Below are positions 1 to 37,156 of a stretch of 37,156 bases of DNA, piece after piece. The stretch's first letter is position 1. Each line of letters starts with the position of its first letter. This DNA comes from a virus: the IMG/VR virus record IMGVR_UViG_3300021074_000071, positions 1-37,156 of that record. The stretch is one strand, 5' to 3'. The translations under genes were made by a program, and so were the position numbers. The notes beneath the pieces are model-generated. The model saw only the letters and a list, made by a program, of their open reading frames with translations, searched no databases and was not told where the DNA came from.

Positions 1-1
1 T

Positions 2-3000
2 GCTAGAAATTTCAAGACCATGCTCCAGGAGCAGGGTGAGAATCCATACCTCTATGGGGACACTATCGACAAGGCATTTTCCCAGAAAGCTGAAATTGAA
101 AAGTATAATAAAGCTGGAGTAGTCGGCACAGCTTTAGGGTTCATAGGGGCTACTGCAAAAGAAACAGCTGGTAAAGCAATACAAAGTGCAGGAAGATTCG
201 TCGGTGGTGCTGCCGATTTATATGGAGCAGAAGAAACTGCTAAGATGGCGCGCACCTGGGGAGAGGACTTAGTTAAGGACTATAACCCATATATCTATGA
301 CCTTAACCCGGATGGAACCGCTAAGATAGGGGAAGACGGAAGACCCGTTAAACGATGGGCGGGGTTAGGTGCTGAAGTAGTAGGTAATTTGGTTCCACAG
401 GTAGCAGCATTTAAAGGGCTTGGGATGCTAGCTGGCGCTGCGTTTTCTAACCCTGTTACAGCGGCGGCAGCTACTTTATTAGGTGGTATAGCGTTAGTTG
501 CTACACAAAATGCAGGAGATGCCTACGAGCTGCATACCTCTGTTATCCCTGGAGATAGAGAGGGCGGATTAGCAGCGGCGTATAATACTTTAGATGAATC
601 TGCTGGGCAGGGAGTAGCGGATTTAGTAATGGCTGGAACTGGTGCGTGGTGGGCTAGATCTTTATCTGGTTTATCCCGCAGTAGATTTATTGCAACTAAT
701 GTAGCTAAGCAAGCAGCAGCCGGGTATGCGTCTACTAGACTACAGCTAGAAGGAGTAGGAAGCGCTGTAGAGAAAAGTACTGGTGGGTTGTATAAGCGTA
801 ACCCCCAAGAAGAATCTACAATGAGCAATATCGGTGCTATTGTAGGGGGTGTATTTGGTGCAGTCGAAGGGCGAAACCACGTTCCTACTGCTGCTCCTGC
901 CACTAAGCCTACAGCGCCTGCTACCCCAGCAGTAGATACTGAAGGCTACTCCCCTAACACAAATGTAAGGCGACCACCTATTCCTAGTGTAAAGCCTACG
1001 GACTCCAAAGTAGTACCTAAGCCTGTAATTACTAAGCCTGTTAGACCTAAGACTATAGAAGAGATGACAGACTTAGGAGAGGCTCTTAAGCTGTTTAATA
1101 GCACTTCTAGGGGAACTATGATTGTGGACAATATGGAGCCACATGAAGTTCCTCCTAGTGCGCTAGAGCACTACCAGTTGGAAGCCTCTCCAATGCCCGG
1201 GGGAAAGACACTACTTAGTAGAAAAACATCCTGGGAAAGAGGGGATATACCTAAAGACATAACGCAGCTAGACGGGCTTATAGATGGGCTTACAAACGAG
1301 ATAGTATCAAGCCCTAACCCTAATGACCAGAGAGTTCTAGAGTCTCAGCTACAGTCTGCCGCTGTACAACGAAAAGGTCTTAGATATACTAAGGAAGTAG
1401 CAGAAAGTAGTCTTAGGATTAGTAATGAAAAGCAGAGGCTAGAAAAGCAGCTAGCAGAAACTCAGAAAACACTAGACCGCACTAAGGCTACAGATCGTAG
1501 AGAGCCATTACAGCAGGAGATTAGCTCTATACAGGGAGAGCTTCAGAAAATTAATGACTTCATGCAGACTCCAGAAGGGAGGCCAGTAGCTGTCGAAGCT
1601 GCTATTGCAGAAGCTAAGTCTAAGCTAGAGATGCTTAACGATCCACTCTATAGAAATAACACTGCGGCTAAAGAGGACCATCTAGGTAACTTACTACATG
1701 AGCGTGATAGGCTAGTAAATGCTGAAGGAGTAAAGACCACTACTGAGGATGTATCCATTCCATTAGAAGACGGTAAGCGTTTAGTATCCCTCAACAACAA
1801 ATGGTACGTAATTAAGAAGAAGGGACTTAATACAGAAGTCCCAGAAGGTGCACATAATATACACGATGCTTTGTATGGCTTACGGAAGAAAACGACTGTT
1901 ACGTTTGCGGAGCCTAAGCAGAAAGTAAGTGGGCTAGATGCAGATATAGCTAAGCTTAGGGCCACGGGCAAGACTAAAGGTAAGCTAAGCAGAATCAAAG
2001 ATGAAGCGCTTATCAGTGATGCTAACCTTACTCCAGAACAAAGACGTAATAATTTTATTCTGGATGACCTAGAAAAAATGGAAAGTGCTGCTATAAAGAG
2101 AGAAGATCTAATCTATAGCGGCCCTCCTGGTCCAGACGATGGCACCCAATCCTCCACCTTCACCTCAGCCGGTAGAGTCCGTATCGATCCACTATCCAGC
2201 GAAGGCGAACCCTTTAAGTCTCACCACGAAATAAACCGCGAGATGACGCATATCTTACAGCAGGGAATACAAAGAGGTAACGTTAAAGCAGGGGATCTAG
2301 GTAACTATAATCCTAAGTTTCAGTCGGCTTTAGTTAAGTATGATGCGGATATGCTTACACGTCTGCATGAAATACTGCACGCCAAGGACGATCAGTTTGG
2401 AGTCAGTAAGATAGCTGCGCAGATACCAGAGGGTAGTAAAGGTAAGCTGCATGAAGAACTTAGCACTTTAGGTAAAGGCGGTTCGGCTCATCCAGATAAA
2501 CCGCACGCCTACAATATGCGTGAAGGTGCAGCAGAAGGTATGCTTAGCTGGATGATAGATCCAAACTACACTGAGCAACGCTTCCCTGAGTTTATGAAGC
2601 AGTTTAAAGCAAATGTTTCTGAAGAAAATCAGATAGCAATGCGCAACCTCGGCGATGATATTAGACGCTGGGCAGATGCTCCTGCGATTCAGCAGGTAAT
2701 GGGGCACATTGTAGGCTCTAAAGAAGCAATACGACAAAATATCCCTGAGCACATAAAGAGCTACATTAGTGGAGCAAGGCGCTTCTTCTCTGATGCACCA
2801 GACCCTACTAAAGAGTTTAAGACGTTTAATGTTAGCGGAGTAGATAAGTTTACAGAAGATTGGCTTAATCCTAATACAGTGTTTGATAAAGCAGTAGGGA
2901 AACTAGAAGCTGCAAGAGGGGAGAAACTTCTTCCGCATGATGACCCACGAGTTTTAATGAGCCTACTGCTTGGAGCTAACAGTAAGACTAATAAGATACT

Positions 3001-5326
3001 AACAGAGGGTATTCCTGACCCTATAAAGAGAGTTGGCTACTTAACCAAGGCTAACTTTAGTGACTTTCGTAAGTTTCTTAAGAAAGACACTACAGAGAAC
3101 ATGCTTAATGAAGCTCGAATGTTTAATGCTATCATGGTAGCAGAGCACACTATTGAGCTTCATGGTCAGCGAGATGCTAATATAGCACTACAGGCTGAAG
3201 GACTTCCTAAGATTCGTGAGATGCTTAAGGATGTTGGTCCGCTTTCTGGTATCGCCGGAAGCTCTAACATTGAAGCTAAGGGTATGACTGAGATGGAAGT
3301 AGCCCAGCGTGTTAGAAGAGAAGTAGCTAAAATGTCTCCTGATGTTCAGTTGCGTTCAAGGCAGTGGGCTAAACACTTTCGCGAAATAGGGGACGGCGCA
3401 CTCAACTATGGCATAGCAAAAGGAGTTGTAGATCCTAATGTTAATAGAGATGAGATGTATGTTACTATGATGAGAGAGCTGTCTGATGAGCAGTTAGACG
3501 GTGTGCTGACTCATGGGACTAAAGCTATCTACGCTAAAGAAGGCAGTAGTGCCCCTATTAAAGACCCGACTTTATCCCTATTTAAAACAGCAACTAGGAT
3601 TATTCGTATAGCAGATAGAAATGAAGCTACGTTAGCTTTCACTGATTTACTAGACCTGAATAGAAAGTGGTATGGCCCACAATCAGGAGTAGCTGACATT
3701 GGGTTTGAGATTAGCGCTCAGCAAGCGTTTGGAGACAAGACAGTAACTAAGGTATTTGACCAAGGCAAAGCTAGATACTACAAGCTTAACGAACATATTA
3801 GAGGTCCACTAGAAGGGTTTAAAGACTTAGCTGAAGATGGCGTAATGATGGATGTCTTCAGTGCTCCTGGTAAGCTGCTTAAAGCGTCTATGGGAGTATC
3901 CCCAGTCTTTGCTATCAATAACTACAGGCGAGATATAATGGATAGGCTTATCCTATCAGACACTCCTCTTATAGATAAGCTGGCTACTACGTTTGATGTT
4001 ACCAAGAAAGTGCTGACAAATAAGCTGTATAGTGACGTAGATACCATTAACTATCAGCTATTAGGCGGTGATCAGGGTGGGCACTATCCACGTAATGAAC
4101 TGGACTACATGCGCTCTATGCGTAACTTAATGAATGAAGTATCTGCTGATAAGAACAGCGTACTTTTTCTGCCAACTAAGATAGGGAGTAAATATGTAGA
4201 CATAGTTCAGCAGGGAGAGATTGCCGGTAGAGTAGCAGAATATAAAGCCCAGTTTAAAAGAGCTAAGACAAAGTTAGGGTATGGCGACGTAGACGCGCAC
4301 CTATACGCAGCGTATAAGGCCGTGGATTTAATGCCCTTTGCTGTAATAGGACATAATATGCGGCAGTTTGAAAAGATAGTTCCATACACTAATGCACGCT
4401 TACAAGGATTCCGTAAACTAATTAGAGCTGCTAAAGAGAATCCAGGGGGCTTAGCACTCACCTCCGTAGTGTATGGAGCTATTCCAGTTCTCCTTATGCG
4501 TAAGTGGAATGAGGCACATGGATATGGGGATGCTTATGAAAAGCAGCCAGACTATGCAAAGGATATGTCTTTTATTCTTTATGCTGGGCCTAACACTAAC
4601 GTAGTAATACCTAAGCCTTTCTCTGGGATGATGGTTACTTCTGCTGTAGATAGGCTGTATAGCTATCATAACGGAAACAAGGATGCTTTTAATGGCTTTG
4701 CTGGTATGCTAGCAGCACAGACTCTACCTTTAGGCGCAGAGTCTATTCCTATTCTTTTTAGACCTACTATAGAAGCTCTGCTTAACACAGACACTTTTAG
4801 AAAGAAGAATGTACAGCCTATATGGGACGTAAATAAGTCTTTAGGCGAACGTAAACCAGGTAAAGGTGAGTCTCGCTTCGGGCAATGGGTTCAAAAGGCT
4901 GCTGAGATGATGGGCTTAGGAGATAACTGGGCAGCTAAGAGACTACTAGCTGCTAGGTCTGTTGATCATCAAATGAAAGGATACTTCGGGTCATCGGCGA
5001 CAGTATTCCTTTCAGCTACAGATTACGGTAGGGGAGACGGGGGTAGGCCGTTAAGCTGGAATACTGTTACTGGGATCACTAAGGAAGTTCCTGTTTATGG
5101 CACTAAAGATGTTGAAGAGGTAATGAGCTTTGCTACTAACCATGGTATAAGCACGCAGAATAAATACTTACGCTACTTACAAGATTCTATTAATAGATAC
5201 TTTGATGCTGATGGGGCAGGGGCTAAGAAACAAGCCTATGAGCGGGTTTACACTATGGCGCAGCAGCTTAACGAGAGCATTAAAAAGAATGGCGTTAATG
5301 CATTTGGGCAGGTTAAGAAGTACTAG
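2..5326 (+). CDS. giant polyvalent virion/ejection-type protein (5' end outside window)
   Basis: The reading frame is open to the left edge (six codons precede the first ATG at 20, which has no ribosome binding site), so the gene is probably truncated by the window; at least 1768 aa remain. Residues below count from that ATG. Residues about 120-170 are hydrophobic and Ala/Gly-rich and could cross a membrane. Residues about 400-560 are coiled-coil-like and Glu/Gln/Lys-rich. HEILH at 783-787 followed by EGAAE at 835-839 matches the HExxH...EGxAE layout of minimal gluzincin metallopeptidases found in phage large polyvalent proteins. Around 1437-1500 a stretch with MPFAVIGHN, PYTNARLQG and a hydrophobic helix resembles the LPD38-type domain of such proteins. 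Family knowledge suggests a protein packaged in the virion and ejected with the DNA; that role is inferred. It converges on the resolvase gene, their stop codons overlapping. Confidence 0.75.
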   Translation, partial: ARNFKTMLQEQGENPYLYGDTIDKAFSQKAEIEKYNKAGVVGTALGFIGATAKETAGKAIQSAGRFVGGAADLYGAEETAKMARTWGEDLVKDYNPYIYDLNPDGTAKIGEDGRPVKRWAGLGAEVVGNLVPQVAAFKGLGMLAGAAFSNPVTAAAATLLGGIALVATQNAGDAYELHTSVIPGDREGGLAAAYNTLDESAGQGVADLVMAGTGAWWARSLSGLSRSRFIATNVAKQAAAGYASTRLQLEGVGSAVEKSTGGLYKRNPQEESTMSNIGAIVGGVFGAVEGRNHVPTAAPATKPTAPATPAVDTEGYSPNTNVRRPPIPSVKPTDSKVVPKPVITKPVRPKTIEEMTDLGEALKLFNSTSRGTMIVDNMEPHEVPPSALEHYQLEASPMPGGKTLLSRKTSWERGDIPKDITQLDGLIDGLTNEIVSSPNPNDQRVLESQLQSAAVQRKGLRYTKEVAESSLRISNEKQRLEKQLAETQKTLDRTKATDRREPLQQEISSIQGELQKINDFMQTPEGRPVAVEAAIAEAKSKLEMLNDPLYRNNTAAKEDHLGNLLHERDRLVNAEGVKTTTEDVSIPLEDGKRLVSLNNKWYVIKKKGLNTEVPEGAHNIHDALYGLRKKTTVTFAEPKQKVSGLDADIAKLRATGKTKGKLSRIKDEALISDANLTPEQRRNNFILDDLEKMESAAIKREDLIYSGPPGPDDGTQSSTFTSAGRVRIDPLSSEGEPFKSHHEINREMTHILQQGIQRGNVKAGDLGNYNPKFQSALVKYDADMLTRLHEILHAKDDQFGVSKIAAQIPEGSKGKLHEELSTLGKGGSAHPDKPHAYNMREGAAEGMLSWMIDPNYTEQRFPEFMKQFKANVSEENQIAMRNLGDDIRRWADAPAIQQVMGHIVGSKEAIRQNIPEHIKSYISGARRFFSDAPDPTKEFKTFNVSGVDKFTEDWLNPNTVFDKAVGKLEAARGEKLLPHDDPRVLMSLLLGANSKTNKILTEGIPDPIKRVGYLTKANFSDFRKFLKKDTTENMLNEARMFNAIMVAEHTIELHGQRDANIALQAEGLPKIREMLKDVGPLSGIAGSSNIEAKGMTEMEVAQRVRREVAKMSPDVQLRSRQWAKHFREIGDGALNYGIAKGVVDPNVNRDEMYVTMMRELSDEQLDGVLTHGTKAIYAKEGSSAPIKDPTLSLFKTATRIIRIADRNEATLAFTDLLDLNRKWYGPQSGVADIGFEISAQQAFGDKTVTKVFDQGKARYYKLNEHIRGPLEGFKDLAEDGVMMDVFSAPGKLLKASMGVSPVFAINNYRRDIMDRLILSDTPLIDKLATTFDVTKKVLTNKLYSDVDTINYQLLGGDQGGHYPRNELDYMRSMRNLMNEVSADKNSVLFLPTKIGSKYVDIVQQGEIAGRVAEYKAQFKRAKTKLGYGDVDAHLYAAYKAVDLMPFAVIGHNMRQFEKIVPYTNARLQGFRKLIRAAKENPGGLALTSVVYGAIPVLLMRKWNEAHGYGDAYEKQPDYAKDMSFILYAGPNTNVVIPKPFSGMMVTSAVDRLYSYHNGNKDAFNGFAGMLAAQTLPLGAESIPILFRPTIEALLNTDTFRKKNVQPIWDVNKSLGERKPGKGESRFGQWVQKAAEMMGLGDNWAAKRLLAARSVDHQMKGYFGSSATVFLSATDYGRGDGGRPLSWNTVTGITKEVPVYGTKDVEEVMSFATNHGISTQNKYLRYLQDSINRYFDADGAGAKKQAYERVYTMAQQLNESIKKNGVNAFGQVKKY

Positions 5327-5754
5327 AGCTTATACGTCCTTCTAGCGTATTCTGCAATCAGCAGTGCGTCTGCAATGCTGTGATTTACTTTGATGCTAGG
5401 AAACAGCTGAGACGCTTTAGTCTTCGTAATATTCTTGTCACCCTTACTTAAGCACCCCAACGCCTTTTGCCACTTAGCAGGGCTTACTAGTTCCCACTGC
5501 CAGCCAGTAGCATACATACATGCTTCCAAGAACCCTACTCCTCTTCCGAAAGTGTACGCGCTTGTTACGCCCATTTGTGGAGAAGAGTGTACATTCTCTA
5601 GTAAAGCATACGTCTCACCCGAGTAATACCCAATGTCTATAAACAAATCAAACGTATCTTTCTGCGTTTCAGGAAGTTTATGAGCTACAGCAAGGCTGCC
5701 ATCTATAATCCCAATGCCCCCATTCTTCCCAGGATCAATCCCTATGAAACGCAT
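5323..5754 (-). CDS. RuvC-like Holliday junction resolvase
   Basis: A 143-aa RNase H-fold nuclease of the phage RuvC-like type. It opens with FIGIDPGKNGGIGI, giving the first catalytic Asp; LLENVHSSPQMG supplies the conserved Glu; SIADALLIAEYARR near the C terminus supplies the last acidic residue. The length is typical for phage members, which resolve branched DNA during replication and before packaging. The start is ATG at 5754 with AAGGAG seven bases upstream. It is the last gene of the leftward operon; its TAG overlaps the TAG of the convergent giant gene. It overlaps the upstream small gene by 13 bp. Confidence 0.9.
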   Translation of the reverse strand: MRFIGIDPGKNGGIGIIDGSLAVAHKLPETQKDTFDLFIDIGYYSGETYALLENVHSSPQMGVTSAYTFGRGVGFLEACMYATGWQWELVSPAKWQKALGCLSKGDKNITKTKASQLFPSIKVNHSIADALLIAEYARRTYKL

Positions 5755-6065
5755 TGTCTGACTCCTTTTAGGTCTAGCACACTTCCGTGCATGTAGCGCA
5801 CAGCTAGCAGGTCCTTATTAGCGGCTTTGATTATGCTACATGCTTTAATACGTAGTTCATCTTCAGAGCCTTCCATATCTAACCAGTGAAGGCACCACAG
5901 CAGAGAGAACTCCGTTTTACAGTCTGAGAATAGCCAACACTTAGCAGAGTCTCGAATTGGCTTAAATGGCTGTCTTAGGTCTAAGATAGCCCGTTCAATA
6001 ATGGAGGCTAGTAGTGCTTTACAGGGGTCATACCTACAGTAATCTAAGTTTAACGCTGTAAACAT
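5742..6065 (-). CDS. hypothetical phage protein, 107 aa
   Basis: Not recognised. The frame extends upstream to a GTG at 6086, but ATG at 6065 has AAGGAGG five bases upstream and is the better start (MFTALNLDYCRYDPCKALL). The protein is predicted helical, contains several Cys (CRYDPC, AKCW, CLHW, ACS) with no clear zinc ligand pattern, and has no membrane segment or signal peptide. It sits directly before the RuvC-like gene, overlaps it by 13 bp, and so may be translationally coupled to it. Confidence 0.65.
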   Translation of the reverse strand: MFTALNLDYCRYDPCKALLASIIERAILDLRQPFKPIRDSAKCWLFSDCKTEFSLLWCLHWLDMEGSEDELRIKACSIIKAANKDLLAVRYMHGSVLDLKGVRQCVS

Positions 6066-6086
6066 ACTAGCCTCCTTACTTGTCAC

Positions 6087-6188
6087 CTAGCACTTCTTAC
6101 CTTTCTTCCCCTTCATCTCTCCCTTCTCTTCCTTCATTTCCATCTTCACTGCCTTCTTCGGGGCTGCCTTCTTCTTTGCTGCTGCCAT
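6087..6188 (-). CDS. lysine-rich micro-protein nested in the PLA2-like gene, 33 aa
   Basis: An ORF of 33 codons in a different frame from the gene it overlaps. It starts at ATG 6188 with GGAGG eight bases upstream, begins MAAAKKKAAPKKAVKM and ends KGKKGKKC, with 13 Lys and an Ala/Lys/Pro opening like that of histone H1 tails. It ends in TAG at 6087, 21 bp before the next gene's start, which fits the spacing of a real gene in this operon. The same purine-rich DNA encodes the acidic tail of the PLA2-like protein, so base composition alone will favour Lys and Glu codons in any frame; the well-placed ribosome binding site is the main support. A nucleic-acid-binding role would be a guess. Confidence 0.5.
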   Translation of the reverse strand: MAAAKKKAAPKKAVKMEMKEEKGEMKGKKGKKC

Positions 6189-6636
6189 TTTCTTCTCCTC
6201 CAAGTATGTATTGCATCATATCACTACAGTCATCATTACCAACTCTAGTTAGCCGGGCTACTGTAGACCCTTTGTGTTTATAGTAAAACACCCAACCAAA
6301 CATCCTAACGAAGCTATAATACACATTAGCCCTATTGAATAGGAGCATATCACCCTTAGCTATGTTATTCATCAAATCTAAGAAGTATAAGTCTATACGC
6401 TTCCTATCCCAACCTCTATCCTCGAAGAACTCCCGCATCTGATAAGCTCTATCGTGCCAGGTGCAGCAGTCCCTGAAAGGGTCATCTGGTCCAGTCTGGA
6501 AGATTCCGGCGCCACACAACGAATCATAGTCTGCTAGAAGCTGAGGTGGTCTATCAGCCGCAGGCGTCCACCAGATGCGTCCTTCACTATCTACTGTGAC
6601 TTGCCCCTCTTCTAAGCTCTTACTAAACAGTTCCAC
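6097..6636 (-). CDS. phospholipase A2-like protein with acidic tail
   Basis: The segment CGAGIFQTGPDDPFRDCCTW followed by HDRAY (residues 41-65) reads like the calcium loop and catalytic helix of secreted phospholipase A2 (CGxG...D.CCxxHDxCY): H61 and D62 are the catalytic pair, C57/C58 the paired Cys, and D87 in IDLYFLDLMNN could be the second catalytic Asp. Residues about 100-125 include a hydrophobic, aromatic stretch. The last 34 residues are almost all Gly, Glu, Ser and Asp. GTG at 6636 is chosen over ATG at 6666 because GGAGG lies six bases upstream of it; the gene then overlaps the lipoprotein gene by 14 bp. No signal peptide is visible. Membrane attack at entry or lysis would fit a phospholipase but is inference; activity is untested. 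Confidence 0.55.
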   Translation of the reverse strand: MELFSKSLEEGQVTVDSEGRIWWTPAADRPPQLLADYDSLCGAGIFQTGPDDPFRDCCTWHDRAYQMREFFEDRGWDRKRIDLYFLDLMNNIAKGDMLLFNRANVYYSFVRMFGWVFYYKHKGSTVARLTRVGNDDCSDMMQYILGGEENGSSKEEGSPEEGSEDGNEGREGRDEGEER

Positions 6637-7036
6637 TTGGAGCCTCCATAGTAGTAGACGACTCACTGGTATTAAAAGTTACGTTACTTCCACACTCTGC
6701 TATTATGGTTATATTACCGGCTACAAACTTAAACGCCCATAGGCGGATAGGCTTAATTACAGGCTCGCCTGTAGGTGTATCAGTGGAAACTACTTGTGTT
6801 TCTCCTGCATCTGTGACGTAAGCCACCTGCTCCGATACACTCTGATCTCTGATACATGAATGTTGATCGTTACAGAACCACATATCCCCATTATGAGCAC
6901 ATGTCATGGTAGTCGGAAGCTGTGCTACTGCTGTAGGTTGCGGTGTTGGCTTTTCTACTGTATACGTATCTCCATCTCCTCCACCTCCGCATCCAATAAG
7001 AGCACTTACTGCTAAAGCTGCTACTGTATGTCTCAT
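6623..7036 (-). CDS. small lipoprotein
   Basis: A 137-aa protein with a clear lipoprotein signal: MRHTVAALAVSALIGC, with the lipobox LIGC at 13-16 followed by a Gly/Asp linker (GGGGDGD). The mature part is Thr/Ser-rich with four further Cys (C46, C55, C61 and C114 region) that could form disulphides outside the cytoplasm. The expected site is the outer face of the inner membrane or the outer membrane of a host with a lipoprotein pathway. It is not proline-rich like Rz1 spanins and has no recognised domain; superinfection exclusion is one possible role of phage lipoproteins, but nothing here proves it. It precedes and overlaps the PLA2-like gene. The upstream AAGAGAG is a weak ribosome binding site. 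Confidence 0.75.
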   Translation of the reverse strand: MRHTVAALAVSALIGCGGGGDGDTYTVEKPTPQPTAVAQLPTTMTCAHNGDMWFCNDQHSCIRDQSVSEQVAYVTDAGETQVVSTDTPTGEPVIKPIRLWAFKFVAGNITIIAECGSNVTFNTSESSTTMEAPSGTV

Positions 7037-7074
7037 TATTTTACTCTCTTTATGTGTTACTAAACCGTGATAAC

Positions 7075-7299
7075 TTAGTTATACTCGTAGTCTGTATGTG
7101 GGTGAGAAGGATCGGGAAGCCTGTAGGCTAGGAGTAGCTTAACCTGGCGCATTGTGTAGTCCCTGGGTATGCTTATTAAAGCTCCACAGCAGTGGCATGT
7201 GAAGCTGTAGTCTAGTCTTTTGACCTCAAGCAGCAGTCTGTCTGTAGCAAGGCATAATGGGCACTGTAGGGCGTTGTATGCTCTATCTCTTATCGCCAT
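7075..7299 (-). CDS. small zinc-ribbon protein, 74 aa
   Basis: CPLC at residues 13-16 and CHCC at 35-38 form a CxxC...CxxC zinc knuckle pair, so a zinc ribbon is likely. The rest is basic and helical (MRQVKLLLAYRLP), with a polar C terminus. Start ATG 7299 has an AAGGA/AAAGGAA purine tract just upstream. It overlaps the end of the glycosyltransferase-like gene by 10 bp. Function unknown; small zinc ribbons are common among phage early proteins. Confidence 0.65.
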   Translation of the reverse strand: MAIRDRAYNALQCPLCLATDRLLLEVKRLDYSFTCHCCGALISIPRDYTMRQVKLLLAYRLPDPSHPHTDYEYN

Positions 7300-8060
7300 T
7301 TCCTTTTCCTTACTGTTGGTGTAAGCTCAACTTCAGCCATTGGTGGGTTTCTCATGTAGTCGAAGTATACTTCTGCGGCTTCTTCCCCAATCCACTTCTT
7401 CAGCATAGCACCTTGTGGATCCTTTAGTCTGTACATTCCTCTGTTGTGCCCTGCTCCGAGGGCATTTCTACCCATCAGCCCCTTAATGCCTATAGTCCAC
7501 GTGCTATCAGGCTTAACGTTGCTTTTGATGCCTACAGCTTCAAATCGTTTCCAGACTTTCATATCTAGTAGGTAGTTAGAGCAATGATCTACGCAGTCTA
7601 GAACTAATGGAATATGCTCCGCCCTAAATGCAGTCTGGCACCAAGAGCAATACTTTGTATTACCATGTACGTAGTAAGACATACTTGGTAGGTTATAGTA
7701 TGCCGAACATGCTTCTCCTACTATTCCTACGTCTGGGGCGTTAAAGAGGGACACCATGCCTGTAATCTTATTAGGAGTAATATGGTCGTCATCTTCTATT
7801 ATCAATACAAGGTAGCCCTTAACAGCCTTTAATCCTCGACGCATGTTACCTAAGAAGCTTTGCAGCCCAGTAACTAACGGCTCACCTTCAGCCGGTCTTA
7901 CTATCTCCTGACCCATTGTACACTTAACAGGCTCTCTTGAATCATTGGCTACTATCCACTGCACCTTACCAGGGTAGGCTGCTAGCGCAGGCTTCATCCA
8001 CTTCTCTGTTAAGCTGAAGAGATGCTGCCTGTTATTGGTGGGGGTAATTATAGTAATCAA
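7290..8060 (-). CDS. family 2-like glycosyltransferase (GT-A fold)
   Basis: Starts ITIITPTNNRQHLF, the nucleotide-sugar-binding opening of GT-A glycosyltransferases; IIEDDDHI around residue 93 supplies the DxD-type metal site; a Cys/Trp-rich middle and a basic C terminus follow. Length about 256 aa. The frame also contains a GTG at 8075, but TTG at 8060 is preferred: its TTGA overlaps the TGA of the upstream gene (translational coupling), GGAG lies seven bases upstream, and the protein then begins at the canonical strand. With the next gene and two methyltransferases it forms a sugar/methyl-transfer cassette that may modify virion, host surface or DNA; the substrate cannot be read from sequence. 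Confidence 0.75.
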   Translation of the reverse strand: MITIITPTNNRQHLFSLTEKWMKPALAAYPGKVQWIVANDSREPVKCTMGQEIVRPAEGEPLVTGLQSFLGNMRRGLKAVKGYLVLIIEDDDHITPNKITGMVSLFNAPDVGIVGEACSAYYNLPSMSYYVHGNTKYCSWCQTAFRAEHIPLVLDCVDHCSNYLLDMKVWKRFEAVGIKSNVKPDSTWTIGIKGLMGRNALGAGHNRGMYRLKDPQGAMLKKWIGEEAAEVYFDYMRNPPMAEVELTPTVRKRKWR

Positions 8061-8755
8061 CGAACTTCTCCGCACTTCTTAGACTCTTCAAACACTGCTG
8101 CTAATGACATTCTGCTCTGTGCATAATGACTACCCCAACCATACATACGCTGCATTGCTCCTCGTCTAGCATCACAAGCAGCATACCGTTTACAAACCCA
8201 TTCAAAACCAACGTGCGAGTAGTGATACATAACCAAGTCTATTGGATGATCTATTGCTACGTCTCCAACAGGCCCGCACTGATGACAGCCTGGCTTGTAG
8301 TTAATCTCTGTAAGGGCACTAGGCTTAAATAGGCAAGCCTTCATATACCCAGGAGAGTTACAACCAGTCTTAACTTGCTTATAATCCGCAACGTATTCGT
8401 AACTAAACATGGAGTAAGCTTGAGAGGGGATTAAGACTGTAGCACCTGTAGTTTCCAGGCAGCCAAATAAGTCAGGGTGGTATAGTAGCTCGTCGGCGTC
8501 TCCCACGATCACCCAATCTGCATCACTTCCTTTCCAAGCATTATTCTTAATACGTAAGTACTCACCATCATCTAATGAACCTGGCTGCCCAAAAGGAGTA
8601 ACTACTACACGTGGATCTTTAGCTGCTATCTCTAGGGTGCTATCGGTGCTGTAGTTGTCATAGAGGAAGATGTTACGTGCGTAGTGATAGTTATCGAGAT
8701 ACCACGGTAAGCGTTCTTGTTCGTTCCACATTATCGCGTAGCAGTCTATGTTCAT
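8057..8755 (-). CDS. glycosyltransferase family 2 (Glyco_tranf_2_4-like)
   Basis: A 232-aa GT-A enzyme: IDCYAIMWNEQERLPWYLD at the N terminus (the 'NE..RLP.WL.yh' opening), NIFLYDNYSTDST, and WVIVGDADELL with the DxD metal-binding motif at about residues 85-92. A His/Cys-containing region (KPGCHQCGPVGDVAIDHP) and YHYSHVGFE follow, as in this family. Its ATG overlaps the stop of the small gene upstream (ATGA). It is a different branch from the neighbouring glycosyltransferase, so the pair is not a simple duplication. Confidence 0.82.
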   Translation of the reverse strand: MNIDCYAIMWNEQERLPWYLDNYHYARNIFLYDNYSTDSTLEIAAKDPRVVVTPFGQPGSLDDGEYLRIKNNAWKGSDADWVIVGDADELLYHPDLFGCLETTGATVLIPSQAYSMFSYEYVADYKQVKTGCNSPGYMKACLFKPSALTEINYKPGCHQCGPVGDVAIDHPIDLVMYHYSHVGFEWVCKRYAACDARRGAMQRMYGWGSHYAQSRMSLAAVFEESKKCGEVR

Positions 8756-8964
8756 TCCTTTCCCTCTAGTATATTCATCTCTTCTGGATGCCTAGTTAGC
8801 ATAGCGTCAAAGTAAGCTGCATCTACAAAATACATCGGTGCAGATCTAACTGCTGGTCCTCTGCAGTTTACTACTGCATTAACAAAAAACTCATCCTCTA
8901 CATAGCCTACAAGCTTATCGTCTATTGTAAATAGACCATACACTAAAGCTATAGGAACCCGCAT
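8752..8964 (-). CDS. hypothetical protein, 70 aa
   Basis: Not recognised. Begins MRVPIALVYGLFTIDDKLVG, a beta-hairpin-like start, and ends with MLTRHPEEMNILEGKE. No membrane segment or metal motif. Its ATG shares a base with the TAA of the methyltransferase upstream (TAATG) and its stop overlaps the glycosyltransferase start (ATGA), so it is coupled on both sides and probably belongs to the same cassette. Confidence 0.6.
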   Translation of the reverse strand: MRVPIALVYGLFTIDDKLVGYVEDEFFVNAVVNCRGPAVRSAPMYFVDAAYFDAMLTRHPEEMNILEGKE

Positions 8965-9536
8965 TATGCTTCTTTCCTCACTGCGACCACATAATCCTTT
9001 TGTAGGACTGTATGATTAGGTGTTTCAGCTAAGAACTTATCTATTCCAAGATGCGGGCAGTTATTATTGAATGGCCCGTTATATCCTTTAGGTAACCAAT
9101 TGTAGTCATCGAAGATCATAATGCCACCTACCTTAAGCAGCGGCCATGACATTACGCTGTCATTATATACGGACTGCATCCTGTGATCCCCGTCAATGAA
9201 TATGCAATCATACTCGTTAGCATGTAACTGTGGCAGCACATTACGGCTGTAGTCACATCTAAACTCACATCTTCTATCTCTTAAGTAAGAATACAGATTC
9301 TGTCTAATAGTAGTCTCCTGATCTTCTGCGATGTAATCCTCATAGCCTGGAATAGGATAAGGTGTACACGGGTCGATAGTTATTACTACTGATTCAGGCC
9401 AGTTCTTCAGGAGATACTCTGTGCTTCTTCCCTCGAACGTGCCTATCTCTAGGAACAAGCAGTAACCGCCCTTAAGATGCGAAAGATGCCTATCAAAGAT
9501 GTCTGTATTAAAGTCACACGTAGTAAACTTACCCAC
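8964..9536 (-). CDS. class I SAM-dependent methyltransferase (Methyltransf_24-like)
   Basis: 190 aa. FLEIGTFEGRSTEYLL is the SAM-binding motif I, VVITIDPC motif II, and YDCIFIDGDHRMQSVYND with WPLLKVGGIMIFDDYNW is typical of the Methyltransf_24/CmcI-like group often found beside glycosyltransferases and acting on sugars or small molecules. Start GTG 9536 has AGGAGG four bases upstream. It overlaps its upstream neighbour by 8 bp and the downstream gene by one base. The acceptor is unknown. Confidence 0.85.
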   Translation of the reverse strand: MGKFTTCDFNTDIFDRHLSHLKGGYCLFLEIGTFEGRSTEYLLKNWPESVVITIDPCTPYPIPGYEDYIAEDQETTIRQNLYSYLRDRRCEFRCDYSRNVLPQLHANEYDCIFIDGDHRMQSVYNDSVMSWPLLKVGGIMIFDDYNWLPKGYNGPFNNNCPHLGIDKFLAETPNHTVLQKDYVVAVRKEA

Positions 9537-10113
9537 TTATCCTCCTATCGAACCACATTAGAGTGTTAGCAAACCAAGGTAGAGTAGAAGCCTTACGCAG
9601 CTTCAAAGAAGTATCTATGTCAAACTCAAACCCGCGCTTAGTCATCTGCTCTATGATGTAGTCGTTAGTCCGGCAGTTAACGTGCCCTACGCCTGCTTGT
9701 CCTGGGACTGCCCAGCTTAGTAGGAGCGTATCTTGAGCAAAGAGTGCTATGTTGTCTAATAGCTGCTGCTCATGCTGACGTGGGACGTGTTCCCCTAGTT
9801 CGAGCGATAGCGTAAACTCATACTTAAGTATAAAAGGTAACGGTTTACCTAGATCTACTTCTTTAATACCTTCTATAACAGATATATTACCTATATTAGG
9901 AGTACCTTCAAAGCCATAAACACTATCCCACCCAACGTTACGTAGATGCTCTACATAATATCCCTTGCCGCAGCCAAGGTCAGCAGTGCTAGTAGGAGCA
10001 CCCCCATAAAAAGCTTCTACGTGCTTAACAATAGCCGCCGCTAACGCCTCGTCGAAGAAGTGGCTCTGCTTAGCCTCTTCTAGACTCCATATACCTGTTT
10101 CCGAGTCTATCAC
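9529..10113 (-). CDS. class I SAM-dependent methyltransferase (Methyltransf_23-like)
   Basis: 194 aa. TADLGCGKGYYVEHL is motif I, VYGFEGTPN the acidic end of strand 2, and FTLSLELGEHVPRQHEQQLL the motif IV/V region with the E-H-(I/V)-P signature of FkbM/UbiE-like enzymes. NCRTNDYIIEQMTKRGF follows as in this group. Start GTG 10113 (GTGA overlap with the upstream coiled-coil gene) has GGAGG seven bases upstream. Second methyltransferase of the cassette; not closely similar to the first. Confidence 0.85.
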   Translation of the reverse strand: MIDSETGIWSLEEAKQSHFFDEALAAAIVKHVEAFYGGAPTSTADLGCGKGYYVEHLRNVGWDSVYGFEGTPNIGNISVIEGIKEVDLGKPLPFILKYEFTLSLELGEHVPRQHEQQLLDNIALFAQDTLLLSWAVPGQAGVGHVNCRTNDYIIEQMTKRGFEFDIDTSLKLRKASTLPWFANTLMWFDRRISG

Positions 10114-10295
10114 TTACTTTCCTCCGCTACTGCTTCTTTTTCTATTATACCTAGTTCGGTGATTAGATGATCTCTGACCATTAACAGAGTTCGTTTTTCA
10201 GCTTCCCACTCTAGTATCTTATCTCCTAGTGTAGCTATTCTGCTATTCCACTCATTGATTAAATTTTGTAGGCGGTTAAACTCTCTGTTATTCAT
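10110..10295 (-). CDS. small coiled-coil protein, 61 aa
   Basis: Nearly all helix with heptad-like hydrophobics (LQNLINEWNSRIATLGDKIL and on), acidic C terminus. Start ATG 10295 with AGGAAGGA upstream. Stop overlaps the methyltransferase start. Probably an oligomeric small phage protein; no function recognised. Confidence 0.6.
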   Translation of the reverse strand: MNNREFNRLQNLINEWNSRIATLGDKILEWEAEKRTLLMVRDHLITELGIIEKEAVAEESK

Positions 10296-10488
10296 CTTCC
10301 TTCCTCTTAATCACTGGCATTACTTTATCTAAAGCGTCTAAGATGCACCTAGTGCACTACTCTCTGCTCTTAATATCATTTATATGGATAGCAGTTGTAG
10401 CTGTTATCTCTCCATGCACAGGGCAGATGAAGATGGGAGACTTAAATGAGCATAGTGCTGTTTGGTTGTTTAGGGTATACTCTAACAC
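10288..10488 (-). pseudogene. zinc-finger gene interrupted by an in-frame TAG
   Basis: GTG at 10488 with GGGAGG seven bases upstream opens a frame of 43 codons that stops at TAG (10359-10357); the same frame then continues 22 codons to TAA at 10288. Before the TAG lies CPVHGE, after it CTRCILDALDK, so together they form a CxxHG...CxxC zinc module of a type common among small phage proteins, in which I would expect Tyr before the second pair (one base from TAG). The downstream end overlaps the next gene's ATG by 8 bp, as real genes do here. Either a nonsense mutation, a sequencing error, or readthrough. TAG is an ordinary stop for many other genes in the window, so general recoding is not supported. 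Confidence 0.6.
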
Positions 10489-11012
10489 TAGCGTACCTCC
10501 CAGGGACAATAACCGTAAAGCCAGTTATAAAAATTGCATAAACCCTGACGGCACGCCTCCCAGTGTGTATGCCAGTAATCATCTTTATCGGTGGTAGTTA
10601 TTCTATTCAGTTTGAAGTTGAAGGTAGTATAAGTCTCAGCTAGTAGATCAAGTCCTACTAAGCAGCTATAAGGGCTAAGAGTAGACCAGACGTAGCCTAG
10701 CTGATTATAAACTTCTTTGTTACCTACACGTATTACGTCTACGTACACAGGAGGCCATTTAAACTCTGGTAATACACTTGTCAGTCTAAGTTTCTTCTGC
10801 AACCCTGTGCCCACCCAGAACTTAGTAGCTGCAGTATCTAGCGTACATACCGTGTCTACTGCTATGCCTTTTGACTCCAGATGTACTGGTATGTTTATGA
10901 AGTAACCGTCCGTAGTAAATGGGATAGAGTCATCCCCGTAAGCTACTCTGCATACGAAGATTACTAACGCTAGCCCTGTTAAGTATAGTAGTAGCAGCTT
11001 ACCTGTTGTCAT
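10488..11012 (-). CDS. membrane-anchored retropepsin-like (clan AA) aspartic protease candidate
   Basis: 174 aa with a hydrophobic segment at residues 5-20 (LLLLYLTGLALVIFV), a signal anchor or signal peptide. VCTLDTAATKFWVG (DTA at 59-61) lies where retropepsin-like proteases carry D[TS]G[AS]; CLVGLDLLAETYTTFNFKLN (118-136) matches the second retropepsin signature (ILG.D.L.......D), including the spacing to a final beta strand. Length fits a single-domain protomer that dimerises. The active-site Gly is Ala here, so activity is uncertain. The C terminus is Trp/Tyr/Cys-rich. It overlaps a small membrane protein upstream (ATGA) and ends one base into the interrupted zinc-finger gene. If active it would work outside the cytoplasm or at the membrane. 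Confidence 0.55.
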   Translation of the reverse strand: MTTGKLLLLYLTGLALVIFVCRVAYGDDSIPFTTDGYFINIPVHLESKGIAVDTVCTLDTAATKFWVGTGLQKKLRLTSVLPEFKWPPVYVDVIRVGNKEVYNQLGYVWSTLSPYSCLVGLDLLAETYTTFNFKLNRITTTDKDDYWHTHWEACRQGLCNFYNWLYGYCPWEVR

Positions 11013-11146
11013 TTCTCTACCTCTACCTTATGTGTTCGAACTAAAGCTAAATCCTGATTACAGCTTCTAGCTGTGTATACGGTATACATAGCAAGTATAA
11101 ATGCAAGGGTAATAAAATAGGTATACAGCTTATCCTCGGATGTCAT
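11009..11146 (-). CDS. single-pass membrane micro-protein, 45 aa
   Basis: MTSEDKLYTYFITLAFILAM starts a polar N terminus followed by one membrane helix (residues about 8-25), then a polar, charged tail ending HKVEVEK. ATG 11146 overlaps the HTH gene stop (ATGA) and its own TGA overlaps the ATG of the retropepsin-like gene, so it is coupled on both sides; AAAGGA lies eight bases upstream. One of three such micro-genes in the operon. It may partner the membrane-anchored protease downstream; this is inference from order only. Confidence 0.65.
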   Translation of the reverse strand: MTSEDKLYTYFITLAFILAMYTVYTARSCNQDLALVRTHKVEVEK

Positions 11147-11481
11147 TCTAGTAATCCTTTTCTATTAGCCGGTTGTAATATCCGGCATTCGTTAACTACT
11201 TCCTTCCATGCTTTCTTCTTTCTAATCAACATGCTGTAGCCGTCGTAGTTAAGGCAGTAAGGGCTAACCCCTAGCGTCTCAGCAAATACTAGTAGGTTCT
11301 TAAGAGGGATACCATTACGCACCACCCAGTTGATTGCATGTTGACGGCTGAGTTTAACGCCTGTAGCCTTCTCTAAGATTCTTACACACTGTGCAGGTCC
11401 GCCCCAATGGTCTACTACAGCCTTAATCATGCGCTGCTGGGGACTGGATTTAGCTGTCTTCTTTCGTCTTAGGTCTGCCAT
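11143..11481 (-). CDS. YdaS-like helix-turn-helix DNA-binding protein
   Basis: 112 aa. MIKAVVDHWGGPAQCVRILE and KLSRQHAINWVVRNGIPLKN form a Cro/YdaS-type HTH (residues 18-65), followed by LLVFAETLGVSPYCLNYDG; the N terminus is basic (RRKKTAKSS). Such proteins act as Cro-like repressors in prophages. It lies within the operon rather than beside a promoter, so its operator is not obvious; the palindromes at 21146-21160 and 28414-28434 are candidates. Start ATG 11481 with GAGG upstream. Confidence 0.65.
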   Translation of the reverse strand: MADLRRKKTAKSSPQQRMIKAVVDHWGGPAQCVRILEKATGVKLSRQHAINWVVRNGIPLKNLLVFAETLGVSPYCLNYDGYSMLIRKKKAWKEVVNECRILQPANRKGLLE

Positions 11482-12134
11482 GTTGCCTCTAGCTCAAGTC
11501 TATTGTATTTTCTGTGTCTAGCTTTATGACATGCTGCACATAACCATGTAACTTCTAAGGGCTTAGAATAGTCTTCATGGTGTGCTTCTGGTCTGCAGCT
11601 TCCACATAGCTGACATGCACTAGGCTTATCCATACGCCCACTTCGTATGGCCGCGTGTAGTAGCTTATGACACTCACTTTTTTCTGGGTTGTCAGCCTTC
11701 CACTTTTTAGGTCTAGCTATGTATACTTCTGGATTACTCTTATAATATGACCTAGTTCTAGCTCGTTCCCGCGCTACATTCTTTACATAGTTCTTCTGAC
11801 GGTGTGTAGCTACTACTTGCGGATCTCTTTTGTGAAGCTTTGCGTATTCTTTATTATAGGCACTTATTTCTTCTTTATGCTTAGCTCTATAGGTTACTTT
11901 ATGTTGCTTACTGCGCTTAAGTATTTCGTCTCTATTTGCTTCGTAGTATGCTTTGCTCTTAGCTAGTATTTTATCTCTATTAGCCTCTCTATAGAGTATG
12001 CCTTCCTTGTGCTTACACTCTTTACACTTGGAGTCTCTACCGTGCTTACCTAATTTAGCCTTATTGAACTTTTCCAGCTCCAGTTCTAGGCTGCATTTAG
12101 TGCATACTTTAGTAACTACTTTAGTGCTGCCCAT
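11469..12134 (-). CDS. HNH endonuclease with N-terminal zinc ribbon
   Basis: 221 aa. An N-terminal ribbon (VCTKCSLELELEKF ... SKCKECKHKEG) is followed by long basic helices with repeated REANRDKILAKSKAYYEANR units, then a C-terminal HNH module: CQLCG, AHHEDYSKP and WLCAACHKARH, carrying the zinc Cys pairs and the catalytic His. This domain order is typical of phage homing-type HNH nucleases. It overlaps the 3' end of the polymerase gene by 19 bp, a usual place for such genes. The ribosome binding site is weak. It could be a free-standing homing endonuclease or a host-DNA nuclease. Confidence 0.85.
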   Translation of the reverse strand: MGSTKVVTKVCTKCSLELELEKFNKAKLGKHGRDSKCKECKHKEGILYREANRDKILAKSKAYYEANRDEILKRSKQHKVTYRAKHKEEISAYNKEYAKLHKRDPQVVATHRQKNYVKNVARERARTRSYYKSNPEVYIARPKKWKADNPEKSECHKLLHAAIRSGRMDKPSACQLCGSCRPEAHHEDYSKPLEVTWLCAACHKARHRKYNRLELEATWQT

Positions 12135-14005
12135 GTTTGACCACTCTTTACGTCTACTAATTTGTTTATTACCCCGCGTGGGAATAGCTTAAGGTATGCT
12201 TCAGTCATTGTTGTTCCTAGAAGCTCCTTAGCTTCCTTAACTTTAGACTTATGTGTTTCAAGAATTAGCTCATCGTGAACTGAGACTAGCAGACGTATCA
12301 TTTTGTTGTCAAGCTTTTTGTGCAACATATTGAGTGCAGTTATTACTATCTCTGAGGCTGTACCCTGTACCGGTGTGTTTACGCTTCTAGTGTAGGCTCT
12401 ATCTGGCAGCAGCTTACGTACCTTCCCTGTTACTGTAGTAGTTAGATTAGTCTTAGCTGCTATATCTCGCTGAACTTTTTGCCAAGCTGCATATCCGCTA
12501 TAGGTGTCAAAGAAGGTACGAACGTGCTGATACGCTTGTTCTTCAGTAAGCTTTACATTATAATTCCAGGCTGCGTAGTCTACTAAGCCCTTAGCACCTA
12601 ATCCAAAGGCAAGTCCGAAGTTAAGAGCTTTACCTAGCTGTCTCTCTTCTTTAGTAACCTTATCTAAAGGCTTACCTGCTATTTGAGATGCCATATAACT
12701 ATGGAGGTCTAAACCTTTCTTATACACAGCAAGCATAGCTTTATCCTGAGACAACTCAGCAGCTACTCTAAGCTCAATCTGTGAATAGTCTCCCCCTACT
12801 AAAACTTTATCCGTTCCAGCTATAAATATACTGCGTATCTCTTCTCCTCTTGGAAGTTGCTGAACGTTTGGCGATCTAGAAGACAGCCTACCTGTAGCTG
12901 TATACCCCAGCGTGTAGCTTCCATGTAGACGCTTTGTAATGGGATTAATCTTAGCTAGTAATGTAGGTCCGAAAGAGGATAGCAAACGATCTAACTTCTT
13001 ATACTCCAGTAACGGTTTCACAAAGCTCAACTCACTAAAGCTACTTAAGCTCTTAGCATCACTCCTAAGCTTTCCAGTCTTCTCAGACCGAGGCCACTTA
13101 TGCTGAATAGCGATAGGTAGATTAGCCTCTAACCACTTGCTGATGTGGTGTGTGCTGCGTACATTAGTAAGGCTACCGAAGTGCTTTAGCACCTGGAGCT
13201 GCCTTCTATCTCTTTCCTTCTCCCACTCTTTGCAGCACTTCACATGCTTCTCGACATCTATACTAATACCGTTAAGAATCATGTCGGTTACAGGCTCAAG
13301 GGCTTCCCTATTAAGTCTGTATACTGCTGCTAAACCCAGCTCCTTTATCTTACGTGATAGCACCCTGCCACAATCAAAGGTGAACCAGCTATCCTGTGCC
13401 GCGTAAGCGAGCTGCTCCTTGCTGAGGGGGCGTTCTGTCCAGTTTGAGGTCTGAAGCTCCTTATCTACCCGTATGCCTAGTAGCTTCGCCACGCAGACAC
13501 GCAGGGAGGCCCCGTAGCGCTCCCCTTTACCAAGCCAATCAGTAACCTCACCTTCCCCTTCAGCCTCATCTTCCTCTTCGAAGCTGGCAAATTCAGCACA
13601 CTTTACTAGGTTATACATGATCATGCTGCAGTCCATGTTAGGCACGTCTAGGCCATTGTGCTTCATATGCTGCAGGTCGAAGATAGCATTGTGAGCTATC
13701 ACCCTCTTAGCAGCGAAGATGGGGGCTAGCATCGCTAAGGGTAGATAGAACGTATCAAACATGTAACAGCGGTCTATACCGTCATAGAACTGGACCAGGG
13801 ATGGGAAGGAGCGATAGGGGCAAAGCCCTGCAACAGGGTCATAGACGTAGTTAGCCTTCTTGCCTGTTTCAATGTCGAAGCCTAAAACTGGGGTGCTTCT
13901 GGTGAGTAGAGCTTGGATGCAGCGTTCTGCTAAGTCTGTGGTGCAGACGTAGATGCAGTTAAGCTTCTTATCACCGATGGTTATTGCGAACTTAAGGTCT
14001 TTCAC
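12116..14005 (-). CDS. family A DNA polymerase with 3'-5' exonuclease
   Basis: 629 aa, the usual size for phage PolA without a 5' nuclease. Exonuclease: Exo I DIET (D44, E46), Exo II HNAIFDLQHM (D110), Exo III YAAQD (Y201, D205). Polymerase: motif A GGDYSQIELR (D406), motif B RQLGKALNFGLAFG (R455, K459, F463), motif C SVHDELILE (D578, E579). At 467 a Phe replaces the usual O-helix Tyr (E. coli Tyr766). The 142-156 segment is unusually acidic. Start GTG 14005 has AAGGAG five bases upstream and overlaps the small membrane gene. This is the replicative polymerase of the phage. Confidence 0.97.
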   Translation of the reverse strand: MKDLKFAITIGDKKLNCIYVCTTDLAERCIQALLTRSTPVLGFDIETGKKANYVYDPVAGLCPYRSFPSLVQFYDGIDRCYMFDTFYLPLAMLAPIFAAKRVIAHNAIFDLQHMKHNGLDVPNMDCSMIMYNLVKCAEFASFEEEDEAEGEGEVTDWLGKGERYGASLRVCVAKLLGIRVDKELQTSNWTERPLSKEQLAYAAQDSWFTFDCGRVLSRKIKELGLAAVYRLNREALEPVTDMILNGISIDVEKHVKCCKEWEKERDRRQLQVLKHFGSLTNVRSTHHISKWLEANLPIAIQHKWPRSEKTGKLRSDAKSLSSFSELSFVKPLLEYKKLDRLLSSFGPTLLAKINPITKRLHGSYTLGYTATGRLSSRSPNVQQLPRGEEIRSIFIAGTDKVLVGGDYSQIELRVAAELSQDKAMLAVYKKGLDLHSYMASQIAGKPLDKVTKEERQLGKALNFGLAFGLGAKGLVDYAAWNYNVKLTEEQAYQHVRTFFDTYSGYAAWQKVQRDIAAKTNLTTTVTGKVRKLLPDRAYTRSVNTPVQGTASEIVITALNMLHKKLDNKMIRLLVSVHDELILETHKSKVKEAKELLGTTMTEAYLKLFPRGVINKLVDVKSGQTWAALK

Positions 14006-14132
14006 GTAGTCTCCTTACTAGCCTACCTACTGCATAGTATAGTTCTAGGCATAACCATATTACCGTATGGAACAGAACGATACCTACTAGTATGCCAAAT
14101 AAGAACATGCTTAGCTGCGCTATGCTGATCAT
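13992..14132 (-). CDS. single-pass membrane micro-protein, 46 aa
   Basis: MISIAQLSMFLFGILVGIVL begins one long membrane helix (about residues 6-30), followed by an Arg-rich tail (VGRLVRRLRERP) that would stay in the cytoplasm. ATG 14132 overlaps the TGA of the gene upstream (ATGA); the 3' end overlaps the polymerase start by 14 bp. GGAG lies nine bases upstream. Unknown function. Confidence 0.6.
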   Translation of the reverse strand: MISIAQLSMFLFGILVGIVLFHTVIWLCLELYYAVGRLVRRLRERP

Positions 14133-14350
14133 GCTACTACACTCCAGTTTCTTTCGTACAGCTCAGCATAGATTTCTTCAGGGGGTGTATTGCTGATCCA
14201 TATATCACTCTTAGTAGTATAGTATCCCTGCGGAGCGTTCCTATCGCCACGCCACGTCCACACGCCTAAGTCAATGCCGTGAATGTGGAACTGCTTATAC
14301 GTGCGGTAGCCTTGGCGCTTCTTTAGCTTACGTTTGATTCGCTTGGTCAC
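14129..14350 (-). CDS. hypothetical basic protein, 73 aa
   Basis: Very basic start (TKRIKRKLKKRQGYRTYKQF), then GVWTWRGDRNAPQG and an acidic, aromatic C terminus. GTG start at 14350 with GGGGGTGAA upstream. No recognised family; a nucleic-acid-binding role would only rest on the charge. Coupled to the membrane micro-gene downstream. Confidence 0.55.
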   Translation of the reverse strand: MTKRIKRKLKKRQGYRTYKQFHIHGIDLGVWTWRGDRNAPQGYYTTKSDIWISNTPPEEIYAELYERNWSVVA

Positions 14351-14356
14351 TCGTCT

Positions 14357-14533
14357 TCACCCCCAGCTATCCCATTCAACCATATTCTTTGCTTCGCTGG
14401 CCATCTTAATAACATGCTCTAATCCGCTAATGCTTTTAATGTCGTGCAGTCTCTGAATAGCAGCATGACATACTTCTAGGAGCTTAATAGTATCTTCATG
14501 CCTTTCCTCAAATTCTTTTAGATGGTCCCGCAT
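14357..14533 (-). CDS. small helical protein, 58 aa
   Basis: ATG 14533 starts inside the end of the Gp49/66-family gene (16-bp overlap) and the frame runs to TGA at 14357, seven bases before the next start. Sequence is all-helical and charged (MRDHLKEFEERHEDTIKLLE ... MVEWDSWG). The ribosome binding site (AAGAG) is weak. It fills what would otherwise be the largest coding gap of this part of the operon. Function unknown. Confidence 0.5.
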   Translation of the reverse strand: MRDHLKEFEERHEDTIKLLEVCHAAIQRLHDIKSISGLEHVIKMASEAKNMVEWDSWG

Positions 14534-14859
14534 TTGCTCTTAATCCGTTCTAAGTCAAACTCCACACCTTCTCCGTTATCTAGCTGGGTAGCAGCAGCCT
14601 CTATGGACTTCTGCAAGTCTACCTTGCACTGAAGGAAGTAGCCCTCAAGCTCCCACACTTTATCCTCAGCACGTTTACGGGCTATATTATACCCTACATC
14701 GTAGTTATAATTAGCCGGGTCTACGCAGCCTGAGACCCCTACTACTTCAAAGCCGTTCTGAAGTGTTAGAACTACTGCTATAGTCTTTAGCCCTAGCGTG
14801 TAACCTACTTCTGACTTGATAGCGTTATTGATGTCTTCTTGTGTTAATGAGTTTTTCAT
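14518..14859 (-). CDS. Gp49/Sf6 gp66-family phage protein
   Basis: 113 aa. TQEDINNAIKSEVGYTLGLK, VLTLQNGFEVVGVSGCVDPA and NIARKRAEDKVWELEGYFLQ match the conserved core of the N4 Gp49 / Sf6 gene 66 family (PF13876), a widespread phage accessory family whose function is not known. AGGAG lies eight bases before ATG 14859. The C terminus (about 80-113) is an added coiled-coil-like acidic segment. Confidence 0.85.
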   Translation of the reverse strand: MKNSLTQEDINNAIKSEVGYTLGLKTIAVVLTLQNGFEVVGVSGCVDPANYNYDVGYNIARKRAEDKVWELEGYFLQCKVDLQKSIEAAATQLDNGEGVEFDLERIKSKCGTI

Positions 14860-15055
14860 TTTGCTTTCTCCTGTTTACTCTTATGTTTTGTTTATCTACT
14901 CTACGTCCTTTTATTTGGTCCTCTACCTGCCTAATGCAGTCATCACATAGAGGCATCCCATACGTAAAATTCATCACCCCGTAATCATCACAGCCGCAGC
15001 ATTTACCAAGGTGGTCTTCTATTGCATCTCCGTAGTCGTAGTTATCCATACTCAT
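14825..15055 (-). CDS. small zinc-binding protein, 76 aa
   Basis: KCCGCDDYGV with PLCDDCIRQVE gives two CxxC pairs about 15 residues apart, a compact zinc ribbon. An acidic N terminus is followed by a basic tail (GRRVDKQNIRVNRRKQNEK), which suggests nucleic-acid contact but does not prove it. The start overlaps the previous gene's stop (ATGA); the 3' end overlaps the next gene by 35 bp. Confidence 0.6.
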   Translation of the reverse strand: MSMDNYDYGDAIEDHLGKCCGCDDYGVMNFTYGMPLCDDCIRQVEDQIKGRRVDKQNIRVNRRKQNEKLINTRRHQ

Positions 15056-15309
15056 TTTATTCCCCTTAATTCTTTCTGTATCTCAGCTTGAATCTGAAGG
15101 GCTGTTCGGTGTCCGTCTGACCATGCGGTTTTCTTCGCCTTCCTAATCGCAGCTTGGAGGTGGTTCCACATTCTATTAACATCTTCGTGTTCTTCTACGA
15201 AGAAGCGAGCCATTGGACACCGTGGTGGAATTACGAGGCAATCAGTCCCGTCAAATTCCTGTTCTACGTGCTCCTTCTCGCACAGTTCGCATTTTGATAA
15301 GGTGGTCAT
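15052..15309 (-). CDS. small zinc-finger protein, 85 aa
   Basis: MTTLSKCELCEKEHVEQEFD followed by CLVIPPRCPMARFF gives four Cys suitable for zinc; a helical half with KAKKTAWSDGH follows. ATG 15309 is preferred over the frame's upstream ATG at 15354 because it has AAGGAG eight bases upstream and overlaps the TGA of the membrane micro-gene (ATGA). Function unknown. Confidence 0.6.
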   Translation of the reverse strand: MTTLSKCELCEKEHVEQEFDGTDCLVIPPRCPMARFFVEEHEDVNRMWNHLQAAIRKAKKTAWSDGHRTALQIQAEIQKELRGIK

Positions 15310-15437
15310 TCCCCCTTCTCCTTCAGCTTGGCTTTTTGTCTTTGGTCTTCCCACTGCCTATCCATCTGCTTATCGAAGTAAATCCCTACCAACTTAACGA
15401 GCAGGTAGAAACAAAAAATGCCAGCTAGAAAGGTCAT
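15306..15437 (-). CDS. single-pass membrane micro-protein, 43 aa
   Basis: MTFLAGIFCFYLLVKLVGIY is one membrane helix at the very N terminus, followed by a highly charged helix (DRQWEDQRQKAKLKEKGE), giving an N-out/C-in anchor layout. ATG and TGA both sit in ATGA overlaps with neighbours (15434 and 15309), strong evidence of coupled translation. Third membrane micro-gene of the operon. Confidence 0.65.
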   Translation of the reverse strand: MTFLAGIFCFYLLVKLVGIYFDKQMDRQWEDQRQKAKLKEKGE

Positions 15438-15739
15438 AGTTTTTTATCCTCAAGATACTCAGGATGCGCCTTAAGTATCTCCTCCTCAGCCTCAAATAAA
15501 GCATCGTAGTATCCATATCTTTCTTTCGGCATAAACTCCTTACTGTAACCACTGTCGCTCCACACCTTTCTAGCAGCATCAGTTTCCAAATATCGTCTTT
15601 GTTTCTCTGGATGCCGTTCCAGATATGTCCATACTAGATCATGAGAGACTTGCGCTTCCAACGAGTATCCTTGTACGGATAACCCATATTTATGCCAAGG
15701 ATGACTAGAGGCATAATATGCGCTAAGGTTTTTCCTCAT
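15434..15739 (-). CDS. hypothetical protein, 101 aa
   Basis: Not recognised. Aromatic- and charge-rich (SHPWHKYGLSVQGYSLEAQ, VWTYLERHPEKQRRYLE), probably globular and helical, with an acidic C terminus. ATG 15739 has AGGAG upstream (AAGGAGAGGC). Overlaps the zinc-ribbon gene by 17 bp. Confidence 0.6.
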   Translation of the reverse strand: MRKNLSAYYASSHPWHKYGLSVQGYSLEAQVSHDLVWTYLERHPEKQRRYLETDAARKVWSDSGYSKEFMPKERYGYYDALFEAEEEILKAHPEYLEDKKL

Positions 15740-16001
15740 GCCTCTCCTTCATCTCTGCCATTTTGCGCTCAAATTTGTAAACACACTCGATTGCATCAAG
15801 CAAACTAACATCATACGACTCACAATCTGGATGAGCAGAAAGAGACACAAACAACGCCCAGCACCGTTGCTCGAATTGCTCTTGCTTGTCTCTAGTAGCT
15901 TCCATATCAGTCATTTTGAATTTAGCATTCCCGCACGTTGGACAAACGCCATATCTTTCGTCTGCCCAAGCTGTTCCGCATTTACCGCAAGAAATAATCA
16001 T
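15723..16001 (-). CDS. zinc-ribbon protein, 92 aa
   Basis: MIISCGKCGTAWADERYGVC followed by PTCGNAKFK is a rubredoxin-type CxxC...CxxC ribbon at residues 5-25; an acidic helical region with two more Cys follows. ATG 16001 is chosen over the frame's ATG at 16085 because GGAGG lies four bases upstream and the ribbon then starts the protein. It is the first gene after the structured RNA block; its ribosome binding site sits six bases from the T-run of the second RNA element. Confidence 0.7.
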   Translation of the reverse strand: MIISCGKCGTAWADERYGVCPTCGNAKFKMTDMEATRDKQEQFEQRCWALFVSLSAHPDCESYDVSLLDAIECVYKFERKMAEMKERHEEKP

Positions 16002-16010
16002 TTGTCCTCC

Positions 16011-16130
16011 AAAAAAGCGCCGTCCCCAGCCAGTGTTATAGAGCGTAATACGCAGTGCTACTCTCTTACGTATTACTGCGAGCATTAGAGTAATTTTGTC
16101 TCCACTCTAAGTTCTTAACTGGGCAACGGC
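16011..16130 (-). ncRNA. putative structured RNA element, second of two tandem copies
   Basis: On the leftward strand a closing stem GCCGTTGCCCAG (16130-16119) / CTGGGGACGGC (16029-16019) encloses two perfect hairpins: TTAGAGT/ACTCTAA (16110-16104 with 16091-16085) and GTAATACG/CGTATTAC (16076-16069 with 16052-16045). The 3' stem arm runs into GC then T6 (16016-16011), a rho-independent end. No ORF explains the block. Its 3' end shares a 16-base identity with the neighbouring element, and GGAGG of the zinc-ribbon gene follows directly, so it may also control that gene. Three-way-junction fold is inferred by hand. Confidence 0.45.
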
Positions 16131-16137
16131 ATATGTG

Positions 16138-16230
16138 AAAAAGCGCCGTCCCCTTAGCCCTGACATAAGTGATGTAGTGTATCAGTCGACATCAACTTCC
16201 AACCTCATGTTTTCTCAGCTAGGGGACGGC
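16138..16230 (-). ncRNA. putative structured RNA element, first of two tandem copies
   Basis: Leftward strand: closing stem GCCGTCCCCTAGC (16230-16218) / GCTAAGGGGACGGC (16158-16145), 13 pairs with one bulge; inside, TGATGT/ACATCA and ACATGAG/CTTATGT can stack as one interrupted hairpin. The 3' arm runs into GC then T5 (16142-16138). A separate hairpin CCCCG-TCTTTC-CGGGG (plus strand 16242-16257) lies just upstream, and its GGGGAC can instead pair with the GTCCCC of the 5' arm, so alternative folds exist. A TTGACA lies at 16263-16258 but no good -10 follows. Either tandem small RNAs or an attenuator between the ssDNA-binding and zinc-ribbon genes. Confidence 0.45.
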
Positions 16231-16295
16231 ATAGGTAAAGTCCCCGTCTTTCCGGGGTGTCAAGCCTACCAGCGATTACTTTGGCTTTCAGTTAG

Positions 16296-16946
16296 TTAGA
16301 TGGTAATGTCATCCATATCATCTACGTAATTTTCATCCACCTCTTCAGCAGTCACGTCTCCGAGGTCTTCAAGCTCAACTTCCAAGTCATCAAGCATATT
16401 CAGACTTACGCTTCTACCACCGCTTAGCGCATCCCCTTCATGCGAAAACTGAACTACCTCTAGCCCACAGGTAATTCCACCTTCACCCTGTGTGTAGGGA
16501 TAAACGCTTACTACAAGCCTAGCGAAGTCTCCGCCTTTGATACGCTTAATCCTGTCTAAGCTGAACTCTTTCTTGTCCGCCCCTACTACTGTAGTCAGGA
16601 ACTGCGACTTAGCAGTGATGTAGTAATTCCCCTTATAGTAATCCTGGGGCTTCGTATCGCCATCCTTAAAAGGATGAGCAAACTCAGCGAACTTCATTGG
16701 CTTACCATAAAACGCCTGAGCTGCTTTAAGCACAGTCTGGCGAAGCTCCTTTCCGGCTTCCTGCCAAGTTTCTTTCGGAAACAAGATGTCAGTCTTGAAC
16801 TTATCATCACTGTACTGCCTACCTGAATCAGGCTCTGCTAGGTAAGGGAACACAAGCTTCCCCACTGGCGTTACACAACGCAGGCTTTCTTTCTTAATCT
16901 TGGCTGTTCCAGCTGCTGTTAGTTTTCGTTTAGTTGGTGCAGGCAT
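16296..16946 (-). CDS. DUF2815-like single-stranded DNA-binding protein
   Basis: 216 aa. Basic N terminus (PAPTKRKLTAAGTAKIKKE), then VTPVGKLVFPYLAEPDSGRQ, DILFPKETW, FKDGDTKPQDYYKGNYYITA and LEVVQFSHEGDALSGG, matching DUF2815, which occurs in phage replication loci beside DUF2800 and PolA and is considered an ssDNA-binding protein. The C terminus is strongly acidic and ends VDDMDDITI, like the partner-binding tip of bacterial SSB. ATG 16946 with AAGGAGG five bases upstream. Adjacent to the DUF2800 nuclease, as in other phages. Confidence 0.85.
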   Translation of the reverse strand: MPAPTKRKLTAAGTAKIKKESLRCVTPVGKLVFPYLAEPDSGRQYSDDKFKTDILFPKETWQEAGKELRQTVLKAAQAFYGKPMKFAEFAHPFKDGDTKPQDYYKGNYYITAKSQFLTTVVGADKKEFSLDRIKRIKGGDFARLVVSVYPYTQGEGGITCGLEVVQFSHEGDALSGGRSVSLNMLDDLEVELEDLGDVTAEEVDENYVDDMDDITI

Positions 16947-16973
16947 AATAGCCTCCTTGTTGTAGTGTGCTAG

Positions 16974-18575
16974 CTATACTTCATCGTCCTCAGTATCGAG
17001 AGCCGTAAGTAGTTCGGTAGCATCTTCTTTTGGTAATGCCTGTCTCTTATCATCTTCAGAGACAAGTTTCGGTTTTGGGATTGACTTGCGTACCACCGCA
17101 TCTATCTTTCCCTTGCCTATCCTTTTTTCAATTTCAGTAATACCCAGTAAACTCTGCCTCCAGGGATTCTCTACGCCAACATTCTTTAAGTACGCGGCTA
17201 CTTCAAGTTCATTCTCTAGCCACTTTCTAGTGCTGCGCCCTGCTACTAGCTTCCACCCAGGTAGGGGCATAGACGAGAAGTATCTTCCTGCTGCATACTC
17301 TTCTACTGCCTTTAGGAATGCTCTAATCTGGTCAGCGTTACTTAGTACAGTGTCTAGCTGCTCATCAGTCATAGTAGCAGGAGCTGGGGTCTTAACTAGC
17401 GCAGGTGCTCTATCTAGCTCCACTAGTCCTGGTGCGCTTGAGTTCTTAGCGTATGTTTTGCACTCAGCTTTACGCTTGCAGAACGTACACTGCGGCCCGA
17501 AGTGTTCTTTAGGCTTCTTAGTGCCTGCTTGAACCTTCAAAGCCATCTTCTCAAAGCGCTTTAAGTTAGCACGAGCTTTCTTTAGCGTAGGCTGGTCTAT
17601 AGTCCACTGCTCTAATGGGTCTGCATGTTCGTCTCTATTACGCGGCTGATAGATAGCAGCCACTGCTTCTGTAGCATCCCAGTTCTTAGAGTTAATGATA
17701 GCTAAGATGTAGGTCATTAACTGCCAGTTATCTTCTGCCCTAACTGCTATGCCTTTGCCGTATTTGAGGTCTAAGGCATAAATCTTCTTCTTGTTATCTT
17801 TTACGTAGAGAATACCAAAGTCGATAGTGCCATATATGTGGGTGCTGAATTGTACGCGTTCTTCTATTAGGGTGGTGAGGATGCAGTCTTTGCCTATCTT
17901 CTTGATGATGCGGTCTATTAGTTGGATGAGGTCGGAGATATGCTCACGCTTCTCTGCATCATAACCTGGAGCTTCTGCTACAGCCATTAAAGCTGCGTCT
18001 ACACCCTCCTTCATTAGAACGGTAGAACCCATCGCAAACAACTCATGCGCCTTTGTGCCCTCCTCGGCATAAGGAGATACACGCTCGGGCAATGGATGCT
18101 TAGGAGGTAATAGGCTTGCGTAGCACTCCATGAACATTTTCATGGAGCTTGGAGCTAGCTTAGCGTGCTGGGCTTCTAGTGTTGCTATGATTTCTTTTTC
18201 TGCTCCGCTAAAGCTAAGTTCTCCGCCATCAAGGCGTGAAGGTGGTAGCATCTCTTCTAAGCTAACAGCCTTATCAGTAGCTAGCACTTGCTCCAGGTCG
18301 AGCTGCGTTTCTTCGGGGGCTACATCTTTCCTTACGTGCTTATGTGGCTCCACTATAAGTTGTTGGCAGGCTTCTATAGCTTGAAGACCCAAAGATGTTG
18401 TAGCCGTTACTGTTAGATCGTCAAAGTCATCCATGCTAACAGGCTTATCTGCAACAGGCGTTCTCTTCTTAGACACCTTAGCCCCATTAGGTAGCTGGAT
18501 TACTACGCGCTCATCTGAGATGCCAATAACTTTACCTTGCTTTCTATACTTCGCCATTTCTTCGTTACTTATCAT
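16974..18575 (-). CDS. DUF2800 PD-(D/E)XK nuclease, Cas4/RecB-like
   Basis: 533 aa. The nuclease core shows SPYAEEGTKAHELF (H177), YGTIDFGIL (D252) and YALDLKYGKG (D269, K271), the RecB-family active site. C151, C363, C366 and C372 have the one-plus-three arrangement of iron-sulphur nucleases such as Cas4 and AddB (QCTFCKRKAECKTY). The N-terminal 110 residues are acidic, low-complexity and probably flexible; a C-terminal basic/acidic tail follows. In phages this family pairs with DUF2815 and is thought to process DNA ends in recombination. Start ATG 18575 lacks a strong ribosome binding site; translation may be coupled to the 11-bp overlapping gene upstream. Confidence 0.88.
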   Translation of the reverse strand: MISNEEMAKYRKQGKVIGISDERVVIQLPNGAKVSKKRTPVADKPVSMDDFDDLTVTATTSLGLQAIEACQQLIVEPHKHVRKDVAPEETQLDLEQVLATDKAVSLEEMLPPSRLDGGELSFSGAEKEIIATLEAQHAKLAPSSMKMFMECYASLLPPKHPLPERVSPYAEEGTKAHELFAMGSTVLMKEGVDAALMAVAEAPGYDAEKREHISDLIQLIDRIIKKIGKDCILTTLIEERVQFSTHIYGTIDFGILYVKDNKKKIYALDLKYGKGIAVRAEDNWQLMTYILAIINSKNWDATEAVAAIYQPRNRDEHADPLEQWTIDQPTLKKARANLKRFEKMALKVQAGTKKPKEHFGPQCTFCKRKAECKTYAKNSSAPGLVELDRAPALVKTPAPATMTDEQLDTVLSNADQIRAFLKAVEEYAAGRYFSSMPLPGWKLVAGRSTRKWLENELEVAAYLKNVGVENPWRQSLLGITEIEKRIGKGKIDAVVRKSIPKPKLVSEDDKRQALPKEDATELLTALDTEDDEV

Positions 18576-18819
18576 CTTTTTTCATCCCATTTATTCGTTC
18601 AAAATCGTAACCATGTGCTGCACAATACGCATTAAGCAGCTTATAAGTTACTTCCACTATCTCGTATATCCCCAGAAATAGAAAAGGTATCTCCTCTACT
18701 TCACTTAGCTTACGCCTGCCCTTACGAAGCTGCTCGGCTTTGGCTATTATTCCACGCAGCGTATTACGCAGGTCATCTACGCTTCCAGTGATCTTAATCT
18801 CTACTAGTTTCTCTTCCAT
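18565..18819 (-). CDS. hypothetical helical protein, 84 aa
   Basis: Starts with a short strand (EKLVEIKITGSVDDLRNTLR), then basic helices and a hydrophobic helix (IPFLFLGIYEIVEVTYKLL). ATG 18819 has GGGAGG five bases upstream. It overlaps the Lar-like gene (26 bp) and the nuclease gene (11 bp). Function not recognised. Confidence 0.6.
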   Translation of the reverse strand: MEEKLVEIKITGSVDDLRNTLRGIIAKAEQLRKGRRKLSEVEEIPFLFLGIYEIVEVTYKLLNAYCAAHGYDFERINGMKKDDK

Positions 18820-18997
18820 CGCTGCCTCCCTTAGTAGTACGTTTGTTCCATTCTTCTTCAGCTTCTGCTATATAAAACCTGTAGGGTCCTAAGCATCGGC
18901 AATCCTCGCATGTTATGGCGTGGATTTTATCTAATAAACTAGTTTCTTTTAACCTCTTCCCACCACAGAACGGGCAAACTTTTAGTTCCACTTTCAT
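18794..18997 (-). CDS. Lar-like restriction-alleviation zinc protein
   Basis: 67 aa. LKVCPFCGGKRLKE, ITCEDCRCLGPYR and AEAEEEWNKRT match the Lar family (PF14354): two CxxC pairs, the GP, and the A...WN.R ending. Lar of Rac prophage eases EcoKI restriction, but most family members have no tested role, so the name is by family only. ATG 18997 with GGAAGG upstream. Confidence 0.8.
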   Translation of the reverse strand: MKVELKVCPFCGGKRLKETSLLDKIHAITCEDCRCLGPYRFYIAEAEEEWNKRTTKGGSDGRETSRD

Positions 18998-19039
18998 TTT
19001 TCGCCTTCCATTAAATACTCATACCGCTTATGTTGCTAC

Positions 19040-19198
19040 TCATGCTCTTTTGTCCTTTATAGCATCACTTAGTAATGCGTGAAATTTTAATAGCATAGAA
19101 TCAAAGCTTAGATACTCCGTTTTAAATAACGCGGCTAAGCGTTTATCACTTCGCTGCTTACGTGTTTCAAACTCAAGTATATCCTCCCAGGTTATCAT
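19040..19198 (-). CDS. small helical protein, 52 aa
   Basis: MITWEDILEFETRKQRSDKR opens a charged helical protein ending LLSDAIKDKRA. ATG 19198 lies two bases past the stop of the upstream gene, with GAGGT just before it; the frame fills most of the 200-bp gap to the Lar-like gene. A ten-codon frame (19041 region) after it is too short to call. Function unknown. Confidence 0.5.
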   Translation of the reverse strand: MITWEDILEFETRKQRSDKRLAALFKTEYLSFDSMLLKFHALLSDAIKDKRA

Positions 19199-19199
19199 G

Positions 19200-19367
19200 C
19201 TACCTCATCAGTTTCTCAATCGCTATGTCAGCATCATCTATAATGCTTCTAAGCCTAAGACTTATCTCCATCTCGTTAAGCTGATCCTTAGTAGACTCCC
19301 CAAGCAGCTTACGAAGGTCGATAGTTAGCTTAAGTATGAGGCAGACTAGCCCTGTGTATTTATCCAT
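19200..19367 (-). CDS. hypothetical protein, 55 aa
   Basis: MDKYTGLVCLILKLTIDLRK begins a helical protein; the start at ATG 19367 is preferred over ATG 19409 because GAGGTG lies upstream and only 8 bp overlap the DUF7448-like gene. The first 20 residues could weakly associate with a membrane. Ends in TAG. Confidence 0.55.
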   Translation of the reverse strand: MDKYTGLVCLILKLTIDLRKLLGESTKDQLNEMEISLRLRSIIDDADIAIEKLMR

Positions 19368-19728
19368 TAGGCACCTCAGCAAAATTAACAGCTTCGCTGT
19401 AATACCCATTAGACTGCCCGCACCACCTCAAGTCCACAGCTCCTTTAATTGTAGCAAGCTTATAAAAGGTCCACGTCTCGCCAGTATCCATAGTAGTTAT
19501 AGACTCACCACTTACTTCTTCAGCTACTAGCAGCGGAGTTCCAATCAGGTCCTGCATGTCTCCAATAACCTCAGCTAACCAGACATACTCACAACAGTCT
19601 TGTTCATGGTATAGCTTAAAGCGCTGACCGTTATCACAGACGAACGTAACAACAGTATCGTCCTCCTTGCCAATAATAGCAGTAAGGATTCTGCCTTTTA
19701 GTAAATCAAATTCTTTGTATTTGTCCAT
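19360..19728 (-). CDS. DUF7448-like phage protein
   Basis: 122 aa. LLKGRILTAIIGKEDDTVVT, FKLYHEQDCCEYVWLAEVIG, DMQDLIGTPLLVAEE, TWTFYKLATIKGAVDLRWCG and SNGYYSEAVNFAEV match the conserved blocks of the DUF7448 family, common in phage genomes and of unknown function. AGGAG of the ribosome binding site lies six bases before ATG 19728 and within the last codons of the helicase gene, so the two genes are coupled. Confidence 0.8.
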   Translation of the reverse strand: MDKYKEFDLLKGRILTAIIGKEDDTVVTFVCDNGQRFKLYHEQDCCEYVWLAEVIGDMQDLIGTPLLVAEEVSGESITTMDTGETWTFYKLATIKGAVDLRWCGQSNGYYSEAVNFAEVPNG

Positions 19729-19729
19729 G

Positions 19730-21055
19730 TTATGCTCCTACCACGTTTTCAATATCAACCATCTTCTGCTCCAGCACTTCAATGATGTGGTCGTCTAGGC
19801 TGTCCTTAGCTAGGAGCATGTAGATAGTAACGGGATTTATAGTACCGATCCTGTGTACACGATCACTTGCTTGAAGCATGTTTGCAGGATTCCAGTCTTG
19901 TTCACAAAAAACAACAGTAGAGGAGGCTGTCAATGTCACTCCAGTTCCGCAGGCTATCAGATTGCCCACCATTACCTGCTTAAGCCCCATCTGGAAGTCT
20001 GTTACTGCCTTCTCTCTCATATAAGGAAGTGTATCTCCTGTTATAGCGCAGGTAGTTATCCCCTTATCCATTAGATAGGCTTCAACTCCATGCACTACAG
20101 CCTTATGATAAGCAAAGATAACCAGTTGCTCATCAGGGCTAGACTCCAAGTAGTTATCTAACCACTTATAGATAGCAGGCAGTTTAGCTACTCCTAGTCT
20201 CTGACGCACAGTAGCAACATGGTCTGACTGCTCCAGTGCTTCACGCTCTACACCCAGTTGCTTTAGGGCAGAGTCAACTAGTTGTAGTGACTCCTCTGCC
20301 ACGGTAGCATCAATGTCCAGATACACATTAGCGTAGCGTTTAGGAGGTAAGTCCTTAAGCACGTCTTGCTTGAAGCGTCTTACGGTGAAGGGCGCCATGC
20401 GCTCTTTCAACTCATCCTCGTTACGTGTGCCTCTGAACTCTACTCCACTGCCAAAGGGTGTAGGGTAGGGGTAAGAGAACTTGTAACAGAAATCTTGATG
20501 CTTACCCCACTTGTGCGGCTCAATAGCGCACAGTAAGGGGTGTAAGTCGCTGACGCATTTCGTGATGGGTGTGCCTGTGAGGAGCTGCACATACTTTGCA
20601 TTGGGTACAAGCTGCTTAACTACAACCTGTGTACGCTTTGCTTTCCAGGATTTGCAATAGTGCATTTCATCGCACACTAACATGCTATCACTGTGCTTAC
20701 TGAGATAAGCAACTAATAGCTTAGTCCACGCTTCACTAGCAGCTAAATCATAGCTTATTATAACCACACGTGTAGCTGGCAGTAGGAGCTGCTTACCATT
20801 ACTGATGACTTGTAATTCTCTTCCCAGAGTATCCCACTTCTTAAACTCAGCTGCCCACGTACTACGCACAACAGCGGGGCATATAACTACCATATGTTGT
20901 GGCTGGAAAGCGTTGCTGGATGCTATAGCTTGACATGTTTTTCCAAGACCAGGCTGATCAGCGAGGAGAGAGCGCCGTAGCTTAATGAGCTTTAGGACTC
21001 CCTCTTTTTGATATGGGAGAAGTTGCTGGGATTTAGGGACTATTAGGCGTTTCAC
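19730..21055 (-). CDS. SNF2-family DNA helicase/translocase
   Basis: 441 aa, a compact two-RecA-domain SNF2 protein without extra domains. QLLPYQKEGVLKLI is the Q-motif region; LLADQPGLGKT (31-40) is Walker A; VCDEMH (DE at 129-130) is Walker B; LLTGTPITK motif III; ITGDTL, GTGVTLTASSTVVF and SDRVHRIGT are motifs of the second lobe with the arginine finger. Such small SNF2 helicases accompany PolA in many phages and probably remodel DNA structures. GTG 21055 has no ribosome binding site; it is the first gene of the leftward operon, about 75 nt from the predicted transcription start. Confidence 0.93.
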   Translation of the reverse strand: MKRLIVPKSQQLLPYQKEGVLKLIKLRRSLLADQPGLGKTCQAIASSNAFQPQHMVVICPAVVRSTWAAEFKKWDTLGRELQVISNGKQLLLPATRVVIISYDLAASEAWTKLLVAYLSKHSDSMLVCDEMHYCKSWKAKRTQVVVKQLVPNAKYVQLLTGTPITKCVSDLHPLLCAIEPHKWGKHQDFCYKFSYPYPTPFGSGVEFRGTRNEDELKERMAPFTVRRFKQDVLKDLPPKRYANVYLDIDATVAEESLQLVDSALKQLGVEREALEQSDHVATVRQRLGVAKLPAIYKWLDNYLESSPDEQLVIFAYHKAVVHGVEAYLMDKGITTCAITGDTLPYMREKAVTDFQMGLKQVMVGNLIACGTGVTLTASSTVVFCEQDWNPANMLQASDRVHRIGTINPVTIYMLLAKDSLDDHIIEVLEQKMVDIENVVGA

Positions 21056-21134
21056 GGTTATTGGTGGCTCAGAATGTTTTAGCTTGCATATTTTACGGCT
21101 TCAGGTTTATCCTGGTAGCTCGTTCCTGAAGTAG

Positions 21135-21163
21135 AGTCTAAGCTCACAACAGAATGTTGTCAA
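21135..21163 (-). promoter_or_regulatory. leftward operon promoter with embedded operator
   Basis: Leftward strand: TTGACA (21163-21158), 17-bp spacer, TAGACT (21140-21135), a near-consensus sigma-70 promoter feeding the helicase gene. A perfect inverted repeat ACAACA-GAA-TGTTGT (21146-21160) covers the spacer and part of the -35, the usual position of a repressor site. Confidence 0.7.
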
Positions 21164-21171
21164 GGTATAAA
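21143..21171 (+). promoter_or_regulatory. possible rightward promoter for the primase-helicase
   Basis: CTCACA (21143-21148), 17-bp spacer, TATAAA (21166-21171); a second TATAAA is at 21177-21182. It overlaps the leftward promoter and its palindrome, so one regulator could control both directions. The -35 is only a partial match. Confidence 0.35.
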
Positions 21172-21193
21172 TCAACTATAAACTGATTTTTAG

Positions 21194-21231
21194 AAAAAAA
21201 AAACCTCATACAGGGGTTAAGCTGTATGAGG
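21194..21231 (-). terminator. rho-independent terminator facing left, upstream of the leftward promoter
   Basis: Perfect 10-bp stem CCTCATACAG/CTGTATGAGG (21204-21213 and 21222-21231), 8-base loop, then ten T on the leftward strand (A10 at 21194-21203). There is no T-run on the rightward side. It would stop antisense transcription from the primase region before it enters the leftward operon. Confidence 0.8.
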
Positions 21232-21292
21232 CTCGAAAAATATAAACGGGACTAACCATTTAAGGACAGCTTAATAGCTGTATTGAAATCTA

Positions 21293-24200
21293 ATGTCAAC
21301 AATACCACAGTCTTCTGATATAGCAAGTACTAATTCACAGCTAATCTCCACTAATCCGGATTTGGTTCGGTTTGTTAAGCTATTGGCATCACATCCGTTC
21401 TACAAAGAGACAGGTGTTAAGTTCTACCTGGACTGGGAAGCACACAAAGAAAGACCAGACGCAGGACATGATTGTGCCCCTCCTGAGCTATCCACAGTTA
21501 CTCAAAAGCTAGTCAGCAGATTAACTGCTTTAAATGCTGAGAGTAAGCACATCTACTACCGTGTTCAGTATCGACCGTATATCCCAGTTAACGGTAACGG
21601 GCATATTACTCAGACGGTAAAAAACGATAACATTACTAATTCACTATATATCCCCATAGATATAGACTTTAAGCTTCCCTTTAGCTTTGAGCACTTTATG
21701 ACTCAGCTGGGTATTAGTCCCTGGGCTGTGGTTCAAACGTCAGTGGATAAGAAGGGCTTTAAGCGTTATCAGGCATTAGTGGCTGTCAGAGCTGAGGATA
21801 CCCAGAAGCGTGACGAGGTGAAGCGCCTAGGGCTTAAGCTAGCGAGTATATGTGGGGCTGATAGTTCTATGTATGACTTTAGACGTGTAGCAAGGCTCCC
21901 AGGCTTTAGAAACTGGAAATGGTCAGGAGCTGGTGTCTCTAAGCTGCTTCAGCTTAAGAAGCCGGGTATTGTCTACAGCCTGGAGAGATTGGATTATCTG
22001 ATAGATAGGGCTAAGATTAATCCAGGTATCATTAGGTGTAAGGAGGTGTCCCCGCCTCGTAAGCGAGGTAACGAAAATAAGGAATACACCGGGGACAGGA
22101 TATGTGAGCTTACGTACGCAGAAGCTATTGATGCTGTGCATGACGGGAAGGTAATAGCCGAGGTAGGGCATCGTGTTGAGTATGTAAACTCCATTGCAGG
22201 CGGAGCTGCTAGAGCTGTTCGGCAAGGTAAGCTAAGTAAAGATGCTATCCCTGGGCTAGTTAAGGAAATGGCAACTAAGGGTTGTAGTGAGCCGCTATCG
22301 GATAGAGAGATACAGGGGCTTATACGTAGTTCAGAGGGCTACTTAGAACGGGATGCAGTTAAGGATGAGACTAAGTGGAGAGAAAGGCGTGCTACTAACA
22401 TTACGGTGCTCGAAGAGAGAAACTTAAGGCTGGATACGACTAACATAATAGAATCCAATAGAAGGCTCTACATTCAAGAGTTCTTTAGGGGGGTAAATGC
22501 TGCATTTATGGGAAGGCTTTACCAAGAGCTTATCGAGCGACAGTTTAACGATGGCTACATCTCAGAGGCTAGCTGGGTAATAGTTAATCGAGCTGAACAA
22601 CTTAAGTTAATTGTTGACCGATACTTCTGTGTTGCCGAGAAAACTAAAAGTAAATGGGGTACAGAGTGTTGGCGCCAGGAGAAATTTGAAGGAGCTATCG
22701 AAGAAGGCTTTATAGGACAGTTTGTAGAGGAAATATATCGCAGCATTAAAACGCACCGTGAGCTGGTTATAGAAGGAAACGCTGAAGCAAAGCCACGCTT
22801 AGCTAGCAAGTTAAAAGCAGCTAAGGATAAATGTACATCGAAGGAAGGTTTGCTTAACGCTGAAAAGTTTGAAGCTGATAAGCTTAAGGAGGAAGAGGCT
22901 TTTTTTACACTTAAGTTTAAGCAAACTACTCGTAGTCGGCTACAGGAGGAAATAGCGCATACGATTCAAGAAATGCAGCAGAAGGTTAATAAGTTAAAAG
23001 ACGAAAGCGCGATTATAGCATTTCAGAATGGCTTACTTTCTCTGGGTTCATCGGAAGCAAGCTGCGGCTTTTCACATTCTGGTTTCACAGAATGTGAAGC
23101 ATGGAGGAACACACTAACCTGCATGGATACTAACTATGATACTGAGCTGGCCTCCAGAGTCTTAACTACTCTCCAATCAGGAGACATAACGCAATACATA
23201 TTGCGTTATGAGCAGTTGCTGATAGCTGAATGCCCAACAATGTATGGATTCTTGAAAGACACGTTTCCAGAGCAGCAGCAGACTTGGCTGCTAGTCATGA
23301 ATATCATAGGCTACTGCTTTCTTGTGGGTAACCCAAGACAAAAGTTCTTTAACTTCCAAGGAGCTACAGGTAGCGGTAAAGGGTCTCTAGGAAAGATAAT
23401 AACTTACTTATCCGGGGACTCTTCACAGTACTTGGGGCTTAGAGACTTTTCTACAGATACAGGGTTGTTTCCGTGTATTGGTAAATCAGCAGCAGTGGTG
23501 GACGAGGTGGATAATGCATCTATGGATCGTAAGACTAATCATGCTGTCTGGGAAACAATAAAGAAAGTAACTGGAGGTACTCCAGTAAGCGCACGCAGGC
23601 TATACAAAGATGCAATTAGTGTCCGTATTGACGCTAAGTTTATACTAATCAGTAATAAACCATTAGATTTTCCAGATGAGGATGGATCTATCGGACGGAG
23701 ACTAGTCTCTCTGAAATTTAAAGAAACCTGCGCTGCTAGTAAAATGAAGGAAGACATTGCTTTAGATGTGCTGAAGAGCGATGCGGATAAGGTGGCAACT
23801 ATAGCCGCTGCTACGCTTATGAGTAGATGGTACCTTGGTAGCGAAATGTTCCAGATTGCGGGCAGTTCAGCCCTTGATGAGGGCAAAGCGGAGTATTTAG
23901 ATAACTGCGCTCCGATTAGGAGCTATTTACTTAGCTGCTTACAATTCGGTTCAGAGTCAGGAGCTACCGCTGAGAATGGCCGCGTAATGGTAGTGGGATT
24001 ACTTGCAGTACTCGAGGTCTACTGTGCCACTACACTGAGTAATAGTTCCGATTCTGATGCTGCACTAACAAGCATTAAGTCCTACCTTAAGAGAAGTAGA
24101 AAGCAAAAGGAGGAGCAGATATATTCTATACTAAAAGTGAAGGGAGTTACTAGGGGTAAGGAGGACAGAGCTAGGTATAGTAAAGGGTCTAATGACTACT

Positions 24201-24376
24201 GGCATTATGTAGATGCAATTAGGATAGATTGTTCCCACATAGATTTAGAGCTAGTAATGCAGGAAATGATGCAGATAGAGGCTAAGAGTGTAGATAGAGC
24301 ACTTAGTCTAGGAAGCCGTATGTGGTATCAATTTGATTTAGAGAATGCGCAGAGAGTAGTAGATGGGTTAATGTAG
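21293..24376 (+). CDS. primase-helicase (AEP/RepB-like primase plus SF3 helicase)
   Basis: 1027 aa. N-terminal primase-like domain: SLYIPIDIDFK (D123, D125) provides the catalytic DxD; SPWAVVQTSVDKKGFKRYQA and MYDFRRVARLPGFRNWKWSG follow the RepB/AEP primase order. The middle (about 400-650) is charged and helical. The SF3/D5-like helicase has FQGATGSGKGSLGK (K696) as Walker A, AAVVDEVDNAS (D737, E738) as Walker B, and ILISNKPLDFPDEDGSIGRR as the sensor/Arg region. It primes and unwinds for PolA. The ATG at 21293 lacks a clear ribosome binding site. It is the only early-type gene here transcribed rightward, and a mirrored iteron block follows its 3' end. Confidence 0.92.
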   Translation: MSTIPQSSDIASTNSQLISTNPDLVRFVKLLASHPFYKETGVKFYLDWEAHKERPDAGHDCAPPELSTVTQKLVSRLTALNAESKHIYYRVQYRPYIPVNGNGHITQTVKNDNITNSLYIPIDIDFKLPFSFEHFMTQLGISPWAVVQTSVDKKGFKRYQALVAVRAEDTQKRDEVKRLGLKLASICGADSSMYDFRRVARLPGFRNWKWSGAGVSKLLQLKKPGIVYSLERLDYLIDRAKINPGIIRCKEVSPPRKRGNENKEYTGDRICELTYAEAIDAVHDGKVIAEVGHRVEYVNSIAGGAARAVRQGKLSKDAIPGLVKEMATKGCSEPLSDREIQGLIRSSEGYLERDAVKDETKWRERRATNITVLEERNLRLDTTNIIESNRRLYIQEFFRGVNAAFMGRLYQELIERQFNDGYISEASWVIVNRAEQLKLIVDRYFCVAEKTKSKWGTECWRQEKFEGAIEEGFIGQFVEEIYRSIKTHRELVIEGNAEAKPRLASKLKAAKDKCTSKEGLLNAEKFEADKLKEEEAFFTLKFKQTTRSRLQEEIAHTIQEMQQKVNKLKDESAIIAFQNGLLSLGSSEASCGFSHSGFTECEAWRNTLTCMDTNYDTELASRVLTTLQSGDITQYILRYEQLLIAECPTMYGFLKDTFPEQQQTWLLVMNIIGYCFLVGNPRQKFFNFQGATGSGKGSLGKIITYLSGDSSQYLGLRDFSTDTGLFPCIGKSAAVVDEVDNASMDRKTNHAVWETIKKVTGGTPVSARRLYKDAISVRIDAKFILISNKPLDFPDEDGSIGRRLVSLKFKETCAASKMKEDIALDVLKSDADKVATIAAATLMSRWYLGSEMFQIAGSSALDEGKAEYLDNCAPIRSYLLSCLQFGSESGATAENGRVMVVGLLAVLEVYCATTLSNSSDSDAALTSIKSYLKRSRKQKEEQIYSILKVKGVTRGKEDRARYSKGSNDYWHYVDAIRIDCSHIDLELVMQEMMQIEAKSVDRALSLGSRMWYQFDLENAQRVVDGLM

Positions 24377-24464
24377 GCGATATATCAAAATGATTACATA
24401 CTACAATTAATTGCTAAGTATTACGTTTTTATATACCGATAAAATGCTAGGTGCATCAAACAAA

Positions 24465-24766
24465 GGTGAGCACCTGGTGAGTACCTGCTAAAAACCGGCG
24501 AGCACCGGGGGGTAATTATCGCACAGGTACTCACCAGGTACTCACCGGTGCTCACCTGCTGTTTTGAAGAAAATATGTAATGATTACACAGAATGTTATA
24601 TCCAGGTACTCTGGTACTCACGGTACTCACCTTTTATTTACTAAAGGTCCAGAATGTACATAGGTAGTACAAAAAAGAACCCTAAAAGGGTAAAAAGGGG
24701 GGGTAGTAAAAAATATATAGAGGAGAGTACGAAAAATCGGTGAGTACCGTGAGTACCGTGAGTACC
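24465..24766. repeat. mirrored iteron block, candidate replication origin
   Basis: Twelve copies or near-copies of GGTGAGTACC in a 430-bp non-coding gap. Plus orientation: 24465, 24476, 24497 (variant). Minus orientation: 24526, 24537, 24547; then 24605, 24613, 24622 (partial variants). Plus: 24739, 24748, 24757. So four triads +++ --- --- +++, spaced 8-21 bp within triads. The first two plus copies and first two minus copies form a 23-bp inverted repeat with one mismatch. A+T-rich DNA (AAAAAATATATAG) lies between the outer groups at about 24708-24720, and another palindrome TGTAAT-G-ATTACA at about 24577. It directly follows the primase-helicase gene. Iteron-type origin or operator array; no protein has been linked to it. 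Confidence 0.7.
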
Positions 24767-24823
24767 TGTTTACATAATTACCGCAAGTCATTTTAAAATG
24801 TAGTTAAGTTGAAGGAGAAAAAC

Positions 24824-25114
24824 ATGGACATGATAGCAATACGAAACATGAGTAGAGGCGATTACGCTTATAAGTTATTAGAGCAGATTGTAGAAAGTAA
24901 AGATGACTATTATATAGAAGCGGAGCTGAAGGAGTTAGCAACTGTATTGGTTAATTTACCGCAAGATGAGTTTCTACCATTTGTTATAAAAGCAACTAAG
25001 TGTGGAGGCGTAACCCCTAATAAGCACCTAAATTTAGTATTTTCTACTGTGCTTAGTATACGTAGGGATATACTTAGGAGAACTGTCGAGAGGGCTTTAA
25101 AAGGAGGGAGCTAG
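24824..25114 (+). CDS. hypothetical helical protein, 96 aa
   Basis: MDMIAIRNMSRGDYAYKLLE opens a mostly helical protein with acidic middle and basic C terminus (RRDILRRTVERALKGGS). The frame extends to a TTG at 24809, but ATG 24824 has AAGGAG six bases upstream. It stands alone, facing right, between the iteron block and convergent leftward genes, so it may serve the origin; no family recognised. Confidence 0.6.
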   Translation: MDMIAIRNMSRGDYAYKLLEQIVESKDDYYIEAELKELATVLVNLPQDEFLPFVIKATKCGGVTPNKHLNLVFSTVLSIRRDILRRTVERALKGGS

Positions 25115-25164
25115 GCGAGCAGTTAGAATAGAGTCACAAGTGTCTTGCGGTTTCTTATGGGTCC

Positions 25165-25200
25165 CGTGACTTGCCGCGTGACTTGCCTTACTGCGTGACT
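25165..25200. repeat. short direct repeats CGTGACTTGCC
   Basis: CGTGACTTGCC at 25165-25175 and 25177-25187, then CGTGACT at 25194-25200. They sit in the 243-bp gap after the preceding gene, next to the two-hairpin element. Possible protein sites; nothing else explains them. Confidence 0.4.
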
Positions 25201-25208
25201 TTTAATAC

Positions 25209-25284
25209 AAACAGCCTTCGGCTGTTTGACTTCCGTAGTTAAGGTGTAACGGCGGTATAACAACCAGCCTCACGGCTGGTTTAA
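25209..25284 (-). repeat. two-hairpin RNA element, copy 1
   Basis: On the leftward strand AACCAGCC-GTGA-GGCTGGTT (25281-25262; a GNRA-type loop) is followed by a 34-nt linker and AAACAGCC-GAA-GGCTGTTT (25227-25209). Linker (TTATACC, CGTTACA, ACTACGGA) matches copy 2 at 24 of 34 positions with no gap. It lies 3' of the small gene at 25358; no start codon follows soon. Confidence 0.75.
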
Positions 25285-25311
25285 GCCTATACTGGTAAGC
25301 TACCTACTTTT

Positions 25312-25393
25312 TATCAAGATCCTATCAAGATCCTATCAAGATCCTATCAAGATCCTATCAAGATCCTATCAAGATCCTATTAGGATCTTGATA
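25312..25393. repeat. six tandem 11-bp repeats plus one inverted copy
   Basis: TATCAAGATCC six times head to tail (25312-25377), then its reverse complement at 25383-25393, so the last direct copy and the inverted copy form a palindrome with 13-bp arms. The 11-bp period places copies on roughly one face of the helix. It overlaps the last codons of the 64-aa gene. Unit has GATC. Protein-binding iterons or a terminator-like structure. Confidence 0.8.
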
Positions 25394-25552
25394 AATAGTC
25401 CAACAGTGATAATCGACATCTCCGCGCGTGACTGCCGTCCGGCAAGCCTTATACTTAATACCATTTTGACGTGTTAACCTATTAGCAGCTTGGATAGCGC
25501 GTGATTTTGTGGTGTACTGTCCGGCGCGTTCTTGCTCTTGGGTTATGTTCAT
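25358..25552 (-). CDS. hypothetical protein, 64 aa
   Basis: MNITQEQERAGQYTTKSRAI begins a small basic protein with an aromatic strand (DVDYHCWTIYQDP). Its last seven codons lie inside the 11-bp repeat array (QDPNRILIGS is encoded by repeat units), so the repeats expanded into the gene end or the gene borrowed a stop from them. ATG 25552 has GGAGAAAG upstream. Confidence 0.55.
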   Translation of the reverse strand: MNITQEQERAGQYTTKSRAIQAANRLTRQNGIKYKACRTAVTRGDVDYHCWTIYQDPNRILIGS

Positions 25553-25566
25553 TTAGGCTTTCTCCG

Positions 25567-25607
25567 AAAAAAAAAACCACGGCTATAGGTAATAGCCGTG
25601 GTTTTTG
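25567..25607 (-). terminator. bidirectional rho-independent terminator
   Basis: Stem CCACGGCTAT/ATAGCCGTGG (25577-25586 and 25592-25601), loop AGGTA, flanked by A10 on the left and T5 on the right. It ends leftward transcription of the RadC operon just after the 71-aa gene stop and would also stop rightward reads. Confidence 0.85.
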
Positions 25608-25614
25608 CGTGTCT

Positions 25615-25830
25615 TTATTCTTCGTTAGCGTAACATTCTGGGTGCTCATTATTCAGGTAAGCTTCGTACGCTCGCTTGTCGGTATCATCGATTATGGCGC
25701 TAACTAATAAATCATCGTTGGTGTTAGTAAGGCTAAGCAGCTTAGCTTTGAACTGCTCAAGGGTTATGTCGTATTTTTTACATATTAACGGTAACAGGTA
25801 AGTAAATGCTTCGTGATATGTGAGTTTCAT
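25615..25830 (-). CDS. hypothetical protein, 71 aa
   Basis: Helical acidic protein starting MKLTYHEAFTYLLPLICKKY and ending HPECYANEE. Its ATG overlaps the RadC-like gene stop (ATGA), so the two are coupled; a terminator follows at once. No family recognised. Confidence 0.6.
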   Translation of the reverse strand: MKLTYHEAFTYLLPLICKKYDITLEQFKAKLLSLTNTNDDLLVSAIIDDTDKRAYEAYLNNEHPECYANEE

Positions 25831-26264
25831 AGTTTGCCTTGTTCCTTATATGATATGTAAGATGTTTCAGTAACAATTAAAAAATCTAGTAGCTGTAAGT
25901 TTAATAATTCGCCTGCTTGCTTTAGTTTGTCGCAGATTGATTGATCTTCTTTGCTGGATAGCAGGGAACCGCTAGGGTGGTTATGCACTAGGATTATAGT
26001 GTTAGCAGTGGCGGTTAGTGCAATTGAAAAAACTATACGGGGATCTATTGCACTAAAGTTAAAACCGCCGGAACTAATCTTTACCCAACCAAAGATTTCG
26101 TTGTTTCCGTTCAAGCAAAACATCAGCACTTCTTCTTGGTATGCGAGAGTACCGGCCTTGCTTAAGATGGTGCGCGCGTGGTTTGCAACCATTTCAGGGT
26201 TAGTCATTGGCTCTGTTTTTGTGGTTTTGCTTTTGGTGTAGCGTAGTGTGATTTGTGGTAGCAT
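25827..26264 (-). CDS. RadC-like JAB/MPN-domain protein
   Basis: 145 aa, only the JAB domain with no N-terminal helix-hairpin-helix region. YQEEVLMFCLNGNNEIFGW, ISSGGFNFSAIDPRIVFSIA and ILVHNHPSGSLLSSKED give the JAMM metal site (E44 or E45, H94, H96, D107). The phrasing resembles small RadC proteins frequent in Bacteroidota mobile elements. Function is unknown despite the historic DNA-repair name. ATG 26264 has no ribosome binding site; a two-hairpin element ends 10 bases upstream. Confidence 0.88.
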   Translation of the reverse strand: MLPQITLRYTKSKTTKTEPMTNPEMVANHARTILSKAGTLAYQEEVLMFCLNGNNEIFGWVKISSGGFNFSAIDPRIVFSIALTATANTIILVHNHPSGSLLSSKEDQSICDKLKQAGELLNLQLLDFLIVTETSYISYKEQGKL

Positions 26265-26274
26265 GGTTTATTAC

Positions 26275-26350
26275 AACCAGCCTCACGGCTGGTTTATCTC
26301 CATAGTAATGATGTAACGTTGGTATAGCAACCAGCCTCACGGCTGGTTTA
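26275..26350 (-). repeat. two-hairpin RNA element, copy 2, in the RadC-like gene leader
   Basis: Leftward strand: AACCAGCC-GTGA-GGCTGGTT twice (26348-26329 and 26294-26275), separated by a 34-nt linker homologous to copy 1 (CTATACC, CGTTACA, ACTATGGA). It ends 10 bases before the RadC-like ATG, where no Shine-Dalgarno is present, so it may set translation of that gene or mark a processing site. Confidence 0.75.
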
Positions 26351-26365
26351 AGGTGATACTTTAGG

Positions 26366-26554
26366 TTAGTTATTTGCCATTATGGTTAGTATATACCGGC
26401 AACAAGCCTCTTCATTACTTAGCTTGTTATCGGTGAGATTAAGCAGCTGATTAAGATGTATTGCTAGTGTTTTCTTGCGTGACTTTAGTACATATTGTTT
26501 TACGGCACTTAGATTGCCATTCATATAATTATCCAATAATTCGATAGTTGTCAT
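26366..26554 (-). CDS. hypothetical helical protein, 62 aa
   Basis: MTTIELLDNYMNGNLSAVKQ starts an all-helical small protein ending CRYILTIMANN. No Shine-Dalgarno; the leader has the ACTAACC-CATAACTAAC repeat shared with three other genes of this module. Function unknown. Confidence 0.55.
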   Translation of the reverse strand: MTTIELLDNYMNGNLSAVKQYVLKSRKKTLAIHLNQLLNLTDNKLSNEEACCRYILTIMANN

Positions 26555-26581
26555 TGGTAGTATAAGTTAGTTATGGGTTAG

Positions 26582-26619
26582 TAATTCAGCGAGTACCGCT
26601 AACGGTACTCTGTGAATTA
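26582..26619. repeat. intergenic inverted repeat with GAGTACC arms
   Basis: TAATTCA (26582-26588) ... GAGTACCG-CTAA-CGGTACTC (26591-26610) ... TGAATTA (26613-26619): two nested stems separated by 2-base internal loops. Same design as 27021-27060. No T-run, so not a standard terminator. The GAGTACC core is also the core of the 24.4-24.8 kb iterons. Confidence 0.65.
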
Positions 26620-26626
26620 TTACGTC

Positions 26627-26986
26627 CTATTCGCAAAAGTAAGCTATAGCGTTAATAGTATAATTTCGTTTTGAGTGATTATAGCAAATAGTCGATTTAT
26701 AACTATCGCCCATATTTATATAGTCGATTATCCAAGCGTTATCATCTTGACTAGTGTTTTCCTTTCTTATTGCTTCGATACCGAATCCACCAATAATACT
26801 TTGAATTATATGCAGTTTGACATCGTATTTAGCGGGGTTATTATAGCACTCATCTATTCGTTGCTTGCCTGCAGGATAACTCTCTAATTGCCAGTAATCA
26901 GTTTCAGCTAATACTTGCAGTATTGTATTAGCTTCGCTTCGTTCAAGCTGAAACTCCTTCATTAATTTAGGTATGGTTATGCGCAT
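26627..26986 (-). CDS. hypothetical protein, 119 aa
   Basis: N-terminal half MRITIPKLMKEFQLERSEAN helical; C-terminal half IIGGFGIEAIRK ... YINMGDSYKSTICYNHSKR follows the 'GxxGIEAI...Y.N.GDxY..T..Y' pattern of a widespread small phage/mobile-element protein of unknown role. ATG 26986 lacks a strong ribosome binding site (ATGAGG is 12 bases away) and has the shared ACTAAC-type leader. Confidence 0.6.
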   Translation of the reverse strand: MRITIPKLMKEFQLERSEANTILQVLAETDYWQLESYPAGKQRIDECYNNPAKYDVKLHIIQSIIGGFGIEAIRKENTSQDDNAWIIDYINMGDSYKSTICYNHSKRNYTINAIAYFCE

Positions 26987-27020
26987 AATGACTTAGCCTC
27001 ATGTTTTAGTTATGTGGTTA

Positions 27021-27060
27021 GTAATTAATCGGGTACTGCTAGCAGTACCCTGGTAATTAC
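27021..27060. repeat. intergenic inverted repeat, partner of 26582-26619
   Basis: GTAATTA (27021-27027) ... GGGTACTGCT-AGCAGTACCC (27031-27050, perfect palindrome) ... TAATTAC (27054-27060). Outer arms and inner GTAC-containing stem match the layout of the element 440 bp to the left. It includes the clamp gene's stop codon and lies upstream of the 119-aa gene. Confidence 0.65.
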
Positions 27061-28028
27061 TTTTCCATTTTGCAAGGCATAACTATCGACGCGCAACTAA
27101 GATCTCCGATTAATAGCGGTCCCATGGGATCATGTAGATGTAGCGTAGTATTTAACGTGTTTTGTAAAGCTGTTAAAAGGTAAGATGCACAATAGCAGTA
27201 GTTAGCAGATAACACCGGCGACTCTAATATAAAGTTAAGTGGTATCTTTAACTGTAGTGCAGCTGATTTAAAATTACATTGACCGTCTTTATGCAATGTA
27301 ACTGTGTCGAAAGTATACTCATCTATACGTTTTGGTTTTAATGCGGTGAGTGCTTTTAGTGCTCCGTACGCTAATACTACGTTATGACTAGGTGAACCGG
27401 TAGGAATAACCTGCTTGTAATCCGGGTACTGGCTGTCGAGTAAACGACAACCAAGAATAACATTACTATCATAATATAACCATAACTTATCATCAGCTAT
27501 TATCAGCTTTGCATGTTTTCCCGGTAATAGTTTACTAGCTTTGATTAGTGCGACACAAAACGCTGTAGGGATAATTATTGACGGTGAATCGGTAGGTAAG
27601 ATGTCGGTAGTCTCGTAATGTACGATGTGGCCATTAGTTGAGACAAGATGCTCGCGGTTAACATGTATACCCATTAGGTTATGTCGAGCGTTGTCGGTAG
27701 AGGTAAAAGGTAAACAGCGTTTAAGCTGCTCCACCAGTACATCGACGTTTAGTTCCCTTGCGTGGTGGTTTTCTCCGTACGTGGGGATTAGCGGGAATTG
27801 ATCTAGTTCGGTGTCTGGAATAATAGCTGTTTTGCCGATTAATGCTAGTTTTTCAGGGGAGTAACAACCGGGTGCTACAGCTATTGGAGGGAGCGTACAA
27901 TAGATGTCAAGGGTAGTAGCGCGCGTATTTTCAGGAGTACACGCAACTTGCTTGAGCACAGGCATAGTGCGTGATTTGCGACTTGCAAACAGTTGAGCTA
28001 TTTTGATTATGTTAGTTTGTGTAAGCAT
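27057..28028 (-). CDS. DNA polymerase sliding clamp (DnaN/beta-like)
   Basis: About 323 aa from ATG 28028. ASRKSRTMPVLKQVACTPEN at the start, FTSTDNARHNLMGIHVNREH and LVSTNGHIVHYET in the second domain, CRLLDSQYPDYKQVIP before the third, and a final LSCASIVMPCKMEK in place of the usual 'IMPMR' end all follow the bacterial beta-clamp pattern, with low identity. Clamps tether polymerase to DNA; here the partner would be the phage PolA or a host enzyme. No clamp loader gene is seen. The frame extends to 28082, but 28028 has the ACTAACT leader next to ATG like its neighbours, with no Shine-Dalgarno. Confidence 0.8.
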   Translation of the reverse strand: MLTQTNIIKIAQLFASRKSRTMPVLKQVACTPENTRATTLDIYCTLPPIAVAPGCYSPEKLALIGKTAIIPDTELDQFPLIPTYGENHHARELNVDVLVEQLKRCLPFTSTDNARHNLMGIHVNREHLVSTNGHIVHYETTDILPTDSPSIIIPTAFCVALIKASKLLPGKHAKLIIADDKLWLYYDSNVILGCRLLDSQYPDYKQVIPTGSPSHNVVLAYGALKALTALKPKRIDEYTFDTVTLHKDGQCNFKSAALQLKIPLNFILESPVLSANYCYCASYLLTALQNTLNTTLHLHDPMGPLLIGDLSCASIVMPCKMEK

Positions 28029-28116
28029 AGTTAGTCTCTGGTTATGTATTAGTAATATTGCACTATAATATCCGTGCATCATACAGCCTAGGCGATCTAG
28101 GCTGTATTGTGCATGT

Positions 28117-28362
28117 TTATACCTTGCAGTACTCCCTAATTACAGCTAATGCGTCGTCGGTAGTCATACCGACACATTCATCAGGCCAAATATTTTGCTT
28201 AGCGTATATCTCTACTGCTAGGCGGATAATCTGATCCTGTAACCGCCATAATCGGGATATGGTATTATCCCGCATGTTATTGGTTACATCAGTAATAGTT
28301 ATTGGATCGCCAAATATATCTAGGTGGGTAGTCATAGTCATAGTCTCATCAGAGTGTTGCAT
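28117..28362 (-). CDS. hypothetical protein, 81 aa
   Basis: HLDIFGDPITITDVTNNMRD leads into a helical region and ends DDALAVIREYCKV. First gene of the leftward half of the module; it starts 50 bp from the palindromic operator at 28414. No Shine-Dalgarno; the leader contains ACTAACC-ATAACTAAC and GACTAAC right before ATG 28362. Function unknown. Confidence 0.6.
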   Translation of the reverse strand: MQHSDETMTMTTHLDIFGDPITITDVTNNMRDNTISRLWRLQDQIIRLAVEIYAKQNIWPDECVGMTTDDALAVIREYCKV

Positions 28363-28413
28363 AGTGTTAGTCTCGTTAGTTATGGTTAGTAGTAGTTATA
28401 CACTGCAAATTAT

Positions 28414-28434
28414 TGTGTATAATAGTTATACACA
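28414..28434. promoter_or_regulatory. palindromic operator at the module's divergent control region
   Basis: TGTGTATAA-TAG-TTATACACA is a perfect 9-3-9 inverted repeat containing TATAAT-like sequence on the plus strand (28418-28423). TAGTTATACAC occurs again at 28393-28403, 30 bp away in direct orientation, so a second half-site exists. A repressor site is likely; the exact promoters were not resolved. Confidence 0.6.
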
Positions 28435-28944
28435 CTAAAGTGCTTTGTTTTTATTTTTTCTCTAATATCAACCTACTTCGTTTTATCAGTATCTGTCAAC
28501 CTTTTGTTTACAATTATTTTCGCAAATAAAAAAAAACTTTCTTACCTCTTTATATGTGCGCCGAACCATCACCAAAACATAATGCCCGATAAGTAACCTT
28601 ATTTGGCAATTGATCACCTTATCACACCTAATCACATCTAAGCATGACAAGCCGACATCAAGATAGGTGTGCTTTGTCGTGTCCTGCTATGTCTCAATTT
28701 TGGGACAAGGAATCTCTTAGTTATTGGCTGGACGGAGAGTCGCTGCAACGATGCCCCCCGCGTGTGCCCGCATCATATAGAGTCCCACAGTGCTCTAGCC
28801 GGAACACCACCTACGCACTACCTACGTAACATCTTAAAATCATTGATGATTTTAACTAACATAAAATATCCTATAGCCCCAAAACTAAATGTAAACACAA
28901 TGTTACCTATTGATTGCGAACACTTATCATGCTATCCTCCTACT
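28435..28944. other. 510-bp non-coding control region
   Basis: Holds an A/T-rich left part (to about 28550), then a GC-richer block at about 28730-28810. TGTCTCAA-TT-TTGGGACA near 28690 is a one-mismatch inverted repeat. Rightward frames here do not look protein-like (no conserved pattern, no ribosome binding site). Just before the next gene, TTGATT-17-TATCCT (28910-28938) could be a promoter whose start would fall at the ATG itself (leaderless); weak. Possible structured RNA; nothing recognised. Confidence 0.4.
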
Positions 28945-29199
28945 ATGAGCAATACACCTGAAGTTATGAGTCGTGAGATTACGATGCAGAATAACCCGGA
29001 TGAGGTTATCGAAGCGGATTTACGCTCATTGCATCTTATCTTATGCAAACTTGAAACAGCATGGCACTATGCAGAGACGATAGACGATACGTGTAAACTT
29101 ACTTTAACTACACTGAAGGTAATGGAGCATAGGCGAAAGACATTAGGTATTGATGTTAGCCCAGGTAAGCAAGTATACCTAACACCCTATGACAGTTAA
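28945..29199 (+). CDS. small protein resembling phage terminase small subunits, 84 aa
   Basis: MSNTPEVMSREITMQNNPDE then LRSLHLILCKLETAWHYAET and KLTLTTLKVMEHRRKTLGID: a helical pair ending in 'RRxxLGID', as at the end of many phage small terminase-like proteins. The frame is open from 28669, but the upstream part is not protein-like and the best start is ATG 28945. No Shine-Dalgarno. Lies 0.7 kb from the convergent large terminase gene. The terminase link is a suggestion only. Confidence 0.45.
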   Translation: MSNTPEVMSREITMQNNPDEVIEADLRSLHLILCKLETAWHYAETIDDTCKLTLTTLKVMEHRRKTLGIDVSPGKQVYLTPYDS

Positions 29200-29214
29200 C
29201 GTAACGGTGTATCC

Positions 29215-29292
29215 TTAAACCAGCCGTGAGACTGGTTATTACACCTACTGTTAAGGAGAAGCCTACGGAAAACAAACAGCCGTAGGCTGTTT
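29215..29292 (+). repeat. two-hairpin RNA element, copy 3, in a rightward leader
   Basis: Plus strand: AACCAGCC-GTGA-GACTGGTT (29218-29237, one C-A mismatch, loop kept), a 36-nt linker with TTACACCT and CTACGGAA as in copy 1, then AAACAGCC-GTA-GGCTGTTT (29274-29292). It ends five bases before ATG 29298. Orientation follows the direction of transcription, opposite in strand to copies 1 and 2. Confidence 0.75.
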
Positions 29293-29297
29293 GTACT

Positions 29298-29627
29298 ATG
29301 GCATACTACCTACAAGCTGAACCCCATTGGAGTCTAGACTTCGCGATTAAACGATTCTGTAACGACGCTGATGTAAAGATAGTCACTGTTGATGACTTAT
29401 TAGATTTGGATGTAGTTACACTAGACCTGCGCATTCCAGTAAAAGAAGCCCTAGACAAAATTGACTGCCTAATACCTCCGTATGGCGTTGCACTGTTCCA
29501 CCCTGACTCTGTGATGTCCTACCTAAAACGCAGAGCTAAGCGCTGCTTACGTAAAGCTCAAGTAGAAACGCTCGCGCAAATTAAAGAGTTACAACGGACT
29601 AGACTAGAGAATCAAGCTGATGTGTGA
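29298..29627 (+). CDS. hypothetical protein, 109 aa
   Basis: MAYYLQAEPHWSLDFAIKRF, then an acidic Leu/Val strand-rich region (VDDLLDLDVVTLDLRIP) and a basic coiled-coil-like C terminus. No Shine-Dalgarno in contact with the ATG; AAGGAG lies 40 bases upstream, before the hairpin. Overlaps the next gene by 8 bp. First gene of the rightward head/packaging set. Confidence 0.6.
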   Translation: MAYYLQAEPHWSLDFAIKRFCNDADVKIVTVDDLLDLDVVTLDLRIPVKEALDKIDCLIPPYGVALFHPDSVMSYLKRRAKRCLRKAQVETLAQIKELQRTRLENQADV

Positions 29628-29892
29628 AGACTACAACAAAACATGGGATTCTTTCTGGAAGGATATAGTCACTAAAGAGGATGGGACTATAGACCTTGAA
29701 CAGATTAAACGAGAGTTAGCTGACTTCTACTACGTAATGAATGAAGTGCCTAAAGTGTATATGGAGATAACTGGAGGAGAGCTATCAAAAATAATGTACA
29801 CTGCTGAAACAGTTATTGGGCTATATAACCAGCAAGTAGAGAAGTTAATAGAGGAAGCGTTGGAGGAGGCTAGACTGCATCCTCAAGAGTAG
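29620..29892 (+). CDS. hypothetical phage protein, 90 aa
   Basis: WDSFWKDIVTKEDGTIDLEQ, LADFYYVMNEVPKVYMEITG and GELSKIMYTAETVIGLY follow a motif order (DG.id.e..k.ELaDyy.....V.kVY..iTgg.lSK) that recurs in many phage small proteins of unknown role. Acidic, helical C terminus. Converges on and overlaps the terminase gene by 23 bp. Confidence 0.65.
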   Translation: MCEDYNKTWDSFWKDIVTKEDGTIDLEQIKRELADFYYVMNEVPKVYMEITGGELSKIMYTAETVIGLYNQQVEKLIEEALEEARLHPQE

Positions 29893-31753
29893 TAGAAAAG
29901 TTAGCTACTAGTGGAGGCTTACTGATTATAGTAGTTGCAGTAATAGCCCCGCCTCTGCTAACGTATGCTGCTTCCTTCTGGGCTATGATTGTAGTAGGAG
30001 TCATCACCCTACGCTGCCCTGGAGCAAAGCCAAGCCTCCAGATAGCTACCTGCATGGCTAGCATCATTGCATCGCTCTCGTCTGGAGACTTAGCTAGCTT
30101 AGGGTTGATAGCTGCCATACGGGCCTTGTAGTCTGCTTTAGACTCCAGCATTAGCTTTGGCGATTCATGACCACCCTTAAGTAGTACCTTACGATTCACA
30201 AGCTGCTCAGCAGTCAGGCTATCGATACCTCGTATCTGGTCCTGCTGAACGAACTCTCGAAACTTAAGCCACATATCTGATGGAGACATTACCAGTACAA
30301 AAGGGTCTACCTTCCCTCTCAGCGTCTCCGACCGAGGCTTAACTGAAACAACTCTGTATGGTTGCCCCTCCTGCTTACTAACAATCCTAATTAACTCTCC
30401 TAGCGCCCTACCAATCCCTGTTGCGTCGATAGCTAGATTCGATACTGGGCAGTTATACCGTTCTAGCACCGCTAGAACCTGAGTAGCAATCTGCATCTCC
30501 CCTGAAGCATCTCCCCTTACCAAGTCTATCTTGTGAATCAGATCCTCCCCTCTGAAGTCCAAAACAACTAATCCATCTACAGTATGTCCTAGCACTCCTA
30601 GCCTAAGGATACACCCGGCTCCACCTCCGCCTATCTGGAAGGCTGGGTCTAAGCCGGCTACTACTTCCTTTGGATAGAAGCCACTCCATTCAGCCTTTCT
30701 GCGAACCTGGTGTTCATTGAGGAAAGGTTCGCTAATGATGGTGTTGTCCATCTGCTTATCTTGCCAGAAGCCAAGCACGAACCTGTAAAAGGAATCTGAC
30801 TCTTCGCCATACTCACGTTTCTTCTTCTCAATCCCTGCTGTAGTAATCAGAAACCTACTAAGCACTTCCTTTTTCACCACATCCGTTTCACTGATAGCTG
30901 GAGAGTCATAAGGGTTGAAGTAAAGACAAAGCCCATTCTCGTATTGCGTCTCCCAAGTGTAGTCCCTCATTGGGTCTACTGTTTTCCATCCTCGACGAGG
31001 AGTAGCTAAAGCACCATGCAAGTCAGTCTTACTATTAGAGTTCCCAATACCTATCAGCTGAAACGTATCCACACCTTGTTCCAGGTTGGGAATAGCCTTA
31101 AGAACGTTAGGCGTCATGTCTGTGCACTCATCCAGAATCACCAATAACCTCTTGTTTGGGTGGCGTCCGATGATGGTGCTAAGAGTTTTGATGTCATCGC
31201 CCATCTTAATTGCAGCTGCAAATAGGCCATGAATCTTCTCTTTCTGTTTCGGGTATAGTATCTTGGGGGGCTTGCTGGTTAAAAACGTACCTGGTATTGG
31301 TAGTACAGCACTGGAGAATAGTGAAGCTACATAGCCCCATATACGACTCTCCAGGGACTCCAGCGTAACCGACGTAACGATGCAACTATTGTTTTTTGGA
31401 TCAGAAAGCCAAAACAGTAGTGCTATCTTAGCAGCATCTAGGCTCTTCCCAGTAGCTGCTCCAGAAGCGAAAATGAGGGGCGTAGCCCCCATACAGTGAG
31501 CAGTAAACCTTCTCTCGGTCCAACGATGCCAACTCCCGGCATGATGCGGCCACAACAAGTCATGGGCACGGTGCATGGCATTCACTTGAACGTCTACATC
31601 ATCGCTATCACGATATAATTTAAGATTAATTAGATAGGGATGCTGTAATTTAAACTCTTTTCCACAGGCATAAACCCTGCTACCATCAACCTCCCAACCT
31701 TCTTTTAAGCAAAGAGGAATCAACTTAGGATCTACTCGTTGGTTAAGATACAT
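29870..31753 (-). CDS. terminase large subunit (TerL)
   Basis: About 627 aa. ATPase: PLIFASGAATGKS (96-104) Walker A, RLLVILDECTD (D208, E209) Walker B. Nuclease: VAGLDPAFQIGG (D369), LAIDATGIGRAL (D443) and KSPDESDAMMLA (D558/D561), the RNase H-like metal site. A PDZ-like Pro/Gly C terminus was not seen. The frame extends upstream to a TTG at 31780, but ATG 31753 has GAGG five bases upstream. It packages DNA through the portal. It is the only head gene on the minus strand and faces the portal block from the same CATG. Confidence 0.93.
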   Translation of the reverse strand: MYLNQRVDPKLIPLCLKEGWEVDGSRVYACGKEFKLQHPYLINLKLYRDSDDVDVQVNAMHRAHDLLWPHHAGSWHRWTERRFTAHCMGATPLIFASGAATGKSLDAAKIALLFWLSDPKNNSCIVTSVTLESLESRIWGYVASLFSSAVLPIPGTFLTSKPPKILYPKQKEKIHGLFAAAIKMGDDIKTLSTIIGRHPNKRLLVILDECTDMTPNVLKAIPNLEQGVDTFQLIGIGNSNSKTDLHGALATPRRGWKTVDPMRDYTWETQYENGLCLYFNPYDSPAISETDVVKKEVLSRFLITTAGIEKKKREYGEESDSFYRFVLGFWQDKQMDNTIISEPFLNEHQVRRKAEWSGFYPKEVVAGLDPAFQIGGGGAGCILRLGVLGHTVDGLVVLDFRGEDLIHKIDLVRGDASGEMQIATQVLAVLERYNCPVSNLAIDATGIGRALGELIRIVSKQEGQPYRVVSVKPRSETLRGKVDPFVLVMSPSDMWLKFREFVQQDQIRGIDSLTAEQLVNRKVLLKGGHESPKLMLESKADYKARMAAINPKLAKSPDESDAMMLAMQVAIWRLGFAPGQRRVMTPTTIIAQKEAAYVSRGGAITATTIISKPPLVANFSTTLEDAV

Positions 31754-32345
31754 GCAGCCCTCGACATTTAAAAAGTTCAAACCATTTCATGTACCAAAAT
31801 CGTACGTATTTATAGACCCTGATACAGGGCATCCATACCAAGCCACGACTAAAGAGCAACTGTTCTTCTCGATCCTGGCTTACCGAGAGCAGAACGATCT
31901 GCCTCCTATTGCAGCTCTAGATACTGCCATAGAGAATTATCTCTGCAACTTAGCAGAGAACTGTGGCAGTTGTGAATGGGCTAAGTTGAAGCGTGGTTGG
32001 GTCCAAACCTTACGCGGAGGCGTAGCCCTCATTGAGAACCTCTTCTATGGTAAAAATCACATAGTCCCCAAAGAAGAAGCAGAAAGACGCGCTCTCATCT
32101 GCACCGCCTGCCCTCAAAACATCTTCCCCGACAAATCAGCTTTCATCACATGGAGTGACGAGATAGCTTTATACGCTACTGGTGGATTACGTACTACTCA
32201 GTATGATAAACTAGGTAACTGTAACGCATGTACTTGTCCCTTAAATGCAAAGGTCTGGTACAAGGAAGCATCACTTACTGAGGAAGAGTCTAAACTTGCT
32301 CCCAACTATTGTTGGCAGTTAATCAACAAGGAACCTACAAAATGA
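31752..32345 (+). CDS. cysteine-rich phage protein beside the portal, 197 aa
   Basis: FKPFHVPKSYVFIDPDTGHP, NYLCNLAENCGSCEW, LKRGWVQTLRGGVALIENLF, ICTACPQNIFPDKSAFITWS and LGNCNACTCPLNAKVWY: at least nine Cys in CxxC-type pairs, so probably two zinc sites. It resembles a conserved family found just before phage portal genes; function unknown. ATG 31752 has only a weak purine stretch upstream and shares CATG with the terminase start. Confidence 0.65.
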   Translation: MQPSTFKKFKPFHVPKSYVFIDPDTGHPYQATTKEQLFFSILAYREQNDLPPIAALDTAIENYLCNLAENCGSCEWAKLKRGWVQTLRGGVALIENLFYGKNHIVPKEEAERRALICTACPQNIFPDKSAFITWSDEIALYATGGLRTTQYDKLGNCNACTCPLNAKVWYKEASLTEEESKLAPNYCWQLINKEPTK

Positions 32346-34795
32346 AAGAACTAGACAACTCAAACATTGTAGGTGGTAAGATCGAACAACTACCGTCTGG
32401 TAAGTTTAAAGCAGATAAGACAATTATCACGTCAGTAGGTTCGGCCCGCAGCATTCATGAGCGTCTCCGCGCCGGAAATATAAAGCGCGTTAGACTCTAT
32501 TCTGAAATAGATGGATTAGTCCAAGGCAATCCACCTTACGATTCTAAAGCCCTTCAGCAGGCTGGATTAGGACACATCGCTAATTACAATAATATGTTTG
32601 CACGTGCGGAGATTAAACGTGCTTGCCTGGCCTACTGGAATCTACTGCATAACGCGCAGTCGATGATTAAGATTGAACTAGATATACCAGATCCTAATGC
32701 TCCTGAATGGGCTAGGACTATGTCTTATCTTTGGGATAAGGTGGTTAAGCGTCTTTGGCCTTCTTTCCTGATTAACATTGCTTCTCTATCTACGCAGATA
32801 GTTAAGTTTGGAATCTCTCCTACGCTATGGAGAGATGAGCGCGATCCACGTTGGACTGTAGTAGAACTGAATAAGTTCTTCATCCCAGACCAGACTCAAA
32901 GCGACATAGAGATGCTAACCACAGTCTGTGTCGAAAGCGACTTCACAATCCAATATCTCTGGAATGTCTATAACGAATACAAAAACACTCCAGCGAATGA
33001 TACACCCTGGAATGTCAAAACTCTAGGACAGCTTCTCTGCACAGCAGTAGCAACTCCTCTACGCGAAGCAAACCAGCAACTAGACCTGATGGACCTAGAG
33101 CGCAAACTCTACTCTGGTGACTTATCCTTCGACCGTCTCTACAATGACTCTATTAGAGTAGTCTCCCTCTTCCAGAAAGAGTACAACAACAAAATCTCAC
33201 ATTACATGTTTCATCGAAACATAGTAGCGCCTAACACAGAAGACGACACAGGCTTCCTATTCTTCCAGCAAGACCAATACGAATCTATCTCAGACGCCTT
33301 CGTAATCTTCACTAAAGACCCAGGAGAGTTTACAATCCATGCTAATAGAGGCTTAGGGCATGAAATCTTTTCATTGGCGCAGGCTAAGATTCAGTTAGAC
33401 TGTTCAGTAGTAGATATGGCTAAGTGGGCGTCTACTCCGATAATTAAAAGTGGAGCTGGAAATACTAAAGATGTAGAGCAGATCAGATTCTACCCTGGAG
33501 TTCCAACTAACATTGGAACTGCTGACTTTGTTCAGAATAACCTGGGTGCAAATGTTAATAATGTAGTTGGAGCTGCGCAGTATCTATCGAGCTTAATCCA
33601 GTTCAATTCCACCTACTCGGGCACAGATCCAGCTAACCCAGATCCAGATAAAGGCTCACTGTCTCCAGTACAGACTAAGATGCTGGCTTACAAAGAGTTC
33701 AATGTACTAAAGAACAACATAATGCACTTCTACACTACGTTCGACAGAGTCATACAAAACATGACTAAGAAGATGCTAGAAGCAAAAGAAGGTAATCCTG
33801 GAGCTGAACTTGGACTCACCTGGAAAAAACGATGCTTAGAAGCGGGAATACCTCCAGAGGTGTTTAAGAAAGCCAACCAAGAGCGTATAGAAGTATTTGC
33901 CACTAGGGTGGCCGGGGCTGGCTCACAGGTGGCACAACTCATCGGGCTACAGGAGTTACAGTCAATCATGGGATCGTTCGGTCCTAGGGAGGAGAGAGCC
34001 TATAAACGCAGCCTAATAACTGCTGCGGTTGGAGTGGAGTCCCTTGAAGAGTTCGATCAAGACTCTAATACTGTAGATGAACAGGCTGGAGGGGCATCTC
34101 TAGCTGGAGTAGAAAACGCAGTAATTCAGGCAGGAAAGTCTCCTATCTTCTCCAAAGATAACGACCAACGTGCTCACTCAGCAGTCCACATGGCATTAGC
34201 AACCCAAACCATCCAGGCGCTACAGCAACAGCAGTCCGACCCCATCGAGGCTGATAAGATCTTCTCTGTCTTAGTGCCTCACCTATCAGAACACATATCA
34301 GCCCTACAGCAGTCTCCATTTGCACAAAGCGAATTCAATAAGCTTAAGCCAGGCTTTGACCAGGTAGTTAAGTATGCGACTCTTAACCGTGCTAATGCTG
34401 CTAAGATGATGCAAGCGCAAGCTAAGCAGCAACAGCAGCAAGAACAGCAACTCTCTGAATCACAAGTTAAGACACAAATTACACAAGCCGATGAACAGAG
34501 AAAGGACTTTAAGCTACAGAAGCAAGACCAGCGACAAGAGGACCAACACCAGACCAAGAAGAGGATGCTAGAAGAAAAGACCATGAGCGATATTGAGATG
34601 AAGCGTCTTAAAACGGTTACCGAAGCTGAACTAGCGAAGCAGAAAGCAGGTGCTGATATTGCAGCTAAGCAGGTCTCTCAGGGATACGAAGGTAACTCAG
34701 CAAGCCAAGACCTACGCGAGCTAAACGGTAGCACACCAGCACCATACGACATTGAAGGGATAGTTAAGACTAATCGTACAGGAGCAAACAAGTGA
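32342..34795 (+). CDS. portal protein
   Basis: About 817 aa. YSEIDGLVQGNPPYDSKALQ, YNNMFARAEIKRACLAYWNL and KRLWPSFLINIASLSTQIVK open a portal-like core; long helices follow (about 390-540), and the last 170 residues are Gln-rich and coiled-coil-like (QQQQQEQQL, QDQRQEDQ). ATG 32342 overlaps the TGA of the upstream gene (ATGA) with AAGGA nine bases upstream. Position before the scaffold-like gene and opposite the terminase supports the call; no single motif is decisive. Confidence 0.75.
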   Translation: MKELDNSNIVGGKIEQLPSGKFKADKTIITSVGSARSIHERLRAGNIKRVRLYSEIDGLVQGNPPYDSKALQQAGLGHIANYNNMFARAEIKRACLAYWNLLHNAQSMIKIELDIPDPNAPEWARTMSYLWDKVVKRLWPSFLINIASLSTQIVKFGISPTLWRDERDPRWTVVELNKFFIPDQTQSDIEMLTTVCVESDFTIQYLWNVYNEYKNTPANDTPWNVKTLGQLLCTAVATPLREANQQLDLMDLERKLYSGDLSFDRLYNDSIRVVSLFQKEYNNKISHYMFHRNIVAPNTEDDTGFLFFQQDQYESISDAFVIFTKDPGEFTIHANRGLGHEIFSLAQAKIQLDCSVVDMAKWASTPIIKSGAGNTKDVEQIRFYPGVPTNIGTADFVQNNLGANVNNVVGAAQYLSSLIQFNSTYSGTDPANPDPDKGSLSPVQTKMLAYKEFNVLKNNIMHFYTTFDRVIQNMTKKMLEAKEGNPGAELGLTWKKRCLEAGIPPEVFKKANQERIEVFATRVAGAGSQVAQLIGLQELQSIMGSFGPREERAYKRSLITAAVGVESLEEFDQDSNTVDEQAGGASLAGVENAVIQAGKSPIFSKDNDQRAHSAVHMALATQTIQALQQQQSDPIEADKIFSVLVPHLSEHISALQQSPFAQSEFNKLKPGFDQVVKYATLNRANAAKMMQAQAKQQQQQEQQLSESQVKTQITQADEQRKDFKLQKQDQRQEDQHQTKKRMLEEKTMSDIEMKRLKTVTEAELAKQKAGADIAAKQVSQGYEGNSASQDLRELNGSTPAPYDIEGIVKTNRTGANK

Positions 34796-35133
34796 TAGTA
34801 GAACACTTCGCAGAAGATAAGATAGCCCTAACGCAGTTACGCGATGCACTCTCCATCTTTCATCGCATTAACTTCTTTGCCGTCCTATTAGATGTAGCTG
34901 CTAATCGTTCACTAGTGCAGCAAGCGATTACTACAGATACAGCAGCACTTCAGAACGCATGGCATAATGGGTATGTAGAAGCTATAAACGACATCTTCTA
35001 CTTTCTGGACCGTTATACTCCTAAAGAAAAGAGAGAAGATACACAGATGGATTTTGGAGCAATAGAAGCGTTATTAAAAGCAGGCGATATAACGGAGACA
35101 GAAGCAGATGAGTTACGTAATGCCAGGGGTTAG
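34792..35133 (+). CDS. hypothetical protein, 113 aa
   Basis: Helical, starting VEHFAEDKIALTQLRDALSI; the middle (NAWHNGYVEAINDIFYFLDR) is conserved-looking. GTG 34792 overlaps the portal stop (GTGA). A head-completion or scaffold-assisting protein is possible from position only. Confidence 0.6.
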   Translation: MIVEHFAEDKIALTQLRDALSIFHRINFFAVLLDVAANRSLVQQAITTDTAALQNAWHNGYVEAINDIFYFLDRYTPKEKREDTQMDFGAIEALLKAGDITETEADELRNARG

Positions 35134-36439
35134 TAAACCTAATGCAGCAGGGATAGAAGCGTCATTAACAGTAGTGGGGGATGAAGACCCAGTAGAGTTT
35201 ATTCGACGTAGCATACAAGCGGCTAATCCTACAGCCCAGCCAATGGTGCAAGCTACAGCGCCTATATTACAGTCACCCTCAGTAACTCCACATGTAGCAC
35301 CTCCAGAAGTAAAGACATCCTTTACAGACAAAGAGATTGGATTGGAGCTGCCTTATGCTAGTCCGACTACGCCATTACCTGCGCCAACTCCTAACACGTT
35401 ACCAATTAAGGAAAGCGAAGCTCAAAGCGAGACAACGCTTAAGGAGTCGGCGAAAGGCCCTGAGCCGAGTCTTAATGGCCCCGAGGAGAGTCTTAAGCAT
35501 TTGCGTAAGAAAACTGGGGAACTTTCTCGCACCGTGGAAGAACGGTCTGCCGAGGTAGCGGCTCTACAGTCCGAACTAGAACGGTATAAAACAGGAGAAG
35601 TACTACCTGATTCTGTACAAACTCTACAACAACAAGTAGATGAGTTAAGCTACTATAAAGAACTGCATAACTTAAAGATGACTCCAGCTTACACTGAGAA
35701 GTATCTACAGCCTATTGAACAGTTGAAGGAGAAAGCAATACAAACGGCTACTGATTATGGTGTAGCTCCAGAAGTGTTAGACTACGCTTATAAGCTAGAA
35801 AATAAACGGGACCTAAATCAATTTCTGCGCCGGCACTTTGACGAGGTTGAAGCACTCGAAGTTAGAGAGTTACTTAGTAGCATAAAGCAAGTAGATATAG
35901 CAGCGCAAGAAGCTCTAGCCAGACCATCGGAGACGTTACAGCAGCTAAAAGAAGAACAGCAACAGTTTGCTTCCCAACAAGAAAGTACACGATTAGAACG
36001 TATTAGCAGTATGGCAAAGACTGGGTGGATAGAGGCGCTGACAGAATTACGTAGCGTAGGAGACTATCCAGAGTTAACGCTTACGGGAGACGCTGATAAT
36101 GATAAGTATGTACAGCCGATTCTTAGCGATGCAGCAACAGAATACGGAAAGTTTATCAAAGAGTTGGGTTTCAATGGTACTAAGGAACTACGCCCGGAAG
36201 CATCGAAAATATTGGCTAAGCGATTCCTACTGTCCCAGGCTGCGGCCATTGCTATGGAATCCAGATCCCAACACCACCATAGAGCACAAGAACTTATTGA
36301 AACTACGAAAAGACAAGCAAACTATATAAGACCTCCGGTAGGAGGTGGGGCTGGATCATCCCCAATGTCTACTCCTACACAGCCACGTAGCCCGCTAGAA
36401 GCAGGGGATGAGATACTGCGTAGAATAGGAATGAAATAA
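35108..36439 (+). CDS. scaffold-like coiled-coil protein, 443 aa
   Basis: A Pro/Thr/Ala-rich N terminus (about 1-110), a long charged helix (EESLKHLRKKTGELSRTVEE onward, about 130-310) and a Gly/Pro-rich C terminus: the shape of phage scaffolds, and placed after the portal. No protease motif was seen. ATG 35108 or ATG 35120 could start it; both overlap the upstream gene, and neither has a strong ribosome binding site. The next gene starts on its stop codon (TAATG). No major capsid gene follows within the window. Confidence 0.55.
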   Translation: MSYVMPGVSKPNAAGIEASLTVVGDEDPVEFIRRSIQAANPTAQPMVQATAPILQSPSVTPHVAPPEVKTSFTDKEIGLELPYASPTTPLPAPTPNTLPIKESEAQSETTLKESAKGPEPSLNGPEESLKHLRKKTGELSRTVEERSAEVAALQSELERYKTGEVLPDSVQTLQQQVDELSYYKELHNLKMTPAYTEKYLQPIEQLKEKAIQTATDYGVAPEVLDYAYKLENKRDLNQFLRRHFDEVEALEVRELLSSIKQVDIAAQEALARPSETLQQLKEEQQQFASQQESTRLERISSMAKTGWIEALTELRSVGDYPELTLTGDADNDKYVQPILSDAATEYGKFIKELGFNGTKELRPEASKILAKRFLLSQAAAIAMESRSQHHHRAQELIETTKRQANYIRPPVGGGAGSSPMSTPTQPRSPLEAGDEILRRIGMK

Positions 36440-37156
36440 TGCGTAGAGTACAGTGGACATCTCCTATTGAATACGCTTTTACAGATGTCTATCTGCATTT
36501 ACGCCCATATACAGTCGAAGCCGTATTTAAGTGGATGCTGCCTAGTTTACTAGGAAACTATGTATACGTGTTTGAATATGATGAGTCTGTAACTGGAGAA
36601 ATAGCAGAACAAGATATAGTTACAGTAACCCAGCGGATTACTCCACTACCAGTTGAAGCCCCTGTGGACATACCAGCCCTTGTTGCAGCTCACTTAGAGT
36701 CGATTAAGCCAGTTCCTGTTCCTGTTGTTGTAATGGAAGCCAAGCAGGAAACAGATCCGGTATTCACTGAATGGCTAGAAGCCACACCTAAACTATCCAC
36801 GTTCGAGAATGATACACAGTTCATAACCACAACTCCAGAAGAGACTGATCCACTCTTCAATGCCTGGCTAGCTACACCACCTCCAGTGTCCACTTTTGTA
36901 AACGACGTTCCTTACCTCGCGCATGAAGAAGATCCAGTATTCAAGGCATGGCTAAAGAAACGGCCTAACTTATCTAACTTCACTAACGACCTGCGCTTCA
37001 TGGTAGATGATGGCAGTGGAGGGGGCGGTGGGGGTTTATTGGTAGAGACAGATCCTATCTTCACAGCTTCTCCTTCATTCACCATAACTAATGCAGATAT
37101 AGCAAATTGGAATAGCGGAGGTCCTGAGACAGACCCATTATTTACTGCCTGGTTAT
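36439..37156 (+). CDS. tail-fibre-like repeat protein, cut by the right edge
   Basis: ATG 36439 overlaps the scaffold-like stop. After about 80 residues of beta-rich sequence, a repeat begins: ETDPVFTEWLEATPKLSTF, ETDPLFNAWLATPPPVSTF, EDPVFKAWLKKRPNLSNF, ETDPIFTASPSFTITN and ETDPLFTAWL, at least five units of about 30 residues, with a Gly6 linker in between. 'ETDP.F.aw' repeats are common in phage tail-fibre and adhesin-like proteins. The stop is outside the window. Confidence 0.7.
   Translation, partial: MRRVQWTSPIEYAFTDVYLHLRPYTVEAVFKWMLPSLLGNYVYVFEYDESVTGEIAEQDIVTVTQRITPLPVEAPVDIPALVAAHLESIKPVPVPVVVMEAKQETDPVFTEWLEATPKLSTFENDTQFITTTPEETDPLFNAWLATPPPVSTFVNDVPYLAHEEDPVFKAWLKKRPNLSNFTNDLRFMVDDGSGGGGGGLLVETDPIFTASPSFTITNADIANWNSGGPETDPLFTAWL

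Follow-up and report, generated by a model that had tools for sequence, protein, structure and literature searches.

A duplicated double stem-loop element at gene boundaries in a small-gene cluster of a tailed-phage-like virus

Introduction

Repeated intergenic hairpins are common in the accessory regions of phages, and their role is unsettled even in models such as the cluster K mycobacteriophages. The latter carry repeated, gene-oriented inverted-repeat elements directly upstream of the starts of non-structural genes: SAS, a 13-bp sequence containing a Shine-Dalgarno (SD) motif, and ESAS, composed of one pair of 17-bp arms (PMC3203893). Cluster O mycobacteriophages contain 17-bp inverted repeats in 34 copies, a third of which are located inside genes, with no clear orientation (PMC4351075). 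Promoter-stem-loop (PeSL) cassettes, placed between small accessory genes of T4-type phages, have a proposed role in module shuffling (Arbiol 2010 and Comeau 2014, cited in PMC4503421).

Other described RNA structures resemble the element reported here in their composition: (i) the leaders of T4 genes 38 and 25, in which a hairpin between the SD sequence and the AUG shortens the distance from 22 to 5 nt and from 27 to 11 nt, respectively (PMC3014915), (ii) the put RNA of HK022, a two-stem RNA of approx. 70 nt present on the divergent early transcripts, whose long, bulged stems are separated by a single junction nucleotide (PMC9378689), and (iii) the dual-hairpin RNA recognized by ANTAR proteins, with hexaloops containing A1 and G4 (PMC3369931).

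This study concerns a double stem-loop present in three copies in IMG/VR record IMGVR_UViG_3300021074_000071, whose positions 1 to 37,156 (37,156 nt) constitute the window analysed.

Results and Discussion

The virus genome is tailed-phage-like and encodes a DNA polymerase of the polymerase I family (phrog_17), a primase/helicase, an SNF2-type helicase and an Enc34-type single-strand DNA-binding protein. A second IMG/VR record (28,952 bases) is 100% identical to the window over 20.8 kb and extends 8.2 kb further. A protein search of IMG/VR with the 636-aa and 1027-aa ORFs matched the same virus only, and at the nucleotide level the phage collection contained no relative of the 25.1-29.7 kb region. 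The three copies lie within a 4-kb region of small ORFs, several of which are without family matches. An ORF of this accessory cluster (27057-28028, minus strand) is sliding-clamp-like (DNA_pol3_beta_2, E 6e-5, which is below the curated cut-off).

The initial annotation had correctly located the copies at 25284-25209 (-), 26350-26275 (-) and 29215-29292 (+), but the length that it gave, 76-78 nt, is too short: the element spans approx. 90 nt, with a previously missed outer stem enclosing hairpin 1 (Table 1). Read on the coding strand, it consists of GTRTA, six bases ending with CTTA, AACCAGCC-GTGA-GRCTGGTT, two bases, TAYAC (which pairs with GTRTA) and C, followed by a linker of approx. 28 nt containing CTAYGGA, the second hairpin and GTANTA. 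The outer stem is GUAUA/UAUAC in copy A, GUAU/AUAC in copy B, where the innermost pair is lost, and GUGUA/UACAC in copy C. The first stem, annotated as AACCAGCC/GGCTGGTT with a GTGA loop, is exact in copies A and B, while copy C carries one C.A mismatch (GACTGGTT). The second hairpin of copy B exactly duplicates its own first stem, whereas copies A and C share a different second stem.

Table 1. Location and structure of the stem-loops of the small-gene cluster
Feature	Coordinates	Strand	Structure
Copy A	25203-25292	-	Outer stem, hairpin 1 (GTGA loop), linker, hairpin 2 AAACAGCC-GAA-GGCTGTTT
Copy B	26269-26359	-	Hairpins 1 and 2 both AACCAGCC-GTGA-GGCTGGTT
Copy C	29207-29298	+	Hairpin 1 with one C.A mismatch; hairpin 2 AAACAGCC-GTA-GGCTGTTT
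Second-kind stem-loop, copy 1	26576-26622	-	Outer stem of 7 bp and inner stem of 8 bp, separated by an internal loop; immediately follows stop 26627
Second-kind stem-loop, copy 2	27016-27061	-	Overlaps the stop codon at 27057
Two-tier stem-loop	28080-28114	-	UGCA-ca-AUACAGCCUAG...CUAGGCUGUAU-ga-UGCA; immediately follows stop 28117; z -5.3
Canonical bidirectional intrinsic terminator	25572-25606	-	15-bp stem, T10 on the minus strand; contrasts with the elements

An alignment of the three copies (93 columns) revealed that 36 of 42 hairpin columns are invariant, including all four of the GTGA loop, compared with 11 of 28 in the linker (Fisher p=8e-5). The hairpins are thus far better preserved, which argues that the copies are not simply decaying duplicates. 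Standard pairs occupy 95.5% of the pair cells, and the folding z-scores of the copies are -3.9, -3.3 and -2.5. Two linker patterns match exactly these three sites, with 0.00 expected in shuffled sequences, and the copies are thus not a product of chance. The initial annotation proposed a search for compensatory changes, and two double-sided exchanges were seen among these copies, all from one virus: A-U/G-C in the outer stem (copy C) and A-U/C-G in stem 2. None appeared in slid controls; the shuffle control of covariation was weak, with 49 of 500 shuffles reaching the observed value.

Further stem-loops accompany these copies. When all gaps of at least 20 nt were folded and compared with shuffles, each of the six co-directional gaps between 25.5 and 29.3 kb gave a better fold than its shuffled versions (z -2.5 to -5.3), whereas most gaps in the operon at 5-21 kb had a z close to 0. 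One other kind of stem-loop is also duplicated (Table 1), and a comparison of its two copies revealed three double-sided compensatory changes. Stem-loops behind stop codons thus form a set in this one small-gene cluster, and the three copies of the double stem-loop are the largest among them.

The five double-sided changes observed in the two kinds of structure include no G.U intermediate, and the other departures from pairing are mismatches. Such a pattern also fits a templated correction of palindromes at the DNA level, and it counts against a function in mRNA. The element might then be a dispersed palindromic DNA repeat that recombination maintains or a protein binds, and that marks the boundaries of gene cassettes, in the manner of the PeSLs of T4-type phages or the 17-bp repeats of cluster O mycobacteriophages. 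Its perfect palindromes, the clustering of the copies in a 4-kb region of small ORFs, the inversion of copy C and the lack of a gene downstream of copy A, as after module exchange, all agree with this. However, every copy is oriented with the genes and lies in a gap, both the outer stem and the asymmetric linker motif have been kept, and the similarity does not extend into the neighbouring genes, and we consider a DNA-level repeat unlikely.

All three copies lie entirely between genes, whereas only approx. 5% of all 76-nt placements in the window would do so. The stop codon at 26366 and the start codon (26264) of a gene encoding a RadC-domain protein (PF04002, E 2e-32) delimit the gap filled by copy B; this start is credible, since phage RadC homologues align from residues 1 to 4 onwards. 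Copy C fills the gap between a stop at 29199 and a start at 29298. Hairpin 1 of both begins 16 nt after the stop codon. As annotated, the cores of copies B and C end 10 and 5 nt before the ATGs at 26264 and 29298, with no local SD sequence. Starts 26554, 28028 and 28362 of the same cluster also lack an SD sequence, so that its absence characterizes the cluster rather than the element.

The placement before start codons holds for two of the three copies. Copy A is the last element of the leftward cluster and is located between convergent genes; downstream of it there is no ORF starting with ATG, GTG or TTG. It starts 74 nt after the stop codon of a 64-aa ORF, and most of the intervening sequence is taken up by approx. 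six tandem 11-bp repeats TATCAAGATCC (25312-25390), overlapping the end of the 25358-25552 ORF. The original distance of copy A from the stop may have matched that of copies B and C before the repeat array.

The element is repeated, conserved in structure, intergenic and co-oriented with the genes, which supports the initial annotation in part. Its argument that an element which flips strand with the genes must act as RNA is weak, since promoters, terminators and operators flip with genes too, and the odds of three copies agreeing are approx. 1 in 4 to 1 in 8. Nor does the GTGA loop identify the strand: the opposite one gives UCAC in stem 1, and c(UUCG)g and c(UACG)g in the second stems of copies A and C, respectively. 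UUCG, UACG and UCAC loops are stable tetraloops as well. The sole one-sided change in stem 1, that of copy C, leaves the coding strand with a C.A mismatch but gives a G.U pair on the opposite strand.

The location of copy A, between convergent genes, is where a two-way terminator would be expected, and the stems have G/C cores with AA(A)/TT(T) on either side. The elements could accordingly be tandem weak bidirectional intrinsic terminators or attenuators, of which copy A ends two convergent transcripts while copies B and C let only some polymerases pass into the next gene. Stems of the same letters with T-tracts form terminator-like hairpins in two unrelated contigs, L064 (T8) and L019, which makes descent from terminators possible, and in a third contig, L065, the same stem occurs twice in tandem downstream of a stop codon. 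Nevertheless, a U-tract is absent after all six hairpins, which therefore differ from G/C-rich hairpins followed by a U-tract, and a terminator scan listed canonical terminators but none of the three copies. The best-form D scores (d'Aubenton-Carafa type, own implementation) range from -1 to -57, compared with +17 to +53 for the canonical terminators of the phage (25572-25606 on both strands and 21201-21234 on the minus strand); copy A has a borderline hairpin 1, whose score of -1.0 on the sense strand is just under the terminator cut-off. Plain terminators would, moreover, need neither a conserved loop nor CTAYGGA. A terminator function is rather unlikely on this evidence.

At 25546-25606, the canonical terminator in the leftward operon (25572-25606, T10 on the minus strand) is directly followed by a gene with its own SD sequence (GGAG), with no room for a promoter, which suggests read-through or antitermination. 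This arrangement would suit a processive antitermination site of the nut/put type, acting on two divergent early transcripts. A predicted two-stem RNA of 70-90 nt is present on both arms of the divergent promoter region, and on the rightward arm copy C is located after the first gene; by comparison, putR lies approx. 270 nt into its transcript (PMC9378689). Copy A, however, is placed at the end of the operon, with nothing downstream to read, and four genes precede copy B. By eye, a boxA-like sequence was not apparent in all three copies, and there is no Rfam match. The stems also differ from those of HK022 put, being short and separated by a linker of approx. 28 nt, with one copy at an operon end. 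An antitermination site is thus very improbable. A resemblance of the linker to boxA, judged by eye only, was dropped. The two small hairpins joined by a linker recall ANTAR targets as well, but their loops comprise 3-4 nt (GTGA, GAA, GTA) instead of six.

The invariant GTGA loop could also be part of a translational switch or repressor site, with a protein binding the hairpin 2 region, or with hairpin 2 of copy C competing with an alternative stem, GCCUACGG/CCGUAGGC. The two mutually exclusive hairpins of copy C have nearly equal computed energies (-13.3 and -12.7 kcal/mol). The alternative stem contains a mismatch in copy A and is weak in copy B, and is thus not conserved; such a switch is hardly probable.

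The three copies are the only ones in 45 kb of phage sequence (the window plus the overlapping contig). Pattern scans of IMG/VR returned only the same virus and contigs of unrelated context, and a pattern scan of GTDB genomes gave 35 matches, none of which carries the element; several of these are freshwater cyanobacterial, share one other conserved sequence and resemble coding DNA. Nothing above chance was detected at the nucleotide level in INPHARED and plasmids, and a covariance model gave no match over 299 genomes of one phylum, a result that would be informative only for a known host. There was no Rfam match at the gathering score, and none over the elements at E<=10. The initial annotation would have regarded the lack of further copies as refuting the element. 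None occurs in the collections searched, which does not refute it, because no related phage is among them. Its statement that no such element has been described holds for the sequence, unmatched in Rfam and the sequence collections, but not for the general kind, which is known in phages.

The scans and the inspection of the window also revealed several other repeats. Contig L065 (IMGVR_UViG_3300048997_000349), from an unrelated virus, contains between 5057 and 14146 approx. twelve TTGTTCCCGGGAACAA-like palindromes, several of them followed by ACTGAGGAGAG..ATG (SD plus ATG); start-associated palindromes are thus not rare. The tandem pair of this contig, AACCAGCCTATAGGCTGGTT, is located at 9093-9144. 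A 75-nt gap in contig L018 (IMGVR_UViG_3300042352_001184, 2554-2628) contains two hairpins, one of them CCAGCCTCACGGCTGG as in the present element, between a stop codon and an SD sequence plus ATG; this is a different virus, and the resemblance is probably convergent. Within the window, a 432-nt gap after the primase gene contains dense GGTGAGTACC / GGTACTCACC repeats in both orientations (24465-24790, z -8.4), which are possibly replication-origin iterons or an operator array. The divergent promoter region (28363-28945) includes an operator-like GTGTATAACTATTATACAC palindrome (28395-28433) and a further GTGTATAAC half. TTATACC, considered as a half-operator similar to GTTATACAC at 28395-28433, was rejected, its frequency being as chance predicts; a shared leader motif, CTAACCNATAACTAA, was rejected as not above chance. 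A AAGTCACGC-like sequence occurs on the minus strand at 25158-25201, 25426, 25499, 25607, 26477 and 27969; with up to one mismatch, the window contains 12 matches against 6 expected, and none of 100 shuffles had as many.

Conclusions

The element is new as a sequence and known as a kind, and a role at gene boundaries in mRNA is the most likely one. As judged from the sequence, we consider it a double stem-loop that is intercistronic and, in a single phage, has been duplicated at gene boundaries; it may act in mRNA, and we assign this reading a probability of roughly 0.4. Its most likely role is that of mRNA punctuation, insulating the genes on either side. The position of the copies, their conserved pairing, the preservation of stems over linker and the stem-loop in each co-directional gap are observed, while action as RNA and every step of the following mechanism are inferred.

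Once the ribosome has left the upstream gene, the outer stem and hairpin 1 would fold just behind the stop codon. They would shield the upstream message on its 3' side from 3'-5' exonucleases and would, in part, oppose read-through. The linker, mostly single-stranded, would be open to endonuclease cleavage or would act as a ribosome standby site. Hairpin 2 would then close the 5' side of the next cistron and bring the upstream GGA/GGAG near the AUG. The linear distance between the two is 28 nt in copy C and 33 nt in copy B; if hairpin 2 is looped out, the effective distance becomes 5 and 13 nt, respectively, similar to that in the leaders of T4 genes 38 and 25. The present element differs from these leaders in that the SD-like sequence is only GGA(G), an additional hairpin is present further upstream and no gene follows one of the copies; the SD-like GGA of copies A and C is short. 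Since copy A lacks a start codon, the function common to all three copies would concern the 3' side of the upstream gene, and a leader function fits at most two of the three. It is quite improbable that the element is a single duplicated RNA cassette, uniting a guard of the upstream 3' end, a processing or standby linker and a hairpin-bridged ribosome site that replaces an ordinary SD sequence.

Like SAS/ESAS, the element places an inverted repeat, in the orientation of the gene, 10 nt (copy B) and 5 nt (copy C), but not in copy A, before a start codon. It differs in having two separate hairpins and in beginning just behind a stop codon, and the 13-bp SAS (GGGATAGGAGCCC) is absent before the starts of copies B and C. 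The palindromes of cluster O mycobacteriophages are also repeated, many of them in short intergenic regions, whereas the three copies described here are oriented and all intergenic. PeSL shares the location of stem-loop cassettes between small accessory genes, and in PeSL an early promoter is joined to the stem-loop. No sigma-70-like site is listed within the present elements and no early promoter was found in or beside them, although host promoters may differ.

If the hairpin-bridged start were true, a trick of two T4 genes would be extended to a reusable cassette. The small-gene cluster, with a stem-loop in every co-directional gap and two kinds of these duplicated, offers a compact test of effects on mRNA stability, read-through or translation starts.
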